A DNA stretch of 64,000 bases from Natrinema salinisoli. GTDB lineage: Archaea; Halobacteriota; Halobacteria; Halobacteriales; Natrialbaceae. The notes under the pieces are model-generated. The model made no database searches and had not been told where the DNA came from. It saw nothing but the letters and a program-made list of their open reading frames with translations. Below are positions 1 through 64,000 of this stretch, piece after piece (positions within the stretch are counted from its first letter, which is position 1; the number at the start of each line of letters is the position of its first letter). The DNA lies in assembly GCF_020405205.1 (NCBI RefSeq), contig NZ_CP084469.1, positions 2,728,001-2,792,000 of the forward strand, written 5' to 3'. Position numbers and translations under genes: made by a program.

Positions 1-2
1 GG

Positions 3-341
3 TATCGCTATCGCGACGGCGTCCTCGAGTGTGCGACGCAGGCGAACGCGGACGTGGTTCGCTTCCTCCGCACCGACCCGGAGATCGCCTTCGACATCTC
101 GACGAATCGGATCCCCTACCGCGGAATTAGGGGCAACGGGACCGTCGAAATCGACGACGACGGCAGGCCCGTCTTGCGGGATCTCGTCGAGCGCTACCTC
201 GACGACACGGACTCCTCGCTCGCCGAGTGGTTGCTCGACGAGGATCGCGAAGAAGTCGCTCTCCGGATCGAGCCCCGAGAGATCTACAGCTGGGACTACA
301 GCGAGCGGATGGGCGCTGGCTCGAGCGAGAAATCCGAATAG
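3..341 (+). CDS. PPOX-type flavin/F420-binding family protein (5' truncated)
   Basis: Only the last 112 or so codons are present; the start lies before the window. The readable part runs from YRDGVLE through the segment FDISTNRIPYRGIRGNG to a terminal helix rich in Glu/Arg and a tag stop. This matches the C-terminal half of haloarchaeal pyridoxamine-5'-phosphate-oxidase-like split-barrel proteins, which bind FMN or F420 and reduce small substrates. The segment 'VRFLRTDPEIAFDIS' corresponds to the strand-helix region where these proteins report residue contacts with the cofactor. Substrate cannot be inferred. It converges on the mqo gene with about 30 bases between the two stops. Confidence 0.7.
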   Translation, partial: YRYRDGVLECATQANADVVRFLRTDPEIAFDISTNRIPYRGIRGNGTVEIDDDGRPVLRDLVERYLDDTDSSLAEWLLDEDREEVALRIEPREIYSWDYSERMGAGSSEKSE

Positions 342-372
342 CAACCAACCCAGTCGGTAACGGAGTGAGGGG

Positions 373-1755
373 TCAGTCGTCGGCGCTGGGCTTGACGGCC
401 TTTTTGCCGTCGGATTCGTCCCCGCGCGGGAAATTGTCGATCGTTTCGTCGCGGAACGCCTCCTCGTCGAACTCGTACTCGCCGTCGAGGAACTCGAGCA
501 GCGTGTGCGTGTCGCGCATGGCGTTCTTGAGACACGTCGAGGCTCCCGGCGAGGGGGTGATGTTGAAGATGACGTCGTCGCCGACGATCTTGGCCTCGCC
601 CATGTCCAGGGACTTGTTCTTCGTGTCGACGATCTGCGGGCGAACGCCGCCGTAGCCCTCGGCGCGCTCGATGTCCTCGAGTTCGACGCTCGGAACGACC
701 TTCTGGACGTGGGGCAGGAACTGCTTCCGGCCGACGTTCGGGAGGTCGTAGACGAGGTTCTTGAGCACGTACGGCAGCAGGATCCGATCCGAGAGGATGT
801 TGGCGTAGCTCAGGAACGCCGCCACGTTCAGCCCGAAGACGTCGAGGAAGTCCTTCACGGTCGAGATGCGGCCGCGCTCGAGGGTCGGCACGAGTTTCGC
901 GGTCGGTCCGAACCGCGTGATAGACGAGTCGTGGACGTCCGCGTCCCCGTGGACGGCGGCGAAGGGCAGCTTCTTCATCTGGAGCGTGTAGACCTTGCCG
1001 TTCAGGAGGTCGTCCGCGAGGAAGAAGCTCCCCGCGATGGGGAGCAGGACCTTGTCCTGGCCGTAGCCGAGTTCCTTCGCCATCTGCAGGCTGTGCGAGC
1101 CGGCGGCGACGACGGTGGCGTCACAGTCGAAGCGACCGGCGTCGGTTTCGATCGTGTACCCCTCGAGCGTCGGCGTGATGTCCGTCACTTCCGTGCCGGT
1201 GAAGACGTCGACCGACGCCTCGTCCTCCGCCTCCGCGACGAACGACTTCGTCGTCTCGCCGTAGTCGACGACGTAGCCGTCCGGCGTCTGCAGGGCGAGC
1301 ATGTCCTTCGAGGGATCGCGACCCTCGACGACCTTGGGTTCGATCTCGCCGATCTCCTCGCGGTCGATCGGCCGAAGCTTCGGGAAGAGATCGCCGAACC
1401 CTTCGTCCTCGTAGCGCTCCTCGAGCTCCGCGACTTCCTCGTCGCCGACGCCGAGGACCATCTTGCTGCGCTTGGCGTGCATCTCCCGGTCGGGATCGTG
1501 GTTCTCGAGATATCCCGCGAGGAGCTCCGCCCCCTCTTTGACCTCTTCGGCCTTCTCGAGCGTGTAGTTGGTCTCGATGTCCCCGAAGTGGAGGGTCTGG
1601 GAGTTGTTCGTGTGGTGGGAGTTGATCGCCGCGATCTCCGACTCCTTCTCGATCAGCGCGATCGAGTCGATGTCGGTGAACTTCGCGGTCGTGTACAGGA
1701 GTGACGCGCCACTGATACCGCCGCCGACGATTACTAAGTCGTATTTACCAGACAT
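373..1755 (-). CDS. mqo: Malate:quinone oxidoreductase family FAD protein
   Basis: A 460-residue FAD-dependent oxidoreductase. The N-terminus carries the dinucleotide-binding GGGISG motif (residues 11-16), followed by the family signature around residues 45-60 (INSHHTNNSQTLHFGDIE). Mqo family members oxidise malate to oxaloacetate at the membrane and pass electrons to menaquinone, bypassing NAD-linked malate dehydrogenase. The second Rossmann-type strand (ATVVAAGSHSLQMA, near residue 215) and the C-terminal FAD-contact segment (ITPSPGASTCLKNAMRD) are intact. Length fits the family (about 450-500). The ATG follows an AT-rich promoter region. Malate as substrate is inferred from family membership. 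Confidence 0.85.
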   Translation of the reverse strand: MSGKYDLVIVGGGISGASLLYTTAKFTDIDSIALIEKESEIAAINSHHTNNSQTLHFGDIETNYTLEKAEEVKEGAELLAGYLENHDPDREMHAKRSKMVLGVGDEEVAELEERYEDEGFGDLFPKLRPIDREEIGEIEPKVVEGRDPSKDMLALQTPDGYVVDYGETTKSFVAEAEDEASVDVFTGTEVTDITPTLEGYTIETDAGRFDCDATVVAAGSHSLQMAKELGYGQDKVLLPIAGSFFLADDLLNGKVYTLQMKKLPFAAVHGDADVHDSSITRFGPTAKLVPTLERGRISTVKDFLDVFGLNVAAFLSYANILSDRILLPYVLKNLVYDLPNVGRKQFLPHVQKVVPSVELEDIERAEGYGGVRPQIVDTKNKSLDMGEAKIVGDDVIFNITPSPGASTCLKNAMRDTHTLLEFLDGEYEFDEEAFRDETIDNFPRGDESDGKKAVKPSADD

Positions 1756-1926
1756 TATTGGATTGTATGGGTCGGTATATCAATCGCTCGACTCCAGCCC
1801 TATAACTCATATTTTTCTGATCGAGATATCGACGACTGTCGAAACCCCTATCGACGACTGTAAGCCGGGTGTGAGATTTCGGCTTCGAAGCAGGCGATCG
1901 ACCGGTAAATTGGACTCTCCCGTCGG

Positions 1927-2145
1927 CTATCGATCATTCACGATTCGTTGACTTTCCGCGGTCGCGTCGTCGCTCCCGGCACTCGTCTCGAAAGCACCTC
2001 GTTGTTCGGCCGACTGGTATCGACATTCGACGTATCGGTGAGGGGTCGCTCGAGGTGCTACTGCGGCCGGTTCCGCCCGTAGTTCGGTCGTCCCTCCACG
2101 AGTTTCGATCAGTGCGTCGGTTTCGGACTCGAAAAGATCGGTCAC
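1927..2145 (-). CDS. Hypothetical 72-residue acidic protein
   Basis: A short reading frame starting with ATG 27 bases beyond the stop of the potassium-channel gene and on the same strand. The product is hydrophilic and acidic (many Glu/Asp), with no transmembrane segment, no cysteine pair and no motif I recognise. It occupies half of the 417-base gap between the channel and mqo. Codon third positions are not as GC-rich as in the neighbours, so it may be spurious. Confidence 0.35.
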   Translation of the reverse strand: MTDLFESETDALIETRGGTTELRAEPAAVAPRATPHRYVECRYQSAEQRGAFETSAGSDDATAESQRIVNDR

Positions 2146-2172
2146 TGGCTCGTCGCCGGCAGCGACGGGCAG

Positions 2173-3009
2173 CTATCGGCGCGAATCGAATTCCTGGTAG
2201 ATGACGTGGCCGCACGCCTTGCAGTGTGACGCGTCCCGATCGTGAGACGACAGCCCGCAGTTCGGACACGTGACGTCGACCGTCTCCTTGCGGCTCCACT
2301 CGCGGACGATCTTGCTGGCCTGCCACGGAATGACGATGATGCCCGCCAGAATCGACGCCACCGTGACCCACCGTCCCGCGGTCGTGACGGGAATGATGTC
2401 GCCGAACCCGGTGGTCGACAGCGTTACGACGACGTAGTAGAAGGCATCGCCGAAATTCGCGACCTCGGGATTGGCGGCGTGTTCCGCGCTGTAGAACAGG
2501 CCGGCGGAGACGAACAGGAGCACTAACACCGTCAACAGCAACTTCAGTGCTCGCAGGGCGTTGTCCGAAACCCGTCCGAAAAAGAACTCCGCGTCGTCCG
2601 TGAACCGATAGAAGCGGAGGACACGAACGACTCGGACCACCCGAAGAAAGCCCACGTTGGCGATCGTCGCTCCCGGCAAGAGCACCACGAGAAACGTCGG
2701 GAGAATCGCGATCAGGTCGATCACGCTGTACGCGTTCGAGAACTCCGCGAACCGATTCCCAGCGCCGTACAGTCGCAGGACGTACTCCATCAGAAAGATG
2801 ACCGCGATGGCGACCTCGAGCTGCCAGAGTCGAGCGCGGAGCGCGTCGGAGAGGGGATAGGTTTCCGCGACGAACACGGCGACGAAGGCGAGGTTCAACG
2901 CCAGCAGCGCGATATCGACCGCCTTCCCGAGCGGCGTTCGGTGATCGAGCAGATAGAACCGCACGGTTTCTCGAAGATCGCGATCCCCGGGCTCCGTTTC
3001 GGTCGTCAT
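2173..3009 (-). CDS. Voltage-gated potassium channel with C-terminal zinc ribbon
   Basis: A complete six-TM channel of 278 residues. S1-S3 span about residues 30-112. S4 carries arginines at every third position (residues 123-135, RVVRVVRVLRFYR), the voltage sensor. The pore helix and selectivity filter read TTGFGD (199-204), the potassium-channel signature with Phe in place of the usual Tyr/Val. After S6 (213-232) comes a short cytoplasmic tail ending in a zinc ribbon with CPNC (248-251) and CKAC (263-266). The tail could sense metal or redox state or bind a partner (inference). ATG start; the upstream 260 bases hold no gene. Confidence 0.9.
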   Translation of the reverse strand: MTTETEPGDRDLRETVRFYLLDHRTPLGKAVDIALLALNLAFVAVFVAETYPLSDALRARLWQLEVAIAVIFLMEYVLRLYGAGNRFAEFSNAYSVIDLIAILPTFLVVLLPGATIANVGFLRVVRVVRVLRFYRFTDDAEFFFGRVSDNALRALKLLLTVLVLLFVSAGLFYSAEHAANPEVANFGDAFYYVVVTLSTTGFGDIIPVTTAGRWVTVASILAGIIVIPWQASKIVREWSRKETVDVTCPNCGLSSHDRDASHCKACGHVIYQEFDSRR

Positions 3010-3271
3010 TCGACAGCCGTACTCCGGGAGCGAGACATGTAGGCCCTCGGATCACCGTTCGGGGACCGGTCTCGCCTCAATCGGGACGGACCCCGTAGAA
3101 GCGACCGCTCGCGTTCCGAACCGATTCGCGGGTCGGCGCGTGAGATCCGAGCCCGTACGCGTTACTCTCCGTCGTTCCCGCGCTCGAGAGTTCGAGGCTG
3201 ATATCGCGGTGGGGGTCCATCGGTCGAAACCGCGCTCGCCCGCAGCACGGACGCGATGCCGTTACACCGCG

Positions 3272-5305
3272 TCAGTGTCCGTTACGATCGCGGCCCTTCG
3301 ATCCGGACCCGTACTCCTTGAGGACGTAGAGGCCGCCGTTACGATCGGAGGCGTAGATCCAGGGCTCGCGAGGCTCCTTGTAGATCCCCCAGACGTCCTG
3401 GATACCGCCGTTTTGGTCCTCGAACTCCTCCCCGCTACGGCTGTAGCGGGCCGTTTCGACCGGATCATAGGGATCGCTGATGTCGAGGACGAGCACGCCG
3501 TCGGAGTACCAGGAGAAGTACGCCTTGTCGCGCTCGACGATAGTGTTATGCACCGAGTACGTTCCACGGGGATCACAGCTCTCGTGAGCCGGGTCGGCGC
3601 TGCAGCGCGTGTCGAACTCGCTTGCCAGCACCGGGTTCTCCTCGTCGGAGTAGTCCCAGATGCGCACGTTACCCCAGCGCTCGGGTTCGGCCGTGGCCTC
3701 GATACTCGCGCCGGTATCGCCGACGGCGAGGTCGTCGGCGCTGTCGGCGTCGAAGATCGCCAGACCGGTGGCGTGACCGACGAACAGTCCGGGGATGTCG
3801 CGCGAATCGCCGCCCATGGAGGTCAACGACTCGTCGCCCGGTTCGTTGAACACCACCATCCCGTCGTACCCGGCATCGATGGCGATCTGGGCCTTGCGGT
3901 CGAAGCGACACTGACCGCGCTGAACGACCGCGATTTCACCGTCGCCGCTGGCTTCGGGAACGCCCTCGGGATCGCACGCCAGCCCCAGGTACGTCGTGGG
4001 GCCAGCCAGCGTCTGCTCGGACAGCTCTGCGATCGGGGTAGTGAAGCCCCCCTCCGCCGCGTCGTACTCGCCGGCGTTCGGCCCGTCGGCGATGCTGAAC
4101 GAGAGCGCGAACTGGTCGAAGTCCTCCTCGGTTTCGACGACGACGCTGCCGTCCTCGGACGGCCACGCCTGGTGGCTGTTGACCTCGCCGTCGCCCGCCG
4201 TGGGATCGATCGCCTGCGAGACGAACTGGGGGTTCGCGGGATCGCTGATGTCGAGCAGGATCAGCCCGGCGTCCCAGTGGGCGAGATAGGCGCGGGTACC
4301 GTCCTCGCTTATCGTGACGTCGTGCAGCAGCCGGTTCTGCGACTGCCCGACGCCGTCGAGCAGCCAGTTGTTGATCACGTCCAGGATCACGTCGACGTCG
4401 TCCTCTTCGTGGGGATCGCCGCTGCAGAACTCGCCCTCGCACAGGTACTCGGCGCCCCAGGCGCTGACGAACTCCGGGTCGGTCGGATCGGTCAGCTCGA
4501 AGATCTGGAAGCCGCCGAAGTAGCCCTCGGACTGGAGGGCGACGTAGTCGCGCTTTCCCTGGGTGAAGAGGAACAGGTTGTGCACCCCGACGTCGACGAT
4601 GCCGAGAACGTCTCGCACTACTTCGTTGGCGTCGTCCACCTGAACCGACGCCAGATGCGTCGGATCGGTCGGGTCGTCGACGTTGTACACCTCGAAGCCG
4701 CCGGGACCGCCATCGCAGGGCTCGTTGGAGTGGACCAGAATCGCCCCGGAGTTCATGTCCGCGACCTTGACGTCGTTGATTCGACTGCCCTCCACCGACG
4801 GGAGGCTGCCGACGTAGGTCGGACGATTGGGATTGTGAACGTCGAAGACGGGAATTCCCGGACCGCGCAGGTCGTCGACGAGTCGGTCCTCGCCGAACCC
4901 CTCGCCGGTACCGCAGGGTTCCTCGAACGTTCCCAGATACGCGTAGCCGTCGAGTGCCCACACGTCCGTCGTCCCGTTCGGTAGCAAGCGCTCGCCGCGC
5001 CCAGCAACGTCGAGGTTCTTCGTGACGTCGGCGAACGGGCCGTCGCTGACGACATCGCTCGTGGCGGCGTCTCGTTCTATGAGTCGTCGACTGGGGTCCC
5101 GGACCGAATCGTCGTGACGGATCCGCTCGGACAGGTCGTCGTGGCCGTCCGACACTCCCGTCGACGGGTGGGCGCTGCTCGATCGTGGTATCGCGCCGAA
5201 ACTGCCGACGCCGAGCATCGCGAGCATCGAGCGCCGCGATACGGGCGTGCTCGAGCGGAAATCGATCGACTCCTGGTCGGTCTCCGTTGATTCTGGTGGT
5301 GACAT
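3272..5305 (-). CDS. Tat-exported LVIVD-repeat protein with inserted PA domain
   Basis: A 677-residue secreted protein. The N-terminus has a twin-arginine motif (SRRSMLAMLG, about residues 23-32) followed by a short hydrophobic stretch. Residues 70-400 contain repeated LVIVD-type blades ('IPVFDVHNPNRP', 'FEVYNVDDPTDP', 'FQIFELTDPTDP', 'LILLDISDPANP'), which form a beta-propeller. A protease-associated (PA) domain is inserted at about 418-540, recognised by IAVVQRGQCRF and YDGMVVFN. The propeller resumes with VRIWDYSDEENP and LVLDISDPYDP up to the C-terminus. Several cysteines between blades (EPCGTG, EPCDGG, YLCEGEFCSG) suggest disulfides. No catalytic residues are seen; a surface binding role is likely. 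A 391-base AT-rich spacer precedes it. Confidence 0.85.
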   Translation of the reverse strand: MSPPESTETDQESIDFRSSTPVSRRSMLAMLGVGSFGAIPRSSSAHPSTGVSDGHDDLSERIRHDDSVRDPSRRLIERDAATSDVVSDGPFADVTKNLDVAGRGERLLPNGTTDVWALDGYAYLGTFEEPCGTGEGFGEDRLVDDLRGPGIPVFDVHNPNRPTYVGSLPSVEGSRINDVKVADMNSGAILVHSNEPCDGGPGGFEVYNVDDPTDPTHLASVQVDDANEVVRDVLGIVDVGVHNLFLFTQGKRDYVALQSEGYFGGFQIFELTDPTDPEFVSAWGAEYLCEGEFCSGDPHEEDDVDVILDVINNWLLDGVGQSQNRLLHDVTISEDGTRAYLAHWDAGLILLDISDPANPQFVSQAIDPTAGDGEVNSHQAWPSEDGSVVVETEEDFDQFALSFSIADGPNAGEYDAAEGGFTTPIAELSEQTLAGPTTYLGLACDPEGVPEASGDGEIAVVQRGQCRFDRKAQIAIDAGYDGMVVFNEPGDESLTSMGGDSRDIPGLFVGHATGLAIFDADSADDLAVGDTGASIEATAEPERWGNVRIWDYSDEENPVLASEFDTRCSADPAHESCDPRGTYSVHNTIVERDKAYFSWYSDGVLVLDISDPYDPVETARYSRSGEEFEDQNGGIQDVWGIYKEPREPWIYASDRNGGLYVLKEYGSGSKGRDRNGH

Positions 5306-5696
5306 AGTGATCGTCTCACTGCGCCGGTTGCACAGTGATTGTCATTCGGATATTTCAACATCACAGATATATTTTACCACCAATGGATGTTTTCATAGGT
5401 TATTATGTGTTCTAGGACAGATATAATAATATAAGTGAGATAGTATATTTCTCGAAAATCGGGCCAGTTCCACGGTCCCGAGTTCGCCGACCGGTCGTCG
5501 AGGGGCTCACCACTCCGACTCGTCTGCTATCGCCGGTCGTGTCAGTCCATTCCACGATCGCACACGATACCAGTCAGCACGTGTACTGTGACCGGTTCAG
5601 CAGCGGGTCGTGTGACCGGAACCATCCGTCGTCCAGCGACCGACGCGGACCGGACGGAGGCGACTAGCCTTTAGGTACGCGCCGCCAGTAGCACAC
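5306..5696. other. Gene-free, AT-rich divergent promoter region
   Basis: 391 bases between two divergent genes with no convincing coding frame. Positions about 5330-5460 are strikingly AT-rich for this genome, with several ATATA/TATAA stretches (for example around 5371, 5432-5441 and 5449). It must hold the promoters for the LVIVD protein on the minus strand and the methyltransferase on the plus strand. No clear repeat or hairpin stands out. Confidence 0.6.
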
Positions 5697-6332
5697 GTGA
5701 ATTCCAAGGAGGTCCGCCGCCAGTGGGCAGAACGGTCCGGAGAGTTCTCGCCGGAGTACTACGCCTCGTACGGCTCGGACCACCGCAGCGAATCGATCCG
5801 CAGCCGTCTCGAGCGGTTCGTCGACCGAGACGCGTCCGTCCTCGAGCTCGGCTGTAGTTCGGGCCGGCACCTCGCGTACCTCTCCGAACACGGCTTCGGC
5901 GACCTGGCCGGGATCGACGTCAACGACGACGCGTTCGACGTGATGGCCGAGAGCTACCCCGACCTCGCCGCCGGCGGCACGTTCTACCACGGGACGATCG
6001 AAGACGTCGTCGCGGAATTCGGCGACGACCGCTTCGACGTCGTCTACTCGGTCGAGACGCTCCAGCACCTGCACCCGGACAGCGAGTGGGTGCTCGAGGA
6101 AATCGCTCGGATCACCGACGACCTCCTCGTCACGATCGAGAACGAAGGGGACGACGACCGCCAGCAGTCCGGAGAGCCCGACGTGAGCTACGTCAACGAC
6201 GACTTCCCCCTCTACCACCGCGACTGGAAGCGGGTGTTTACCGGGTTGGGGTTCACCGAGATCGACGTCGAATCCGGCGCTCGTGATACCGTCCGTACGT
6301 TCCGCCCTCCGGACGATGACTCTGCCCGCTGA
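5697..6332 (+). CDS. Class I SAM-dependent methyltransferase
   Basis: A 211-residue Rossmann-fold methyltransferase. The glycine-rich SAM loop reads VLELGCSSGRHLAYL (motif I, about residues 47-60), the acidic residue after strand 2 is in LAGIDVNDDAFDV, and motif IV-like YSVETLQHLHPD follows strand 4. GTG is chosen as the start because it gives the usual amphipathic helix (EVRRQWAER) before the SAM loop. Substrate unknown. Neighbours give no operon context: both flanking genes are on the other strand. Confidence 0.85.
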   Translation: MNSKEVRRQWAERSGEFSPEYYASYGSDHRSESIRSRLERFVDRDASVLELGCSSGRHLAYLSEHGFGDLAGIDVNDDAFDVMAESYPDLAAGGTFYHGTIEDVVAEFGDDRFDVVYSVETLQHLHPDSEWVLEEIARITDDLLVTIENEGDDDRQQSGEPDVSYVNDDFPLYHRDWKRVFTGLGFTEIDVESGARDTVRTFRPPDDDSAR

Positions 6333-6475
6333 TCGTCTCGAGCGGTCGATTCGGCGATCGACTCACCGACCACTCTGTCGCCCTACCGGGTCGTCCGCGA
6401 TCCGCAAAAACGGGCCGCGATGCTCGAACGGGTTCGACGGACGAGTATTATCGAATCCTGCCAGCACACCGGTTA

Positions 6476-7084
6476 TCATCCGTCCGAGTTCGCGGGCACC
6501 GGTTCCTCTTGCCCACCCTGCTCCGAATCGTCGTCGTCCGTTTCGCTCGATTCGCCCGATTCGCCGTCAGGTGATTCGTCGTTGGCCGCGCCGCCGACCG
6601 TCTTTTCGACTTCCTTGCTCACCGTCTCCTCGACCGTCTTGGTCACGTCCTCGCTAACGGTCTCCCCGACTTTTTCGGCCACGGTGTCGACTTCCTTGCT
6701 CACCGTATCGCTCACCGTTTCTTCGACTTCCTTGCTGACCGTGTCGCTCACCGTCTCTTCGACTTCTTTGCTCACCGTGTCGCTCACCGTCTCTTCGACT
6801 TCCTTGCTCACCGTCTCCTCGACACCCTTGCTGACTGTCTCTTCGACTTCTTTACTTACCGTGTCACTGACCGTCTGTTCGACCCGCTCGGCGACCTCGG
6901 TCGTCATCCAGTCGGGGTCGAACCGGGCCATCTTCCACACGACGTGAATGACGTAGGAGGCCAGTACGCCGAGTCCGAACGCCACTCCGACACCGGTCCC
7001 GACCGCAACGATGAGCGCGACCGCAGCGAAGATCATCACACCGTACGCGAGGTCGACGAGGAAATCGACGCGTGTCGGGTTCAT
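6476..7084 (-). CDS. Membrane-anchored protein with valine-every-four repeat helix
   Basis: 202 residues. One long hydrophobic segment (about 9-50, probably two TM passes with Gly-rich turn) is followed by an extended low-complexity domain. From residue 64 to 132 there are 18 valines spaced exactly four apart, then one phase shift, then eight more from 135 to 163. The common 12-residue unit is VSKEVEETVSDT, with Lys/Glu and Ser/Thr between the valines. The tail (165-202) is acidic and disordered. No family is recognised. Start chosen at the ATG of MNPTRVDF, directly before the membrane segment; a longer frame upstream has unlikely composition. Confidence 0.75.
   Translation of the reverse strand: MNPTRVDFLVDLAYGVMIFAAVALIVAVGTGVGVAFGLGVLASYVIHVVWKMARFDPDWMTTEVAERVEQTVSDTVSKEVEETVSKGVEETVSKEVEETVSDTVSKEVEETVSDTVSKEVEETVSDTVSKEVDTVAEKVGETVSEDVTKTVEETVSKEVEKTVGGAANDESPDGESGESSETDDDDSEQGGQEEPVPANSDG
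6680..6865 (-). repeat. 36-bp tandem repeat inside the tetrad-repeat gene
   Basis: Near-identical 36-base units encode the 12-residue unit VSKEVEETVSDT about three to four times in succession, with diverged units on both sides. The DNA-level identity, including synonymous positions, suggests recent unit duplication, so copy number may differ between strains. Confidence 0.75.
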
Positions 7085-7275
7085 TGTAGACACCGTTCGA
7101 AAAATTCGGCACAACCGAATTGTACGTGCATTACCGAATGAAAGTGCTCCAGCCGAAAAAACTCGTCTACTCGACGCCGGAGTCGAAGACCGTACTGCCG
7201 AGTCCGAACAGCCGTCCCGGCACAGTTCCGACGGACGACTCCCCGATCGAATCCTCCGCCCGTCGACCGTCGATA

Positions 7276-8829
7276 TCACGCCTGTACGATCGACCACCGC
7301 TGGGTATCGCCGCCGGTCCACTCGGACTGGTGGACGTTCGCTCCGTTCTCGGTCGACGACCCCTCGACCGCCAGCACGAGCCCGCTATTGACGTTCGTGA
7401 CGGTGTGGGTGCCGTCCTCGCGTTCCGCGAGCTCCCAGCGCTGGTTGTCGCCGCCGTGTCCCTCCCACTGGTGAACGTTCGCACCGGCGGTGGTCGAGGC
7501 GTCGTCGACGTCGAGGGCCTTGTGACTGTGGACGGCGACGATCTCGTAGCGTCCGTCGGCGAGTTCCTCGAGCCGCCAGCGCTGGTTCGCCTGCCCGAGA
7601 TCGTCCCACTGCTGGACGTTTGCGCCGTTCTCAGGGGAGACGCCGTCGACGTCGAGTACCTTCCCGCTGTGAGCGTTGACCAGCGTGTACGTGTCGTGTC
7701 TGGCGACGGTATCGAAACCGAGCTCGAGTCCCATGTGGTCGGAGCGGTAGTTTGGACTGCCGTCCTCGTCGTAGAACTCGAGGGGATCGCCGCTCCCACG
7801 CCAGAAGGAGGCCCGCTTCATTCCGCTGACGTCGAGTTCGAACGTGTGGTCGGGCTTGGGCTCCTCGACCAGGATATAATCGATCCGGTTCCCCGCGTCG
7901 CTGCTGTCGGCTTCGTCACAGTAGTACGGCGATTCGTCGTCGGGATCGACGAGACACCCTTCACCGAACGCGTCGTCGTTCGTTCCGGCAGCCCCCGGTT
8001 CCGGATTCCCGCCGTGGGCCTCCCACGCGTCGTACATCCCGAGGTCGTCCATCAGTCCCACGAGGTGGTCGTACTCGGTTCGGTTTCGAGCGATGTTGAA
8101 GTCGCCCATCACCATCGTGACGTTCTCGGGCCGCGTCGTCGATTCGACGAACGCGATCAGTTCCTCGACCTGGTTCCCTCGCGCCTCGTACCTGTCCGTC
8201 GGCGTGTCATCACAGAAGGGCAAGCCGCCGCCTGCGAACAGATGAGTCGAGTACAGATCGACGTTGCCGGGGCCGACGTTGATCTCGGTGTGTAACACCC
8301 CTTTCCGCGCGTAGTAGTCGGAATCGCACCACTCCGCGCCTTTCTCGTCGAACTCCATCTCGTTCGCGGAGACGATCAGCCGGTCGGCCCTGTCGCCCGT
8401 CAGGAACGTCTGGAGGCCGCTCCCGGGCCCGACGTCGTTCCACTCCGCCGTCGGACCGACGCGGTCGCGGTGAGTGGCACCGCCCGCATCGAGACCGTCC
8501 CGCACGCCGTTCCGGAACCCGTCGCCGAAGACCTCGCAGAGAGCCGCGATGTCGTAGCCGTTCGCCGCCAGCGCCTCGCCGATTTCGAACGCGCGCTCGT
8601 CGGGCTCGGGCGCGCTTTCGACGGTGACGCCGAGGATCGATACCTCGAGCAGCCACGCGTTCCACGCGAGGAGCCGGTGGTCGGGCTCTCCGGTCGGCGT
8701 CGCGCCGGCGGCCGACGAGCCGAGAGTCAGCCCCAGTAGGCTTGCAGTCGTGGCCCCAGCCCCACTGCGCAACAGGTCTCGTCGACTTCCGACGAACGCC
8801 GCATCCCCAGTATTGGTATCGTTTGCCAT
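7276..8829 (-). CDS. Tat-exported EEP-family phosphodiesterase (sphingomyelinase-like) with ricin-B lectin domain
   Basis: 517 residues from the ATG of MANDTNTG. A Tat motif (SRRDLLRSG, 15-23) precedes a hydrophobic Ala/Gly-rich stretch. The catalytic domain (about 48-370) has the endonuclease/exonuclease/phosphatase signatures: LLAWNAWLL, YSTHLFAGGG, VMGDFNIARN, DYILVEEP and the terminal SDH in YRSDHMGL. The arrangement resembles bacterial neutral sphingomyelinases and phospholipase C-like enzymes, so a secreted phosphodiesterase is likely. The C-terminal 130 residues form a ricin-B-type beta-trefoil with three QxW repeats (NQRWRLE, NQRWELA, TQRWSIV), a carbohydrate-binding module. Halophilic archaea lack sphingolipids, so the real substrate may be other phosphoesters or nucleic acid (inference). 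Confidence 0.85.
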   Translation of the reverse strand: MANDTNTGDAAFVGSRRDLLRSGAGATTASLLGLTLGSSAAGATPTGEPDHRLLAWNAWLLEVSILGVTVESAPEPDERAFEIGEALAANGYDIAALCEVFGDGFRNGVRDGLDAGGATHRDRVGPTAEWNDVGPGSGLQTFLTGDRADRLIVSANEMEFDEKGAEWCDSDYYARKGVLHTEINVGPGNVDLYSTHLFAGGGLPFCDDTPTDRYEARGNQVEELIAFVESTTRPENVTMVMGDFNIARNRTEYDHLVGLMDDLGMYDAWEAHGGNPEPGAAGTNDDAFGEGCLVDPDDESPYYCDEADSSDAGNRIDYILVEEPKPDHTFELDVSGMKRASFWRGSGDPLEFYDEDGSPNYRSDHMGLELGFDTVARHDTYTLVNAHSGKVLDVDGVSPENGANVQQWDDLGQANQRWRLEELADGRYEIVAVHSHKALDVDDASTTAGANVHQWEGHGGDNQRWELAEREDGTHTVTNVNSGLVLAVEGSSTENGANVHQSEWTGGDTQRWSIVQA

Positions 8830-8998
8830 TATTAGAAACCGATACTTTATTCGTCGAAATAATGTGTAGTCGTTTGGCCGGAAATAAACGGTTACTTTTC
8901 CGTACGGGTGGGTCGGAAGCGGAGAGACGGTCCGCTGACCGGGTCCCATACTCGAGCGGATGCAACGTTTTGCGTCGTGACATCGTAGGACACGGTAG

Positions 8999-9394
8999 AT
9001 GGACGCCGAACGCTGGTGGCCACCGTTCGTCGAGGTCGTGGCGCTCGTGTGGATCGTGCTGTTCGTCGTCGACGTCGCGGTCGGCTTCGACTTGCTCGTC
9101 GTCTCCGAATCGTTCGCAGCGACGATTCGGGGCGTCCTCCAGTGGCTCCTCGTCGTCTTCCTCCTCGACGTCGTGCTCCTCTACCGGTGGTCGAATCACG
9201 GCCCCAGAAGATTCGTCCGCTCGAACTGGTTCCTCATCCTCACCGTGGTCCCGTGGTTCCGACCGTTTCGGCTGCTCCGTATCGGCCGGTCGATCCGCGC
9301 ACTACGTCTCCTCACCGGGTCACGCCGGGTCGGGTCGTTCCTCAATAAGGTCCGTCGGAAATGTCACAGCCTGTGGCATCGACTGCGCGAGTGA
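8999..9394 (+). CDS. Stand-alone voltage-sensor-domain protein (no pore)
   Basis: 131 residues with four predicted TM segments: about 12-31, 45-63, 73-87 and 88-106. The fourth carries arginines at 88, 91, 94, 97, 100 and 103, the exact every-third-residue spacing of a channel S4. Acidic residues sit in S1 (D25) and S2 (D57), where countercharges are expected; the usual S3 Asp is absent (N76). After a short basic helix the protein ends; there is no S5, pore loop or S6. It could be a proton or osmotic sensor, a regulatory subunit, or a truncated channel. Its last 75 bases overlap the convergent DUF389 gene tail to tail. Confidence 0.75.
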   Translation: MDAERWWPPFVEVVALVWIVLFVVDVAVGFDLLVVSESFAATIRGVLQWLLVVFLLDVVLLYRWSNHGPRRFVRSNWFLILTVVPWFRPFRLLRIGRSIRALRLLTGSRRVGSFLNKVRRKCHSLWHRLRE

Positions 9395-10756
9395 GGGCCG
9401 CGACGAGAGCGGCAGCCACTCGTCGACCTGCCACCACGCGCTCCGCCCGTCGTCGGCATCACCGACTGCCACCGCGCGCTGATAGTCGACGAACCGAACG
9501 TCGACGCTGACGGACCGGTCCGTCTCCGCACTCATCTCGGTCTGGAGTTCGTCCGCCAGTCCGTCGTGATCCAGGTCGCTCGAGCGCCCCACGGTCACCG
9601 TCACCGAGACGTCGTCGCTGAACACGCTCGCGTCGTTGTACTCGGTCGCGACGCCGGCGAGTTCCAGCGAACTGTACTCGGGGTCGTCGAGCACCGCCTG
9701 GACTTCGTCGTTCACCTGCTGTTCGAATACGAGGTGCTGGTACGTCCCGACGGCGGTCACCGCGACGACGACGAGGAACAGCAGGACGATGACGGCGTAC
9801 GCGCCCGTGCGGAGCGAGACGGCGGCGTTCTCGCGGACGTTGCGGATGACCGACGAGCGGTAGCCGAGCGCGATGAGCGTGAGATACGCGGTGAGGTTGA
9901 TGAACACGATGTTCATCAGGAGCAAGACGACTGCGCCCGCGACGACGATCGGTTCGCCCCAGGCCGTCCCAATGCCGGCCACGGCGGCGGCCGGGACGAT
10001 AGCCGCGGCGACGGCGACGCCGGCGAGAGAGACGGGGAGATCGGTCGCGAGCGCGAGCGCGCCGGCGAATCCGGCGAAGATGGCGATAACGAGCGTCAGG
10101 AGATTCGGCGTGACGAACGCGCCGACCTGTCCGATGCGAGCGATATCCAGCGTCGGTGGGACGAACCCGCTCCGTTGCAAGAACACGCTCATCGCGATCG
10201 CACCGACGTACGCGATGACGAGCCCCGTCACTTGCGACGTGGCGCTGTCGACGACCATCTCGCGGTCGCTGATGACGGCACCCACGCTCGCGGAGAGCGT
10301 CGACCCCGCAAACGGCGCGATCACCATCGCACCCACGATGACGATGGCCGAGTCCAGCAGGAGGCCGCCGACCGCGACGATCGCGCTCGCGATCGCGAAC
10401 GCGAGGTACGTCGCCGTGTCCGGCGTCAGGTCCTTCGCCCGCTCTCGGATCTCGGCGTGCGAGGCGCCGCGGTCGCCTTTCGGGCCCTCGACGTAGCGGT
10501 CCGTCATCTCCTCGACGTTTGGGACGTTCGCCCGGTCGACGTCCGTGATGACGGTGTAGGTGTCTTCGTCGAGTCCGGCGTCGTACAACCGCTCGAGTAC
10601 CGTATCGACGGCCCCCGACGGGACCGGGACGTTCGCCAGACGTCCGTCGCGACGGCCGTCCGCGTCGATGAAGACGAACTGCACGTCCATCTCCGACAGC
10701 GTCTCCCGTATCGCGTCGTGGTCCTCGCTGGGAACGAAGACCTGAACGAGCCGCAT
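9320..10756 (-). CDS. DUF389 / TIGR00341 family membrane protein (paralogue 1)
   Basis: 478 residues from the ATG of MRLVQVFVP. An N-terminal soluble ferredoxin-like region (1-95) repeats the pattern seen in the paralogue at 48328-49620. The DUF389 membrane domain (about 118-360) has segments such as AFAIASAIVAVGGLLLDSA, VIVGAMVIAPFAGSTL and AAAIVPAAAVAGIGTAWGEP, with conserved Pro/Gly kinks. A C-terminal extracytoplasmic-looking domain follows (VFEQQVNDEVQAVLDD onward). The molecular function of this family is unknown. It converges with and overlaps the voltage-sensor gene. Confidence 0.85.
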   Translation of the reverse strand: MRLVQVFVPSEDHDAIRETLSEMDVQFVFIDADGRRDGRLANVPVPSGAVDTVLERLYDAGLDEDTYTVITDVDRANVPNVEEMTDRYVEGPKGDRGASHAEIRERAKDLTPDTATYLAFAIASAIVAVGGLLLDSAIVIVGAMVIAPFAGSTLSASVGAVISDREMVVDSATSQVTGLVIAYVGAIAMSVFLQRSGFVPPTLDIARIGQVGAFVTPNLLTLVIAIFAGFAGALALATDLPVSLAGVAVAAAIVPAAAVAGIGTAWGEPIVVAGAVVLLLMNIVFINLTAYLTLIALGYRSSVIRNVRENAAVSLRTGAYAVIVLLFLVVVAVTAVGTYQHLVFEQQVNDEVQAVLDDPEYSSLELAGVATEYNDASVFSDDVSVTVTVGRSSDLDHDGLADELQTEMSAETDRSVSVDVRFVDYQRAVAVGDADDGRSAWWQVDEWLPLSSRPSLAQSMPQAVTFPTDLIEERPDPA

Positions 10757-10968
10757 ACCGATCGATCGGCGCACACACCTTTCACTAACAGCCTACTACG
10801 GCCGATAACAGTGAGCATATGAGGGATGCCGAGACGATTCGTGTTCTGCCAGTGGCAGGAACGATCGCGCGACGACCGGACAGGTATCGGGAACGGGAGC
10901 GATCGAAGGGGACGCATTCGTCCGGCAGCCAGTTCGATGTCGATGACTGTGTGGTTCGAACGAAGAGG

Positions 10969-10976
10969 CTTTACAC
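10969..10976 (+). promoter_or_regulatory. TATA-like box for the 56-residue membrane protein
   Basis: CTTTACAC lies 26-33 bases before the ATG at 11002, the spacing expected for a leaderless haloarchaeal transcript. Confidence 0.45.
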
Positions 10977-11001
10977 CCATCTGGTGCGTTAGCTAGTTGC
11001 T

Positions 11002-11172
11002 ATGGCCGGACTCCTACAGCGAACCGCGGAGGGAATCGACAGCCTGTCCCGATCGGTCTGGGACGACTCGAGTCAACTGGAGAAGGCGATCATCGCCGTC
11101 GTCCTCATCGTTACGGGGGCAGCGATCCCGGTTGTTCCGATCGTCCTGATCGCCCGGTATATCGCCAACTGA
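11002..11172 (+). CDS. Small single-pass membrane protein, 56 residues
   Basis: ATG to tga encodes MAGLLQRTAEG, an amphipathic linker (DSLSRSVWDDSSQLEK), then a single hydrophobic helix (AIIAVVLIVTG... to LIARYIAN) at the C-terminus. Such short proteins of the form 'soluble helix plus tail anchor' are common in haloarchaea and have no assigned function. A TATA-like box at the leaderless distance supports expression. It ends 18 bases from the truncated end of a PIN-toxin remnant on the other strand. Confidence 0.65.
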   Translation: MAGLLQRTAEGIDSLSRSVWDDSSQLEKAIIAVVLIVTGAAIPVVPIVLIARYIAN

Positions 11173-11189
11173 GAGTGTGACAGTGTGGG

Positions 11190-11222
11190 CGGTCCTGCGT
11201 CCGAGACAGCCGCGAGCGTCAC
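11190..11222 (-). pseudogene. PIN-domain (DUF3368-like) toxin remnant
   Basis: A GTG overlapping the restored antitoxin stop (GTGA) begins VTLAAVSDAGP, the typical N-terminus of PIN-family toxins including the first catalytic Asp. After about 11 codons the similarity ends and the sequence runs into the neighbouring membrane-protein gene. The toxin body is deleted. The call rests on the short N-terminal signature plus its position behind an antitoxin. Confidence 0.55.
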
Positions 11223-11469
11223 GCGTTCAAACCCCAATCGACGTCTTCCTCAACGAACTCACACTCTCGCTCCGCTCGCTCGACTTCGTCCGACCGACAC
11301 GTTCGATTGCTTCCTCGCGGTCGAGTTCGCCGTCGAAGTACCGCGTGAGAACGAGATCTTCCCACAGGCCTTCGAGACCGCGTTCGAGTGCCCGCTCGAA
11401 TACTTCGGACTCCGGAAGGCCGCGGGCTTCAGCGATTTCTCGAACTCGATCGGAAATTTCGGCGGCCAT
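11219..11469 (-). pseudogene. Frameshifted antitoxin of a type II toxin-antitoxin pair
   Basis: The frame starting with ATG at 11469 encodes MAAEISDRVREIAEARG and a helical domain ending YFDGELDREEAIERVGRTK, typical of the haloarchaeal antitoxins paired with PIN/DUF3368 toxins. As written it then continues SSERSESVSS to a stop at 11227. Reading with one extra base near 11287-11292 restores the expected end VERAERE...VEEDVDWGLNA and a stop at 11219-11221 that overlaps the toxin start. A single-base deletion has therefore altered the C-terminus, which normally contacts the toxin. The N-terminal DNA-binding part could still be made. Confidence 0.65.
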
Positions 11470-11736
11470 ACGGTATGATTGCTCGGCAACGTTCTTAAAT
11501 CCGTGTCCGCCTGATCGGCGAGAATCTGACCGTGGTCTATGTTTACTGTGACCACTACTAGATCCCCATAGACTCGCTCTACCATCAGAGATAGCGGCCT
11601 CGGCACTCATAGGGCTCGTCACCACCGGATGCCGAGTCCGGCTCGGAGCGGGTGCATCGTCATCGGCCACGCGACGCTACGGCGGTCGCTCAAAAGACGG
11701 TTTGGATTCGCCAGAAATCTGCCCCGAGTCCTCGAG

Positions 11737-11961
11737 TTACGATCCGTGCTTCGTCGTTTCGTTCGCAAAGGCTGCGTTCCACTCGTCGATCAGGTTCTCG
11801 AGTCGCGCGCCGTTCCGGTGGGAGAACGTCCGCGGGGCGCGGTCGGTGGCCGTCCGCGGGTCCTCGGTGACGGGAGTCGAGGGGGGCGTCTGCGTGCGGG
11901 TCGAGGTTCGGTTGGTTGTCGATTCGGCGTCGGTCGTTGACTGCAGGCGTTGTGTGCTCAT
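11737..11961 (-). CDS. Hypothetical 74-residue protein, Thr-rich N-terminus
   Basis: ATG to taa, with GC-rich third codon positions like genuine neighbours. The first 45 residues are Thr/Ser/Pro-rich and probably disordered; the C-terminal part (RNGARLENLIDEWNAAFANE) looks like one amphipathic helix. No family recognised. The antisense frames in this area are less convincing. Confidence 0.45.
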   Translation of the reverse strand: MSTQRLQSTTDAESTTNRTSTRTQTPPSTPVTEDPRTATDRAPRTFSHRNGARLENLIDEWNAAFANETTKHGS

Positions 11962-12321
11962 GTCGGTCGGGTAGTGGATATCGTCGAAAATCGGTACTCG
12001 TCGTCGGAAACGAACTCAGATTGCTACGTGTACGACCGACATCTATACTCACCCCTTCCGGCTCCTTCGTTATAAAAGTTCATGATAGATATCGTCTCTG
12101 CGAGCTGGTGTCTGAAAGCAAATACCATGGTGGGAGATAACACGGGACAGGGAATTGCTGGCGGTAGCGAACCCGTCGAATTACATCGGCTCGAGCCGGT
12201 ACGCAGCCAGTTTGCGCCCGTTGCTCACCGATGAGTGCTCGGCAGTCCGCTCGTGGTCCCTCACGAGCTGCCCCGATCCGATACCTTGAGAACCCGCGGT
12301 CGAGTCCTCACGCGTAACACG
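11962..12321. other. Gene-free stretch with an orphan TATA-like box
   Basis: 360 bases before the glycosyltransferase. The segment TATAAAAG at 12071-12078 (+) is the best TATA box in the area, yet the nearest supported start codon is 250 bases downstream. Either the glycosyltransferase has a long leader or a short untranslated RNA is made here. A 35-codon frame starting near 12127 has no recognisable product. Confidence 0.4.
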
Positions 12322-13011
12322 ATGCCGAGCGACGAGCGAGACGGGGACGGCGACGAGCCGGACGTGAGCTTCGTGGTTCCGGCGCGAAACGAGGGCGACT
12401 ACCTCCGGGGAACCCTCGGGAGCCTCGCCGCGCTGGACACCGACTACGCCGCCGAGGTGATCGTCGTCGACGGCGACTCGAGCGACGACACGACGGCGAT
12501 CGCCCGCGAGTACGGTGCGACCGTCCTTCAGGAAGGCGGCTCGAGCATCGCGGCCGCCCGTAATCTCGGAGCCGATCACGCGACAGGCGAGTGGCTCGCC
12601 TTCGTCGATGCGGACACGCGGGTACGGGCGAATTACCTCACCGAACTGCTCGGCTTCGTCGAGGCGAACGGACTCGCGGCCGCGAGTTCGTACTGCCGGA
12701 TCACCGGTCCCCACCGAGCGGCGGTGATGGAACTCACGATCAATCACGTGTTTTCCCGCCTCGAGCGGCCGATTCTACCGGGGTTCAACTGTTTCGTCCA
12801 CCGACGGGCGTTCGAGGAGATCGGCGGCTTTCCCGAGGTGTCCAACGAAGACACGGCGTTCAGTCGAGTGCTCGCCGATCGCCTGCCGACGGCCTACTAT
12901 CCGACGGTTCTGGTCGAAAGTTCGGGACGGCGGATCGCCGAGCACGGATTGACCGGAACACTGTGGCACTACCTCCGCCTGGACGCCGAGCGCCTCCGTG
13001 CGGAGTACTGA
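12322..13011 (+). CDS. GT2 family glycosyltransferase
   Basis: 229 residues with the GT-A fold of family 2. The nucleotide-sugar binding start is VSFVVPARNEGDYLRGTL, the first acidic motif is VVDGDSSDDT (49-57), and the metal-binding DxD is DAD at 96-98 in FVDADTRV. The acceptor-side region includes PGFNCFVHRRAFEEIGGF and SNEDTAFSRVL. A membrane anchor is not obvious, so it probably acts at the cytoplasmic face on polyprenyl-linked or lipid acceptors. ATG chosen at MPSDERDGD because it gives the usual short acidic leader before strand 1. Confidence 0.85.
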   Translation: MPSDERDGDGDEPDVSFVVPARNEGDYLRGTLGSLAALDTDYAAEVIVVDGDSSDDTTAIAREYGATVLQEGGSSIAAARNLGADHATGEWLAFVDADTRVRANYLTELLGFVEANGLAAASSYCRITGPHRAAVMELTINHVFSRLERPILPGFNCFVHRRAFEEIGGFPEVSNEDTAFSRVLADRLPTAYYPTVLVESSGRRIAEHGLTGTLWHYLRLDAERLRAEY

Positions 13012-13082
13012 GAACTGCGCGGTGGGAGGGCCGATGCTGTCGCTACTCGAGGCGACGGTGAAAGAAGGCGGCCGATGCCGCG

Positions 13083-13244
13083 TTACGAGACGAACGTCAG
13101 CAGCTGGACCAGCACGCCCATCAGGAGTCCGAACGCGATGACCGTCTTGGGATCGATACGGATGGCGTTCGAGTCCTCGGAGTCGAAGTACCGGACGAGT
13201 CCGGCACTGGACATCAGCCCGCCAGTGTTCTGTCCTTTATCCAT
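13083..13244 (-). CDS. Preprotein translocase subunit Sec61-beta
   Basis: A 53-residue protein reading [20 protein letters not shown], a short acidic linker with IRIDPKTV, and a single C-terminal TM helix ([16 protein letters not shown]). The conserved core G-L-x-x-Y-F-D followed by a tail anchor identifies archaeal Sec61-beta, a peripheral subunit of the SecYE protein-conducting channel. Length is normal for the family. It is transcribed alone, divergent from the thioredoxin gene. Confidence 0.92.
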
Positions 13245-13362
13245 ACCCGTATCTACGTCCCCCCGGAACTAAACCTTTCGACCGGCAGCGTCGTCGATCA
13301 CGGCAACGTAATGGGAGTGGGAAACCCTTATGCGCAGCGCGCGGTAAGTAGCGCTGAACCGT

Positions 13363-13632
13363 ATGACTGTCACACTCAAGGACTTCTACGCGGACTGGTG
13401 TGGCCCCTGCAAGACCCAGGACCCGATCCTCGAGGAGCTCGAGGACGACTGGGAGGGCCGATTCGAAGTCGAGAAAGTAAACGTCGACGAACAGCAAGAC
13501 ATCGCCAACGAGTATCAGGTTCGATCCCTGCCGACTCTCATCATCGAGAACGACGACGGTATCGTCGAGCGCTTCGTCGGCGTCACCCAGCGCGACGACA
13601 TCGAGGACGCCCTCGAGTCCGCAGGCGCGTAA
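13363..13632 (+). CDS. Thioredoxin-family protein
   Basis: 89 residues with the active site DWCGPCK (C13, C16) and the conserved cis-proline in RSLPTLII. The protein starts directly at the strand before the active site, so the first beta-alpha unit of classical thioredoxins is missing; this short form is common in archaea. It would reduce disulfides in the cytoplasm. The reductase is not encoded nearby. Confidence 0.9.
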   Translation: MTVTLKDFYADWCGPCKTQDPILEELEDDWEGRFEVEKVNVDEQQDIANEYQVRSLPTLIIENDDGIVERFVGVTQRDDIEDALESAGA

Positions 13633-13773
13633 CACCGACGCATCTTCTCCCGATTTACGACCCACCGGCAAGAGCGGTAGCAATGCCGACCCGAATTGGT
13701 CATCGAGCACCAGTGCCGGCGAAAACGGGACCGTTCGAAACAGGACCGGTCGCTCACCTCGAGTCGCCGTCGC

Positions 13774-14442
13774 CTAGATCCACTTCACGCCGACGTCGTG
13801 CATATCCTCGTTGTACTTCGCGATGTTGATGACCAGCGGCGTGACGCTCTCGACTTCCGCCGCGTTGGCCAGCGGGCCGGCCTCGAGCGCGCGCAGCCCG
13901 TCGATCTCGTTTGCGACCGTCAGAACGGTATCTTTGGCGTCGTCGTCGTCCGCGACGACGAGCGTGTCGAGGTCGAGATCGTTCTCGAGGTTCGACAGGG
14001 CGTCGGCAGCGAGGTTGTGGAAGGCACCGACGACCGGCACGTCGTCCGGGGCTCGCCCGGCGACGAGCTGGGTGACGCTGCCGGCCTCGGGCGGGTGGTA
14101 GTGGAGGCCGTCCTCGTCGCCCTGCATTCCGACGGCGGGCGTGACGAGGATCGAGTCCGCGTCGAGGCTGTCGGCGACCGCTTCGACGGTGTCGCCGACG
14201 TAGTACGGCGGGACGCTGAGAACGACGATATCGGCCCGGTCGGCCGCCATCTCGTTGCCGAAGCCCTTGATGTCGACCTCGTCGGTGCGGTCCGCGAGTT
14301 CCGCCTCGTAGTCCGCGACGGCCTCGCGGGCCTTTTCGGGATCTCGCGACCCGATGAGGATCTCGTGGCTCGTATCGCGTGCGAACCGTAGCGCGAGTCC
14401 CTCGCCGATATCGCCGGTGCCGCCGAGTAGTGCAATTCGCAT
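13774..14442 (-). CDS. npdG: NADPH-dependent F420 reductase (F420H2:NADP oxidoreductase)
   Basis: 222 residues. The N-terminal NADP-binding motif is IALLGGTGDIGEGLALRFA, followed by IGSRDPEKA, where Ser-Arg selects the NADP phosphate. Further Fno/NpdG signatures are VVLSVPPYYV, LVTPAVGM, VGAFHNLAADAL and the terminal VTPLVINIAKYN. The enzyme transfers hydride between F420 and NADP. It fits the F420 theme elsewhere in the window (cofE and a Mer-like reductase at 59-61 kb). ATG at 14442 begins exactly at the Rossmann strand. Confidence 0.92.
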   Translation of the reverse strand: MRIALLGGTGDIGEGLALRFARDTSHEILIGSRDPEKAREAVADYEAELADRTDEVDIKGFGNEMAADRADIVVLSVPPYYVGDTVEAVADSLDADSILVTPAVGMQGDEDGLHYHPPEAGSVTQLVAGRAPDDVPVVGAFHNLAADALSNLENDLDLDTLVVADDDDAKDTVLTVANEIDGLRALEAGPLANAAEVESVTPLVINIAKYNEDMHDVGVKWI

Positions 14443-14589
14443 ACCCACCTCTCCGGACGGCACCCGAATAAAAGGGCCGGAGATCGGCCGATATCGCCGG
14501 GTTCTCGGACGGAGTCGAAGAGAGACGCCAGGGTCTCGGCGACCGGGGGTCCCGACGCCACGAGTGCGTCTCAGGTTCCGGACTCCTCG

Positions 14590-14847
14590 TTACGGCGCGT
14601 CGTCCTCGGTCGGGTTCATCGCCGACCCCAGTCCGCCGTCGTACGCGTCGCGCTCTTCGACTTCGCGGATCCGCTGCTCGAGCCGCGTCTCCAGTTCCTG
14701 CCGCCGGTCCTCGTCGACGTCAGGGTTGTTCGCCAGATCCCGGACGTCCTGGCGGGCGGTCCGCAACACGGCGACGGCTTCCTCGGTCTCGAGGTCGGCC
14801 GCGCGATCGAGCGCGCGCTCGACGTCTGCAAGCGTGGTCTCGGTCAT
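14590..14847 (-). CDS. Conserved haloarchaeal hypothetical, 85 residues, helical
   Basis: A small, highly charged protein made of predicted helices: TLADVERALDRAADLETEEAV, ARQDVRDLANN and a long EVEERDAYD helix. No cysteine, TM or known domain. It shares strand with npdG but is separated by about 150 bases. Codon composition is typical of real genes here. Confidence 0.65.
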   Translation of the reverse strand: MTETTLADVERALDRAADLETEEAVAVLRTARQDVRDLANNPDVDEDRRQELETRLEQRIREVEERDAYDGGLGSAMNPTEDDAP

Positions 14848-14955
14848 AGCGGACCTTCCGCGGGAACACGGATCAACGACCGGCCGGGAAGCGCCACGTC
14901 GCCGCCTCGAGTCCGTCGCCACAGCTTCCATTACCCGGCCGGCCGTCGCTCCGAT

Positions 14956-15768
14956 ATGGCCCGCCCTGCCGTCATCGCCCACCGCGGCTACGCCGGCATC
15001 GCACCCGAGAACACCGTCGCTGCAGCGACGCGGGCGGCCCAGCGGGAGGAAACCGCGATGATCGAGATCGACGTCCAGCCGGCTGCCTGCGGGACCCCGG
15101 TAGTGGTCCACGACGAGCGCCTCGAGGGGACCCGCGACGGGCGGCCACTCACCGACGCGACCGGGGTCGTCTGGGAGGCGCCGCTCGAGGAGCTGCGGGA
15201 AACGCGAGTGCTCGGTACCGAGGCGACGGTGCCGACGCTCGCCGAGTTGCTCGCCGCCATCCCCGAGACGGTCGGCATCAACGTCGAGCTGAAGAATCCG
15301 GGGCGAGCGGACTTGCGAGTCGGCGACGCGCTCCCGCCCGAGGTGCGCGCCGAGCGCCGCGAGGTCTGGCAGCCGTTCGTCGAACGGGTCGTTGCCGACT
15401 GCGACGCCTTCGGCGGCGAACTGCTCTTTTCGTCGTTCTGCGAGGGAGCCATCGCAGCCCTCCGTTCGGTCGGCGACTACGCCGCCGCGCCGCTGCTCTC
15501 GGACGACGTGGCGGCCGGCCTCGAGATCGCCCGCCGCTACGACTGCGAGGCGATTCACCCGCCCCGAAGCGCGATCGCCGGGACGGATGCCGTTGAGGCT
15601 TCCGGGAACGGAGGGTCGGATGAGAACCGCGACGTCCTCGAGGCGGCCCACGACGAGGGTCGAACGGTCAACGTCTGGACGGCGACGAACTGGGTGCAGT
15701 TCGACGAACTCGCCGCGGCGGGCGTTGACGGAATCATCGCTGACTATCCGGGATTGAGTCGGGCGTGA
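14956..15768 (+). CDS. Glycerophosphodiester phosphodiesterase
   Basis: 270 residues. GDPD signatures are all present: HRGYAGIAPENT (His9, Glu17-Asn18), EIDVQPA supplying metal-binding Glu/Asp, VVVHDERLEGTRDG with the second His, and the C-terminal TIM-barrel strands VNVWTATNW and GVDGIIADYP. The enzyme hydrolyses glycerophosphodiesters to glycerol phosphate and alcohol; in archaea the physiological substrate may be archaeal lipid head-group derivatives. No signal peptide, so cytoplasmic. Confidence 0.9.
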   Translation: MARPAVIAHRGYAGIAPENTVAAATRAAQREETAMIEIDVQPAACGTPVVVHDERLEGTRDGRPLTDATGVVWEAPLEELRETRVLGTEATVPTLAELLAAIPETVGINVELKNPGRADLRVGDALPPEVRAERREVWQPFVERVVADCDAFGGELLFSSFCEGAIAALRSVGDYAAAPLLSDDVAAGLEIARRYDCEAIHPPRSAIAGTDAVEASGNGGSDENRDVLEAAHDEGRTVNVWTATNWVQFDELAAAGVDGIIADYPGLSRA

Positions 15769-16122
15769 AAACTCGAGACCGGCGATGGAACCAGCGCTGG
15801 TAACCCCTTGCCGGCGGTTCGATGTACGTCACTCGGGTTTTCGGGATACGCGGGGAGCGTCCGACCGTACAGCGTCGGACGAGAGAGCGGTAGCGGCCCA
15901 AAATCGCTGGTTCGAGGGCTCGCCGTTCGGGGTACGTAAGTACCGCCTGCATTCTCACCGGACATCTTGATACGGCGAATCGTATTGAGGATGTGTTGAA
16001 TATGGATTTCGTCGCGTCTCCGAGTCGTCACTGCCGGCGTTTCACGACCGTTACTGATCGCGTTCGGGGAGACGACGACACCGAGCCGTGGCGTCGACTC
16101 AGGGAAGAGGTGTTCTCCGAGT
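15769..16122. other. Gene-free stretch before the cytochrome oxidase gene
   Basis: 354 bases with no credible coding frame, no tRNA and no repeat that I recognise. An imperfect palindrome (GTCCGACCG ... GCGTCGGAC) lies around 15857-15881. The promoter of the oxidase gene is presumably within the last 150 bases, where the base composition is less GC-rich (around 15967-16005). Confidence 0.5.
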
Positions 16123-18588
16123 ATGAGTGATTTTCCACCACGGACGACGATCAAGCGGTGGCTGGTGACGACCAACCACAAGGACGTCGGCGTCCTCTAT
16201 CTGGGGACGGCGCTGTTCTTCCTCGTCGCCGGCGGCGTCCTCGCACTGCTGTTTCGCGCCCATCTGTGGGAGGCCGGCGGCACCGGGCTGCTCGGCAACA
16301 CCGAGTACAATCAGTCGGTCTCGATCCACGGCCTCCTGATGGTGTTCTGGTTCCTCTCCCCGTTCGGGTTCGGCTTCGCGAACTACTTCGTCCCCTTACA
16401 GATCGGGGCGAAGGATCTGGCGTTCCCGCGGCTGAACGCGTTGAGTTACTGGTTTTACCTCTTCTCGGGCGTTCTCGTCTTGCTCTCGTTCTTCCAGGGG
16501 ACCTCGTGGGCCAACGGCTGGTACATGTACGCGCCGCTGAACGTGCCGATCTACAACCCGGGTTACACGCTGACGATGGGTGGGAACACGACCATCCTCG
16601 CGTTGACCCTGTTCGTCATGTCGGTCACGCTCGGTTCGGTGAACTTCCTCACGACGATCCACCGCTGCCGCGCGGAAGGCATGGGCCTCTGGAACATGCC
16701 GCTGTTCACGTGGAGCATCCTGCTGACCGTCTGGATGATGCTGTTCGCCTTCGCGGCGCTGCTGGCGGCGCTCATCCTCCTGTTGACCGACCGCATCCTG
16801 CTGACCCAGTACTACTCCTCGACGGCAGAGGGCTCGAGCCTCCTGTGGGGACACCTGTTCTGGTTCTTCGGGCATCCGGAGGTCTACATCGTCTTCTTCC
16901 CGTCGCTGGGGATCATGTTCGAGACGTTCCAGACCTTCTGCGGTCGACGGCTCGTCGGCCGGAAGTGGGTCATCATCGCGATGGTCCTCGTCGCGGTGCA
17001 GTCGTTCCTCGTCTGGATGCACCACATGTTCCTGACGACGATCAACCTCCCCATCAAGACGCTCTTTATGGCGACGACGATCGGGATCTCGCTGCCCTTC
17101 GACCTGATGGTCTTCGCGCTGATCTACACGATGCTCAAGGGCCGGGTGCGCTTTACCACCCCCTTCCTGTTCAACCTCGGCGCGCTCGTCCTGTTCATCA
17201 TCGGCGGCATTACGGGGGTCTTCCTCGGTGCCGTCGTGCTGGACTACTCGTTCCGGGGCACCTACTGGGTCGTCGCCCACTTCCACTACGTGATGGTCGC
17301 GGGCGTCACCGCACTGATCGGCGGGCTCTACTATTGGTGGCCCAAGATCACCGGAAAGATGTACTCCGAACGACTCGGCAAGCTCAGCTTCGCCGTCTAC
17401 TTCGTCGGCTTCAACCTGCTGTACTTCCCGATGTTCATCGTCTGGGAGACGCCGCGCCGCGTCTTCCACTACGGGGAGGGCGCACAGCTCTACCATCAGG
17501 CGGCGACCGTCGGGGCGTACGTGCTCGCCCTCTCGATCCTGCTCGTCTTCGTCACCCTCGCGAAGAGTTACGCCACGGGCCCCGACGCGCCCGACAACCC
17601 GTGGGCGTACTCGCGAACCGCCGAGTGGGCGACCACGTCACCGCCCCCGCTCGAGAACTGGCCGAGCCGCCCCAGCTACGCCAGCGGCAAACTCGAGTTC
17701 GTCGACGATTCGACCGCCACCGACGGCGGTGCGGCCGCACACGAGCGGGTCGGCGAAGCCGAGTCGCTCGAGGGAGACCACGAGGATCACGCGAGCATCT
17801 GGCCCCTCGGTATCGGATTCGGCATGTTCGTTACGTTCCTCGGACTGTCGGGGATGACTCCCTACGTCGCCGAGTTCGCCACCGCGCGCGGCGCGGAGGT
17901 GTCGGGCATCGGCTCGACCAACGTCCTCTATCCGGTGCTCTCGCTCGTCGGCGTCGGAATCCTCGGGTTCACGCTCTTCGAATACGGCCGCGAGCGGTTC
18001 AACGCGCCCCAGATGGCGATCGCCGAGCGCTGGCCGTTCGAGGGCGTCGGCACGACCAAAACCGGCGTCTGGATCTTCCTGGCCTCGGACGTCGTCGTCT
18101 TCGGAGCCGTGATCGGCGCGTACGTCTTCTTGCGGCTGCACACCGGCTGGGGAGAGATCGAACCCGTGCCGCCGTCGGAGATTGTCGGCCTCATCAACAC
18201 GTACGTCCTGCTGACCTCGAGTTTCACGGTCATCCTCGCGCTGGTGATGGCCGAACGGGAGCACAAGGGCGGGCTGCTGGCGTCGATGGTCGTCACGCTG
18301 TTACTCGGGTTCACGTTCCTCGGGGTCAAGGGCTACGAGTGGAGTCAGGAGTTCGCCCACGACATCTACTGGTTCACCGACCTCGAGTACTCGATGTACT
18401 TCGTGACGACCGGTCTCCACGCCCTTCACGTCATCCTCGGGCTGCTCATCGCCGGGTTCATGATCTACCGCATCGTGACCGTCGACGCCTACCTCCGGGA
18501 CAGTCGGCCCGTCGAGTTCTTCGGGCTCTACTGGCACTTCGTCGACATCGTGTGGGTGATCCTGTTCCCGCTGTTCTACCTCATGTAG
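16123..18588 (+). CDS. Cytochrome c oxidase subunits I and III, fused
   Basis: 821 residues. Residues 1-530 are subunit I: heme ligand His69 in SIHGLLMVF, the Cu-B/crosslink motif HPEVY (His251, Tyr255), the CuB pair HH at 300-301, and HFH (386-388) providing the heme a3 and heme a ligands. A charged linker (about 535-575) leads to subunit III from about 630, with WPFEGVGTTKTGVWIFLASD and the closing LYWHFVDIVWVILFPLFYLM. The fused protein is a membrane proton-pumping terminal oxidase core. Subunit II with CuA is not in this window. A T-run terminator follows directly. Confidence 0.92.
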   Translation: MSDFPPRTTIKRWLVTTNHKDVGVLYLGTALFFLVAGGVLALLFRAHLWEAGGTGLLGNTEYNQSVSIHGLLMVFWFLSPFGFGFANYFVPLQIGAKDLAFPRLNALSYWFYLFSGVLVLLSFFQGTSWANGWYMYAPLNVPIYNPGYTLTMGGNTTILALTLFVMSVTLGSVNFLTTIHRCRAEGMGLWNMPLFTWSILLTVWMMLFAFAALLAALILLLTDRILLTQYYSSTAEGSSLLWGHLFWFFGHPEVYIVFFPSLGIMFETFQTFCGRRLVGRKWVIIAMVLVAVQSFLVWMHHMFLTTINLPIKTLFMATTIGISLPFDLMVFALIYTMLKGRVRFTTPFLFNLGALVLFIIGGITGVFLGAVVLDYSFRGTYWVVAHFHYVMVAGVTALIGGLYYWWPKITGKMYSERLGKLSFAVYFVGFNLLYFPMFIVWETPRRVFHYGEGAQLYHQAATVGAYVLALSILLVFVTLAKSYATGPDAPDNPWAYSRTAEWATTSPPPLENWPSRPSYASGKLEFVDDSTATDGGAAAHERVGEAESLEGDHEDHASIWPLGIGFGMFVTFLGLSGMTPYVAEFATARGAEVSGIGSTNVLYPVLSLVGVGILGFTLFEYGRERFNAPQMAIAERWPFEGVGTTKTGVWIFLASDVVVFGAVIGAYVFLRLHTGWGEIEPVPPSEIVGLINTYVLLTSSFTVILALVMAEREHKGGLLASMVVTLLLGFTFLGVKGYEWSQEFAHDIYWFTDLEYSMYFVTTGLHALHVILGLLIAGFMIYRIVTVDAYLRDSRPVEFFGLYWHFVDIVWVILFPLFYLM

Positions 18589-18602
18589 CGCGGTCGGGAC
18601 TG

Positions 18603-18610
18603 TTTTTTTT
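18603..18610 (+). terminator. Oligo-T terminator after the oxidase gene
   Basis: Eight consecutive T residues start 15 bases after the oxidase stop, the usual archaeal intrinsic termination signal; no strong hairpin is needed. Confidence 0.6.
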
Positions 18611-18697
18611 ATACGCGACGAGCGAGGGAGCCTCGAGGCCGTCCTCCGATCGGAGGAGATCAACCGAATACAAGGAGATCCCCACCGAACGAGGCGT

Positions 18698-19465
18698 ATG
18701 GAACTCTCGAGCATCGTCGATAGACTCGACGAGGAGTTGCGAACCGCTGACTACGCCGATCTCGACGCCAGCGCGAACGGGCTTCAGGTCGGTCCCGAAG
18801 AAGCCGAGATCGAACGCGTCGCGTTCGCCGTCGACGGTGTTCGCGAAACGTTCGAGGCCGCGATCGAGGCCGACGCGGACCTGCTCGTCGTCCACCACGG
18901 GCTCTCGTGGGGCGGCTTCGACCGCGTGACCGGTCGGACCTACGACCGGATCGCCCCACTGATCGAGCACGACCTCGCGCTGTACGTCTCCCACCTCCCG
19001 CTGGACGGCCACCAGGACCTGGGCAACGCCGCCGGCGTCGCCGACCTGCTCGGCCTCGAGGACCGAATCCCCTTCGGCGAACTCGGCCCAGAGTACATTG
19101 GGCAGCGCGGCACGGCCGCCGAGCCCTACGACCCCGAGGGACTGCGCGAGCGCCTCGAGACGAATCTCGAGACCGGCGACCAGACCGTCCAGCACCTCGC
19201 GTTCGGCCCCGACGAGATCGAGGACGTCGCGATCGTCACCGGCAGCGGTACCGACTGGCTCGACGAGGCCGTCGCCGCCGATGCGGACGCGCTGGTGACC
19301 GGCGAGGGGAAGGGGAAAGCCTACCACGAGGCTCAGGAGGCCGGTATTCACGTGTTCCTCGCGGGCCACTACGCGACGGAGACGTTCGGCGTCCGGGCGC
19401 TGCAGGACCGCCTCGAGGAGCGGGGGCTCGAGACGACATTCCTCGACGTGCCGACGGGGCTGTAA
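18698..19465 (+). CDS. Nif3-like dinuclear metal-centre protein
   Basis: 255 residues of the NIF3/DUF34 family. Characteristic segments are SANGLQVG near residue 27, VVHHGLSWGG supplying metal-binding His residues, YVSHLPLDGHQDLGNAAGVAD, and the C-terminal half with VITGSGTDWLDEA and FLAGHYATETFGVRAL. Members form toroidal hexamers with two metals per subunit; function is unsettled (GTP cyclohydrolase-like or metal insertase proposals). It lies between the oxidase and deoxyhypusine synthase genes, all on the plus strand but with separate promoters likely. Confidence 0.88.
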   Translation: MELSSIVDRLDEELRTADYADLDASANGLQVGPEEAEIERVAFAVDGVRETFEAAIEADADLLVVHHGLSWGGFDRVTGRTYDRIAPLIEHDLALYVSHLPLDGHQDLGNAAGVADLLGLEDRIPFGELGPEYIGQRGTAAEPYDPEGLRERLETNLETGDQTVQHLAFGPDEIEDVAIVTGSGTDWLDEAVAADADALVTGEGKGKAYHEAQEAGIHVFLAGHYATETFGVRALQDRLEERGLETTFLDVPTGL

Positions 19466-19545
19466 GCGTCAGTCGCTCGGCGGGAGCAGTGGCGATCGCA
19501 CTCGAGACCGCACGGTTCAAACCGCTGGCTCGCGGATTCAGGGGT

Positions 19546-20607
19546 ATGACTGACGAACACGACCACGAGAGCGACGGCGGTGACGGCGATGGGAACGGGC
19601 ACCACGATCCGGAACGAGATACGTTCTCGCACGATCCGGTCGGTCACGCGGAAGTCAGAGCCGGGATGACCGTCGCCGAGCTCGCAGACGAGTACGGCAA
19701 CGCGGGCGTCGGCGCGGCGGACCTCCACGAGGCCGTCGACGTGACCGAGGCGATGTTCGACGACGACGTGACCGTCTTCTTCGGCCTCGCGGGCGCGATG
19801 GTTCCCACAGGAATGCGAGCGATCGTCGCCGACCTGATTCGGGACGGCTACATCGACGTCCTGGTCACGACCGGCGCGAACCTCACCCACGACGCCATCG
19901 AGGCCATCGGCGGGAAACACCATCACGGCGCGGCCCACGCCGAGGGGAAGACCGAACGCGAACACGACGAGACGCTCCGGGACGAGGGCGTCGACCGAAT
20001 CTACAACGTCTACCTCCCACAGGAGTTCTTCGCGACCTTCGAATCGCACCTGCGCGAGGAGGTCTTTCCGGTGCTCGAGGAGGAGGGCGTCGTCCCGATC
20101 CAGCGACTCACCGAGGAACTCGGCCGGGCCAACGCCGAGATCAACGAGCGCGAGGACGTCGACGAGGACGCCGGCATCGCCGCCGCGGCTTACGAGAACG
20201 ACGTGCCGATCTACTGTCCCGCGATCCAGGACTCCGTGCTCGGCCTGCAGGCCTGGATGTACTCCCAGACCTCGGACTTCTCGCTGGACGCGCTGGCGGA
20301 CATGACCGGCCTGACCGACATCGCCTACGACACCGAGAAGGCCGGCGCGTTCGTCGTCGGCGGCGGCGTCCCCAAGAACTTCACCCTCCAGACGATGCTC
20401 GTCACCCCCGGCGCGTACGACTACGCCGTCCAGCTGACCATGGACCCCAAACAGACCGGCGGCCTCTCCGGCGCGACGCTGGACGAAGCCCGCTCGTGGG
20501 GCAAACTCGAGACAGACGCCGACAACGTCTCCGTCTACGCCGACGCGACGATCACGCTGCCGCTCGTCGTCGCCGCGGCTCGAGAACGGCTCGAAAATCA
20601 ATCCTGA
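19546..20607 (+). CDS. dys: Deoxyhypusine synthase
   Basis: 353 residues. The enzyme transfers an aminobutyl group to a lysine of aIF5A, the first step of hypusine formation. Family signatures include FFGLAGAMVPTGMR, VLVTTGANLTHD, IYNVYLPQEFF, PIYCPAIQDSVLG and VGGGVPKNF. The catalytic lysine is K320 in SWGKLETD, equivalent to Lys329 of the human enzyme, followed by the conserved VYADATITLPLVVA. The first 25 residues are an Asp/His-rich extension typical of halophiles. Start chosen at MTDEHDHES; longer frames upstream are improbable. Confidence 0.93.
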   Translation: MTDEHDHESDGGDGDGNGHHDPERDTFSHDPVGHAEVRAGMTVAELADEYGNAGVGAADLHEAVDVTEAMFDDDVTVFFGLAGAMVPTGMRAIVADLIRDGYIDVLVTTGANLTHDAIEAIGGKHHHGAAHAEGKTEREHDETLRDEGVDRIYNVYLPQEFFATFESHLREEVFPVLEEEGVVPIQRLTEELGRANAEINEREDVDEDAGIAAAAYENDVPIYCPAIQDSVLGLQAWMYSQTSDFSLDALADMTGLTDIAYDTEKAGAFVVGGGVPKNFTLQTMLVTPGAYDYAVQLTMDPKQTGGLSGATLDEARSWGKLETDADNVSVYADATITLPLVVAAARERLENQS

Positions 20608-20822
20608 TCTCGACTGCAGAACCGCTAGCACCCAGTCGACCCGTATCTTCCGAACACAGGATGCGCTCGACCGGTCGCAAATCCATAAGATCCGTTCGCT
20701 AACAGTAGATGGTTCCACAGTTTCTTTATTATAGCTCTATCTGGAACTGAATCGGTTGATTCGGTAACTACAGATGCGAACATACCGCTGAGTTATCTGC
20801 CGACAATTCCTCCATCGGGGAA

Positions 20823-20830
20823 TTTATACT
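20823..20830 (+). promoter_or_regulatory. TATA box of the MOSC gene
   Basis: TTTATACT ends 22 bases before the ATG at 20853, consistent with a leaderless transcript. Confidence 0.55.
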
Positions 20831-20852
20831 CCTATCAAACAGCATAGCACGC

Positions 20853-21344
20853 ATGACCGGGAGTGGAACTGTCGAACAGATTTTCATCGCACCTGAAGCC
20901 AAAGCGGAGATGGAAGAACAGTCCAGTGTTGAAGCGGTCGCCGGTAACGGGCTTCGAGGAGATCGCTATTTTAGCGAGATTGAAACGGGAACCTTCGTCG
21001 GCTGGGAGTCAGATGAGGAACGCCACGATGGGTACGATCTCACATTAATCGAACAGGAGGCTGTTACAGCAATCGAGCGTGAAGCAGGAATCGAACTCGC
21101 ACCGGGTGAACATCGACGGAACATTGAAACCCGCGATGTCGCACTCAATCATCTCGTTGGACAACAGTTCCGGGTCGGGGAGGCCATCTGCCGAGGGGAT
21201 CGACTGTGTGAACCGTGTGATCATCTTCAGCGCCTCACTCAGGACGGCGTATTGCAGGCGCTCACTCATCGAGGAGGGCTCCGAGTGGACATCCTCGAAA
21301 GTGGAACGATTCGTCCCGGCGACGAAATCGAACCGCTCGAATAA
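20853..21344 (+). CDS. MOSC-domain protein
   Basis: 163 residues forming a single MOSC beta-barrel. Signatures: GNGLRGDRYF near residue 30, LTLIEQEAVTAIE, EHRRNIETRDVALNHLVG and the Cys-containing RLCEPCDHLQRL near residues 108-120, where the conserved cysteine of MOSC proteins lies. The family binds molybdenum-cofactor-derived sulfur or N-hydroxylated substrates; the exact role of stand-alone archaeal members is unknown. Base composition is clearly less GC-rich than the surrounding genes, hinting at acquisition. Confidence 0.88.
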   Translation: MTGSGTVEQIFIAPEAKAEMEEQSSVEAVAGNGLRGDRYFSEIETGTFVGWESDEERHDGYDLTLIEQEAVTAIEREAGIELAPGEHRRNIETRDVALNHLVGQQFRVGEAICRGDRLCEPCDHLQRLTQDGVLQALTHRGGLRVDILESGTIRPGDEIEPLE

Positions 21345-21379
21345 TCTGCACTATCTCGTTTAGAAAGGGGAACACAGGC

Positions 21380-22564
21380 CTACGGCAGCGCCGACCGGAG
21401 GTCCCCGCAGAGGTCGTCGACATCTTCGATACCGACCGATAGTCGGACCAAGTTCTCGGGAATGTCTGCGGTAGTCGATCCGTGGCTGACCTCGTCGGGG
21501 ATCATCAGCGATGGTACCTCGACAAGACTCTCGACACCACCGAGGCTGGCCCCCGGAGTGAATATCTTGAGCCCTTCGACAAACGCCTCAATTTCGGTGA
21601 GAGAGCCGTCGAACTCGAAGGAAAGCATTCCGCTGTACCCCGACATCTGTTCGACCGCGAGGTCGTGTTGCGGGTGACTCTCGAGGCCCGGATAATGGAC
21701 GCGAGCGACTCGGTCGTGGCCTTCGAGGAGGCGAGCGACCGCCATCGCGTTCTCCTCGTGGTGTTCCATCCGTGCTGGCAGCGTCTTAATCCCTCGCGCG
21801 ACGAGGTAGCAGTCGAACGGCGAGAGCATATTCCCGAGCCCGATCCGTTGGGCAAACGCCAACTGCTCGGAAATCCCATCGTCGTCGGTGATCACCGCAC
21901 CGCCAATTGAGTCAGAATGCCCGTTAAGGTATTTGGTAGTGCTGTGGACGACGATGTCGGCACCCAGTTCGAGCGGCGCTTGGAAGTATGGGCTCGCGAA
22001 GGTGCTGTCCACCCCGAACGGGATGTCGTAGTCTTGGGCGATGTCGGCTATCGCTCGGATGTCGCACAGCTGCATCAGCGGGTTCGTTGGCGACTCTGCC
22101 CAGATCAAGTCGGTATCTGAATCGACTGCCGCGGCGACGTTTTCGGGGTTGCGGGCATCGACGAACTCGACATCAACGCCGAAGTGTCCGGCGACGAGTT
22201 CCGTTAGCAGTTTTTCGGTTCCGCTATAGATGGAGTCCGACGAGACGAGGTGACCCCCCGGAGGAACGAGCGACAGCATCGTCGTCGAGATGGCTGCCAA
22301 CCCCGAGGCGAACGCCAGCCCGTGTTCACCGCCTTCGAGGAGGGCTAATTGCTTCTCAAGGGCCGCTCGCGTTGGATTACTCTCGCGCGAATAGTCGTGT
22401 TCGTTACCATCCTCCCCGCTGGCCCACTCGAAGGTGGTCGAAAGGTGTAACGGGGGGACGACATCACTCGTTCTTCCATTCTCGTGGCGCGTCGCGTTCT
22501 CAACTGCCCCGACAGCAAGCGTCTTGAATCGGTTCTCACGGGAACGGTCGTCGTGTCGTGTCAT
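21380..22564 (-). CDS. Trans-sulfuration PLP enzyme (cystathionine gamma-synthase/lyase type)
   Basis: 394 residues of the Cys/Met metabolism PLP family. The PLP-lysine is K211 in HSTTKYLNGHSD; other conserved parts are YSRESNPTRAALE, AFASGLAAISTTMLSLVPPGGH (phosphate-binding), SDSIYSGT, ESPTNPLMQLCDI and the C-terminal LVEVPSLMIPDEVSHGS / VRLSVGIED. The family makes or cleaves cystathionine or releases methanethiol from methionine; substrate choice cannot be read reliably. Like the MOSC gene it is in the lower-GC stretch 20.6-22.7 kb and may have been co-acquired. Confidence 0.9.
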   Translation of the reverse strand: MTRHDDRSRENRFKTLAVGAVENATRHENGRTSDVVPPLHLSTTFEWASGEDGNEHDYSRESNPTRAALEKQLALLEGGEHGLAFASGLAAISTTMLSLVPPGGHLVSSDSIYSGTEKLLTELVAGHFGVDVEFVDARNPENVAAAVDSDTDLIWAESPTNPLMQLCDIRAIADIAQDYDIPFGVDSTFASPYFQAPLELGADIVVHSTTKYLNGHSDSIGGAVITDDDGISEQLAFAQRIGLGNMLSPFDCYLVARGIKTLPARMEHHEENAMAVARLLEGHDRVARVHYPGLESHPQHDLAVEQMSGYSGMLSFEFDGSLTEIEAFVEGLKIFTPGASLGGVESLVEVPSLMIPDEVSHGSTTADIPENLVRLSVGIEDVDDLCGDLRSALP

Positions 22565-22607
22565 AGTTAAATCACCGCGGGATTGTATTCAACAGGGCAT
22601 TTGATCA

Positions 22608-22739
22608 CTACCAGAGAGGTAGGGTAGTCGTTTCGGTAACGTCTTCGTCTGTACTTGCCGCGATTTTCACGTTCAACTCCGAGTAAAAAACTGTGTCGCC
22701 AATTACTGCTAACAAACCGTAGGGTGGCCGGATTGTCAT
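22608..22739 (-). pseudogene. Possible C-terminal gene fragment cut by the dispersed repeat
   Basis: 43 codons read MTIRPPYGLLAVIGDTVFYS followed by an acidic Thr-rich tail ending LPLW. The pattern of a beta-strand-like segment then a polar tail looks like the end of a larger protein. Going upstream, the frame passes directly into the repeat at 22744-23025, where composition becomes non-protein-like. It may be a remnant truncated by insertion of that repeat, or a chance frame. Confidence 0.3.
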
Positions 22740-22743
22740 GCTA

Positions 22744-23025
22744 GACTGACCAGTCAACATGCGGTGGCGCGCGCTGTCGACCGACCGAACGGCGCGAGGC
22801 GCGAACGGAGTGAGCGCCTCGGAAAGCGAATAGCGCGGGACCGATGGTCCCGCGTACCATGCGAACGGCGCAAAGCGCCGTGAGCAGACGGTGACCGTAG
22901 GGAACCGTGAGCACAGTGAGGGCGGTCGATACCACTGCGCGAGGGATGAGCGAGGGAGCACCGCGACCGAGCGAATCGGTTGGGGAGGGCGTGGCGATTC
23001 CGTGGTTCCACGATAGCAGAACGCT
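22744..23025 (-). repeat. Dispersed palindromic repeat, copy R1 (inverted relative to R2)
   Basis: Read on the minus strand, it begins AGCGTTCTGC, continues ACCACGGAATCGCCACGCCC and a region with CCGATTCGCTC and TCGCTCATCCCTCGC, and ends near GCGCGCCACCGCATG ... CAGTC. The same sequence in the same order is at 23871-24030 on the plus strand. R1 has about 120 extra bases made of short palindromes (GCGCAAAGCGC, GGGACCGATGGTCCC, GGCGCGAGGCGCG). No transposase is present. Confidence 0.75.
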
Positions 23026-23142
23026 CGCTTCATCCGTGTCCCAGTTACAGGGAGTTCGATACGTTCTGGACTGCTCGAGCCACTACGGAAGTGCTATCGA
23101 CCCAAATAGAGTAGAGATCCACCGCATTTATCCATCGAATTT

Positions 23143-23317
23143 GCATTAGTTATAAGTTAGTTCACGAGAACGTTCAATCGGAGCGGGTCTCCAAACGTGT
23201 GAACGGAGGGGGCTGCATCGAAACGCCCCGGGTGCTGCAACACCCGAGACTCGCTTCCAATCCCGCGAGGGATTCGAAAGCATGACCGCATACATCCTAC
23301 CGGGATATAAACGTCCC
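23143..23317 (+). ncRNA. Conserved structured element, copy A (putative ncRNA or leader)
   Basis: About 175 bases that recur at 31570-31743 on the other strand. The left end reads GCATTAGT-TATAAGT (TATA-like at 23150-23157), the right end GGGATATAAACGTCCC, identical in both copies. Possible stems: GGGGC 23209-23213 with GCCCC 23225-23229; GGGTG 23230-23234 with CACCC 23241-23245; AATCCC 23259-23264 with GGGATT 23269-23274 around a GCGA tetraloop, inside GCTT 23253-23256 with AAGC 23278-23281; GGGA 23302-23305 with TCCC 23314-23317. An indel pair breaks any common reading frame, arguing against coding. The zinc-ribbon gene starts 80 bases downstream. The TATAAA in the last loop could also be that gene's promoter. 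Confidence 0.5.
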
Positions 23318-23397
23318 GCACGACAGTGGAATCAACCCCAGCAACCAGCGACAGCACCCGATCACGGGGACCGGCCGTATCGCCGCCGGAGGCCGCG

Positions 23398-23628
23398 ATG
23401 AGCGACGACAGCGCGGACCCCACGAGCAGCGACTCATCCGCTCCCACCGCCGACACGCCGTACTCAATCGAGCGGGCGAAGGAGCGCTTCGACCCCGCGC
23501 TCCCCGACTGCCCCCTCTGTGGCACCCCCATCTGGGCCGTCTCGGTCATCGGCCCCCTCGAGGCCAGCGCCTCCCCCTGTGGCTGTACGGTCACGCCCGG
23601 CCTCCTCGAGACCGACCGCGGGTACTGA
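23398..23628 (+). CDS. Zinc-ribbon microprotein (paralogue 1, 76 residues)
   Basis: A disordered Ser/Asp-rich N-terminus, a short helix (SIERAKERFDP), then a compact metal site: CPLC (C38, C41), a 19-residue beta-hairpin-like spacer, and PCGCTV (C61, C63). The end is PGLLETDRGY. The paralogue at 31323-31490 aligns without gaps from the Leu-Pro before the first Cys to the end (shared LP-CP-CG-P...GP..A...PCGC-V-PG-LE). Both genes follow a copy of the 174-base structured element. Small CPxCG proteins are abundant in haloarchaea and act as adaptors or regulators in the studied cases; this one is unassigned. Confidence 0.75.
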   Translation: MSDDSADPTSSDSSAPTADTPYSIERAKERFDPALPDCPLCGTPIWAVSVIGPLEASASPCGCTVTPGLLETDRGY

Positions 23629-23870
23629 CTCGAGGGGGAGTCGTGGCTCGAGGGCGGGCTCGAGTCCCGACGGACAGCCGACCGTCTGACAGTGGTCGGT
23701 CGGGAGTAGGGGGGCACCACCGTTCGACCGCCGCGATCGCTCGCGACGACCGCTGCTGTCGGATAGTCGGCCCGGAATCGGGACTGAACCGAATTGGGGG
23801 ACGAGCGCGGTAGCGCCGTCCGATCCGGACGAATTGAAACGGGTACTCGAGACGACCGAGAGAGACGGTA

Positions 23871-24030
23871 AGCGTTCTGCCCATACTGGCACCACGGAAT
23901 CGCCACGCCCTCCCCAGCCGATTCGCTCAGTCGCCTCGCTCCTTCGCTCATCCCTCGCACGGCATCGAGCCGCGGTTCACTCGTCGTTCACCGCGGCTCA
24001 GCGTGCGCCACCGCACGGTGGTAATCAGTC
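23871..24030 (+). repeat. Dispersed palindromic repeat, copy R2
   Basis: Shares with R1 the start AGCGTTCTGC, the block ACCACGGAATCGCCACGCCC, CCGATTCGCTC, TCGCTCATCCCTCGC, and the closing GTGCGCCACCGCA ... CAGTC. About 85-90 bases match at roughly 85 percent by eye. R1 and R2 are in opposite orientation and bracket 845 bases containing structured element A and the zinc-ribbon gene. The 242 bases from 23629 to 23870 before R2 hold no gene. Confidence 0.75.
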
Positions 24031-24156
24031 AACGGAGAGACGGCGTTCCGTGTCCATCCGGTCGGCCAACCGATAGCGAATGCTAGAAATCGTGCGACGA
24101 GGCTGCCTCTCGTTTCAATCATCCTACTTTTCATCTATTGGCAAAAACGTCCGTCC

Positions 24157-24753
24157 ATGACTGCAATCGTCTTTGATCTGGACGGGACGCTGCTCCGCAC
24201 CGACCGAGAGTATCGGAACCTGCTGGCGAACGCGATCGCGGACGTTCGCGGAGAGGCCCCCGAGGAGTGGCTCGAGGCCTACGACGAGGCTTTCTTCGAC
24301 CTCTTTTCGGCGTTCAAACCCGACCCGGTACGGCGGGCGTTCGGTCGAATCGACGGCTGTTCAGATCCGGAAGCGTACGCGAGAGCACTCCACGAGACGG
24401 AAATCGAGTCGCTGTCCCCGCCCCAGAACGCTCACGACGACCTCGAGCGGCTGGCCGAATCGTTCGAGCTCGGAGTGCTCACGAACGGCGTTCGCGACTG
24501 GCAGCTGGCGAAGCTTCGAGCACACGACCTCGAGGACAATTTCGACGCGATCGTCGCTTCCTACGAAGTCGGTGCGCACAAGCCGGACGCGGCACCGTAT
24601 CGGGCGCTCGAGGAGCGACTCCCGGCGGATCGACACGGAATGGTCGGAGATAGCGGGTCCGACGTCGACGGGGCGAACAACGCTGGCTGGTCTGTCTACC
24701 GGTACGATGGCGGCGGATTCGGAGACCTTCCGGAGAATCTCTTTCGGAGTTGA
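24157..24753 (+). CDS. HAD-superfamily hydrolase
   Basis: 198 residues. HAD motif I is FDLDGTLL with nucleophile D7 and acid/base D9; motif II is in GVLTNGVRDW; motif III lysine is in VGAHKPDAAPY; motif IV is MVGDSGSDVDGANNAGW. The inserted helical cap lies between residues 15 and 90. This is the small-phosphatase (phosphoglycolate-phosphatase-like) branch; the substrate is not determined. It starts about 125 bases after repeat R2. Confidence 0.88.
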   Translation: MTAIVFDLDGTLLRTDREYRNLLANAIADVRGEAPEEWLEAYDEAFFDLFSAFKPDPVRRAFGRIDGCSDPEAYARALHETEIESLSPPQNAHDDLERLAESFELGVLTNGVRDWQLAKLRAHDLEDNFDAIVASYEVGAHKPDAAPYRALEERLPADRHGMVGDSGSDVDGANNAGWSVYRYDGGGFGDLPENLFRS

Positions 24754-24784
24754 CCCCTGACGGGATCTCGCTGTTCCGGGTGCG

Positions 24785-25168
24785 TCAGTACGTCTGATAC
24801 GATGCCGAGCCGATATCGATCCGAACGAGCGTGTTGTCGGCGTACGCCTCGGCGTCCGCGTCGTACTTCTCGTTGATCCGGCGACGGGCAGCCGCAGTCT
24901 CGTCCGCGTCGTCGACCACCGTCGCCGTTCCCAGCAGCGTCACCATCCACTCGGTCCGCCCGGCCTCGTCTTTCTGTACCGAGAGGGCGACCTGCGGATT
25001 CTGCCGGATATTCGCCAGCTTCCGGCCGGTCGTCACGATCTCCACGGTTTCGTCGGCGTACCGGTACCAGACCGGCGCGACGTGGGGCCGTCCGTCCACG
25101 CTGGTCGCCAGATGCGCCATCAGCGGCTCGCTCTCGAGCAGTCGTGCCGCGCGGGATGGGACCGTCAC
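24785..25168 (-). CDS. PPOX-class split-barrel protein (F420 or FMN binding)
   Basis: 127 residues from a GTG at 25168. Typical sequence order: MAHLATSVDGRPHVAPVWYRY, VEIVTTGRKLANIRQNPQVALSV, and WMVTLLGTATVVDD. These are the strands lining the cofactor in pyridoxamine-5'-phosphate-oxidase-like proteins. GTG is preferred because the longer frame upstream is Arg-rich and unlike the family. It may be a small-molecule reductase using F420H2, in keeping with F420 genes elsewhere in the window (inference). Confidence 0.82.
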   Translation of the reverse strand: MTVPSRAARLLESEPLMAHLATSVDGRPHVAPVWYRYADETVEIVTTGRKLANIRQNPQVALSVQKDEAGRTEWMVTLLGTATVVDDADETAAARRRINEKYDADAEAYADNTLVRIDIGSASYQTY

Positions 25169-25448
25169 GATACCGTTCCGGACGGCAGTCGCAAAAAACG
25201 ATGGCCATGCACTGACAGCCGTCGCCGGTCGACGTGGACCCGGTCGAACGACGTCGGTCGGATCGGGTGTGGGACCCGTACGATCGCCGGCGTCGCGGTC
25301 CCGCTCGTCTCGTCGCGGGCGGTCACGAACGAGCACTCGGTGGGATCCGCCGGTCACCGACGTCCCTCGAGACGATCACCGCTGACGGATTTCGCTCTCG
25401 AGTAGCCACACTGCTTATTACGCGGTCTTCCGTTTGCGCTACGTATTC

Positions 25449-25455
25449 AGGAGGT
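25449..25455 (+). promoter_or_regulatory. Shine-Dalgarno sequence of the PAS/GAF kinase
   Basis: AGGAGGT ends 3 bases before the ATG at 25459. It decides the start in favour of MTGPTATPA over a much longer frame, and is notable where many neighbours look leaderless. Confidence 0.7.
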
Positions 25456-25458
25456 TCT

Positions 25459-27762
25459 ATGACTGGCCCGACCGCGACACCGGCTGAAGCCACTCCCAGC
25501 GGACGAGCCGTCACGGTGATCTTCGTCGGCGAGGACGGGGCGGCCGACGACGCGATTCCGAGCGCGCTCGAGCGGGCGAACGACCGCCTGACGGTCGAGA
25601 GCGTCACTGACGAGGCCGAAGTGCGCGAGCGCGTTCGGACGGGACGCGCGGACTGTCTCGTGAGCCGACCGTCGGCGGCGGACCCCGATCACTGTTCGCT
25701 TCTCGAACTGGTCCGGACGGAAGACTCACAGCTACCGCTCTTCTTCGTCACCGACGGCCGGGACGAAGCGACTGCGAGCGACTTGCTCGAGGCCGGCGCA
25801 ACGGGTTGCGTCTCCGAATCGGTCGCGCTCGACGGGACCCGGCTCGCGACGCGAATCGAGCGGGCGGTCGAACGGCGAATGGAGCGACGAGACCTCGAGG
25901 CGTCGGCAATCCGGTTTCGTGCGTTCACCGAGAACGCCTCGTTCGTCGTCCTCACGGCTGACGACGACGGCGTGGTCCAGTACGCGAACGACGCCGTCGA
26001 GACGGTCCTCGGGTACGAGCCGGCCGAAGTCGTCGGGGAGCGCCTCACCACGTTGATCCCGGACCGGTACCAGAACCGACACCGCGAGGCGATCGCACGC
26101 TATCTGGAGACCGGCGAGCGAGGAATCGATTGGGACTGGGTCGAACTGTCCGCCCGCCACGCCGAGGGCCGCGAGGTCCCGATCGGCGTCTCGTTCGGCG
26201 AAGCCGTCGTCGACGGCGACCACCTCTTTACCGCGGTTATCAGGGACATTACGGATCGCAAGCGCCTCGAGCGCGAACGCGAGGCCACCCTCGAGCGGAT
26301 CGCCGACGCCTTCGTCTCGGTCGACGCCGACTGGGAGTACACCTACGTCAACGAGCAGGCGGTCGAACTCCTCGACCGGCCTCGCGAGGAGCTCATCGGG
26401 GCGAAGATGCGGTCGGTGTTTCCCGCCGTCGTCGACAGTGAGATCGAGCGCCAACTCGAGCGAGCCTTCGCCGATCAGACCGCCGTCAGCTTCACCGAGT
26501 ACGCCGGGCCCCTCGAGAAGTGGTTGGAGATTCGGGCGTACCCGTCCGAGGACGGTCTTTCGATCTTCTTTACCGATGTCTCCGACCGGATTCGGGCCGA
26601 GGAGAAACTCGAGGCGAGCGTCACGGCGCTGCAAGCGCTGTACGATATCTCGACGAAACCCGACGCGTCGCTCGAAGAGAAGCTCCCGGAGCTGCTCGAG
26701 CTCGGCTGCGAGTACCTGGATCTCCCCTACGGATTCATGACCCGGATCAACCTCGACGAGCGGACCCAGACCGTCGTCGAATCCCGGAGCGATCACCCGC
26801 TCCTCCAGCAGGGGGAATCCTGTCCGCTCTCCGAAGCCTACTGTCGGAAGACGATCAAGACCCACGAGCTCGTCACCGTGGCGAACGCTCCCGACGAGGG
26901 GTGGACCGGCGATCCCGCCTACGAACTGTTCGAACTCGGCAGCTACGTCGGCGCGAAGGTGACCGTCGACGGCACCATCTGGGGCACCCTCTGCTTCGCC
27001 TCGAGCGATCCCCGCGAGGGCGACGGCTTCTCCGAGGCCGAACGGACGCTGGTCAAGCTGATGGCCAAGTGGGTCAGCTACGAGACCGAACGCACGCAGT
27101 CCCGCGAGACCCTCGAGCGGCAGAACGATCGACTCCAGGAGTTCACGAGCGTCATCAGTCACGACTTGCGGAATCCGCTGAACGTCGCCCAGGGATCGCT
27201 GGAACTCGCTCGAGAGGGCGACCGGTCCCAGCTCGAGGCCTGCGAGGAGGCCCTCGACAGGATGGAGACGCTGATCGAGGACCTGCTCACGCTGGCCGAA
27301 CAGGGGGCGACGACGGCCGACCGCGAGCCGGTCTCGATCCGCGAGCTCGCGACCGCTTCCTGGTCGATGGTCGACACCGACGACGCCGCCCTCGACGTCG
27401 AGGGAGAGCCCTGGATCGAGGCCGATCCCGACCGGCTCCGGCAGCTACTCGAGAACCTGTTCCGAAACGCCCTCGATCACGGGGTTCCCGACGGTCGTTC
27501 CAGCGCCGAGCTGACCGTTACGGTCGGTGAGTGTGCAGACGGGTTCTACGTCGCCGACTCCGGGCGGGGAATACCCGCGGAGGAGCGCGAGGACGTCTTC
27601 GACGTCGGCTATACCACGGCCGAAGACGGGACCGGGTTCGGACTCGGCATCGTCACGCGGGTCGCCGACGCCCACGGCTGGGACCTCGCGGTGACCGAAA
27701 GCGAGTCGGGCGGCGCTCGCTTCGAGCTGACCGGCGTCGATCGACCGCGCGACGCTCGCTGA
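25459..27762 (+). CDS. Receiver-like/PAS-PAS-GAF sensor histidine kinase
   Basis: 767 residues, soluble. Residues 1-145 look like a response-regulator receiver, but where the phosphorylated Asp is expected (DCLVSR) there is Arg, so it is probably non-phosphorylatable. Two PAS domains follow (about 155-275 and 285-390; 'VVQYANDAVETVLGYEPAEV', 'YTYVNEQAVELLDRPREEL'), then a GAF domain (about 400-545) with CPLSEAYC. The kinase core has H568 in ISHDLRNPL, an N-box LENLFRNALDHG, and ATP-lid motifs VADSGRGIP and GTGFGLGIV. This is a cytoplasmic signal-input kinase; no cognate regulator gene is adjacent. Confidence 0.9.
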   Translation: MTGPTATPAEATPSGRAVTVIFVGEDGAADDAIPSALERANDRLTVESVTDEAEVRERVRTGRADCLVSRPSAADPDHCSLLELVRTEDSQLPLFFVTDGRDEATASDLLEAGATGCVSESVALDGTRLATRIERAVERRMERRDLEASAIRFRAFTENASFVVLTADDDGVVQYANDAVETVLGYEPAEVVGERLTTLIPDRYQNRHREAIARYLETGERGIDWDWVELSARHAEGREVPIGVSFGEAVVDGDHLFTAVIRDITDRKRLEREREATLERIADAFVSVDADWEYTYVNEQAVELLDRPREELIGAKMRSVFPAVVDSEIERQLERAFADQTAVSFTEYAGPLEKWLEIRAYPSEDGLSIFFTDVSDRIRAEEKLEASVTALQALYDISTKPDASLEEKLPELLELGCEYLDLPYGFMTRINLDERTQTVVESRSDHPLLQQGESCPLSEAYCRKTIKTHELVTVANAPDEGWTGDPAYELFELGSYVGAKVTVDGTIWGTLCFASSDPREGDGFSEAERTLVKLMAKWVSYETERTQSRETLERQNDRLQEFTSVISHDLRNPLNVAQGSLELAREGDRSQLEACEEALDRMETLIEDLLTLAEQGATTADREPVSIRELATASWSMVDTDDAALDVEGEPWIEADPDRLRQLLENLFRNALDHGVPDGRSSAELTVTVGECADGFYVADSGRGIPAEEREDVFDVGYTTAEDGTGFGLGIVTRVADAHGWDLAVTESESGGARFELTGVDRPRDAR

Positions 27763-27777
27763 TCCCGTGGCGCGAAG

Positions 27778-27785
27778 CTTTTTAC
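27778..27785 (+). promoter_or_regulatory. TATA-like box of pdxT
   Basis: CTTTTTAC lies 23-30 bases before the pdxT ATG, consistent with a leaderless start. Confidence 0.45.
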
Positions 27786-27807
27786 TGCACCGTCCATACC
27801 CGCGCCC

Positions 27808-28431
27808 ATGTCACTGACTGCGGGCGTCGTCGCGGTTCAGGGCGACGTCGAGGAACACGCCGCCGCCATCGAACGCGCCGCGGCGGCCCGCGACCGCGAG
27901 GTCACGGTCCGCGAGATCCGCGATTCGGGAATCGTCCCCGACTGCGACCTGCTGGCGATGCCCGGCGGCGAGTCGACGACCATCTCCCGACTGCTCCACA
28001 GCGAGGGCATTGCCCCCGAGATCCGAGATCACGTGGCCGCCGACAAGCCCCTGCTCGCCACCTGTGCCGGCCTGATCGTCGCCTCGAGCGACGCCGGCGA
28101 CGATCGAGTCGAGGAACTCGGACTTGTCGACGTGAGCGTCGAGCGAAACGCCTTCGGCCGCCAGAAGGACAGCTTCGAAGCGCCGCTCGACGTCGCGGGC
28201 CTCGAGGAGCCGTATCCGGCGGTGTTCATTCGCGCACCCGCCATCGACGACGTCGCCAGCGGCGACGCCGAGGTGTTGGCCTCCTGGGACGGTCGCCCGG
28301 TCGCCGTGAAACAGGGGCCGGTCGTCGGCACCGCCTTCCACCCGGAACTGACCCCCGATAGCCGCATCCACGGGCTGGCCTTCTTCGAGAACGACGACGC
28401 CGACGTCCCCGCGGGCGAGCGGGCACAGTAA
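27808..28431 (+). CDS. pdxT: Pyridoxal 5'-phosphate synthase glutaminase subunit PdxT
   Basis: 207 residues of the class-I glutamine amidotransferase type specific for PLP synthase. It liberates ammonia from glutamine for PdxS. Signatures: GVVAVQGDVEEH, MPGGESTTISRLL, the nucleophile C86 in LLATCAGLIV, and the catalytic His and Glu in VVGTAFHPELT. FGRQKDSFE and FIRAPAI are typical of the subunit interface. The partner PdxS is not in the window. Length matches the family. Confidence 0.95.
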   Translation: MSLTAGVVAVQGDVEEHAAAIERAAAARDREVTVREIRDSGIVPDCDLLAMPGGESTTISRLLHSEGIAPEIRDHVAADKPLLATCAGLIVASSDAGDDRVEELGLVDVSVERNAFGRQKDSFEAPLDVAGLEEPYPAVFIRAPAIDDVASGDAEVLASWDGRPVAVKQGPVVGTAFHPELTPDSRIHGLAFFENDDADVPAGERAQ

Positions 28432-28527
28432 TCTGTCCCGCGCGGTGAGAAGGGGCCGATTACCGCTCGAGGCCGGAGCGAACCCGGCGACTGTTTTATT
28501 TCGCTCCGTGATGTCGACTTCGGGCGT

Positions 28528-29517
28528 ATGTCGAACGACCACGACGCAGACCACGAGGTAGCCGCCAGCGACGAAACGACCCACAGCGCGTGGGACAACG
28601 GCCTCGAACCGGTGCGGACCGTCGAGCCCGGAGACATCGTCCGCTTCACGTGCGAGGACTCGACGGGCGGACAGCTCGGTCCCGATTCGACGCTTGCCGA
28701 CGTCGCCAGCCTCGACATCGATCAGGTCCACACGCTGACCGGCCCCGTCGCGATCGAGGGCGTTCGACCGGGCGACGTCCTCGAGGTCGAACTGCTCGCG
28801 GTCGACCACCAGGGGTGGGGGTATACGCTGGTCCTCCCGGGCGAAGCCGAACTCGGTCTCCTGGCCGACGAATTTCCGGAGCCGGAGCTGTACGTCTGGG
28901 AGTTCGAGGGCGGCGACGACGGCGACGTCGGTCGGTTCGCGAACGGCATCGAGGTGCCGCTCGATCCGTTCCCCGGCATCATGGGCGTCGCGCCCGCCGA
29001 GGACGGCACGCACGAGACGTTCCCGCCGCGGTCGGTCGGCGGGAATATGGACATCAAACAGCTCACGGCGGGCTCGACGGTGTATCTGCCCGTCGCGGTC
29101 GACGGGGCGCTGTTCAGCGTCGGCGACGGTCACGCCGCCCAGGGCGACGGCGAAGTCTGTGGAACCGGCATCGAGGCACCGATGACCGTCACCTGTCGAT
29201 TCGACCGCCGAACGGACCTGTCGATCGACCAGCCCCAGTTCGAGACCACGGGGCCGTTCACCCCGACCGGACGGGACGAGCCGATGTACGGCACGACGGG
29301 GATCGCGGACGACCTGATGGCCGCGACCAGAGCGGCCGTCCGGAACATGATCGACCATCTCGTCGACGAGCGCGGACTCGAGCGGAGCGAGGCCTACGTC
29401 CTGTGTTCGGTGGCCGTCGACCTGAAGATCAATGAGGTCGTCAACGCCCCGAACTGGGTCGTCTCCGCGTACCTTCCGGAAGGCCTCTTTCCGGCAGACC
29501 AGCGTCGATCGACGTGA
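28528..29517 (+). CDS. Acetamidase/formamidase family protein
   Basis: 329 residues. Recognised by HSAWDNGLEPV, DVLEVELLAVDHQGWGYT, IEVPLDPFPGIMGVAPAE, PRSVGGNMDIKQLTAGSTVYLPV, FSVGDGHAAQGDGEVCGTGIE and SVAVDLKINEVVN. The His and Asp in VGDGHAAQGDGE are the metal-binding residues of the family, which hydrolyse formamide/acetamide to ammonia. It probably supplies nitrogen in the cytoplasm. A TATA-like TTTTATT lies about 30 bases upstream of the ATG. Confidence 0.92.
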   Translation: MSNDHDADHEVAASDETTHSAWDNGLEPVRTVEPGDIVRFTCEDSTGGQLGPDSTLADVASLDIDQVHTLTGPVAIEGVRPGDVLEVELLAVDHQGWGYTLVLPGEAELGLLADEFPEPELYVWEFEGGDDGDVGRFANGIEVPLDPFPGIMGVAPAEDGTHETFPPRSVGGNMDIKQLTAGSTVYLPVAVDGALFSVGDGHAAQGDGEVCGTGIEAPMTVTCRFDRRTDLSIDQPQFETTGPFTPTGRDEPMYGTTGIADDLMAATRAAVRNMIDHLVDERGLERSEAYVLCSVAVDLKINEVVNAPNWVVSAYLPEGLFPADQRRST

Positions 29518-29557
29518 TAGGACGGGACCGACCCGTTGGGTCCGACCGGTGGTAGGC

Positions 29558-29564
29558 ATTTATT
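29558..29564 (+). promoter_or_regulatory. TATA-like box for the small ORF plus Bat-type regulator
   Basis: ATTTATT lies 22-28 bases before the ATG of the 27-codon frame at 29586 and 100 bases before the regulator start, so transcription should begin at or next to the small frame. Confidence 0.45.
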
Positions 29565-29585
29565 CGTCGGCACCGTACCGGAGAC

Positions 29586-29669
29586 ATGTACTGGAATCGA
29601 GCTACGGAGTCATCGGCCGATCGACTCGAGGAGAATCTCGCTGACCGCGAGCGGACGCGAACGCGATGA
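29586..29669 (+). CDS. 27-residue upstream ORF coupled to the Bat-type regulator
   Basis: ATG to tga encodes MYWNRATESSADRLEENLAD followed by a basic end. Its stop overlaps the regulator start codon as ATGA, the classic arrangement for translational coupling. A TATA-like box sits at the leaderless distance from this ATG rather than from the regulator. The peptide may be a coupling leader with no function of its own. Confidence 0.4.
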   Translation: MYWNRATESSADRLEENLADRERTRTR

Positions 29670-30811
29670 CCGACCCAGCGAGCGGCGTTCGCGACGACGG
29701 ATCGTCCGAACGGGAGCGGAACGACGACGAGTCGCCGGAGGCGCTTCCCGAGGGCCTCGCGCAACGACTCTTCGACGCGTGTCCGGTCGGGACCGTCGTG
29801 ATCGATTCGGCCGGCAGCGTCGCCTTCGCGAACGAACGCGCCTCGGAGGCGCTCGGACTCCCGCGCGAGGAGATCGTCGGCCGACCGTTCGATCCCTCCG
29901 AGTGGACCGTCTCCTACGACGACGGAACGCCGGTCTCCGTGGACGACCACCCCGTCACGCGCGTCTTCGAGACGGGAACACCCCAGTTCGGCTTCGAACA
30001 CTGGATCGAACGCCCGGACGGAACCCAGCGGTGGTTCTCGAGCAACGCCGCACCTCTGTTCGACAAAAACGGCGGCGTCGAGTACGTCGTCGTCGCGTTC
30101 GAGGACGTGACGTCGTTGAAGCGACGCGAGAAGCGCCTGACCAGCGACCACGTCAGACTGCTCGAGTTCCGCACGGACGAGTCGGCGGTCCCGCCCTCGA
30201 TCCGGGTCGAGGACGGCGAAACGCGGGTCGAAATCGACTCCGTCGTCTCGCTGCCGGACGGAACCACCGTCCAGTACATGGGAACGTCGGATCTCGCCGC
30301 GAGCGACTTCGTCACCGCCGTCGAAGAGGTCCCCCACTACCTCGACGTGCGATTGCTCAGTTCGGTCGGCGGTCACAATCGAGTCGAAGCGCACTCGGAA
30401 TCGGAGACGGTCGCCCACATGTTCTCCTCGCTCGGCGGTCGCCCCCGCGAGATCGTCGTCGCGCCCGACGAGGTCAGGTTCCGCGGCGAGCTCCCCGGCG
30501 ATGTGGACCACCGGAAGGCCGCGGACGGGATTCGGCGGTTCCACGACACGGTCGAACTGGTGTCCGAGGAACTCGTCTACTCGCCCTCGCTCCTGTACGA
30601 TATCGTCGCCGATGCGCTCACCGACCGGCAGTTGACCACGCTCGATGCCGCGTACTTCAGCGGGTACTTCGACACGCCGCGGTCGAGCACCGGTGACGAG
30701 TTGGCCGACCGGTTCGGCGTCACCCGCCAGACCTTCAATCAGCACCTCCGCAAGGCGGAGCAGACCGTCTTCCAGCATCTCTTCGAGAAGTCCGGCGCGG
30801 ACGCTGACTAG
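29666..30811 (+). CDS. PAS-domain transcription regulator with HTH Bat-type domain
   Basis: 381 residues. A PAS domain (about 30-150) is recognised by VVIDSAGSVAFANERASEAL and WFSSNAAPLFDKNGGVEYVV. The middle is the GAF-like region common to bacterio-opsin activator relatives. The C-terminus has the HTH_10 domain: LTDRQLTTLDAAYFSGYFD, then ELADRFGVTRQTFNQHLRKAE as helix-turn-helix. Such proteins couple a sensed signal (redox, light or ligand) to transcription. No heme/flavin-specific motif is visible in the PAS domain. Confidence 0.9.
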   Translation: MTDPASGVRDDGSSERERNDDESPEALPEGLAQRLFDACPVGTVVIDSAGSVAFANERASEALGLPREEIVGRPFDPSEWTVSYDDGTPVSVDDHPVTRVFETGTPQFGFEHWIERPDGTQRWFSSNAAPLFDKNGGVEYVVVAFEDVTSLKRREKRLTSDHVRLLEFRTDESAVPPSIRVEDGETRVEIDSVVSLPDGTTVQYMGTSDLAASDFVTAVEEVPHYLDVRLLSSVGGHNRVEAHSESETVAHMFSSLGGRPREIVVAPDEVRFRGELPGDVDHRKAADGIRRFHDTVELVSEELVYSPSLLYDIVADALTDRQLTTLDAAYFSGYFDTPRSSTGDELADRFGVTRQTFNQHLRKAEQTVFQHLFEKSGADAD

Positions 30812-30854
30812 TCAGCGCCACCGCTTAGAACGTCGGCTGGGATACTGGCTCTCA

Positions 30855-31184
30855 ATGAGCAATGACACGGCCCACTCCGATTCCTCTTCCGCTCGATCGC
30901 TCGGTACTGACAGTTCGGCATACGATTCCATCGGGGACCCGTTTCACGGTCGATTCGACGACGGGTCCGAGGTAATCCTCGCGATCGTCGAAACCGTGGC
31001 CGCCGCGACGGATCGCGACCTCACCGCGATGTCCCCCCTCTACGATACCGTCGATCCGGAGTCGCTCACCGACCTCGTGACCTCCGCTCGAGACCGACCC
31101 ATCGAGGTTTCCTTTTCGTACGAGGGCTGTCGGGTGACCGTCTCGAGCGACGGGCACGTCGTCGTCGACCCGGCGGAGAACTGA
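30855..31184 (+). CDS. HalOD1 output-domain protein
   Basis: 109 residues. The core reads AIVETVAAATDRDLTAMSPLYDTVDPESL, then VSFSYEGCRVTVSSDGHVVV, which identifies the HalOD1 domain, a haloarchaea-specific signalling output module. Its ligand or partner is unknown. It follows the Bat-type regulator by 43 bases on the same strand, so the two may form a signalling unit. Confidence 0.85.
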   Translation: MSNDTAHSDSSSARSLGTDSSAYDSIGDPFHGRFDDGSEVILAIVETVAAATDRDLTAMSPLYDTVDPESLTDLVTSARDRPIEVSFSYEGCRVTVSSDGHVVVDPAEN

Positions 31185-31322
31185 GCGTCCGCAAGTCGCA
31201 GATTCGAAGCCCGTGTCGGAACCGAGAGACGAACTCGGACGGATCGAATACGCGTGCGAAAAATCGACTCCCCGGAGAGCTCCCACTCTCCCGTTTCCGT
31301 GACTCGAGCCGACCGACCCCGG

Positions 31323-31490
31323 TTATTCGGAGTCGGACGACTCGAGCGCGCCAGGTGCGACCTGGCAGCCACACGGCGCGACGACGGCCGTAATCGGCCC
31401 GCTGGTGGCCGTCATCGTCACCGGATTCCCGCAGCCGGGACAGGCGGGAAGTGAGTCCGGTGCGGACGAATCGGCGTCGTCAGCAGGCAT
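31323..31490 (-). CDS. Zinc-ribbon microprotein (paralogue 2, 55 residues)
   Basis: ATG at 31490 to taa. After a short acidic N-terminus the metal site is CPGC (C17, C20), 19 residues, then PCGCQV (C40, C42), ending PGALESSDSE. Spacing C-x2-C-x19-C-x-C is identical to the protein at 23398-23628, and shared residues (LP, GP, PCGC, V-PG-LE) make common ancestry certain. It is preceded by structured element B (31570-31743), 79 bases upstream. A four-cysteine zinc knuckle is the likely fold. Confidence 0.8.
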   Translation of the reverse strand: MPADDADSSAPDSLPACPGCGNPVTMTATSGPITAVVAPCGCQVAPGALESSDSE

Positions 31491-31569
31491 GTGGTCTCCG
31501 ACGGGTCGGACTCGAGAGTGCGAGTTTCAGCGCTCTTGCTCCGCGTAAGAGGCGATACGACGGTCGTTC

Positions 31570-31743
31570 GGGACGTTTATATCCCAGTAAGATGTACGAA
31601 ATCATGGCTTCGAGACCGCGCTGGTTTGGAAGCCACGTCTCGGGTGCTCTAACACCCGGGGCATTTCGACGCATGCCCCCTGCGGCGGATTGGAGCGTCG
31701 CTTCCATTCTAATCGTTGACGTGATAGTACTTATGACTAATGC
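31570..31743 (-). ncRNA. Conserved structured element, copy B (putative ncRNA or leader)
   Basis: Homologous to 23143-23317 end to end and of the same length. On the minus strand it begins GCATTAGTCATAAGT and ends GGGATATAAACGTCCC. Stems at the equivalent places, in plus-strand numbering: GGGGCAT 31658-31664 with ATGCCCC 31673-31679 (seven pairs, two more than in copy A); CGGGTG 31641-31646 with CACCCG 31653-31658; GGCTTC with GAAGCC enclosing a shorter inner stem ACC/GGT in place of AATCCC/GGGATT. Pairing is kept although arm sequences differ, which supports an RNA structure. It precedes the minus-strand zinc-ribbon gene. Confidence 0.5.
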
Positions 31744-31872
31744 TAAATAGTATGGAATAGTCCCGATCGGCTTGGAAACTGCCAGCAGATCGCTGCGGCC
31801 GTCTCGACGGGCGCCTCCCTGCATGCATTCGCGACCGGACATGTTTTCTCCCTGCTTCCCGACGGTCTGAGT

Positions 31873-32340
31873 ATGCAGGCATCCATCGACGCGGTTCGCG
31901 TCGCGGGGACGCCCCAGGGACCGGTCCCGGTAGTCGTCCTCGCCATCGAGGGCGAGGACGACGTCGTGCCGATCTTCATCGGCTTCAGCGAGGCGACCAG
32001 CATCGCCCGCGGCCTCGAGGCCGAAGATATCGGACGACCGCTGACCCACGATCTCCTCCTGGACGTCATGGAGGAACTCGGGAGTCGAATCGACCGCGTC
32101 GTCGTCAACGAAATCAAGGAACGGGGCGACGGACAGGGTGGGACCTACATCGCCGACATCCACCTCGAGACGCCCCGCGGCGAGACGGTCGTCGACGCCC
32201 GCCCGAGCGACTCGCTCGCGCTGGCGGCCCGGACGAACGCGCCGATCGAAGTGGCCGAGGAGGTCTTCGCGGACAGCCGAGACGACAGGGAAAAGTTCGA
32301 CGAACTCGAAGACATCCGCAACGTGTCGGGTGACATCTAG
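31873..32340 (+). CDS. Bifunctional nuclease (BFN/DUF151) family protein
   Basis: 155 residues. Core signatures are PVPVVVLAIEGEDDVVPIFIGFSEATSIARGLEAE (read as two segments around residues 14-50), RPLTHDLLLDVMEELG, TYIADIHLET and VDARPSDSLALAARTNAPI. The family was named for plant bifunctional nucleases; in Thermotoga a homologue structure is known without a settled activity. Its stop codon is directly followed by the ATG of hisE with no spacer, so the two are co-translated. Confidence 0.9.
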   Translation: MQASIDAVRVAGTPQGPVPVVVLAIEGEDDVVPIFIGFSEATSIARGLEAEDIGRPLTHDLLLDVMEELGSRIDRVVVNEIKERGDGQGGTYIADIHLETPRGETVVDARPSDSLALAARTNAPIEVAEEVFADSRDDREKFDELEDIRNVSGDI

Positions 32341-32625
32341 ATGGACGACGTGCTCGAGGACCTGTTCGCCGTCATCGAAGACCGGAAGGAAACGCTGCCC
32401 GAGGACTCCTACACCGCCTCGCTGTTCACCCACGAGAAAGGCGAGAACGAAGTGCTGGAGAAGCTCGGCGAGGAGACGACCGAACTCGTGCTCGCCGCGA
32501 AAGACGACGACCGCGAGGAGATCGCTCACGAGAGCGCCGACATCGTCTACCACCTGCTCGTCCTGCTCGCGATGAAGGACATGGAGCTCTCGGACCTCGA
32601 GGCGGAACTCGAGTCGCGGCGCTGA
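32341..32625 (+). CDS. hisE: Phosphoribosyl-ATP pyrophosphatase HisE
   Basis: 94 residues, the standard length for stand-alone HisE. All-alpha MazG-like fold with the metal-binding motif EKLGEETTELVLAAKDDD and ESADIVYHLLVLLA, in which paired Glu/Asp residues hold magnesium. It hydrolyses PR-ATP to PR-AMP in histidine synthesis. No other his gene is adjacent; coupling to the DUF151 gene is by direct stop-start abutment (tag-atg). Confidence 0.93.
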   Translation: MDDVLEDLFAVIEDRKETLPEDSYTASLFTHEKGENEVLEKLGEETTELVLAAKDDDREEIAHESADIVYHLLVLLAMKDMELSDLEAELESRR

Positions 32626-32643
32626 GCCGAAGCGAGGAGACTC

Positions 32644-33726
32644 TCACTCGAAGCCGCTGATCAACGTCACCAGCCACTGGGCCGGGTCCGGCCGGTCGCG
32701 CACCTCGACGCGGTCGACCCACTTCACCCACTGGAATCCCCTGCGGCCGGGTGCGACGAGGCGGAGCGGCGCGCCGTGGCCGTGGCTCAACCGCTCGCCG
32801 CCGACGCGGGTCGCCAGCAGCGCGTCGCGGGCTTCGTCGATCGGCAGCGTCCACCGGTAGCCGGTCACGGAGACGAACCGGACGTGCGTGGCGTCCGCGT
32901 CGGCGTCGACTCGGTCGAGCAAGTCGCCGACCCGAATCCCGCCCCACCGCTGGACCGTATACCAGCCGCTCGTACAGTCCAGCAGCGCCTCGCGTTCGGC
33001 ATCGGGCTCGATCGCACTGAACTCGAGTTCGATCGGCGACGCGACCATGCCGTCGACGGACAGGGCCCAGGAGTCGCGATCGATCGGATCGGGATCGTCG
33101 GCCACCCACGAGGTGACCGGGAACGCGGCGTTCCCCGCCCCCTCTCGGGGTTGCGAACCGGTGAACCGGCGGTCGCGACCGCCGGTCTCGAGGACCGCGT
33201 TCGCGAGGTCCTGGAGACGGACAAGGACGGCACCGCCGACGACCAATCCGGTAAAGCGGATGGCGGTCCGTCGTCCCTCGAGGTCGACCCGCCTCGGGGG
33301 CCGGAACCGAGTCGACAGGTGTGCGATCAGCAGCGGAACGAGTGCGAGACCGAAGCCGACGTGGACCGAGAGGAGCGTCCAGTACGCGATCCGGACGTCG
33401 AGTCCGGCAACCCAGAGGAATCCCGTCAACAGTGCCCCGACGGCGGCGGCAGCGGTGAGCGCGGACAGGACGGTCGACGGCACCCAGCGGTCGCGATCGA
33501 GCACCCGGTGCCGAACGCGGTACAGCTTGAACGCGAGCAGCGCGACGATGGCCACCCCCGCGATGCGGTGGAACTCGAAGACCGGCCACCCCGGCGGTCG
33601 GCCGACCGTAAAGGAGAGCAGCCCGCTCGCGACCTCGAGGAAGACGAGGACGAACAGCGACCAGTCGACGAGCCGCGGTGCCGGCTGGACGCGGGCGAGC
33701 ACCGTGCGGAGTCGCTCCTCGCTCAT
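32644..33726 (-). CDS. Membrane molybdopterin oxidoreductase (cytochrome b561-like plus sulfite-oxidase fold)
   Basis: 360 residues in two parts. Residues 18-170 form four or five TM helices with His53, His122 and His136 as candidate heme-b ligands. Residues 195-360 are the molybdopterin-binding sulfite-oxidase/YedY-type fold; the molybdenum-coordinating Cys is C251 in LDCTSGWYTVQRWGG, and later conserved residues lie in VSVTGYRWTLPIDEA and HGAPLRLVAPGRRGFQWVKWV. The fusion would pass electrons between the quinone pool and an external substrate. ATG at 33726 precedes the first helix. Confidence 0.88.
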   Translation of the reverse strand: MSEERLRTVLARVQPAPRLVDWSLFVLVFLEVASGLLSFTVGRPPGWPVFEFHRIAGVAIVALLAFKLYRVRHRVLDRDRWVPSTVLSALTAAAAVGALLTGFLWVAGLDVRIAYWTLLSVHVGFGLALVPLLIAHLSTRFRPPRRVDLEGRRTAIRFTGLVVGGAVLVRLQDLANAVLETGGRDRRFTGSQPREGAGNAAFPVTSWVADDPDPIDRDSWALSVDGMVASPIELEFSAIEPDAEREALLDCTSGWYTVQRWGGIRVGDLLDRVDADADATHVRFVSVTGYRWTLPIDEARDALLATRVGGERLSHGHGAPLRLVAPGRRGFQWVKWVDRVEVRDRPDPAQWLVTLISGFE

Positions 33727-33961
33727 CAGCCGACGTACGGTCGCGCCGACAAAGAACCCTCCCGTGGACGCTGTCGGAGTCCGCGCACTCCGCGATCGCG
33801 GTCGGCGAACTCGACTGGCGATTCCGAGCGTTCGCCATCGAGTCGCCTTGACAATCAACCAAACGCGAACGTGTACTTTCATTGTTGGGTAGGTCCCATA
33901 CTCACTCATTGAGCTAGCGACAGGTCGGCGACCGCGCCGACCGCGAACGGAGTGACGCCAC

Positions 33962-36187
33962 GTGTCCGACGATTCCACCACCGACGACGCCGCGGGCGGG
34001 GCCGACTACCGGCAGGTCTCGTTCGTCGTGCTCGCGGGCCTCGCGCTCGTGCTGGCGGCCGTGTTCGCACCCGGCATGGCCGGCGGGAGCGACGGCGGCT
34101 CGGGTCCGGGATTCGAGTTCGACCTGGATGGCGACCCGTCGGAGGTCGAGACCGAACCCACCGAACCCACCGACGACGGCGTCGACGAGCCGGGTGAGGG
34201 GTTCGACTGGCGGAAACTGCTCGAGTGGTTCGACTTCCGGCCCGACGACGGCGGCGATCGCCCGACCGAGGTCGAAGAACCCCAGTGCGTGATCACCCTG
34301 GATCGAAAGCCGGTCCCCGGCCGCGACGTGACGGCGACGGTCCGGTACGAGGGCGAGCCGCTCGTCGACACGCCGGTGTGGTTTGGCGACCAGCGGGTCG
34401 GAAAGACGGACCGTACCGGCCGGGTGACCGGCGAAGTGCCGTACGTCGAGGAATTGGTCGTCCGGGTCGGCGCTGCGACCGATGCGACGTGTCGCGGCGG
34501 AACGCCCACGGCACGGTCCTCGAGCGCGGGCGCCCCGGGAGCAGTGGCGGCCCCGACGGACCCGTCGGGAACGGTCGCCGCTCGAACAGCGGCCGCGACG
34601 GCGGTGGCGATGCCGGCTCCGCTCGCGGCGAGTACGCAGGACGGCGGTTCGGAGAACGGGACGGCCACCTACGCGGTCGACGGGGACGTCGAACTGCGGG
34701 TCGACGGGGACCCCTATCCCGGTGAAACGGTCACCGTCACCGCAGCGATCGAGGGCGAGCCGATGACCGAGGCGACGGTCTCCGTCGACGGGACGGCGGT
34801 CGGCGAGACGGACGGGAACGGGAGGGCCACGGTGACGGTTCCGGACGACGGCACCGACGCGTTCGAACTCGAGGTCGCCCGCGGCGACTTCGCGGGAACG
34901 ACGACCGTCGACGTGCTGTTGCTCGAGGCGGGGTTCTCCCCCGACGGGCTCGCGCCGGTTCCCGGCAGCCCCGGTGCAGTCGAAGCGACGATCGACGGCG
35001 AGCCGGTCGAGGGGGCGGCGGTGACCGTCGACGGAGAGTCCTACGGAACGACGGACGCCGACGGCCGACTGGCTACCGGACTGCCGCTCGATCCGACGAC
35101 GACGGTGACGGTCAGCACGGAGCGGCAGACCGCGAGCGTCTCGCTCGTCGGTGCGTACGGCGGGGCCGTTCTCCTCTTTGCGCTCGTCGTCGCCGGGCTA
35201 GCGGCGCTCACCTACCGCAGGCACGGTCTTCTCGGACTCGTAGCCGTCGTCGGAATCGCATCGGTACTCGTCACGGTGCTCGTCGTCGAGGCGTTCTACG
35301 GACGAACGGGCGGCCTCGCCGCGCTCGGCGTCGTGGCGCTGCTGGGACTCGCTGTTGGTCTGACTCGGTCGGACACGGAACTGCGCAGACCCGCGATCGA
35401 CGACCTCCCGTCGATCCGCGACCGGCTTGACCGGCTCGAGTCGCGGCTCGTCGCCCTCGCGTTGCGAGTCGTGGACCGAGTCGAGGCGCTGCTCGCGTGG
35501 GGGTACTCGCTGGCCGCCGCCGTCCGCGAGTGGCTCCGGTCGCTGCCGCGGTCGGGACGAGGGCTCTGGGAGCGGTTCGCGGACTGGGTGAAGACGCTCC
35601 CGAGCCGTCTCCGATCCGGACTCGAGGCGCTGGGCGGGCTCCCGATTCGAGCGATTGCGGCCGGAGTGGGGGCCGTCCCGCTGATCGCGGGCGGCTACGT
35701 CGTCGACGGCGTCCGGGGGGCGATCCTCGTCACGGTGGCGCTCGCCGTCGCCGGTGTCGTGCTGTTCCGATCCGACGAGGAAGCGACCGAGCCGACGGCG
35801 TCCGACGACGATCTGACTACGGACGAATCCGCGGAGTTCGACGCCGAAGCGAACGGTTCGACGGACGAACGACGTTCGTTCCGCGAGCTCTGGCGAGCCT
35901 TCGCGCGGCGAGTCGCGCCGCGACGCTGGCGGACGCGCACCCCCGGCGAGATCGAGCGGCGCGCGCTCTCGAAGGGCTATCCGCGCGAACCGGTTCGGGA
36001 GCTGACGACGCTCTTCCGCGAGGTCGAGTACGGCGGACGCCCGCGCTCGAGCGCGCGTCGGGAACGCGCGGCCGACGCGTACGAGGCCGTCGAGCGGGCT
36101 CGAAACCGGGGCGACGCCGAGCCAGAGGACGAAGATGAACCGGAGTCTCCGTCCGCCACGGAATCCACCACGGAGGGTCGATCGTGA
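33962..36187 (+). CDS. DUF4129-domain membrane protein with Ig-like extracellular region
   Basis: 741 residues, GTG start. A TM helix (about 18-38) is followed by an acidic stalk and beta-rich domains with repeated 'TVSVDGTAVGETDGNGRATV' type units (carboxypeptidase-regulatory/Ig-like, about 100-385). Three or four TM helices lie at about 390-475, another pair at about 555-600. The C-terminal 70 residues are the DUF4129 signature (ERRALSKGYPREPVRELT ... AADAYEAVERAR). The stop overlaps the next start by 4 bases. In other prokaryotes DUF4129 proteins co-occur with MoxR, DUF58 and transglutaminase genes, exactly the company here. Confidence 0.85.
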   Translation: MSDDSTTDDAAGGADYRQVSFVVLAGLALVLAAVFAPGMAGGSDGGSGPGFEFDLDGDPSEVETEPTEPTDDGVDEPGEGFDWRKLLEWFDFRPDDGGDRPTEVEEPQCVITLDRKPVPGRDVTATVRYEGEPLVDTPVWFGDQRVGKTDRTGRVTGEVPYVEELVVRVGAATDATCRGGTPTARSSSAGAPGAVAAPTDPSGTVAARTAAATAVAMPAPLAASTQDGGSENGTATYAVDGDVELRVDGDPYPGETVTVTAAIEGEPMTEATVSVDGTAVGETDGNGRATVTVPDDGTDAFELEVARGDFAGTTTVDVLLLEAGFSPDGLAPVPGSPGAVEATIDGEPVEGAAVTVDGESYGTTDADGRLATGLPLDPTTTVTVSTERQTASVSLVGAYGGAVLLFALVVAGLAALTYRRHGLLGLVAVVGIASVLVTVLVVEAFYGRTGGLAALGVVALLGLAVGLTRSDTELRRPAIDDLPSIRDRLDRLESRLVALALRVVDRVEALLAWGYSLAAAVREWLRSLPRSGRGLWERFADWVKTLPSRLRSGLEALGGLPIRAIAAGVGAVPLIAGGYVVDGVRGAILVTVALAVAGVVLFRSDEEATEPTASDDDLTTDESAEFDAEANGSTDERRSFRELWRAFARRVAPRRWRTRTPGEIERRALSKGYPREPVRELTTLFREVEYGGRPRSSARRERAADAYEAVERARNRGDAEPEDEDEPESPSATESTTEGRS

Positions 36188-37047
36188 GAGCGCGCTACCA
36201 ACTGCTGGTCGCCCTGTTCGGACTGGCGCTCGTCGCGATCGGGGCGGTCGTGGGAGTCGCCGGCTCCCCGGGGGCGGGCGGCGCTGACGCGGCCGGTGTC
36301 CTGGTCGCACTCGTCGCACTCGCCCTCGGACTCTGGAAGGTCCGGGGCTCGCTCGATACGACCGCGGACGCGCCGGCAGTTCCCTGGGCGGCCGACGAGC
36401 CGTTCGCGAACCCGGCACCCGAGCGGACCAATCGCGACCCCGCGCTCTCGAGCGACGGGTTCGCCGGCGTGATCCAGACGGCCGGCGAGGAGGCCCGCAG
36501 TTCGGGGACGATCGAGGACGGCCTCGCGGTCGTTCGACCGCCGCTCCGGGAGGCGCTCCTGGACGCCCTCGAGCAGAGTGGCCGGTCCCGGTCGGCGGCC
36601 GAGGCGGCGCTCGCGGACGGGAGCTGGACCGACGATCGGGTCGCCGCGAGCGTCCTCGCGGCGGAGATCGAACCGCCGATCCGTCCGTTCCGCGAGCGCC
36701 TTCGCGCGTGGCTGTACCCCGAACGAGTCGTCCGCCAGCGAGCGCGCCGGGCGACGAGTGCCGTCGCGGACGTCGCCAACGACGCACTGCCGACGGTGCC
36801 CGGCCAGACAGCCCCGCGAAACGTGCCCGTTCTCCGACCGCGTCTCGAGGACCTCCGTCGCGGATCGGACGGCCGACTCCAGCGGGCCGTCGAACCCCGG
36901 GCGACCGCCCGCGGACCGCAACCGGTTCGGCCTCGAATGGGGGGAGACGCCGAGCGAGCGGACGGGGATCGAGGCGACGACGACAGCGAGAGTGAGGCCC
37001 AAAATGATGCCACCCGAGACGGCGACGGGGCGGTGACCGACCGATGA
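36184..37047 (+). CDS. DUF7269-like two-TM membrane protein of the MoxR cluster
   Basis: 287 residues, GTG start overlapping the previous stop (GTGA). Two N-terminal TM helices (about 5-25 and 38-58) precede a cytoplasmic helical domain with LREALLDALEQSGRSRSAAEAAL and DDRVAASVLAAEIEPPIRPF, and an Arg/Glu/Asp-rich tail. Family assignment rests mostly on synteny with DUF58. Overlaps the DUF58 gene by ATGA. Confidence 0.75.
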   Translation: MRARYQLLVALFGLALVAIGAVVGVAGSPGAGGADAAGVLVALVALALGLWKVRGSLDTTADAPAVPWAADEPFANPAPERTNRDPALSSDGFAGVIQTAGEEARSSGTIEDGLAVVRPPLREALLDALEQSGRSRSAAEAALADGSWTDDRVAASVLAAEIEPPIRPFRERLRAWLYPERVVRQRARRATSAVADVANDALPTVPGQTAPRNVPVLRPRLEDLRRGSDGRLQRAVEPRATARGPQPVRPRMGGDAERADGDRGDDDSESEAQNDATRDGDGAVTDR

Positions 37048-38597
37048 TCGACCGACAGATGCGCTGGCGCGGGGCCGTCGCGGCGACGATCGCGCTCGCG
37101 GTCGCCGGGGTGATCGACGGGAACCAGATCCTCCTGCTCGGCGCCGTCATTCCGCTGACGTTCGTCGCCTACGGCTCGCTGTCCCGCGTTCGGTCCCCCG
37201 ACGAACTCGCCGCGACCAGGACCGTGACGCCGACGCCCGCACCGCCCGGCCGACCCGTCACGATCTCCCTCGAGATCGTCAACGACTCCGATCGAACGAT
37301 CACCGATCTCCGGGTCGCCGACGGCGTCCCCGCCGAGATCGCCGTCCTCGAGGGATCGCCGCGGGCCGGCGCGACGCTCGAGCCGGGTGAGGAACTCACC
37401 GTCGAATACGTCGTCGTCGCCCGCCACGGCGAGTACGACTTCGAGCCGCCCCAGTGCAGAGTCCGCGGGCTGGGGGCGAGCGCGATGGCGACGGTGGGAC
37501 TGTCGGTGTCGGGCGATCGGGCGGTCGTCTGTCGACTCGACGCCGACGCGCCGCCGATCGAGGAGGACGGCTCGGGCCGCGTCGGGCAACTCACGACCGA
37601 CGACCCCGGCGAGGGCCTCACCTTTCACTCGACTCGCGAGTACCGCCCCGACGACCCCGCGGAACGGATCGACTGGCGTCACTACGCGAAACGCGGGACC
37701 CTCGCGACGGTCAACTACGAACGACAGGTCTCGGCGACGGTCGTGCTGGTCCTCGATGCGCGAGCGCCGAGCCGGGTCGTCGCCGGCCCCGGACAGCCCA
37801 CCGCCATCGAATACGGCGCCTACGCCGCGACCAGGGCGCTGACCGACCTTCTCAAACGCGGCCACGACGTCGGGGTCGCCGTCATCGGGATGGACGGCCC
37901 CGGGCCGGCCGGCTGCTACTGGCTCGAGCCCGCGAGCGGGGCCGAACAGCGAACGCGCGCGCTCGATCTGCTCCGGACAGTGACCGAGGACGATGGATCG
38001 ACGGCCGACCGCAGTTCGGACGCGTACCGGTCCGCACTCCGCCGACGGAATCGAACGACCCACCAAGTGCGCAAGGTGCTCGAGTTCGTCCCAGCGAACG
38101 CACAGCTCGCGCTGTTCTCGCCGGTTCTCGACGACCAGCCCGTGGATGCGGTCGAGACGTGGCGCGGCGCGGGCCTGCCGGTCGTCCTCCTCTCACCCGA
38201 TGTGATCCCCGAAAACACCGTCAGCGGCCAATACGAACAGACGCGCCGCCGAACCCGACTGGCCCGCTGTCAGGCCGCCGGCGCGCGCACCGTCGACTGG
38301 CGACGCGGAACGCCGCTCCCGCTGATCATCGAACGCGCATTCGCCGCCGACGTGCGCCTCTCGAGTTCGCGACTGAGCGGGGCCGGCGGTGGGAATCACT
38401 CGAGCAGCGGAATCGATGGCGGCGACTCGAGCAGCGAGACGGACGGCAGCGATTCGACCGAAAGCGAACCCGCCGAAAGTACGAGCGGGCCGACACGCGT
38501 GGACGGAACGACGGAAATCGGGACGGACCGCGGATCGGGCGACGACCCCGGGTCGGCTTCGGCAACCGATCCGCAGCGACGGGGAGGTGACGAGTAG
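37044..38597 (+). CDS. DUF58-domain protein
   Basis: 517 residues. Two TM helices (about 8-45) precede a CARDB-like beta domain (VSLEIVNDSDRTITDLRV) and the DUF58 domain around residues 195-225: FHSTREYRPDDPAERIDWRHYAKRG. A von-Willebrand-A-like region with VVLVLDARAPS and LVIGMD-type segments follows, and a Ser/Glu/Asp-rich tail (about 455-517). It sits third in an overlapping operon with MoxR and DUF4129. Partners of MoxR ATPases typically include DUF58/VWA proteins. Confidence 0.9.
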   Translation: MIDRQMRWRGAVAATIALAVAGVIDGNQILLLGAVIPLTFVAYGSLSRVRSPDELAATRTVTPTPAPPGRPVTISLEIVNDSDRTITDLRVADGVPAEIAVLEGSPRAGATLEPGEELTVEYVVVARHGEYDFEPPQCRVRGLGASAMATVGLSVSGDRAVVCRLDADAPPIEEDGSGRVGQLTTDDPGEGLTFHSTREYRPDDPAERIDWRHYAKRGTLATVNYERQVSATVVLVLDARAPSRVVAGPGQPTAIEYGAYAATRALTDLLKRGHDVGVAVIGMDGPGPAGCYWLEPASGAEQRTRALDLLRTVTEDDGSTADRSSDAYRSALRRRNRTTHQVRKVLEFVPANAQLALFSPVLDDQPVDAVETWRGAGLPVVLLSPDVIPENTVSGQYEQTRRRTRLARCQAAGARTVDWRRGTPLPLIIERAFAADVRLSSSRLSGAGGGNHSSSGIDGGDSSSETDGSDSTESEPAESTSGPTRVDGTTEIGTDRGSGDDPGSASATDPQRRGGDE

Positions 38598-40046
38598 ATG
38601 TCCCTCGCGGGCCCCCGCCTCGATCGACCGTCCGCGATCGGCGACGAGGGGCGACCGCGGGCGGCGAGCCTCTGGATCGCCAGCCTCGTCGTCGTCGCCA
38701 TCGTCGGCGTCGTCGGCCTCGAAATCGGCGAGTCGTCGCTGTTGCCGACGCTGGGCCTCGTCGTCGGGCTGAGCGTCGCCGGCGTGGGCCTGCTCGAGCG
38801 CGACGGGTTCGTCAGCCAGGTCGTCGCTCACGGATTCCTCATGACGTTCGGGACGGCGTTCGCGCTGGTCGTGCTCGCAGCGCCGTTCGTGGCTCGAGCC
38901 GGGATCGCGGCGAGCGGGTGCGCGCTCGCACTCGCCGGAATCGGTGCGGCCTGGGCCGACGTCGGCGGAGACGAGCTGAAACCCGCCGCGGCCGGGACGA
39001 TGATCGGCTACGTTACGATGCTGTGCTCGGCGATACTCGTGACGGTCCTGATCGGCATCGTCCTCTTCGGCTGGTCGGTTCTGACGACAATAACGGGGGT
39101 TTCGACGCCGGTCGCGTCCGTCATGGGCTTCTTCCTGATCGTGGCGAGCACCGGCGGCGTCGTCCGACTGGCGCTCCGGTGGCTCCCGGTTCGACAGTTG
39201 ACGCCGCGGGACCGGCGGCCGGGAATCGAGCGGCGACTCGCCACCCTCCGACGGCGGCTGCTGTATGCCGTCGTCGGATCGATCGGCGGGCTCGTCGGCA
39301 CCGCCATCCTCGTGATCGCGACTCCCGCCGGCCTGATAGCGAACGTCCCGGTGCTCGCGAGCGCGCTCGGCGCGCTCTCGTCGCCGGTCGTCGTCTGGCC
39401 GATCGTGGCCGTCGGCGGGATCGCGCTCGTCGCCGGCATCGGTGCGGTCCTGCTCCGCCGGATGAGCCACGAGGTCACCGCCCGGACGACGCGCCGGAGC
39501 GCCGCGATCGTCGTCGGCGTCGTGCTCTCGGTACCGTTCCTGCTCGGACTGATCCTCTTCGTCGCGGGCATCGGGGCCGCCAGCGGGACCTTTCTGGTCG
39601 GAGCGGCACTGCTCGTCACCCTCCTGCTGGGCCCGCTCGCGGTCGCGTTCGTGCTCGGGAGCGCCGTCGTCGGTGTCGCCCTCGGGTTGCTACCGAGACG
39701 GGCGATGGGGCCGGCGATCGCCGCGCTGGGGCTCGTCGTCGCCGCGATCGGAGTGGGACGGGGCAACCCCCTCGTCGTCTTCGTCTGCATCGCCGGCGCG
39801 ATCGTCGTCTGGGACAGCGCGACGTACGGACTGGGGCTGACGGCGGAGCTCGGCCACCTGCCCGAAACCCGTCGGCTCGAGCTGTTTCACGGCGCTGTCA
39901 CAGTCGGTCTCGCCGTCGCCGCTGTCGTCGTCGTCACCGTCCTCGAACTGCTTCGCGCCGGCCTCGTCCCGAGCGGCGGCGCGGCCGGCGGCGTCGTCAT
40001 CGTCGTGGTGGGCGCACTGCTCCTGTTGATTCCGTTGCGCGGCTAG
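38598..40046 (+). CDS. Polytopic membrane protein of the MoxR cluster (about 14 TM)
   Basis: 482 residues almost entirely hydrophobic, with about 14 TM helices rich in Val/Gly/Ala and short Arg-containing loops (RRLATLRRRLL, ARTTRRS). ATG directly follows the DUF58 stop. Haloarchaeal DUF7519-like proteins occupy this slot; nothing else identifies it. A transporter or a scaffold for the cluster are both possible. Confidence 0.75.
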   Translation: MSLAGPRLDRPSAIGDEGRPRAASLWIASLVVVAIVGVVGLEIGESSLLPTLGLVVGLSVAGVGLLERDGFVSQVVAHGFLMTFGTAFALVVLAAPFVARAGIAASGCALALAGIGAAWADVGGDELKPAAAGTMIGYVTMLCSAILVTVLIGIVLFGWSVLTTITGVSTPVASVMGFFLIVASTGGVVRLALRWLPVRQLTPRDRRPGIERRLATLRRRLLYAVVGSIGGLVGTAILVIATPAGLIANVPVLASALGALSSPVVVWPIVAVGGIALVAGIGAVLLRRMSHEVTARTTRRSAAIVVGVVLSVPFLLGLILFVAGIGAASGTFLVGAALLVTLLLGPLAVAFVLGSAVVGVALGLLPRRAMGPAIAALGLVVAAIGVGRGNPLVVFVCIAGAIVVWDSATYGLGLTAELGHLPETRRLELFHGAVTVGLAVAAVVVVTVLELLRAGLVPSGGAAGGVVIVVVGALLLLIPLRG

Positions 40047-40124
40047 GGGCGGCATCGGCTCCGAACCGGTCCGGCGGGCGGACTCGAGGGGAGGCTTCTT
40101 GGGCATATAGATTCACTGTCGTGT

Positions 40125-41375
40125 ATGGACGAGACGAACGCGACGCCCGACGACGCCGCGCGCGCCGTCAGACGCGTCGTCGAACGCATCGAGGAAGCCG
40201 CCGTCGTCGACCGCGAGGTCCTCCACGCCATGCTCTCGGCAGTGTTGGCTCGTGGCCACGTCCTGCTCGAGGACGTACCGGGGACGGGGAAGACGGTCAC
40301 GGCGCGAGTGATCGCGGAGGCGATGGGACTCGAGTTCAAGCGGATTCAGTTTACGCCCGATCTGCTGCCCTCGGACGTGACCGGGTCGACGGTCTACGAC
40401 GACGGGACCGGCGAGTTCGAATTCGCCAGGGGTCCGATCTTCACCAACGTCGTCCTGGCCGACGAGATCAACCGCGCGCCGCCGAAGACCCAGGCCGCCC
40501 TGCTCGAGGCCATGGAGGAAGGCCAGGTGAGCGTCGACGGGACGACCTACGACCTGCCGGAGCCGTTCCTGGTCGTCGCGACCCAGAACCCGATCGAACA
40601 GGAGGGGACCTTCCGCCTACCCGAGGCCCAGCGCGACCGGTTTAGCGTCAAAACTTCGCTCGGCTATCCCGATCTCGAGGGCGAAATGGGACTGCTCGAG
40701 CGCCGGGCGAACCGGCGGTCGCTGTCCCCGACCGTCGACCCGGTCGTGCGCCCGGACGCGGTCCGTCTCCTCCAGGACATGACGGAAGACGTCACCGTCG
40801 ACGAGAAGGTCCGCCGCTACATCGTCGAACTCGCGCGGCAGACGCGGGCGGATCAGCGGGCCGAGATCGGTGTCTCGCCGCGGGGCGTCCAGCGCGTGTT
40901 CGAGGCGGCCCGCGCCGCGGCGCTGATCGACGGCCGGTCGTACGTGACGCCGGACGACGTCAAACATCTCGCCCAGCCGACGATGGCCCACCGGATCGTG
41001 CTCACGACGGAAGCGACCGTCGAGGGCGTCGAGGGGAGTGCCGTCGTCCGCCACGCCGTGAACGCGGTCGACGTGCCGGCGGTCGCACCGGGCACGGACG
41101 AACCCGCTCCGGCGTCCGAACCGGACCTCGACACCGGCTCCGAAGAGGCCACCACGGACTCCGAACCACCGTCCGAACGAGACGCGGAACCCGACCCTGA
41201 CCCCGAATCCGCGACCGAGCCCGATCCGGAACCCGACACCGGCTCCGAAACGACACCCGCGCCCGGGCGCGAGGAAGGTATCATGGATGGGGGCGACGAG
41301 GACGAGGACTCGAGATCGACGCGAGACCGACACGAGGAACGGCAGAGTGACGACGAGTTCGACTGGGCCCGCTGA
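40125..41375 (+). CDS. MoxR-family AAA+ ATPase with acidic tail
   Basis: 416 residues. Walker A is in VLLEDVPGTGKT, Walker B in VVLADEINRAPPKTQAALLEAMEE, sensor 1 in VVATQNPIEQEGTFRLPEAQ, arginine finger region near QRDRFSVK, sensor 2 in ISPRGVQRVFEAARAAAL. Residues 330-400 form a long Pro/Asp/Glu/Ser-rich tail (PDPDPESATEPDPEPD) absent from typical 320-residue MoxR proteins and from the second MoxR at 62 kb. MoxR enzymes act as chaperone-like remodellers, usually of VWA/DUF58 partners such as the upstream gene product. Confidence 0.93.
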   Translation: MDETNATPDDAARAVRRVVERIEEAAVVDREVLHAMLSAVLARGHVLLEDVPGTGKTVTARVIAEAMGLEFKRIQFTPDLLPSDVTGSTVYDDGTGEFEFARGPIFTNVVLADEINRAPPKTQAALLEAMEEGQVSVDGTTYDLPEPFLVVATQNPIEQEGTFRLPEAQRDRFSVKTSLGYPDLEGEMGLLERRANRRSLSPTVDPVVRPDAVRLLQDMTEDVTVDEKVRRYIVELARQTRADQRAEIGVSPRGVQRVFEAARAAALIDGRSYVTPDDVKHLAQPTMAHRIVLTTEATVEGVEGSAVVRHAVNAVDVPAVAPGTDEPAPASEPDLDTGSEEATTDSEPPSERDAEPDPDPESATEPDPEPDTGSETTPAPGREEGIMDGGDEDEDSRSTRDRHEERQSDDEFDWAR

Positions 41376-41477
41376 ACCGTCTCACTGCGTCCGCTCTACT
41401 GCGACCGTGGCCGCCCCCCAGTGCTTGCAACAGCCCGTAGCAGCTTCATACCGTTCGCTGCTGTTGCACCCAGTTGC

Positions 41478-41825
41478 ATGGCACTACAACAGCTCGAGCA
41501 CGCCGACGACCACATGCAGGAGTGTATCGACAACTGTCTCGAGGCCGCGCAGGTCTGCGAGTGGTGTGCGGACGAGTGCGCCGGCGAGGGCGAGGGAATG
41601 GCCCGCTGTCTCCGGCTCTGTCGGGACGTGGCGGACATCGCGTCGCTACACGCACGGTTCATGGCTCGCAACTCGGGCTATCACGGGGAACTGGGCGAAC
41701 TCTGTGCGGACCTCTGTGACGAGTGCGCCGAGGAGTGCGAGCAACACGACACCGAGCACTGTCAGGCCTGCGCCGAGATCCTGCCGAAGTGCGCCGAGAG
41801 CTGCCGGGAGATGGCGTCGGCCTGA
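41478..41825 (+). CDS. Four-helix-bundle Cys-rich protein (Csp/DUF326, copper binding)
   Basis: 115 residues with 15 cysteines at 16, 20, 27, 30, 34, 44, 48, 76, 80, 83, 87, 95, 98, 105 and 109. Many are spaced i/i+3/i+4 so that they point inward in a four-helix bundle, as in copper storage proteins (Csp), which hold Cu(I) in a thiolate core. No signal peptide, so cytosolic (Csp3-like). Start at the ATG of MALQQLEHAD because helix 1 begins there. Confidence 0.88.
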   Translation: MALQQLEHADDHMQECIDNCLEAAQVCEWCADECAGEGEGMARCLRLCRDVADIASLHARFMARNSGYHGELGELCADLCDECAEECEQHDTEHCQACAEILPKCAESCREMASA

Positions 41826-41888
41826 ACGCGGTTGCCGCCCGATCTCTTCGATTCTTTCCGTCTGCAACGGGCCGACGATCCGTCAGTT

Positions 41889-43022
41889 CTACCGGTCAGT
41901 CACGGGCGTCCACGTTCGATCAGTCTCGCCGACGTACCGCGAGACCGGTCGCACCAGTCGGTTGTCCTCGGATTGCTCGAGGCAATGAGCCGTCCAGCCG
42001 GCGACCCGCGAGACGCCGAACGTCGCCGTGAACAGTTCCTGGGGAACCCCGACGCCGTCGAGTAAGGCTGCGGTGTAGTACTCGACGTTCGTCTCGAGTC
42101 GGCGATCGGATTTGTGCTCCGCGAGCGCGTCGACGGCGACCGATTCGAACGCGCGGACGGTCTCGAAGAAGTCCTCATCCGCGGACTCCGCGTACAGCCG
42201 TTCCGCCGCCGATGAGAGCACCGGAGCTCGCGGGTCGCGGACGCGATAGACGCGGTGACCGAAGCCCATCAATCGCTCGCCGGCGTCGAGTTTTGCGCGG
42301 ACGTATCCCTCGGGATCGCCGCGTTCGTGGACGTCTCGAAGCATATCGAGGACGGGACCGGGCGCGCCGCCGTGGAGCGGCCCCTTGAGCGAACCGACCG
42401 CGGCGGTCGCCGCCGAGACGAGGTCCGACTCCGTCGAGACGACGGTCCGAGCGGTGAACGTCGAGGCGTTGACGCCGTGGTCGATGACGGTATTGAGGTA
42501 CGTCTCGAGCCCACGGACGGCGGCCTCGCTCGGCTCCTCGCCGGTGAGCATGTACAGGTAGTTCGCGGCGTGCCCGAGATCCTCGCGGGATTCGACGGGA
42601 TCGTCTCCCTGCCGGTATCGCCAGTAGGTCGCGACGATCGTGGGGAACACGGCGACGACTCGCCGCGCGGTCTCTCGCGATGAGTCCGTCCCCGTCCCGA
42701 GGTTCGCCGTAGCGGCACCCATCCGAAGCGCGTCCATCGCGGGTTTCTCCTCGTCGGCAGCACGGCGGAGTACGGCCCGGACCGAATCGCAGATCTCGCG
42801 TCGGCGAGCCAGATCCGCACGGAAATCGTCGAGTTCCGCCGCCGTCGGTAGCCGGCCCTCGAACAGGAGGAAGACGCTTTCTTCGTAGGCCGCGTTGGTC
42901 GCGAGCTCCGCGACGGGAAGCCCACCGATCAGTAGTTCACCGGCCTCCCCGTCGATACGACTTAGGCTCGTTTCCGCGACGGAAACCCCCTCGAGTCCCT
43001 GATTCAGCTCCGAACTGTCCAT
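41889..43022 (-). CDS. Citrate synthase-family protein, short form (377 residues)
   Basis: Citrate/2-methylcitrate synthase family. Active-site His residues align at 182 (DHGVNASTF), 218 (GPLHGGA) and 256 (MGFGHRVY); the conserved NVxYY motif has Glu314 where most citrate synthases have the catalytic Asp. R264 in DPR is kept. The protein is collinear, residue for residue, with the first 377 residues of the neighbouring fused paralogue. Start at ATG of MDSSELNQ. The role (TCA, propionate or another condensation) is open because of the Glu. Confidence 0.85.
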   Translation of the reverse strand: MDSSELNQGLEGVSVAETSLSRIDGEAGELLIGGLPVAELATNAAYEESVFLLFEGRLPTAAELDDFRADLARRREICDSVRAVLRRAADEEKPAMDALRMGAATANLGTGTDSSRETARRVVAVFPTIVATYWRYRQGDDPVESREDLGHAANYLYMLTGEEPSEAAVRGLETYLNTVIDHGVNASTFTARTVVSTESDLVSAATAAVGSLKGPLHGGAPGPVLDMLRDVHERGDPEGYVRAKLDAGERLMGFGHRVYRVRDPRAPVLSSAAERLYAESADEDFFETVRAFESVAVDALAEHKSDRRLETNVEYYTAALLDGVGVPQELFTATFGVSRVAGWTAHCLEQSEDNRLVRPVSRYVGETDRTWTPVTDR

Positions 43023-43224
43023 ACGCGAGCGACGCGCCGATATCATGTAAGCGCTCGGAGAACTCGAGTTCCCCTTGTCGAGTGATAGGTGAGATCCGTC
43101 GACCGCCTGTGTCGATTCGATCCCGAGGAAATCGGCGAAACGGCGGCCTTCGAGTCGAACCGCTGCTCGACGCGGTCGGTACCACCGGTGGTGAATGGAG
43201 TAACTGTCTTCTCCTCGACGCGGG

Positions 43225-44676
43225 CTACAGCAGGTCGTCGAGCAACTGGTCTTCGGTCAGCACGGTCCGGACGAACGTTCGACCGACCTCGGTTAGTTCG
43301 TAGCCGTCCCCGCGGTCGGCGACGAAGTACTCCCGCAACTGGCGCAGGTGATAGTTGAATCGGCCCTTGTCCTCGATCGACGCCGCTCTCCGGAGGTCCG
43401 AATACGCCAGCGGTTCGTCGGCGTCGTACAGGAGCAGGAGGACCTCGAGACGGTTGGGTTCCGAGAGAACGGCCAGCGTCTCCGAGACGGGCTCGAGCGA
43501 CGCCGACTGGACGGGACGTCCGACCAGCGAGTCGCCGGCGACGTGCCGATTCTCGACGGGCATCCACGTCTTCCCCGTCGTCCCGACGTACCGAGCGGTC
43601 GGCCGAACGAGCCGGTTGTTCTCGAGTTGCTCGAGACAGTGGGCGGCCCAGCCGCCGACGCGCGCGATCGCGAATGTCGCCGGAAACAGTGCCTTCGGAA
43701 TCCCGAGTCCGTCGAGCAGGGCGGCGGCGTAGAACTCGACGGTCGCTCGAGCGTCGCGGCTCGGGTCCTGCTCCGCTAATCGTTCCGTCGCGACCGCCTC
43801 GAACTCCCGGACGCTCTCGAGGAAGCCCTCGTTGTTCGATTGTTCGTAGAACCGTTCGGCCGCGGCCGAGAGGACCGCTGCGCGCGGATCCCGAACGCTG
43901 TATACCGGATGGCCAAAGCCCTTCAGCCCCTCGCCGGCGGCTAGTCGCTCGCTGACGACCGCCTCGGCGTCGCCGGACTCGTGAACCTCCTGAAGCAGTT
44001 CAAATATGTCCCCGAGATCGCCGGCGTGTCTCGGCCCCTTGAGCGTCCCGAGGGCAGCGGTCGTCGCGGAGACGACGTCGGACTCGGTCGATACCACGGT
44101 TCGGGCGGTAAACGTCGAGGCCGTCATCCCGTGCTCGGCGATGGTGGTGAGAAACGTCTCGAGGCCGCGAACTTCGGCGTCGGTCGGCTCCTCGCCGGTG
44201 AGCATGAACAGGTAGTTCGCGGCGTGGCTCAACGCGTCGTTCGGCGGGATCGGATCGTCGCCCCGCTGATATCGCCAGTAGGTCGCGGCGATCGTCGGCA
44301 GGACGGCCACGGATCGCTTCGCGTCCGCGTGAGGCTCCGATTCGTCGGTACCGAGCGACGCAGTCGCGATACCCATTCGGAGCGCCGCCATCGCGGAGCT
44401 CCCCTCGTCGACGGCCCGACGGAGGACGTCGCGGGTTTCCGCACAGATCCCGCGTCGACTCGCCAGATCGGCGCGGAAGTCGGTGAGCTCCTCGCCTGTC
44501 GGCAGCCGTCCCTCGAACAGGAGAAAAAGACACTCCTCGTAGGTCGCGTTGGCCGCGAGCTCCTCGATGGGATAGCCGCCGACGACGAGGTCGCCGTTCT
44601 CGCCGTCGAGATCGCTGAGCGTCGTCTCCGCGACTGTCGTGTACTCGAGTCGCGGATCGAATACCGAGGGTGTCAC
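43225..44676 (-). CDS. Citrate synthase-like protein fused to a C-terminal winged helix
   Basis: 483 residues. Residues 1-377 are citrate-synthase-like; His182, His218, His256 and Glu314 are at the same numbers as in the paralogue downstream, but nearby active-site residues have changed: GPRHAGD replaces GPLHGGA, TAS replaces NAS, GHPVY replaces GHRVY. Residues 395-480 form an ArsR-type winged helix (LAVLSEPNRLEVLLLLYDAD, LAYSDLRRAA, GRFNYHLRQLREYFV, YELTEVGRTFVR). The arrangement suggests an enzyme-derived metabolite sensor that binds DNA. Both genes are on the same strand, about 200 bases apart. Confidence 0.85.
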   Translation of the reverse strand: MTPSVFDPRLEYTTVAETTLSDLDGENGDLVVGGYPIEELAANATYEECLFLLFEGRLPTGEELTDFRADLASRRGICAETRDVLRRAVDEGSSAMAALRMGIATASLGTDESEPHADAKRSVAVLPTIAATYWRYQRGDDPIPPNDALSHAANYLFMLTGEEPTDAEVRGLETFLTTIAEHGMTASTFTARTVVSTESDVVSATTAALGTLKGPRHAGDLGDIFELLQEVHESGDAEAVVSERLAAGEGLKGFGHPVYSVRDPRAAVLSAAAERFYEQSNNEGFLESVREFEAVATERLAEQDPSRDARATVEFYAAALLDGLGIPKALFPATFAIARVGGWAAHCLEQLENNRLVRPTARYVGTTGKTWMPVENRHVAGDSLVGRPVQSASLEPVSETLAVLSEPNRLEVLLLLYDADEPLAYSDLRRAASIEDKGRFNYHLRQLREYFVADRGDGYELTEVGRTFVRTVLTEDQLLDDLL

Positions 44677-44733
44677 GTCAACTGATCGGTGGTCGCCGTC
44701 CGTTGTAATGGTTCCGTACTAACAGAACCAATC

Positions 44734-45105
44734 TCAGCTGCTGACCGCCGCGCCGACGATGCCGGCGACTGCGCTCTCGAGCGCCATCACGAGCGAGATC
44801 GCGACGGCGAGCGCGAAGATGCCGACTCCCGCAGCACCGGTGACCGCGCCCCCGATGGGACCGATCGCGAGGCCGGCGATACCGACGGCGACGCCGATGA
44901 GGAGCCCGCCGATGATGCCCCCGAGCGCGCCCGCGAGCAGCCCGTGCCAGAACCCGCTCCCGAGGCCACCGCCGGCCATGTAGCCCGCGACGAAGCCGCC
45001 GGCCAGCCCCGCCGCGATCTGGCCGATCCCGGGCACGGCGAGCCCGATGATTCCGAGCACGGTCGCGACGACGAACCCGACGAAGACGGCACGCCAGTCT
45101 GTCAT
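44734..45105 (-). CDS. DUF5518-type Gly/Ala-rich membrane protein
   Basis: 123 residues with three or four TM helices. Glycine-rich segments (GGGLGSGFWHGLLAGALGGIIGGLLIGVAVG) give a glycine-zipper look, typical of haloarchaeal DUF5518 proteins of unknown function. ATG at MTDWRAVFVG. Divergent from NOG1. Confidence 0.75.
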   Translation of the reverse strand: MTDWRAVFVGFVVATVLGIIGLAVPGIGQIAAGLAGGFVAGYMAGGGLGSGFWHGLLAGALGGIIGGLLIGVAVGIAGLAIGPIGGAVTGAAGVGIFALAVAISLVMALESAVAGIVGAAVSS

Positions 45106-45273
45106 GGGTGATCGTAGGCCGGCGATGGGGATAAGGTCGCGGCGGACTCCTGCTGTCCGAAGCGTCCGAGACTCGAGTCGAGGGCACCGACGAGCCCGCG
45201 TCCCGACGAGGCCGCGTACTGGGATCCGGCCCATAACGAACGCCCTTTATGATCCGGCGCTCTAGTTGTGGAC

Positions 45274-46263
45274 ATGATTTTCGAAGACCTTCCGACAACG
45301 CCCACGTCGGAAGAGCTGATCGACAAGGCGTTTTCGCGGGCGGCGCGGTCCGGCAAGGCCAAAGGCGGCCTCGAGGCCCAGCAGTCGATGCTCCAGACGG
45401 CGGCCAACATCATTTCGGACAATCTCGAAAACGTGGTCACGGCGTGGCCGGATTTCGAGTACGAGGACGACGTCCACCCGTTCTACTACGAGTTAGCGGA
45501 CGCGATCGTCGACGTGGACAAGCTCCGACAGGCGCTGTCGGAGGTCATGTGGGCCAGCCGGAAGGCCCGCGAGATTCACGAGGAGTACCAGCCGCGACTG
45601 CGAAAGACCGACGTGGACACGGCGCGCAAGCACCGCAAACAGGCCTTCGCCCGGCTCGCGGACATCGTCGAGCAGGTCGACGACCACCTGCTGTACATCA
45701 ACAAGTCGCGCAACGACCTGCGCGACCTGCCGGAGATCAACCCCGACGAGCCGACGATCGTCGTCGCCGGCTACCCGAACGTCGGCAAGTCCTCGTTCGT
45801 CAACGACGTCACGAACGCGCGCGGCGAGACCGCGTCCTATCCGTTCACTACGAAGGGGATCGGCGTCGGCCACTTCGAGCGCGATCATATCCGCTACCAG
45901 ATCGTCGATACGCCGGGCCTGCTCGACCGCCCGCCGCAGGACCGCAACGAGATCGAATCGCAGGCGGTCAGCGCCATCGAGCACCTCGCCGACTGCATGC
46001 TCGTCGTGGTCGACCCCACCGGCGAGTGCGGGTACCCGATCGGCTCGCAACTCGAGCTCCGAGACTCGATTTCGGCCCAGTTCGAGGACATCCCGGTGTA
46101 CACGATCGCGAACAAGTCCGACCGGTTCGAGGACGGAGACCTCGACGATGCCGTCGCTGCCGACTACACCATGAGCGTCGAAACCGGCGCGAACGTGGAG
46201 ACGGTACTCGACGCCGCCGTCGAGGCCATCGGGTACGAGCCGGAGTTGCCCTTCGAGGGGTGA
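45274..46263 (+). CDS. GTP-binding protein NOG1 (Obg family)
   Basis: 329 residues from the ATG of MIFEDLPTTPT (a GTG two codons earlier is also in frame). An N-terminal four-helix domain (20-150) is followed by the G domain: G1 GYPNVGKSS (about 166-174), G2 in GETASYPFTTKGIGVG, G3 DTPGLLDRP, G4 NKSDRF, G5 SVETGANV. NOG1 proteins act in large ribosomal subunit assembly. Shorter than eukaryotic NOG1, as is usual in archaea. Confidence 0.92.
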   Translation: MIFEDLPTTPTSEELIDKAFSRAARSGKAKGGLEAQQSMLQTAANIISDNLENVVTAWPDFEYEDDVHPFYYELADAIVDVDKLRQALSEVMWASRKAREIHEEYQPRLRKTDVDTARKHRKQAFARLADIVEQVDDHLLYINKSRNDLRDLPEINPDEPTIVVAGYPNVGKSSFVNDVTNARGETASYPFTTKGIGVGHFERDHIRYQIVDTPGLLDRPPQDRNEIESQAVSAIEHLADCMLVVVDPTGECGYPIGSQLELRDSISAQFEDIPVYTIANKSDRFEDGDLDDAVAADYTMSVETGANVETVLDAAVEAIGYEPELPFEG

Positions 46264-46303
46264 CGGTGCTCGCAACACGACCGACACCGGCGGTTCGATC
46301 ACG

Positions 46304-46663
46304 ATGAAGGGCCCCGGTATCCTCTGGATGCTCCAGACCGTCGCCGGGATGTCGATGGCCGGCCCGATGTTCATCCTCGGCGCTAACCGCCTGCTTTCGG
46401 GGAACTACGCATGGGGGCTCGGGTTTCTGCTCTTCGGCGGAGTCGTGCTCTACTTTCCGACGTATCTCGTCAACCACATCGGCGGCCCGCGAACGTGGAT
46501 TCGACGGCGAATCGGTCGCAGCGACGAAGATGAAGACGACATCGCGGCCGGGAGCGATGGCGATAGCGCCGCCGACGAGTCCGACGGGACAACTGACGTC
46601 GAACGCGGAACCGACGAGGAGTCGACGTCCGTTCCGCTGCTCGGTCGACTTCGCGATCGATAA
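46304..46663 (+). CDS. Hypothetical two-TM membrane protein
   Basis: 119 residues. TM helices at about 6-28 and 36-58, a basic juxtamembrane turn (PRTWIRRRIGRS) and a long acidic disordered tail (70-119). Forty bases after NOG1 on the same strand, possibly co-transcribed. No family recognised with confidence. Confidence 0.7.
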   Translation: MKGPGILWMLQTVAGMSMAGPMFILGANRLLSGNYAWGLGFLLFGGVVLYFPTYLVNHIGGPRTWIRRRIGRSDEDEDDIAAGSDGDSAADESDGTTDVERGTDEESTSVPLLGRLRDR

Positions 46664-46712
46664 GGAGACGCGGTGAGCACGGCGACCGACCGCTGTTCGT
46701 CCGACGAGATCG

Positions 46713-48236
46713 TCACTCCTGCGTGAGTTCGATCCGCGAAACGACGGGCGTCCGCGTCACCGAACCGGTTTCGAACTCGAGGCGGAGCCGGAACCGATCG
46801 TTGTCCGCGGTGATCCCCTCGACAGCGTAGACCTCGCCGCTTTCGGTCAACGTAATCGGGTCGCTCACCTCGTCGGCCGTTCCGTCGCCCGTTGTGTCGG
46901 ACTCGACGTACACGGTCACGGTCTCGCCGTCGAGCGTCGCCGAGACGTTCTCGAGTTGCAGGGAGTCGGCCCGCATGTCGCCCGTCGTCGTCCGCCAGTC
47001 AGTGGTGTGGCTTCCGTTGGTCGCCGTAAGGTACTCGTCGGAGAGTTCGTCGTCCGTCAGCGCGCGGTCGAACAGGCGGACCTCGTCGATATCTCCGGCG
47101 AAGGATCGATTCGAGGCGCTGTCGTCGATGTTGTCACCGATCCCCAGCGGATGGTCGTCGGTCGCGCGCATGTTCGACGGCGGGTCGGCAGTGGCAGTCT
47201 GCCCGTCGGCAGAGACGCTAAACTCCGTATCGGCCTCGAATCGACCGCTGACGTGGACCCACCGCCCTTCGTGATCGTCAGGGAGCGTGACGGTCGCGAA
47301 GTGGTACTCGGTCCCGTCATGGATGACGAACTGTACCTCCGGACTCGTCGACGACGGGATGAGCTGCAGGTTGTACGACGCGTCCGACTTCTGGACGATC
47401 GCCATCGCGTCGTCGACGGTGTCGCCCCATCCCTCGTCGAGTTTGATCCACGTGGAGACCGTGACCCGGTCGTCGGTACTCATCTCGATCGCGTCGCTGT
47501 GCGAGACGTTGACGTGCTGGTTCTGCGTGTGATCGAAGTCGTACGCGGTGGTCCCGACCAGTCCCGTCTGACCCGGGGTCGGGTGGTTCACGTGTCTGCC
47601 GTCGTTGGTCCCCGTCGCGTCGAACGCCGTGTCCCCGCTGTCCTCATCGAACGGCCAGTAGGCGACCAGTCCGCTGTCGCCGGCATCGTAGCCGAGCCTG
47701 ACCGTGTCGGCGTCCCGGTCGCCGATCCCGTCGCTGACCGTCCGTTCGTGCGTTCCCGCGGACCAATCCCCGTCCGTCGACCAGTCCAGGCTACCAGCGT
47801 ACTGAAACGAGAGGAGGTCGCGGCTCCCGTCGATCCGCACGAGCGCGCGGTTCGTGCCTCCTTCGATCGCGTGATCGAGCGTCACGGCGAGTACCCGGTT
47901 CCGCCGCCAGGGCTCGCCGCCGATCACGTCCGTTTCGGTGACGGTCGCGAGCTCCCCGTTTACTACTACCTCGAGATCGTCGGGGTTCAGGGTCCCACCA
48001 CCGACGTTTTTGACGTATACCGTCACTGTCTCGTCGGTCTCGTTGTAGACCGCCTTGGCCTCGGGATCGTTGATAATCTCGATTTCGGCGTCGATCGCTG
48101 CAGTCTCCCTGTCACCTTCGTCCTCGACGGCTTGAACGTACAGTCCGGTTTCGGTGACGATGACACCGACGAACAGCGTCGACACGCTGATCGCCGCGAT
48201 GAACAGTATCAGCTGAGCGACCGAGGCGCGAACCAT
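46713..48236 (-). CDS. Archaellum FlaG-like N-terminus fused to a LamG domain
   Basis: 507 residues. The N-terminus (VRASVAQLILFIAAISVSTLFVGVIV, helix 5-30), then AEIEIINDPEA and VTVYVKNVGGGTLNPDDLEVVVNG (50-95), match the archaellar stator protein FlaG/ArlG, which lies in the pseudoperiplasm. Residues 190-395 are a concanavalin-type LamG domain (VAYWPFDEDSGDTAFDATG, VTVSTWIKLDEG, AGDIDEVRLFDRALTDDEL). The last 100 residues are a beta-rich module (LQLENVSATLDGETVTVYVES). It is outside any archaellum operon, so a surface adhesin using the FlaG anchor is more likely than a motor part. Confidence 0.75.
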   Translation of the reverse strand: MVRASVAQLILFIAAISVSTLFVGVIVTETGLYVQAVEDEGDRETAAIDAEIEIINDPEAKAVYNETDETVTVYVKNVGGGTLNPDDLEVVVNGELATVTETDVIGGEPWRRNRVLAVTLDHAIEGGTNRALVRIDGSRDLLSFQYAGSLDWSTDGDWSAGTHERTVSDGIGDRDADTVRLGYDAGDSGLVAYWPFDEDSGDTAFDATGTNDGRHVNHPTPGQTGLVGTTAYDFDHTQNQHVNVSHSDAIEMSTDDRVTVSTWIKLDEGWGDTVDDAMAIVQKSDASYNLQLIPSSTSPEVQFVIHDGTEYHFATVTLPDDHEGRWVHVSGRFEADTEFSVSADGQTATADPPSNMRATDDHPLGIGDNIDDSASNRSFAGDIDEVRLFDRALTDDELSDEYLTATNGSHTTDWRTTTGDMRADSLQLENVSATLDGETVTVYVESDTTGDGTADEVSDPITLTESGEVYAVEGITADNDRFRLRLEFETGSVTRTPVVSRIELTQE

Positions 48237-48327
48237 CGATAGGGAACGTCTCGAGGCAGGGTTCCGAACCGAAATAACGCTGCCGGCCGACGGGACCGAC
48301 CGATCCGGGATCGACGCCGCGACCCGA

Positions 48328-49620
48328 TCACCGCTCGACGACTTCGACGTACCTGACCTCGATGGTAACGGATTGATCGGCGTGGTCGTTGATCCGCTCG
48401 CTGAGGATGTCGGCCAGTTCGGGTGCTGACTCGCCCGGCGGGCCGCCGATCGTGACGATCACTCGCTCGGGGTTCCGGAACGGGTAGTTGTCGTCCATCA
48501 CGACCTGAAACTCGAGCAGTTGGTAGTCCTCGTACTGGTCCTGTGCGAGGACGGTTTCCACTTCTTCGCGGGCGTCCTGTTCGAAGTTCCCCGTCTCGTA
48601 GGAGGCGTAGGTGATTCCGCCGAGAAACACCGCGAAGACGAGCACGATAACGGCGAGGCCGACGATCCGCTTGCGGACGCGTTGCTCCGTTTCTCCGAGC
48701 TGGAACAGGTTCTCCGGGCGGTAACCGGCGTACCACAGCGTCAACAGCCCGGCGAGGTTCACCGAAAGCAGGTTGACGAGGACCAGCACCGTCGCACCGA
48801 TCGCGGACGTCGGTTCTCCCCACGCGAGGGCGATTCCCGCGACGCCGGCGGGCGGGATCAACGCCGCGGCGATCATCACCCCGACGAGGGCGACCGACGT
48901 CCCCGTCGCGATGCTCACGACCCCCGCGATGCCCGCGCCCAGCGCGATCGCGAGCGATAGCAAGTCCGGCGCGAGGCGCTCCGATATCTCGCCGACGCTC
49001 GAGAGAACGAGATCCGGCGGGACGATGTTCAGTGATCGAACCAGCACCGCGAAGATCGCGGCTGCCGCGATCGCGACGACGACGCCGATGATCTGGTAGG
49101 TGACGCTCTCGACGAACAGTTCCTCGTCGTCGATCACCGTCCCGACGCTCGCCCCCAGCGCCGGCCCGATTAGCGGCGCGATCACCATCGAGCCGACGAC
49201 GACGGCCGGCGAGTCGAGGAGTAGGCCCGCGGTCGCGACGACGGCGCTGATGACCGTCATCACCACGTAGACGGGAAAGCTCGGCGTCAGATCGTCGGCC
49301 TCCGCCTGCAGCTCCTGGCGTGAAATTCGGTCCGACTCGACGTCGCCTTCCTCGTATTCCTCGCGCAACTCCTGAAACCGCCGGGAAACGACCGTCTCCG
49401 CGTCGAGGACGACCGTGTAGGCGTCTTCGTTGATCCCGGCGTCCTGTATCTCGTCGAGCACCGGTTCGACCGCCGCATCCGGCAGCGGGAAGTAGACGAC
49501 CGCCGTGTACTCTCGACTGCTGGTTTCGTCCGAGACGACGTAGTCGATCTTCCGCTCGTCGAGGGTTTTGAGGATGGTCTCCCGCTTCCCTGTCGGAACC
49601 GTCAACTGTACGAGCCGCAC
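48328..49620 (-). CDS. DUF389 / TIGR00341 family membrane protein (paralogue 2)
   Basis: 430 residues. Same layout as the protein at 9320-10756: MRLVQLTVP start, soluble region with two alpha/beta units to about 85, then DUF389 membrane core (PVYVVMTVISAVVATAGLLLDSPAVVVGSMVIAPLIGPALGAS, broken here for length) and a C-terminal extracytoplasmic domain. Function unknown. Followed after 91 bases by the FlaG/LamG gene on the same strand, which may be in one transcript. Confidence 0.85.
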   Translation of the reverse strand: MRLVQLTVPTGKRETILKTLDERKIDYVVSDETSSREYTAVVYFPLPDAAVEPVLDEIQDAGINEDAYTVVLDAETVVSRRFQELREEYEEGDVESDRISRQELQAEADDLTPSFPVYVVMTVISAVVATAGLLLDSPAVVVGSMVIAPLIGPALGASVGTVIDDEELFVESVTYQIIGVVVAIAAAAIFAVLVRSLNIVPPDLVLSSVGEISERLAPDLLSLAIALGAGIAGVVSIATGTSVALVGVMIAAALIPPAGVAGIALAWGEPTSAIGATVLVLVNLLSVNLAGLLTLWYAGYRPENLFQLGETEQRVRKRIVGLAVIVLVFAVFLGGITYASYETGNFEQDAREEVETVLAQDQYEDYQLLEFQVVMDDNYPFRNPERVIVTIGGPPGESAPELADILSERINDHADQSVTIEVRYVEVVER

Positions 49621-49735
49621 GTGTCGGACTGAGACACGGCGGGGTCATAATTCCGGGGCATTCGACACCGTAGGAGCGGCAGGGAGAACTCGAGTCGGAA
49701 ATCGGAGCTCTTACTATCGTTTCGTGACGGAAGCT

Positions 49736-50236
49736 ATGACTGATGGTATGACCCGATGGTTTTCCTCGCTGTTTGGCATCGTCATGTTGGGAGTCGGCGG
49801 CCTCCTTCTCGCCGTGTCTGCTCGAACGGGTCTCCCCAGCCCGTCCGTTATCTTGATTCCCCCCGGCCTCGTCCTTGCGGGGATCCTGAAATTCGTCGGT
49901 GGATCCCGCGATTCGGTCACGCTCGGCGGCCGATCCGTCCCGTGGAACGTCCTCGTCGGCCTCGGAGACATCATTCTGGGGATCGTTGTGATTCCCGCAG
50001 TGATCCCCGACATGGTCTCTGGCAACGCAGATTCGTGGATTGATACCCTCGGACTGCTCGCCGGCGGCACGTTCATGGCCTGGCACGGCCTCCAGGTCGC
50101 CCGCGATACCCACCGCGTCGACCTCAAGGGCCTCCAGACGACACCCTCCGGTCCCGTCGTCGTCCTCATCGCCATCCTCGTATGCTGGATGGGACTCGGG
50201 CTGCTCATCGCGATCATCGCTGCTCTACCCCCGTGA
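49736..50236 (+). CDS. Four-TM membrane protein, tandem copy 1
   Basis: 166 residues, starting MTDGMTRWFSS (an ATG four codons later is equally possible). Four hydrophobic helices at about 11-28, 35-52, 72-90 and 140-160. The loop RDSVTLGGRSVPWNVLVGLGD and the segment FMAWHGLQVARDTHRVDLKG are shared with the next gene. No known family; likely a haloarchaea-specific duplicate. Confidence 0.7.
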   Translation: MTDGMTRWFSSLFGIVMLGVGGLLLAVSARTGLPSPSVILIPPGLVLAGILKFVGGSRDSVTLGGRSVPWNVLVGLGDIILGIVVIPAVIPDMVSGNADSWIDTLGLLAGGTFMAWHGLQVARDTHRVDLKGLQTTPSGPVVVLIAILVCWMGLGLLIAIIAALPP

Positions 50237-50290
50237 TCGAGCGGCCGACCCGCCGGTCGTCTCGCTCCACACAGTTTTGTGTCAAGGGCG

Positions 50291-50776
50291 ATGAATAACG
50301 GTATGAAGCGACGACTCGCCTCGCTGTTGGGCGTCGTCATGCTGGGACTCGCCGGTGCCTATCTCGCCGTCTTCGGCCCGACGGTGCTTACCGAACCACT
50401 CGCCGTCGTGGCCCTCGGCGGATTCGTCCTCTCGGCGATCCTGATGGTCGTCGGGGGCCTCGTCGATTCGGTCACGCTCGGCGGTCGATGCGTCCCCTGG
50501 AACGCCCTCGTCGGGATCGCTGACGTCGTTCTGGCGGCCGTCGTCACCCTCTCGGCAGTGCGATCCGCGCTCGTCGCCGGCGACGGGGGGTCGTGGCTGT
50601 TCGCCGCGGCGATGGCTGTCGGAGGGACGTCACTGGCCTGGTTCGGCGTCCAGACCGCCCGCGACAGCCGCCACGTCGACCTCGAGGCGACCCCCTCGAG
50701 CCGTCGGCTCGTCGCCATCACCCTGCTCGTGGCAGTCTCGTTCGGGATCGGGCTATACGTCGCGATCCGCGTCTAG
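50291..50776 (+). CDS. Four-TM membrane protein, tandem copy 2
   Basis: 161 residues starting MNNGMKRRLASLLG, parallel to the MTDGMTRW start of copy 1. Shared with copy 1: DSVTLGGR-VPWN-LVG, AW-G-Q-ARD---VDL, and the same helix order. The copies diverge in loop lengths and in the last helix. The short ones lie back to back 55 bases apart and probably arose by tandem duplication. Confidence 0.7.
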   Translation: MNNGMKRRLASLLGVVMLGLAGAYLAVFGPTVLTEPLAVVALGGFVLSAILMVVGGLVDSVTLGGRCVPWNALVGIADVVLAAVVTLSAVRSALVAGDGGSWLFAAAMAVGGTSLAWFGVQTARDSRHVDLEATPSSRRLVAITLLVAVSFGIGLYVAIRV

Positions 50777-50882
50777 CGGCCAGTGGTCCCCCGACCGGTC
50801 CGACACTAACTCGAGTGAATACCCACCACACGGCCGATCACCGTTACAACGCGTATAAAGGTCGGTCGGCCCTACATGGCGT

Positions 50883-51506
50883 ATGATCGACTTCGATACG
50901 CGCCCGAACCGAGACGCCGAAGTGGCGCTCGTCGGCCGCTCGAACGTGGGGAAATCCACGCTCATGCGCGAGCTGACCGGCCACAGTTTCGACACCGGAG
51001 GCAAACCCGGCGTCACCCGCTCGCCCAATCACTACGACTGGGCCCCCGAGGACTTCGTCATCACCGATCTCCCCGGCTTCGGCTTCATGAGCGGCGTCGA
51101 CGAGGACCTCCGCGAGGAGATCAAGACCGAGATCGTCCACTACCTCGAGGAGTACGCCGATAACATCCTCGTCGCCGTCCTCGTGGTCGACGGCAAGAGC
51201 GTCATCGACATCATCGACCGCCACTCGGGCCCCGACGAGATCCCCTACGACGTCGAGATGTTCCACTTCCTGCGGGAACTGGACGTCCCGACGGTCGTCG
51301 CCGTCAACAAGATGGACAAGGTCGACGACGAAGACGAGCGGCTCGACGCGCTCTGTGACCGCCTCGGCCTCTACCCGCCCTGGAAGCAGTGGCAAGAGAC
51401 GATCGCCCCGATCTGCGCCAAAAAGGGGCAACTCGAGCCCCTGAACGAGGCGATACGCACCCATCTGCACGAGCAACAACGCGACGATCTGTTCAAGTTC
51501 TTCTAA
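50883..51506 (+). CDS. engB: GTP-binding protein EngB (YihA family)
   Basis: 207 residues. G1 GRSNVGKST (about 18-26), G2 [12 protein letters not shown]3 [11 protein letters not shown]4 NKMDKVDD, G5 APICAKKGQ. The family assists ribosome large-subunit maturation in bacteria; archaeal members are related in structure. A TATA-like TATAAAGG lies about 25 bases upstream of the ATG. A long hairpin begins directly after its stop. Confidence 0.92.
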
Positions 51507-51584
51507 CGACCTTTTGCTCTGCGGTCTATCGCGCTGACGGCAGCTACGCTGCCGCACAGCGCGATGTCCCTCCGCAAAAGGTCG
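51507..51584 (+). terminator. Nested perfect hairpin directly after engB
   Basis: A 78-base palindrome: outer stem CGACCTTTTGC (51507-51517) with GCAAAAGGTCG (51574-51584), inner stem ATCGCGCTG (51528-51536) with CAGCGCGAT (51557-51565), and apex CGGCAGC-TAC-GCTGCCG (51538-51554). It begins one base after the taa stop. It may terminate engB transcripts or be the end of a dispersed element. The next 253 bases to 51837 contain no gene, only GC-rich short repeats (GCGGCGCGGAGCGCCGCGC; CTCGCTCACTTCGTTCGCTCG). Confidence 0.6.
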
Positions 51585-51837
51585 ATCAAAAGCACTCCTC
51601 CCTCCCCTGGCTCGCGGCGTTGCCGCTCGCCTCGACGCGGCGCGGAGCGCCGCGCTCTCCGGGTCGGTCGTCGGCCCGCTCGCTCACTTCGTTCGCTCGC
51701 GGCAAATATCGGTCAATAGCCTGCCCTTCCCCGGGTTGCGCGACTCTCGTGGTACTCGAGTCGCGCGCCCGGCCACCGCACGTGCTGTCCGATATCTGTA
51801 CTCATTTGAGGGTCACGCCGCCTCGAGCCACTCAGCG

Positions 51838-52767
51838 TCAGACCACGCGGTTGCGGAATTCCGCGCCGTCCGCGAGTCGGTCGACGTTCTCGCGGACGAT
51901 GTCGCCGGTGTCTCGGAAGTAGTCCCGCGTGAAGGCGGCGCAGTGGGGCGAGATGATGACCTCGTCCATCCCCCACAGCGGCGACTCGTCGGGCAGGGGT
52001 TCCTCCTCGAAGACGTCCAGCGCCGCCCCCGCCAGAGAACCGCCCTCGAGCGCGTCGATCAGCGCCGGTTCGTCGACGACCGAACCGCGGGAGACGTTCA
52101 CCAAGTAGGCGTCGTCGCGCATGGCGTCGAACGCCTCGGCGTCGAAGAGGTGACGGGTCTCCTCGGTCAGCGGCACGGTGACGATCACGAAGTCAGCACC
52201 TGAGATGGCCTCGAGCAGCCGGTCGTTCGAATAGACCTCGTCGAAGCCGGGGACGTGATCGCCGGAGCGACGGACGCCCGTCACGCGGAGCCCCAGTCCG
52301 CCGAGGGTCTCCGCGGCGCCCGTTCCGAGCGTGCCGGTGCCGACGACGCAGGCGGTCGACCCGGCGAGCGTAAACGCCGCGTCCCACTCGGGGCGCTCCC
52401 ACCGGCGCTCCTGCTGGTTCGCGACGTGATCGTGCAGCCGCCGGGCGAACATGAGGAGGTAGCCCGCGACCGTCTCTCCGACGGTTCGGTCGTGGATCCC
52501 CGTACTGTTCGTGAGGATCACGTCGTTCGCCTCGAACTCGTCGAACGGGAACCGGTCGACGCCCGCCTGGATCGAGTGGACCCAGTCCACCTCGAGGAAG
52601 GCATCGCGGTGCTCCATCGTGACGACCGCGTCGCAGGTCGAGATCCCGTCGTCGCCGATTACGGCGACCTCGACCGGCAGGTCGGCGAGATACTCTGCGA
52701 GTTCCGCCGGCGGAAACACCATCGATACCGAGTCGTGGACGCCGAGTCGCTCGAGTTCGAATGTCAT
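51838..52767 (-). CDS. D-2-hydroxyacid dehydrogenase
   Basis: 309 residues. NAD-binding motif GTGTLGTGAAETLGGLG (about 147-163), VIVTVPLTEETRHLF, VNVSRGSVVDEPAL (with substrate Arg nearby), LDVFEEEPLPDESPLWGMD supplying the catalytic Glu, and the catalytic His in IISPHCAA. The family reduces 2-ketoacids to D-2-hydroxyacids (glyoxylate/hydroxypyruvate or others). ATG start; upstream 316 bases hold no clear gene. Confidence 0.9.
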   Translation of the reverse strand: MTFELERLGVHDSVSMVFPPAELAEYLADLPVEVAVIGDDGISTCDAVVTMEHRDAFLEVDWVHSIQAGVDRFPFDEFEANDVILTNSTGIHDRTVGETVAGYLLMFARRLHDHVANQQERRWERPEWDAAFTLAGSTACVVGTGTLGTGAAETLGGLGLRVTGVRRSGDHVPGFDEVYSNDRLLEAISGADFVIVTVPLTEETRHLFDAEAFDAMRDDAYLVNVSRGSVVDEPALIDALEGGSLAGAALDVFEEEPLPDESPLWGMDEVIISPHCAAFTRDYFRDTGDIVRENVDRLADGAEFRNRVV

Positions 52768-53083
52768 AGACGTCAGTACGAACGAACCGGAGTTGAAGGT
52801 TTGGCAGACTACTTGTCACGACGGTAGCCAGCGTCTCACCGGATTGAAAACAGACGAAACGACGGGGTCCGGTTCCCGGGAAGAGACCGGACTCCGCGAG
52901 AAAGTCACGGAGTATCGGAACGAGGCAGAGCGAGAGCTGTCGGAGCGCGTCGACGATCCGGACGGAGAACTGATCGACGTCGACGGATCGATACCGATCG
53001 TCCGTAGAAGTGGCGGCTCGGGAAAAATCCTCGTCACAAGGGGCTCAGAGGGGGTAACACGTCGTCACTGCCGCCATCGCTGG
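52768..53083. other. Gene-free stretch, possible decayed coding remnant
   Basis: 316 bases between a start and a stop on the minus strand. A plus-strand frame at about 52842-53060 reads LREKVTEYRNEAERELSERV and DDPDGELIDVDGSIP, which looks protein-like, but it lacks a good start and runs on antisense into the NUDIX gene without a stop. I see no repeat or RNA structure. Confidence 0.35.
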
Positions 53084-54463
53084 CTACTCCCTCGAGGGGT
53101 TTCGGTCTGTCGTTTCCGGATCCGGTGGTTCCCCGACGTCACGCCACCCCTCGAGTTCGCGCAATTCCTCCACTACGGCCTCGATGTCGGCCGGCTCGAG
53201 CGCTCCGCGCTCGGTAACCACTTCGGTCACGCAATCCGCGGGCGTCACGTCGAACGTTGGGTTCAGCACGTCGATCGACGCGTCACCATCGTACACTGCG
53301 GTTCGGTCGCCGGACTCGAGGTTCACGTCCTCGCGCGTCGAGATTTTGTCCGTCGCCGCGACGACGGAAACCGGGATCCCCTCGCGGTCGGCGGCGATCG
53401 CCAGCGTTCGCGTGCCCGTCTTGTTCACGACGGAGCCATCGGGGAGGACGGTATCCGCGCCGATCACCACGCGATCGATATCCTCGCGTGCGAGCACGTG
53501 CGCGAGCGCCGCGTCGGTGTGGACCGACACGGTGCTGTCGGTCGTCTCGGACAGCCGCTCCGCGACGTCGATCCCCTCCCGGGCGGGCCGGGATTCGGCG
53601 ACGAACACACGCGACGGCTCGCCGGTCTCGAGCGCCTCGAGGACGGTTCCCGACCGAGAGAGGGTCGCGACGCTGTCCCCCAGAACCTCGCTCGCGGTCG
53701 TTGCGGCGTCCTCGTCGGCTCCGATCGCGCGGTCGATAGTTCGCAGCGCCGACTCGAGGACGGCCGGCGCATCCCCGTCGTCGCCGTCCGCACCGGCCAT
53801 GACGCGATTGACCCGGTTCCGAAGGACGGCCATCGACGGCCGCGCCTCGAGCAGTCGACCCGCGAGTTCGGCGAGCTCGTCCCACTCGCCGTCCGGATCG
53901 GAGCCGAATTCAGTTCGTTCGGCCACGAGCACGCCCGCTCGATCGCGAAGCACCTCGAGCGCCCGCACGGACAGGAACGCGGCCCCGTGTTCGCCGTCGG
54001 CGGCGATCGACCGGACGGTGGGTGCCACGCGCTCGTAGGCGGTCCACAGTTCCGGCACCGTCTCGCGATCGTCTCCCACGGCCTCGAGCAGGTCGGTCGC
54101 CGGAACCCACTCGTACGCGTCGTGTTCCTCGCTCAGCTCGATCCCGCGAGTCTCGCAGTCGAAGAGGTAGGGGTGGACGACCCAGTCGCGTCCGAGCTCC
54201 GGGTCGACGAACTCGACCGGCCGCCCGGAGCGGACCGGCGAGACGGCATCGGACTCGAGGCCGGTTTCCTCGCGAATCTCGACGCGGACCTGTTCGTCGG
54301 GCTGCCCCTCCGCGAACCCGGAGACGCCGCCCCACTGGCCCGCGTAGGTGCCGACGGCATCGCTCCGTCGCAGCAGCAGAACGTCGCCGCGATGACGGAG
54401 AAAAGCGGTGACGACGTGGTTCGAATCGTCGGCGTCGGTGGTGACATCGGTATTGGCGCCCAT
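53084..54463 (-). CDS. NUDIX hydrolase fused to an eIF-2B alpha-like domain
   Basis: 459 residues from the ATG of MGANTDVTT (a GTG further upstream, at 54541, is also in frame). Residues 15-150 are a NUDIX domain; the metal-binding core reads VEIREETGLES and lies after GGVSGFAEGQ, two residues shorter than the classic Nudix box and with V where the first Arg is usual. Residues 190-440 are an eIF-2B alpha/ribose-1,5-bisphosphate isomerase-like fold (VIGADTVLPDGSVVNKTGTRTLAIA). Likely cleaves or isomerises a (deoxy)nucleotide sugar phosphate. Such fusions occur in haloarchaea. Confidence 0.85.
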   Translation of the reverse strand: MGANTDVTTDADDSNHVVTAFLRHRGDVLLLRRSDAVGTYAGQWGGVSGFAEGQPDEQVRVEIREETGLESDAVSPVRSGRPVEFVDPELGRDWVVHPYLFDCETRGIELSEEHDAYEWVPATDLLEAVGDDRETVPELWTAYERVAPTVRSIAADGEHGAAFLSVRALEVLRDRAGVLVAERTEFGSDPDGEWDELAELAGRLLEARPSMAVLRNRVNRVMAGADGDDGDAPAVLESALRTIDRAIGADEDAATTASEVLGDSVATLSRSGTVLEALETGEPSRVFVAESRPAREGIDVAERLSETTDSTVSVHTDAALAHVLAREDIDRVVIGADTVLPDGSVVNKTGTRTLAIAADREGIPVSVVAATDKISTREDVNLESGDRTAVYDGDASIDVLNPTFDVTPADCVTEVVTERGALEPADIEAVVEELRELEGWRDVGEPPDPETTDRNPSRE

Positions 54464-54636
54464 ACGAGAGTCGACGGGAACGCCAGAGGTGTCGTTTTCG
54501 GACCCGTTCGTCGGCGGGACGGCACCGGAAACGAACAGCACCGGTCGTCTCGGTCCGGCGACGGGAACTCGAGTACGCGGCCGCCGGATATCGCTACTGC
54601 GCTACGGTTTTCGTCCTCGAGATGGTACGCTCGCCT

Positions 54637-55191
54637 ATGTCCCGTATCGCGATCATTGCCGATACGCACGTCCCCACTCGAGAGTCCGCGCTCCCGGCGT
54701 GGGTCGTCGCCGAGATCGAAGCGGCCGACCACACGATCCACGCCGGCGACTTCGAGTCGTTCGGAAGTTACGAGCGGATCGTCGACCTCGCCGACGGCGA
54801 CCTGACGGCCGTCCGGGGAAACGTGGATCCGGCGACGCTCGACGCCCCGCTGACCGCCACGCTCGAGGTCGACGGCGTGACGTTCGTCGTCACTCACGGC
54901 CACGGATCGTCGGGCGACTGGCGGGAGCGAGTCGTCGAGACGGCCCGCGAGGAAACGGCGGCGAACGCGGAAACGACGCTGGTCGCCGTCGCCGGCCACA
55001 CCCACGAGGTGGTCGACACGACAGTCGATATCGACGATCATCGATCGGCCGGCGACCGGGGACGGAGTGTCGATCGCGTCCGCGTACTCAATCCGGGCAG
55101 CGCCACCGGTGCCGCTCCCACGACCTACGAGACGATGTTCGTCGCCACCGTCGGCAACGGAACGCTCGAGGTCGAACACCGGACTGGGTAG
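54637..55191 (+). CDS. YfcE/MJ0936-type metallophosphoesterase
   Basis: 184 residues from the ATG of MSRIAIIADTHVP. Metal ligands: D9 and H11 in IADTHVP, HAGDFES, RGNVDPATL, VTHGHGSS and GHTHEVVD. This is the phosphodiesterase type seen in YfcE and MJ0936 with a two-metal site. The insert around 130-150 (DDHRSAGDRGRSVDRV) is variable. Substrate unknown. Confidence 0.9.
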   Translation: MSRIAIIADTHVPTRESALPAWVVAEIEAADHTIHAGDFESFGSYERIVDLADGDLTAVRGNVDPATLDAPLTATLEVDGVTFVVTHGHGSSGDWRERVVETAREETAANAETTLVAVAGHTHEVVDTTVDIDDHRSAGDRGRSVDRVRVLNPGSATGAAPTTYETMFVATVGNGTLEVEHRTG

Positions 55192-55277
55192 GTCGACCGT
55201 CGACTATCGTCCGGTCGCTCGCGGACCGCGATCACGACGGACTATAAACCACCGGAACCGCAATCCGACACGTATCG

Positions 55278-57320
55278 ATGGGAACTCCCGAACGAACGTC
55301 TATCGAGTCGGACGGCGACACCCGTATCGGCGTCGACGTCGGCGGCACCTTCACCGACGTGGCCCTCTCCGTCGACGACCGGCTGGTCACCGCCAAAGTG
55401 CCGACGACCGACGACCAGCACGTCGGCGTCCTCGAGGGGATCCGCAAGGCCTGCGATCGCGCCGACATCGAGCCCGCGGAGATCGACGGGTTCGCCCACG
55501 CGATGACCGTCTCGGTCAACGCCTTACTCGAGCGTGATGGCGCGACGACCGCGCTCGTGACGACCGAGGGGTTCCGGGACGTCCTCGAGATCGGCCGGCA
55601 GGATCGGCCGGCGCTGTACGACCTGGAGGCGGAGAAGCCCGAGCCGCTGGTGCCTCGAGACCGCCGGTTCGAAGTCGACGAGCGGACGACGGCTGAGGGC
55701 GTCGAGCGGCAGATCGACGCGGCGGAGGTCCGCGATCTCGCCACGACGCTTCGGGAGTGCGACGTCGAGGCCGTCGCGGTCTCCCTGCTGCACGCCTACG
55801 CGGATCCCGAAAACGAGCGGGTCGTCGCGGAGACGCTGCGGGACGAACTGGACGTCCCCGTCTCGGCCTCCCACGAGGTGCTCGCGGAGTTTCGCGAGTT
55901 CGAACGCACGTCCACGACGGCGGTCGACGCCTACGTCCGTCCGGCGATCGACCGCTACGTCGGCCGGCTGGTCGACGAGGCCGACGACGCCGGGATTCCG
56001 GCACCGCGGATCATGCAGACGAACGGCGGCATCGCCGACCCCGAGACGGTTCGCGAACACGCCGTGACGACGACGCTGTCGGGCCCGGCAGCGGGCGTCG
56101 TCGGCGCTGCGGCGACCGTCGACGACGACGAGGTCGAGGGGCTCGTCACGTTCGACATGGGCGGCACCTCGAGCGACGTGAGCCTCGTCCGGGACGGACG
56201 AGCCGAACGGACGACCGACGCGGAAATCGACGGACTCCCGATCCGGACGCCGATGGTCGACGTGAACACGGTCGGCGCCGGTGGCGGGTCGATCGCCTGG
56301 GTCGATTCCGGCGGCGCGCTCCGGGTCGGCCCGGAGTCCTCGGGCGCTGATCCCGGTCCCGCGTGCTACGGTCGCGGCGGCACGGAACCGACGGTCACGG
56401 ACGCCAACGTCGTGCTGGGGTACATCGGCCCCGACACCGCACTGGGCGGGGAAATGACCCTCGACGTCGACGCTGCCCGCGAGGCCCTCGAGCGACTGGC
56501 CGACGAGGCCGGACTGGCGGGGGCTCTCGAGGCGGCCCGCGGCGTCTATCGCGTCGCGAACGCCACGATGACGCGGACGATCCGGTCCGTCACGGTGGAG
56601 CGGGGCCACGACCCCCGCGAGTTCGCGCTCGTGGCCTTCGGCGGCGCGGGGCCGATGCACGCCGCGGCGCTGGCCGATTCGCTTTCGGTCAGCCGCGTCG
56701 TCGTCCCTCGACCGAGCGGCGTCCTCTCCGCGTTCGGGCTGCTCGCGGCCGACGAGAGCTACGACGCCGTTCGGACGGTCGGCGTGGATCTCGAGGGGTC
56801 CGAACCCGCCGAACTCGACTCCGTCTACGACGACCTCGTCGAGGACGTGCTCGCGGACGCCTCGGAGCCGGACGCGGCGCGGGTCGAGCGCGCGGCCGAC
56901 TGCCGATACGCGGGCCAGAGTTTCGAGCTGACCGTCCCCGTCGACGACGAGTTCGGCGCGGCGGCGGTCGCCGATCGCTTCCACGCCGCCCACGAACGGA
57001 CCTACGGCTACGCGATGGACGAGTCGATCGAGGTCGTCAATCTCCGAACGACCGCGACGATACCGGGTTCGGAGCCGACGATTCGCCACGAGGGGGCCGG
57101 CGACGCCCGCATCGGGACTCGAGAGGCGACCTTCCCTGGCACCGGCGCGCGGGAAGCGACCGTCTACGACCGGGATCGGCTCGCGACGGGGTCGTCGATC
57201 GAGGGACCGGCGGTCCTCGAGCAGGCCGAGAGTACGACGGTCGTCCCGCCCGGGTGGGCCGGCGAGACGCTCGCCGACGGAACGCTGGTCGTGACGCGAA
57301 CGGAGGGGGATGGGCGATGA
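55278..57320 (+). CDS. hyuA: Hydantoinase A / 5-oxoprolinase-type subunit
   Basis: 680 residues, ATP-dependent. ASKHA-fold phosphate loop GVDVGGTFTDVALSVDD near residue 17, second phosphate motif FDMGGTSSDVSLVRDG near 293, and VAFGGAGPMHAAALADSL near 455. The family opens hydantoin or oxoproline rings with ATP; the exact ring is not defined by sequence. The hyuB start overlaps its stop (ATGA). Confidence 0.93.
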   Translation: MGTPERTSIESDGDTRIGVDVGGTFTDVALSVDDRLVTAKVPTTDDQHVGVLEGIRKACDRADIEPAEIDGFAHAMTVSVNALLERDGATTALVTTEGFRDVLEIGRQDRPALYDLEAEKPEPLVPRDRRFEVDERTTAEGVERQIDAAEVRDLATTLRECDVEAVAVSLLHAYADPENERVVAETLRDELDVPVSASHEVLAEFREFERTSTTAVDAYVRPAIDRYVGRLVDEADDAGIPAPRIMQTNGGIADPETVREHAVTTTLSGPAAGVVGAAATVDDDEVEGLVTFDMGGTSSDVSLVRDGRAERTTDAEIDGLPIRTPMVDVNTVGAGGGSIAWVDSGGALRVGPESSGADPGPACYGRGGTEPTVTDANVVLGYIGPDTALGGEMTLDVDAAREALERLADEAGLAGALEAARGVYRVANATMTRTIRSVTVERGHDPREFALVAFGGAGPMHAAALADSLSVSRVVVPRPSGVLSAFGLLAADESYDAVRTVGVDLEGSEPAELDSVYDDLVEDVLADASEPDAARVERAADCRYAGQSFELTVPVDDEFGAAAVADRFHAAHERTYGYAMDESIEVVNLRTTATIPGSEPTIRHEGAGDARIGTREATFPGTGAREATVYDRDRLATGSSIEGPAVLEQAESTTVVPPGWAGETLADGTLVVTRTEGDGR

Positions 57321-58975
57321 CGCCGGATTCAGCCGACGACACGGACGACGGCATCGACCCGGTTACCCTCGAAGTCCTGCGCAACCAGCTCGAGAGCGTC
57401 GCCGAGGAGATGGGCCAGACCCTGATCCGGGGGGCGTACTCGCCGAACATCAAGGAACGCAGGGATTGCTCGACGGCGCTGTTCGACGCCGAGGGGCGGA
57501 TGATCGCACAGGCCGAGCACATTCCAGTTCACCTCGGCGCGATGCCGGCCGCCGTCGACGCCGTCCGCGAGCACGATCCGCGGCCGGGCGACGTGTTCGT
57601 GCTCAACGACCCCTTTTCCGGCGGCACGCACCTGCCGGACGTGACGATGGTGTCGCCGATCGCCCCCGGACGCGACGGCAGCACCGGAGCCGGTGACAAG
57701 GGCGAGATCGTTGGCTACGCCGTCTCTCGAGCTCACCACGCCGACGTCGGCGGGATGACCCCCGGAAGCATGCCGGCCGGCGCGGAGGAGATTTATCAGG
57801 AGGGGCTCCGGCTCCCCCCGATTCGGCTCGTCGAGGGCGGTGAGCTTCGGGACGACGTCCGCTCACTCGTGCTCGCCAACGTCCGCAATCCGCGCGAGCG
57901 CCAAGCCGACCTCCGCGCACAACAGGCGGCGAACGAACGCGCCGAAGCACGGCTCGCATCGCTGTTCGACGAACACGGCCGCGAAACGGTGCTCGAGGGG
58001 TTCGACGCCGTCATCGACTACTCCCGCGAGCGGATCGCGGCGGAGATCGCGGCGCTTCCCGACGGGACCTACGAGGCAGCCGGCGTCCTCGAGGGCGACG
58101 GCGTGACCGACGAGGACATCGAGATCGCCGTGACAGTGACGGTCGACGGTGAGACGATCGACGTCGACTTCTCGGGGACGGCGGGGCAGGTCGCGGGGAA
58201 CCTCAACGCGCCGCTGGCGGTCGCGACGAGCGCCGTCTACTTCGTCGTTCGCTGTATCACCGACCCCGAGATCCCGCCGAACCACGGCTGCTACGAACCG
58301 GTGACGGTCAGCGCACCTGATGGGTCGCTGTTGAATCCGAATCCGCCCGCCGCCGTCGTCGGCGGCAACGTCGAGACCAGCCAGCGGGTCACCGACGTGG
58401 TCTTCACCGCGCTCGCGGGGGCCGCCCCTGATCGTGTCCCGGCGCAAGGCCAGGGGACGATGAACAACCTGACCATCGGCGCGCGGGACGGCTCCTTCGC
58501 GTACTACGAGACGATCGGCGGCGGCTTCGGCGCACGCGCCGACCGTGACGGGATGGACGGCGTGCAGGTCGGCATGACGAACACGCTCAACACGCCCGTA
58601 GAATCGCTCGAGACCGAGTACCCGCTGCGCGTCGAACGGTACGCGCTCCGAGAGGGCAGCGGCGGACGCGGACGGTTTCGGGGCGGGCTGGGACTCGAGC
58701 GCTCGGTCACGGTCGAAACCGACGCGACGGTGTCGCTGCTGACCGAGCGCCGCCGACACGCGCCGAAAGGCATCGCCGGCGGCGAGGACGGCGCGACCGG
58801 CGAGAACCTGATCGACGGCGAGCCGGTCCCGGCGAAGACGACGGTCGACGTGGCGGCCGGGACGACAGTTACAGTCAAAACGCCCGGCGGCGGGGGGCAC
58901 GGCGATCCGAAGGAGCGGGAAGAAGCGGCGCTCGAGGCCGACCGTATCGCCGAGAAATCGTCGGAAGACGACTGA
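57317..58975 (+). CDS. hyuB: Hydantoinase B / 5-oxoprolinase-type subunit
   Basis: 552 residues. Recognised by LIRGAYSPNIKERRDCSTALFDA, FVLNDPFSGGTHLPDVTMVSPI, YAVSRAHHADVGGMTPGSMP, GQGTMNNLTIG and the terminal GGGGHGDPKERE. HyuB supplies the partner half of the enzyme with HyuA. Start at the ATG overlapping hyuA; a long upstream frame in the same phase is an antisense/shadow frame inside hyuA. Confidence 0.93.
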   Translation: MTPDSADDTDDGIDPVTLEVLRNQLESVAEEMGQTLIRGAYSPNIKERRDCSTALFDAEGRMIAQAEHIPVHLGAMPAAVDAVREHDPRPGDVFVLNDPFSGGTHLPDVTMVSPIAPGRDGSTGAGDKGEIVGYAVSRAHHADVGGMTPGSMPAGAEEIYQEGLRLPPIRLVEGGELRDDVRSLVLANVRNPRERQADLRAQQAANERAEARLASLFDEHGRETVLEGFDAVIDYSRERIAAEIAALPDGTYEAAGVLEGDGVTDEDIEIAVTVTVDGETIDVDFSGTAGQVAGNLNAPLAVATSAVYFVVRCITDPEIPPNHGCYEPVTVSAPDGSLLNPNPPAAVVGGNVETSQRVTDVVFTALAGAAPDRVPAQGQGTMNNLTIGARDGSFAYYETIGGGFGARADRDGMDGVQVGMTNTLNTPVESLETEYPLRVERYALREGSGGRGRFRGGLGLERSVTVETDATVSLLTERRRHAPKGIAGGEDGATGENLIDGEPVPAKTTVDVAAGTTVTVKTPGGGGHGDPKEREEAALEADRIAEKSSEDD

Positions 58976-59110
58976 TGAGAGACGAATCGACTTCGAGCTG
59001 ACTCGAAACACGGACCGTCACGTCCGGTACTAATTTTGCCAACGTCACGGATCGCTGACTCCATTCTCCGGTGACGGTGCGTTTTTAGCGCCGCTGGCCC
59101 ACCCACCAGT

Positions 59111-59881
59111 ATGGAACTCAACGGCGTGGCGGAGCTGCCCGAAATCCGCCCCGGCGACGACATCGCCGCCCTCGTCGCGGATCGGGCAGCCCTCGAGCCC
59201 GGCGACGTGCTCACGGTCGCGAGCACGATCGTCTCGAAATCCGAGGGGCGTACAGCGGATCTCGAGGACTACCCCGTCAGCGGGCGAGCCCAGGAGATCG
59301 CCGACCGGATCGAGGAGATCGCGGACGAGGAGAAAGATCCCCGGTTCGCGCAGGCAGTCATCGAGGAGAGTTCGGAACTGCTGATCGACTGTCCGTTCCT
59401 GCTGGCGGAGACTCGCTTCGGTCACATCTGCCCGAACGCGGGGATCGACCGCTCGAACGTGCCCGGTCACGACCTCCTGTTGCTGCCGAAGCGACCGACG
59501 GAGAGCGCCGAGCGGATTCGCACGGGACTCGAGGAGAGAGGAATCGAAGACGTCGCAGTGGTCGTGACCGATACCTGCGGGCGGCCGTTCCGTCACGGAC
59601 AGACCGGCGTCGCGATCGGCTGGGCGGGAATGCCCGCGAGCAGGGATTGGCGGGGCGAACTCGATCGGGACGGTCACGAACTCGGCGTTACCGTCCAGTC
59701 CGTGGTCGACGAACTCGCCGCCGCCGCGAACCTCGTGACCGGCGAGGGTGCCGGCGGGACCCCCGCCGTGGTCGTCCGGGACTGGGAGTTCGGTACCCAC
59801 GAGGGCAGCGACGAACTCTTCCGATCCGTGGAGGACGACCTCGTCCGGCAGGCACTGCGAGAGTGGAGGTTCGACCGATGA
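59111..59881 (+). CDS. cofE: Coenzyme F420-0:L-glutamate ligase
   Basis: 256 residues. The enzyme adds the first gamma-linked glutamates to F420-0. Family signatures: VLTVASTIVSKSEGR, PRFAQAVIEESSELLI, HICPNAGIDRSNVPG, DTCGRPFRHGQTGVAIGWAG (metal and GTP site) and ELAAAANLVTGEGAGG. It overlaps the downstream reductase by 4 bases (ATGA), so the two are translated together. Confidence 0.93.
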   Translation: MELNGVAELPEIRPGDDIAALVADRAALEPGDVLTVASTIVSKSEGRTADLEDYPVSGRAQEIADRIEEIADEEKDPRFAQAVIEESSELLIDCPFLLAETRFGHICPNAGIDRSNVPGHDLLLLPKRPTESAERIRTGLEERGIEDVAVVVTDTCGRPFRHGQTGVAIGWAGMPASRDWRGELDRDGHELGVTVQSVVDELAAAANLVTGEGAGGTPAVVVRDWEFGTHEGSDELFRSVEDDLVRQALREWRFDR

Positions 59882-60900
59882 CGGGCGAGAATCGAGCGGA
59901 GCGAGAGCCGACGTGGGGTATCGAACTCACTCCCGAGCACCCGCCGGACCGCATCGCCGAGCTGGCCGCGCTCGCGGAGGACGAGGGGTTCGACGTCGCG
60001 TTCGCGAGTAGCCACTACTTCAACCGCGATCCGTTCGTCGTCCTCTCGCGAATGGCCGACGCCACCGACGAGATCCGGCTCGGACCGGGCGTCGTCAACC
60101 CCTACGAAACCCATCCCGTCAAACTCGCGGCGCAGACGGCGACCATCGACGAGATAAGCGACGGACGGGGAGTCTTCGGCATCGGCGCGGGCGACCGCTC
60201 TTCGCTCTCGAACCTCGGCATCGAGCGCGACAGCCCGCTCCGGCGCGTCCTCGAGACGTTCGACCTCGCCCGCGATCTCTGGGACGGCGAGACGATTACG
60301 CACGAGGGTACCTTCACCGCTCGAGACGCGGCGCTCAACCTCGAGCCGCCGTCCGATCGCATTCCCGTCTACGTCGGCGCACAGGGGCCACACATGCTCC
60401 GGATGAGCGCGAAACACGCCGACGGGGTGCTGGTCAACGCCGCGCATCCGCGCGATCTCGAGTGGGCGGCCGGCCAGATCGAGCAGGGATTGGCCGAGCG
60501 ACCAGCAGAGTCCGGGGCGTTCGAGTCACTGGCGTTCGCGAGCGTCAGCGTCGCCGGCGACGAAGCCGAGGCGCGCGAGGCGGCGCGGCCGCCCGTCGCG
60601 TTCATCGTCGGCGGAGCGGCCGAGCCGGTCCTCGCGCGCCACGATATCGACCGGGCGGCGGCGAGCGCGGTCAGCGAGGCGCTCGAAGACGGCGACCTTC
60701 CGACCGCGTTCGGCCGCGTCACGCCCGCGATGATCGACGCGTTCTGTATCGCGGGGACGACCGAAACCGTCGCGGATCAATTCGAGGCGGCGCTCGAGCA
60801 CGTCGACGGAATCGTCGTCGGCTCCCCGCTGGGACCGGACCTCGACGATGCGGTGGAGCGAGCGAGCGAGGCGCTCGGACGTGCGATCGACGACAACTGA
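59878..60900 (+). CDS. F420-dependent methylene-tetrahydromethanopterin reductase-like (LLM class)
   Basis: 340 residues of the bacterial-luciferase-like fold. F420/flavin-binding segments: DVAFASSHYFNRDPFVVLSRMADAT, RLGPGVVNPYETHPVKLAAQTATIDE and FGIGAGDRSSLSNLGIERD, and the C-terminal strand IDGIVVGSPLGPD. Haloarchaea lack methanogenesis, so Mer-like proteins serve in C1-folate-type metabolism or as F420-linked oxidoreductases. ATG overlaps cofE, a functional link with F420 supply. Confidence 0.9.
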   Translation: MTGENRAEREPTWGIELTPEHPPDRIAELAALAEDEGFDVAFASSHYFNRDPFVVLSRMADATDEIRLGPGVVNPYETHPVKLAAQTATIDEISDGRGVFGIGAGDRSSLSNLGIERDSPLRRVLETFDLARDLWDGETITHEGTFTARDAALNLEPPSDRIPVYVGAQGPHMLRMSAKHADGVLVNAAHPRDLEWAAGQIEQGLAERPAESGAFESLAFASVSVAGDEAEAREAARPPVAFIVGGAAEPVLARHDIDRAAASAVSEALEDGDLPTAFGRVTPAMIDAFCIAGTTETVADQFEAALEHVDGIVVGSPLGPDLDDAVERASEALGRAIDDN

Positions 60901-60918
60901 GCCGAAAAACGCAGTCGG

Positions 60919-61113
60919 TTATTCTGCGGTAAAGAGGTTGCCCACGGCACCGAGCGTGAGAACGCCGAAGACGCCCAGCGAGAAGACGACGAGGAGCGTG
61001 CCCATCAGGACCAGCAGTGGCGCGAGCCCCGCGCCCATCGCGACGTCACTGAAGAGTTGGGTCATTTCGACGAGGTTGTCCACGATGACGTTCAGCGGCG
61101 TGACGGTGTCCAT
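60919..61113 (-). CDS. Small membrane protein, 64 residues
   Basis: ATG to taa. Two hydrophobic helices (about 17-40 and 42-60): MGAGLAPLLVLMGTLLVVFSLGVFG is split by a Met-Gly turn. The N-terminus (MDTVTPLNVIVDNLVEMTQL) is amphipathic. No family recognised. It converges with the Mer-like gene, 18 bases apart. Confidence 0.7.
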   Translation of the reverse strand: MDTVTPLNVIVDNLVEMTQLFSDVAMGAGLAPLLVLMGTLLVVFSLGVFGVLTLGAVGNLFTAE

Positions 61114-61197
61114 GCGCGGGGGTTGTTACCGGTACTACTTGGCCGTGCCGGTCCCGAATGAGGGGAGACTAAGTCGCCACCGATCGTACCCGATCAC

Positions 61198-61518
61198 GTG
61201 ACCGACGACGCGACGCTTTCCGACTTCGCCGCTACGGATACCGACGAGGACGGCGCGACGGAGACGTCACGAGAGGGCGGAGACACGGCCGACGGAGACA
61301 GCGACCGTTCGGACCCACCGGTCGACTCCCCGACGGCCGTCGAGGGCGCGAGTCCCGACGCCGACGAGTCCGAGGACGGGTCCGGGGAGACGGCAGGCGA
61401 TACGGGATTTTCGACGTACGCGTGGGGAACGTACACCTGCAGTCAGTGCGAGGGTGCGAGTACCCGCGTCTGGCGTTCCGACGGCGAATTGGTCTGTATC
61501 GACTGCAAAACGTGGTAA
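61198..61518 (+). CDS. Small zinc-ribbon protein with acidic N-terminal tail
   Basis: 106 residues, GTG start. The first 70 are Asp/Glu/Ser/Thr-rich and disordered. The C-terminus holds a zinc ribbon: YTCSQCEG and LVCIDCKTW, spacing C-x2-C-x16-C-x2-C, which resembles DUF7573-type haloarchaeal proteins. It is not related to the CPxCG microproteins at 23 and 31 kb, whose second pair is C-x-C. Confidence 0.75.
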   Translation: MTDDATLSDFAATDTDEDGATETSREGGDTADGDSDRSDPPVDSPTAVEGASPDADESEDGSGETAGDTGFSTYAWGTYTCSQCEGASTRVWRSDGELVCIDCKTW

Positions 61519-61584
61519 TCAGTTACTGCCGACGGTAACAGCGTGTGTCTCGGGGGGGCTGCCTGCGAGCGTCCTCCCGAAGCT

Positions 61585-61590
61585 TTATAC
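61585..61590 (+). promoter_or_regulatory. TATA box of the cold-shock gene
   Basis: TTTATA ends 26 bases before the ATG at 61617, consistent with a leaderless transcript. Confidence 0.5.
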
Positions 61591-61616
61591 TGTTGTCGTG
61601 GTTCTATTGAGATGCA

Positions 61617-61811
61617 ATGGCGAAAGGTACGGTCGACTTCTTCAACGACACTGGCGGCTACGGATTCATCGAGACTGAGGACGCGGACGAGGACGTGTTC
61701 TTCCACATGGAGGACATCGGGGGTCCTGATCTCGAAGAGGGACAGGAACTCGAGTTCGACATCGAGGAGGCCGAAAAGGGGCCGCGCGCGACTAACGTCG
61801 AACGGCTCTAG
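61617..61811 (+). CDS. cspA: Cold-shock-domain protein (CspA family)
   Basis: 64 residues: KGTVDFFNDTGGYGFIET and DVFFHMEDI supply the two RNA-binding motifs (RNP1 and RNP2) of the OB-fold. The acidic second half (EEGQELEFDIEEAEKG) is typical of halophiles. It binds single-stranded nucleic acid and acts as an RNA chaperone. Confidence 0.94.
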   Translation: MAKGTVDFFNDTGGYGFIETEDADEDVFFHMEDIGGPDLEEGQELEFDIEEAEKGPRATNVERL

Positions 61812-62063
61812 GCAGTTTCGAACGGAGGTATCGTTTTCTGATTGTTAGTCCGGTAGCGACCGCATTCTCAAACCCGGGCTCTCGGTCAGTGGCCGAGAGA
61901 CGGGCGAGCGATACGCCGCGAGCGACTGCACCCGACCAGTTCTACCGGTTCTGTCGCGCCCTCGGTTTGCAGGGTATTTATTTGACACAAAACATATGTC
62001 CGAGAGACCCCGATGACGTACTAATGAACAGGTCCCCGGGTGCACGGAGAGCGTCTCGAGATC

Positions 62064-63041
62064 ATGACTGACGCGAGTTCGACACCGAAGCGGAGTAGCG
62101 ATTCGACGGGTGAGGACACTCTCCAGGTCTCGACCGTCGAGCGGTTGTGTGCCGACATCGAGGCGAACGTCTCGCGCGTGATCGTCGGTCACGACGAGGT
62201 GATCGAACACGTCATTACCGCCGTCCTCGGACGCGGGCACGTCCTGCTCGACGACGTCCCCGGCGTCGGGAAGACGATGCTCGCGCGCGCGATCGCCAGG
62301 TCGGTCGACTGTACGTTCAGCCGCGTTCAGTTCACGCCGGATCTGCTCCCGAGCGACGTCACCGGCGTGAACGTCTTCAACCAGAAGACCCGCGAGTTCG
62401 ACTTCCAGTCCGGTCCCATCTTCGGCAACATCGTGCTGGGCGACGAGATCAACCGCGCGCCCCCGAAGACGCAGGCGGCGCTGCTCGAGGCCATGGAGGA
62501 AGGACAGGTCACGACCGACGGCACGACCCGCGACCTCCCGACGCCCTTTACCGTGATCGCGACCCAGAACGCCGTCGAGCCGAACCGGACCTACGACCTG
62601 CCCTTCGCCGAGCTCGATCGCTTCATGAAGAAACTGCATCTGGGCTACCCCGATCCCGACGAGGAGGCCGAACTGCTCGGCCGGACGGTCGGCGACCACC
62701 CGATCGAATCGCTCGAGTCCGTCACCGATCGCGAAACGCTCGTCGCCGCCCGCGAGACGGTTTCGAGGGTGCAGGTCGCGGAACCGGTTCGAACGTACGC
62801 GACGCGACTCGCGGCGTATACGCGCGAGAACGCACACATCGGCGTGAGCCCCCGCGGTACGATCTCGCTCCTCCGGGCGGCACAGGCACGCGCCGTCACG
62901 AACGGGCGAGACTACGTCATTCCGGACGATCTCCAGGTCGAAGCGCCCGTGGTGATGAGCCACCGAATCAAGACGACCGGCCACGACCGGGACGGCGCCA
63001 CGGTGGTCGAAAACGCACTCCAGCACGTCGCCGTCGAATGA
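62064..63041 (+). CDS. MoxR-family AAA+ ATPase (second copy)
   Basis: 325 residues from the ATG of MTDASSTP. Walker A DDVPGVGKTMLARAIA, Walker B LGDEINRAPPKTQAALLEAMEE, sensor 1 VIATQNAVEPNRTYDLPFAELDRFMKK (broken here for length), sensor 2 VSPRGTISLLRAAQA. Lacks the acidic tail of the 40-kb MoxR. Directly followed (ATGA overlap) by a DUF58 gene, the usual partner. Confidence 0.93.
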   Translation: MTDASSTPKRSSDSTGEDTLQVSTVERLCADIEANVSRVIVGHDEVIEHVITAVLGRGHVLLDDVPGVGKTMLARAIARSVDCTFSRVQFTPDLLPSDVTGVNVFNQKTREFDFQSGPIFGNIVLGDEINRAPPKTQAALLEAMEEGQVTTDGTTRDLPTPFTVIATQNAVEPNRTYDLPFAELDRFMKKLHLGYPDPDEEAELLGRTVGDHPIESLESVTDRETLVAARETVSRVQVAEPVRTYATRLAAYTRENAHIGVSPRGTISLLRAAQARAVTNGRDYVIPDDLQVEAPVVMSHRIKTTGHDRDGATVVENALQHVAVE

Positions 63042-64000
63042 GACTCACGCGCCGCGGCTGGACCGTCGTCGCCGTCGCCTCCGGGGCCGTCGCGCTGAGC
63101 TGGCAGTCCGGCCCCCGGGCGCTGAACGCCGTCGTCGTTCCCCTGATCGTCGTCCTGCTGGCCGGCCTGCTCACGGTCGCTCGAGCGGACCGGCCGCGCG
63201 TCGTTCGCCAGCCGGTCACCGAAGGGTTCATTCGCGAGGAGAGATCCGTCGAGGTCGCGATCGAAACCGACGGAGCTGCTGCCGCAACCGTCCGCGATAC
63301 CGTCGCTGACGGCCTCTCGGCGACGACCGATCCGCACGTAGACACCACGCTCCACGGCGAGGAGACGTTCGCGTACGACGTGCAACTCGAGGCGCGGGGC
63401 GAGCGCCGGGTCGGCCCGCTATCGATCACCGTCACGGACATCCTCGGACTCGTCGAGCGGCGATTCGCGTACGAGGAAACGACCCCCGTTCTCGTCTATC
63501 CGCGGGTTCGGGACCTGAGCCGCGGGCCCGCAGCCGACGTGGAGGCGCTCGCCAGCGTCGCCGACCGCCTCGTGAACGAGGAGTTCGACCACCTCCGGGA
63601 GTACCGGCGCGGAGATCCGTTGCGCGACGTCCACTGGAAGACCGCGGCCAAGCGACCCGAGGACGACCTGGTCGTCACGGAGTACACCGACGACGACGAA
63701 ACCGGCGCAGTCACGGTCGCCGCCGACTGCCTCGTCGACCGCAGCGACGAGATGGCCTCGGCCGCTGCCAGCGTCGCGACCTACCTCCTCGAGCGTGGTG
63801 CAACGGTCGGACTCGCGACGCCCGAGGGAACACAGCCACCGGGATCGGGCCGGGCCCACCACCGCGAGCTGCTCCAATTGTTAGCGGTCGCTGGCCCCGG
63901 GGAACTCGCGGATCGAACCCGTCAGAACGCGGACGTGCTGGTCCGAACCGACGAAGCCGGGACGACAGTCGTCGTCGACGATCGCGAGTTGGCCTTCGAT
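63038..64000 (+). CDS. DUF58-domain protein, 3' truncated by window end
   Basis: At least 321 residues, ATG overlapping the MoxR stop. Two TM helices (about 7-46), a beta domain (RSVEVAIETDGAAAATVRD and VGPLSITVTDILGLVERRF), then the DUF58 motif EEFDHLREYRRGDPLRDVHWKTAAKRP around residues 187-213. The remainder is a VWA-like fold (VTVAADCLVDRSDEM). The end lies beyond the window. Confidence 0.9.
   Translation, partial: MRLTRRGWTVVAVASGAVALSWQSGPRALNAVVVPLIVVLLAGLLTVARADRPRVVRQPVTEGFIREERSVEVAIETDGAAAATVRDTVADGLSATTDPHVDTTLHGEETFAYDVQLEARGERRVGPLSITVTDILGLVERRFAYEETTPVLVYPRVRDLSRGPAADVEALASVADRLVNEEFDHLREYRRGDPLRDVHWKTAAKRPEDDLVVTEYTDDDETGAVTVAADCLVDRSDEMASAAASVATYLLERGATVGLATPEGTQPPGSGRAHHRELLQLLAVAGPGELADRTRQNADVLVRTDEAGTTVVVDDRELAFD

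Follow-up and report, generated by a model that had tools for sequence, protein, structure and literature searches.

The window considered here, a 64,000-nucleotide stretch of the genome of Natrinema salinisoli (contig NZ_CP084469.1, positions 2,728,001 to 2,792,000), contains two homologous copies of a small cassette at 23143-23330 (+) and 31555-31743 (-), with 73% identity over ~208 nt (blastn, E 5e-25). The full-length minus-strand relative of copy 1 claimed by an earlier, sequence-only reading of this DNA is thereby confirmed, as are the zinc-ribbon genes that it placed about 80 nt downstream of both copies (ORF starts at 23398 on the plus strand and 31490 on the minus strand). At the left end of the element lies a TATA-like box (CANTAGNTATAAGT in canonical copies), and the structured, transcribed portion begins ~25 nt past it with the 5' strand of helix P1 (GGAAGCC), followed by hairpins P2 and P3, the 3' strand of P1 (GGCTTCC), the P4 arms, a near-copy of the P1 5' strand and an invariant ATG. 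The ATG opens an upstream ORF that contains hairpin P5 from position +19, and the remainder of this ORF leads into the ribbon gene. The features of the two copies are as follows.

Copy 1
23150..23157 (+), TATA-like box TTATAAGT, from the -24 motif statistics of canonical copies
23173..23320 (+), structured leader RNA, whole covariance-model match (R1 135.8 bits, R2 123.1 bits)
23180..23186 (+), P1 5' strand GGAGCGG, from covariation
23208..23229 (+), P2 hairpin GGGGGC/GCCCC with conserved GAAA, from covariation
23230..23245 (+), P3 hairpin GGGTG/CACCC, from covariation
23252..23258 (+), P1 3' strand CGCTTCC, common to P1 and the alternative hairpin P4L, covarying with both partners
23259..23281 (+), P4 arms AATCCC/GGGATT and the start-codon-proximal strand GAAAGC, the second partner of CGCTTCC, from complementarity analysis and predicted energies
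23282..23401 (+), upstream ORF MTAYILPGYKRPARQWNQ..., its stop TGA overlapping the ribbon ATG (ATGA), from reading-frame comparison
23301..23318 (+), P5 hairpin CGGGAU-AUAAAC-GUCCCG within the upstream ORF at AUG +19, from compensatory changes and constant distance
23398..23628 (+), zinc-ribbon microprotein, C-x2-C-x19-C-x-C, from ORF and family comparison
Copy 2
31729..31736 (-), TATA-like box TCATAAGT, from motif statistics and sequence
31567..31711 (-), structured leader RNA, whole covariance-model match (R1 124.8 bits, R2 127.4 bits)
31699..31705 (-), P1 5' strand GGAAGCG, from covariation
31628..31634 (-), P1 3' strand GGCTTCC, from covariation and complementarity
31606..31611 (-), start-codon-proximal strand GAAGCC, complementary to GGCTTCC
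31569..31586 (-), P5 hairpin UGGGAU-AUAAAC-GUCCCG, from covariation and constant distance
31480..31605 (-), upstream ORF MISYILLGYKRPERPSY..., its stop within ATGCCTGCTGA at the ribbon start, from reading-frame comparison
31323..31490 (-), zinc-ribbon microprotein MPADDADSSAPDSLPACPGCGNPVTMTATSGPITAVVAPCGCQ..., from family comparison and an AlphaFold2 beta-ribbon (pLDDT 76)

The element had been described as non-coding, which holds for the promoter and the structured 5' leader and fails for its 3' part, the head of the coupled upstream ORF. Likewise, indels break the shared reading frame of the two copies as claimed, but only upstream of 23282 and 31605; downstream of these positions the shared upstream ORF reaches the ribbon start codon. 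A ~33-nt dispersed repeat (GGAATCGCCACGCCCTCCCCAGCCGATTCGCTC) flanks copy 1 as an inverted pair (22972-23002 and 23896-23928 of the window), and a resembling sequence also occurs upstream of two further copies (L004 and L020).

The leader RNA and its coupled reading frames

Covariation supports the predicted helices P1, P2 (GGGG/CCCC with a conserved GAAA loop), P3 (GGGTG/CACCC) and P5. In a structure-fitted alignment of 32 sequences, P1 included, two-sided changes occur in 16 of the 22 pairs, with 57 such cells compared with 9.4+-2.8 in shuffles, which ignore relatedness (0/500), and 94.6% of cells are paired compared with 31-50% when the strands are slid, a control that keeps relatedness. 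Among 86 divergent sequences, aligned by covariance model (a MAFFT alignment that was off by one around P1 was set aside), the changes extend to 21 of 22 pairs (329 cells against 97+-7 shuffled) and 91.8% of cells are paired (37-51% when slid). The paired arms that the sequence-only reading found to be kept despite sequence change are real, and they covary. Its proposal of an RNA-based leader or sRNA stands for the 5' leader, which the covariation supports; nothing supports a trans-acting sRNA. As with riboswitches, a conserved structured RNA lies in the 5' UTR upstream of genes.

A TATA-like motif is found at -24 of the start of the RNA model in 91% of 75 canonical copies, compared with ~0-9% elsewhere within 200 nt upstream. 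The motif of divergent members peaks at -28 to -23 (about 70% of 84, against a background of 0-12%), and about 30% of these members have no obvious TATA box. Since the TATA box is not part of the RNA model, its position provides independent support for the RNA as the very 5' end of the transcript; for copy 1 the predicted start is near 23175. A second promoter at the invariant ATAAAC of P5 is not favoured because this segment forms P5 with compensatory changes and because the overlap of the upstream ORF stop with the ribbon start needs ribosomes arriving from upstream. In many divergent promoters (L250, L261, L253 and others) the TATA box sits at the middle of an inverted repeat, for example GTAGTACATcGATGGTTTTAATACCATGTACTAC, located between ~45 and 10 nt ahead of the RNA, which suggests a repressor operator and a second layer of control.

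The 25 copies of the window's genome found by blastn contain no indels across the aligned 40 nt after the invariant ATG, and in most copies the frame stays open for 28-59 codons, whatever the length of the linker. Its stop lies -2 to +8 nt from the ribbon ATG in all 104 testable copies, compared with 11/103 and 7/104 for the other frames, the commonest stop/start forms being ATGA (52), ATGNNTGA (42) and ATGNNNNNTGA (9). Overlapping stop and start codons are the mark of termination-reinitiation pairs, and termination-reinitiation at ATGA-type overlaps has been shown with reporters in Haloferax volcanii (PMC6728339); ribbon synthesis by this route is therefore expected. Some divergent members have no upstream ORF, so that the RNA directly adjoins the gene, and in divergent members chance often suffices to produce a -4 overlap with an unconserved ORF.

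Substitutions in the upstream ORF have no third-position excess (28/15/28, 17/31/25 and 66/67/67 at codon positions 1/2/3, the last set after codon 18), and the ribbon core in the same related pairs has 194/211/371. The third codon positions of P5 are nearly invariant, and nucleotides 22 (G/A), 25 (T/C) and 35 (C/T) change together in a manner that keeps the stem, G-C becoming A-U and the neighbouring U.G becoming C-G. Fixed third positions combined with covarying pairs indicate that the conserved head of the ORF is RNA structure. A leader peptide as functional product is ruled out by the even codon-position counts and the near-invariant third positions in P5, and the amino-acid conservation expected of an arrest peptide or leader-peptide attenuator is not seen. 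P5 keeps a nearly constant distance from the AUG (+17 to +20), and 46 of 83 divergent members possess a clear P5 of at least 5 bp.

The ribbon proteins (n=110) are 46-131 amino acids long (median 63) and strongly acidic (11.2 acidic vs 4.6 basic residues), and 109 of the 110 keep the claimed spacing C-x2-C-x19-C-x-C. With a typical length under ~70 amino acids and two cysteine knuckles, they resemble C(P)XCG zinc micro-proteins. No Pfam or NCBIfam model matches the ribbon above cut-off and PADLOC returned nothing significant. The AlphaFold2 model is a small beta-ribbon (pLDDT 76) for which Foldseek found no significant PDB match (best E 1.2, generic ribosomal zinc ribbons). The protein is a putative zinc binder, judging by the cysteine pattern and the modelled beta-ribbon. 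In six Natrinema copies (L009, L013, L014, L015, L016 and L022), a third tiny zinc-ribbon ORF (MTGPRADEPKRCPDCGAVLPLRDPIVGWWLCDDCELGVDENGERVTE) lies ~110-180 nt past the cysteine core of the ribbon.

Distribution of the family and the genes it precedes

The sequence-only reading knew two copies of the cassette; the genome has many more. Searches of the window's genome found 25 copies by blastn, 26 with a covariance model built from the blastn copies (R1) and 29 with a broader model (R2), so that 26 are canonical and 3 divergent. The copies are mutually diverged (73-87% DNA identity) and are not recent duplicates. A zinc-ribbon ORF follows 24 of the 25 blastn copies, one of which (L010, with CPCYG) was judged by eye; in the remaining copy, L007, the upstream ORF is broken and the ribbon frame has decayed. 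The 29 genomes surveyed from the genus contain nearly equal numbers of elements and ribbons (234 vs 237, r=0.99), and the two genomes without elements are also without ribbons. The canonical form is found in 78 of 125 Natrialbaceae genomes, representing 23 of 29 genera, including Natrinema, Halopiger, Halovivax, Natrialba, Halostagnicola and Natribaculum, on megaplasmids too, with 0 to about 29 copies per genome (a count of 25 in the Natrialbaceae survey stands for at least 25). Four loci in Halopiger djelfimassiliensis (L085, L124, L136 and L158) have near-identical elements, an upstream ORF of ~90-170 codons and no recognisable ribbon downstream; they are apparently a different subtype that has possibly spread recently.

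The cassette of copy 2 is present at the orthologous site in two genomes, and in four others conserved flanks enclose a short gap without it. Model R2 found no element at this site in any of the other 27 genomes. The copy 2 cassette is gained or lost as a unit of ~600 bp, and neither terminal repeats nor a target duplication were seen at this one occupied/empty site compared.

With model R2 the family extends to 143 of 243 Halobacteriales genomes and 60 of 77 genera (E<=0.001). When 247 genomes from across the phylum were sampled (E<=1e-4), the 20 positives all came from this order and nothing outside it matched. No Rfam 15 family was found at the element in 15 loci, even at E<=5; the only Rfam match in the window is a C/D-box guide RNA, sR-tMet (RF02163, 72 bits), at 11596-11668 (-). 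The open-access literature yielded no earlier description of the RNA, and one may exist elsewhere; the RNA family itself appears to be new. Viral contigs had no match to the exact P5 pattern, and phage records had no blastn match to three representative elements. Two looser patterns returned ~200 viral-contig loci, 80 of which were rescored with R2 and gave one weak match (E 0.02) that was taken as chance.

The constant pairing with a zinc-ribbon gene that had been proposed holds for the canonical Natrialbaceae subfamily and does not extend to the superfamily; the RNA class also occurs before genes other than zinc ribbons. Downstream of divergent members lie genes for tyrosine integrases and PadR-type regulators (Pfam) and for other cysteine-rich proteins, and paired cysteine motifs were found in 35 of 84 downstream ORFs compared with 2 of 53 window genes in a crude count. 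Divergent members in Haladaptatus precede SWIM zinc-finger genes, for which the ATG adjoining the RNA has been annotated independently as the start codon. The integrase and PadR cases include plasmid pHK2 of Haloferax lucentense, on which the upstream ORF again overlaps the next annotated CDS. Seven loci (L239, L247, L250, L264, L272, L275 and L198) have an operon for a cysteine-rich protein and a Cas7-like protein (..SPFTLSGWLRHGCE..) after the RNA. This operon, which matched nothing in Pfam or PADLOC, may resemble haloarchaeal HRAMP (Cas5/Cas7 homologs). The HRAMP system has been described (PMC8730458).

A proposed switch and its alternatives

The 3' strand of P1 is also complementary to the bases just before the AUG and covaries with both partners. 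Because this one strand serves both P1 and the long start-codon hairpin P4L, only one of the two helices can form at a time. In canonical copies, GCC adjoins the ATG exclusively when GCTTCC has a G in front of it (73/21 vs 0/24; Fisher 5e-13, relatedness ignored). At least eight distinct compensated strand/partner forms exist among divergent families, including GGTCTTCC/AGAAGACC, GGGTTTC/GAACCC, GGGTTCCC/AAGAACCC, GGCCTTC/GAAAGGCC and GCGGTTCCC/AAGGAACC. The mean complementarity of P4L is 5.46 of 6 pairs compared with 4.80+-0.07 with shuffled partners (0/5000), and the alternative helix is imperfect in some copies, such as L151. The layout of P1 and P4L, as read from these complementarities, is that of a sequestor/anti-sequestor switch.

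The reading we prefer, at a probability of about 0.72, is that the element acts in cis as a bistable 5' leader RNA and gates translation of the first ORF, from which termination-reinitiation would carry ribosomes into the ribbon gene. Comparative analysis demonstrates the pieces on which it builds: the architecture, two alternative helices that both covary, the overlap of stop and start codons, the position of the TATA box and, within the genus, the one-to-one pairing with the ribbon. Transcription would start ~25 nt past the conserved TATA box, and the RNA would consequently begin with the P1 5' strand. In the first state, this strand would pair with the P1 3' strand (GGAAGCC:GGCTTCC) and close the P2/P3 junction, leaving the bases before the AUG free. 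In the second, the P1 3' strand would pair with the near-copy of the P1 5' strand before the AUG to form P4L, which would end 0-1 nt from the start codon. Because the start codon abuts P4L, we infer that P1 is the ON state and P4L the OFF state. P5, at +19, would lie just beyond the expected reach of the initiating ribosome. The first ORF would serve to convey ribosomes, with no selection on its peptide sequence, and the ribbon would be made by reinitiation at the stop/start overlap. A signal, which may be a metabolite, an ion, a protein or salt, would stabilise one of the two states.

The predicted energies of P1 and P4L lie close together, with a mean difference of only 3.6 kcal/mol, in keeping with a bistable RNA. 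P1 is mostly favoured, with the lower predicted energy in 24 of 32 sequences, and the bistability may be incidental if P1 always wins. The leader would then be a static structured 5' UTR, always folded as P1, that protects the 5' end or aids initiation without a Shine-Dalgarno (SD) sequence, its AUG-proximal strand resembling the P1 5' strand for another reason, for example because the ribosome or an initiation factor recognises it. The stability of P1 in most sequences agrees with such a leader, and the constant position of P5 fits an initiation-region architecture. However, at least eight distinct forms show the AUG-proximal strand changing together with the P1 3' strand, as a fixed recognition motif would not, which makes a static leader unlikely.

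Feedback by the product, raised as a possibility in the sequence-only reading, is another explanation. The ribbon could bind its own leader, or a fragment processed from it, as an autoregulatory loop or a stable RNP, and the near one-to-one counts of elements and ribbons, together with the enrichment of paired cysteine motifs downstream of divergent members, point in that direction. The same class of RNA nevertheless precedes integrases, PadR regulators and SWIM proteins without a ribbon, and thus the ribbon protein is not the general ligand. The protein is also strongly acidic, and its best Foldseek match gives no indication of RNA binding. We consider this explanation quite improbable, although the ribbon protein could act on the RNA within its own canonical subfamily. 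That the conserved DNA is instead the end or target of a non-autonomous mobile element, conserved for reasons other than RNA, would suit the range from 0 to about 29 copies within one genus and the presence or absence of the copy 2 cassette, but is very improbable given the compensatory pairs, the fixed-spacing TATA box and the coupled ORF, all features of RNA or translation, the lack of terminal repeats and target duplications at the one site compared, and the divergence of the copies.

Likeness to known systems and significance

A leader gated in this way would have parallels in several described systems. As in translational riboswitches, one strand can pair with either of two near-identical partners, one of which adjoins the start codon, and the RNAs occupy the 5' ends of mRNAs for diverse genes. 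Unlike translational riboswitches, the strand adjacent to the AUG is not a Shine-Dalgarno sequence, an additional conserved hairpin lies in the coding region at +19, and the family has no known ligand, no Rfam match and, in the sample, no members beyond Halobacteriales. In archaea, cis-regulatory RNAs are scarce, even when predicted ones are counted (PMC7247131). The S15 ribosomal-protein leader of Halobacteria is likewise a structured cis-regulatory 5' leader from the same archaeal class, and it precedes rpsO, recJ or rps3ae (PMC7247131), whereas the downstream genes examined here include neither a ribosomal protein nor a ribosomal-protein operon. The ATGA overlap is expected to couple two ORFs as in the overlapping genes of H. 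volcanii (PMC6728339) and in regulation by upstream ORFs or leader peptides, but the peptide here is not conserved and the conserved part is the RNA structure around its start codon. The C(P)XCG zinc-finger micro-proteins of H. volcanii, several of which give phenotypes upon deletion, are also very small haloarchaeal proteins with two zinc knuckles (PMC10716476). In contrast to these, the ribbon has the spacing C-x2-C-x19-C-x-C with PCGC as its second knuckle, falls below the cut-off of the Pfam and NCBIfam models, and belongs to a lineage-specific paralog family tied to a leader RNA.

A wider interpretation can be put forward tentatively, at somewhat less than even odds. The family would be an order-wide archaeal RNA switch, present in tens of copies per genome, that senses a signal and gates SD-less initiation by exchanging one strand between the 5' terminus of the transcript and the nucleotides directly before the AUG. 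Such a switch would be common to zinc microproteins, integrases and regulators of viruses and plasmids, and a putative CRISPR-derived defence operon, and would thus constitute a common signal for mobile DNA and its control. That the RNA stands ahead of integrase and PadR genes, and possibly of an HRAMP-like operon, suggests that haloarchaeal mobile DNA shares a control signal.

The control of leadered, SD-less haloarchaeal mRNAs is poorly understood, and an RNA family found in most sampled genera of Halobacteriales makes it directly testable in culturable Natrinema, Haladaptatus and Haloferax. The zinc-microprotein family and the coupled ORFs, previously unannotated and overlooked, can now be named. 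The RNA probably turns on or off the production of zinc microproteins and integrases, along with the expression of other genes tied to mobile DNA or possibly to defence.
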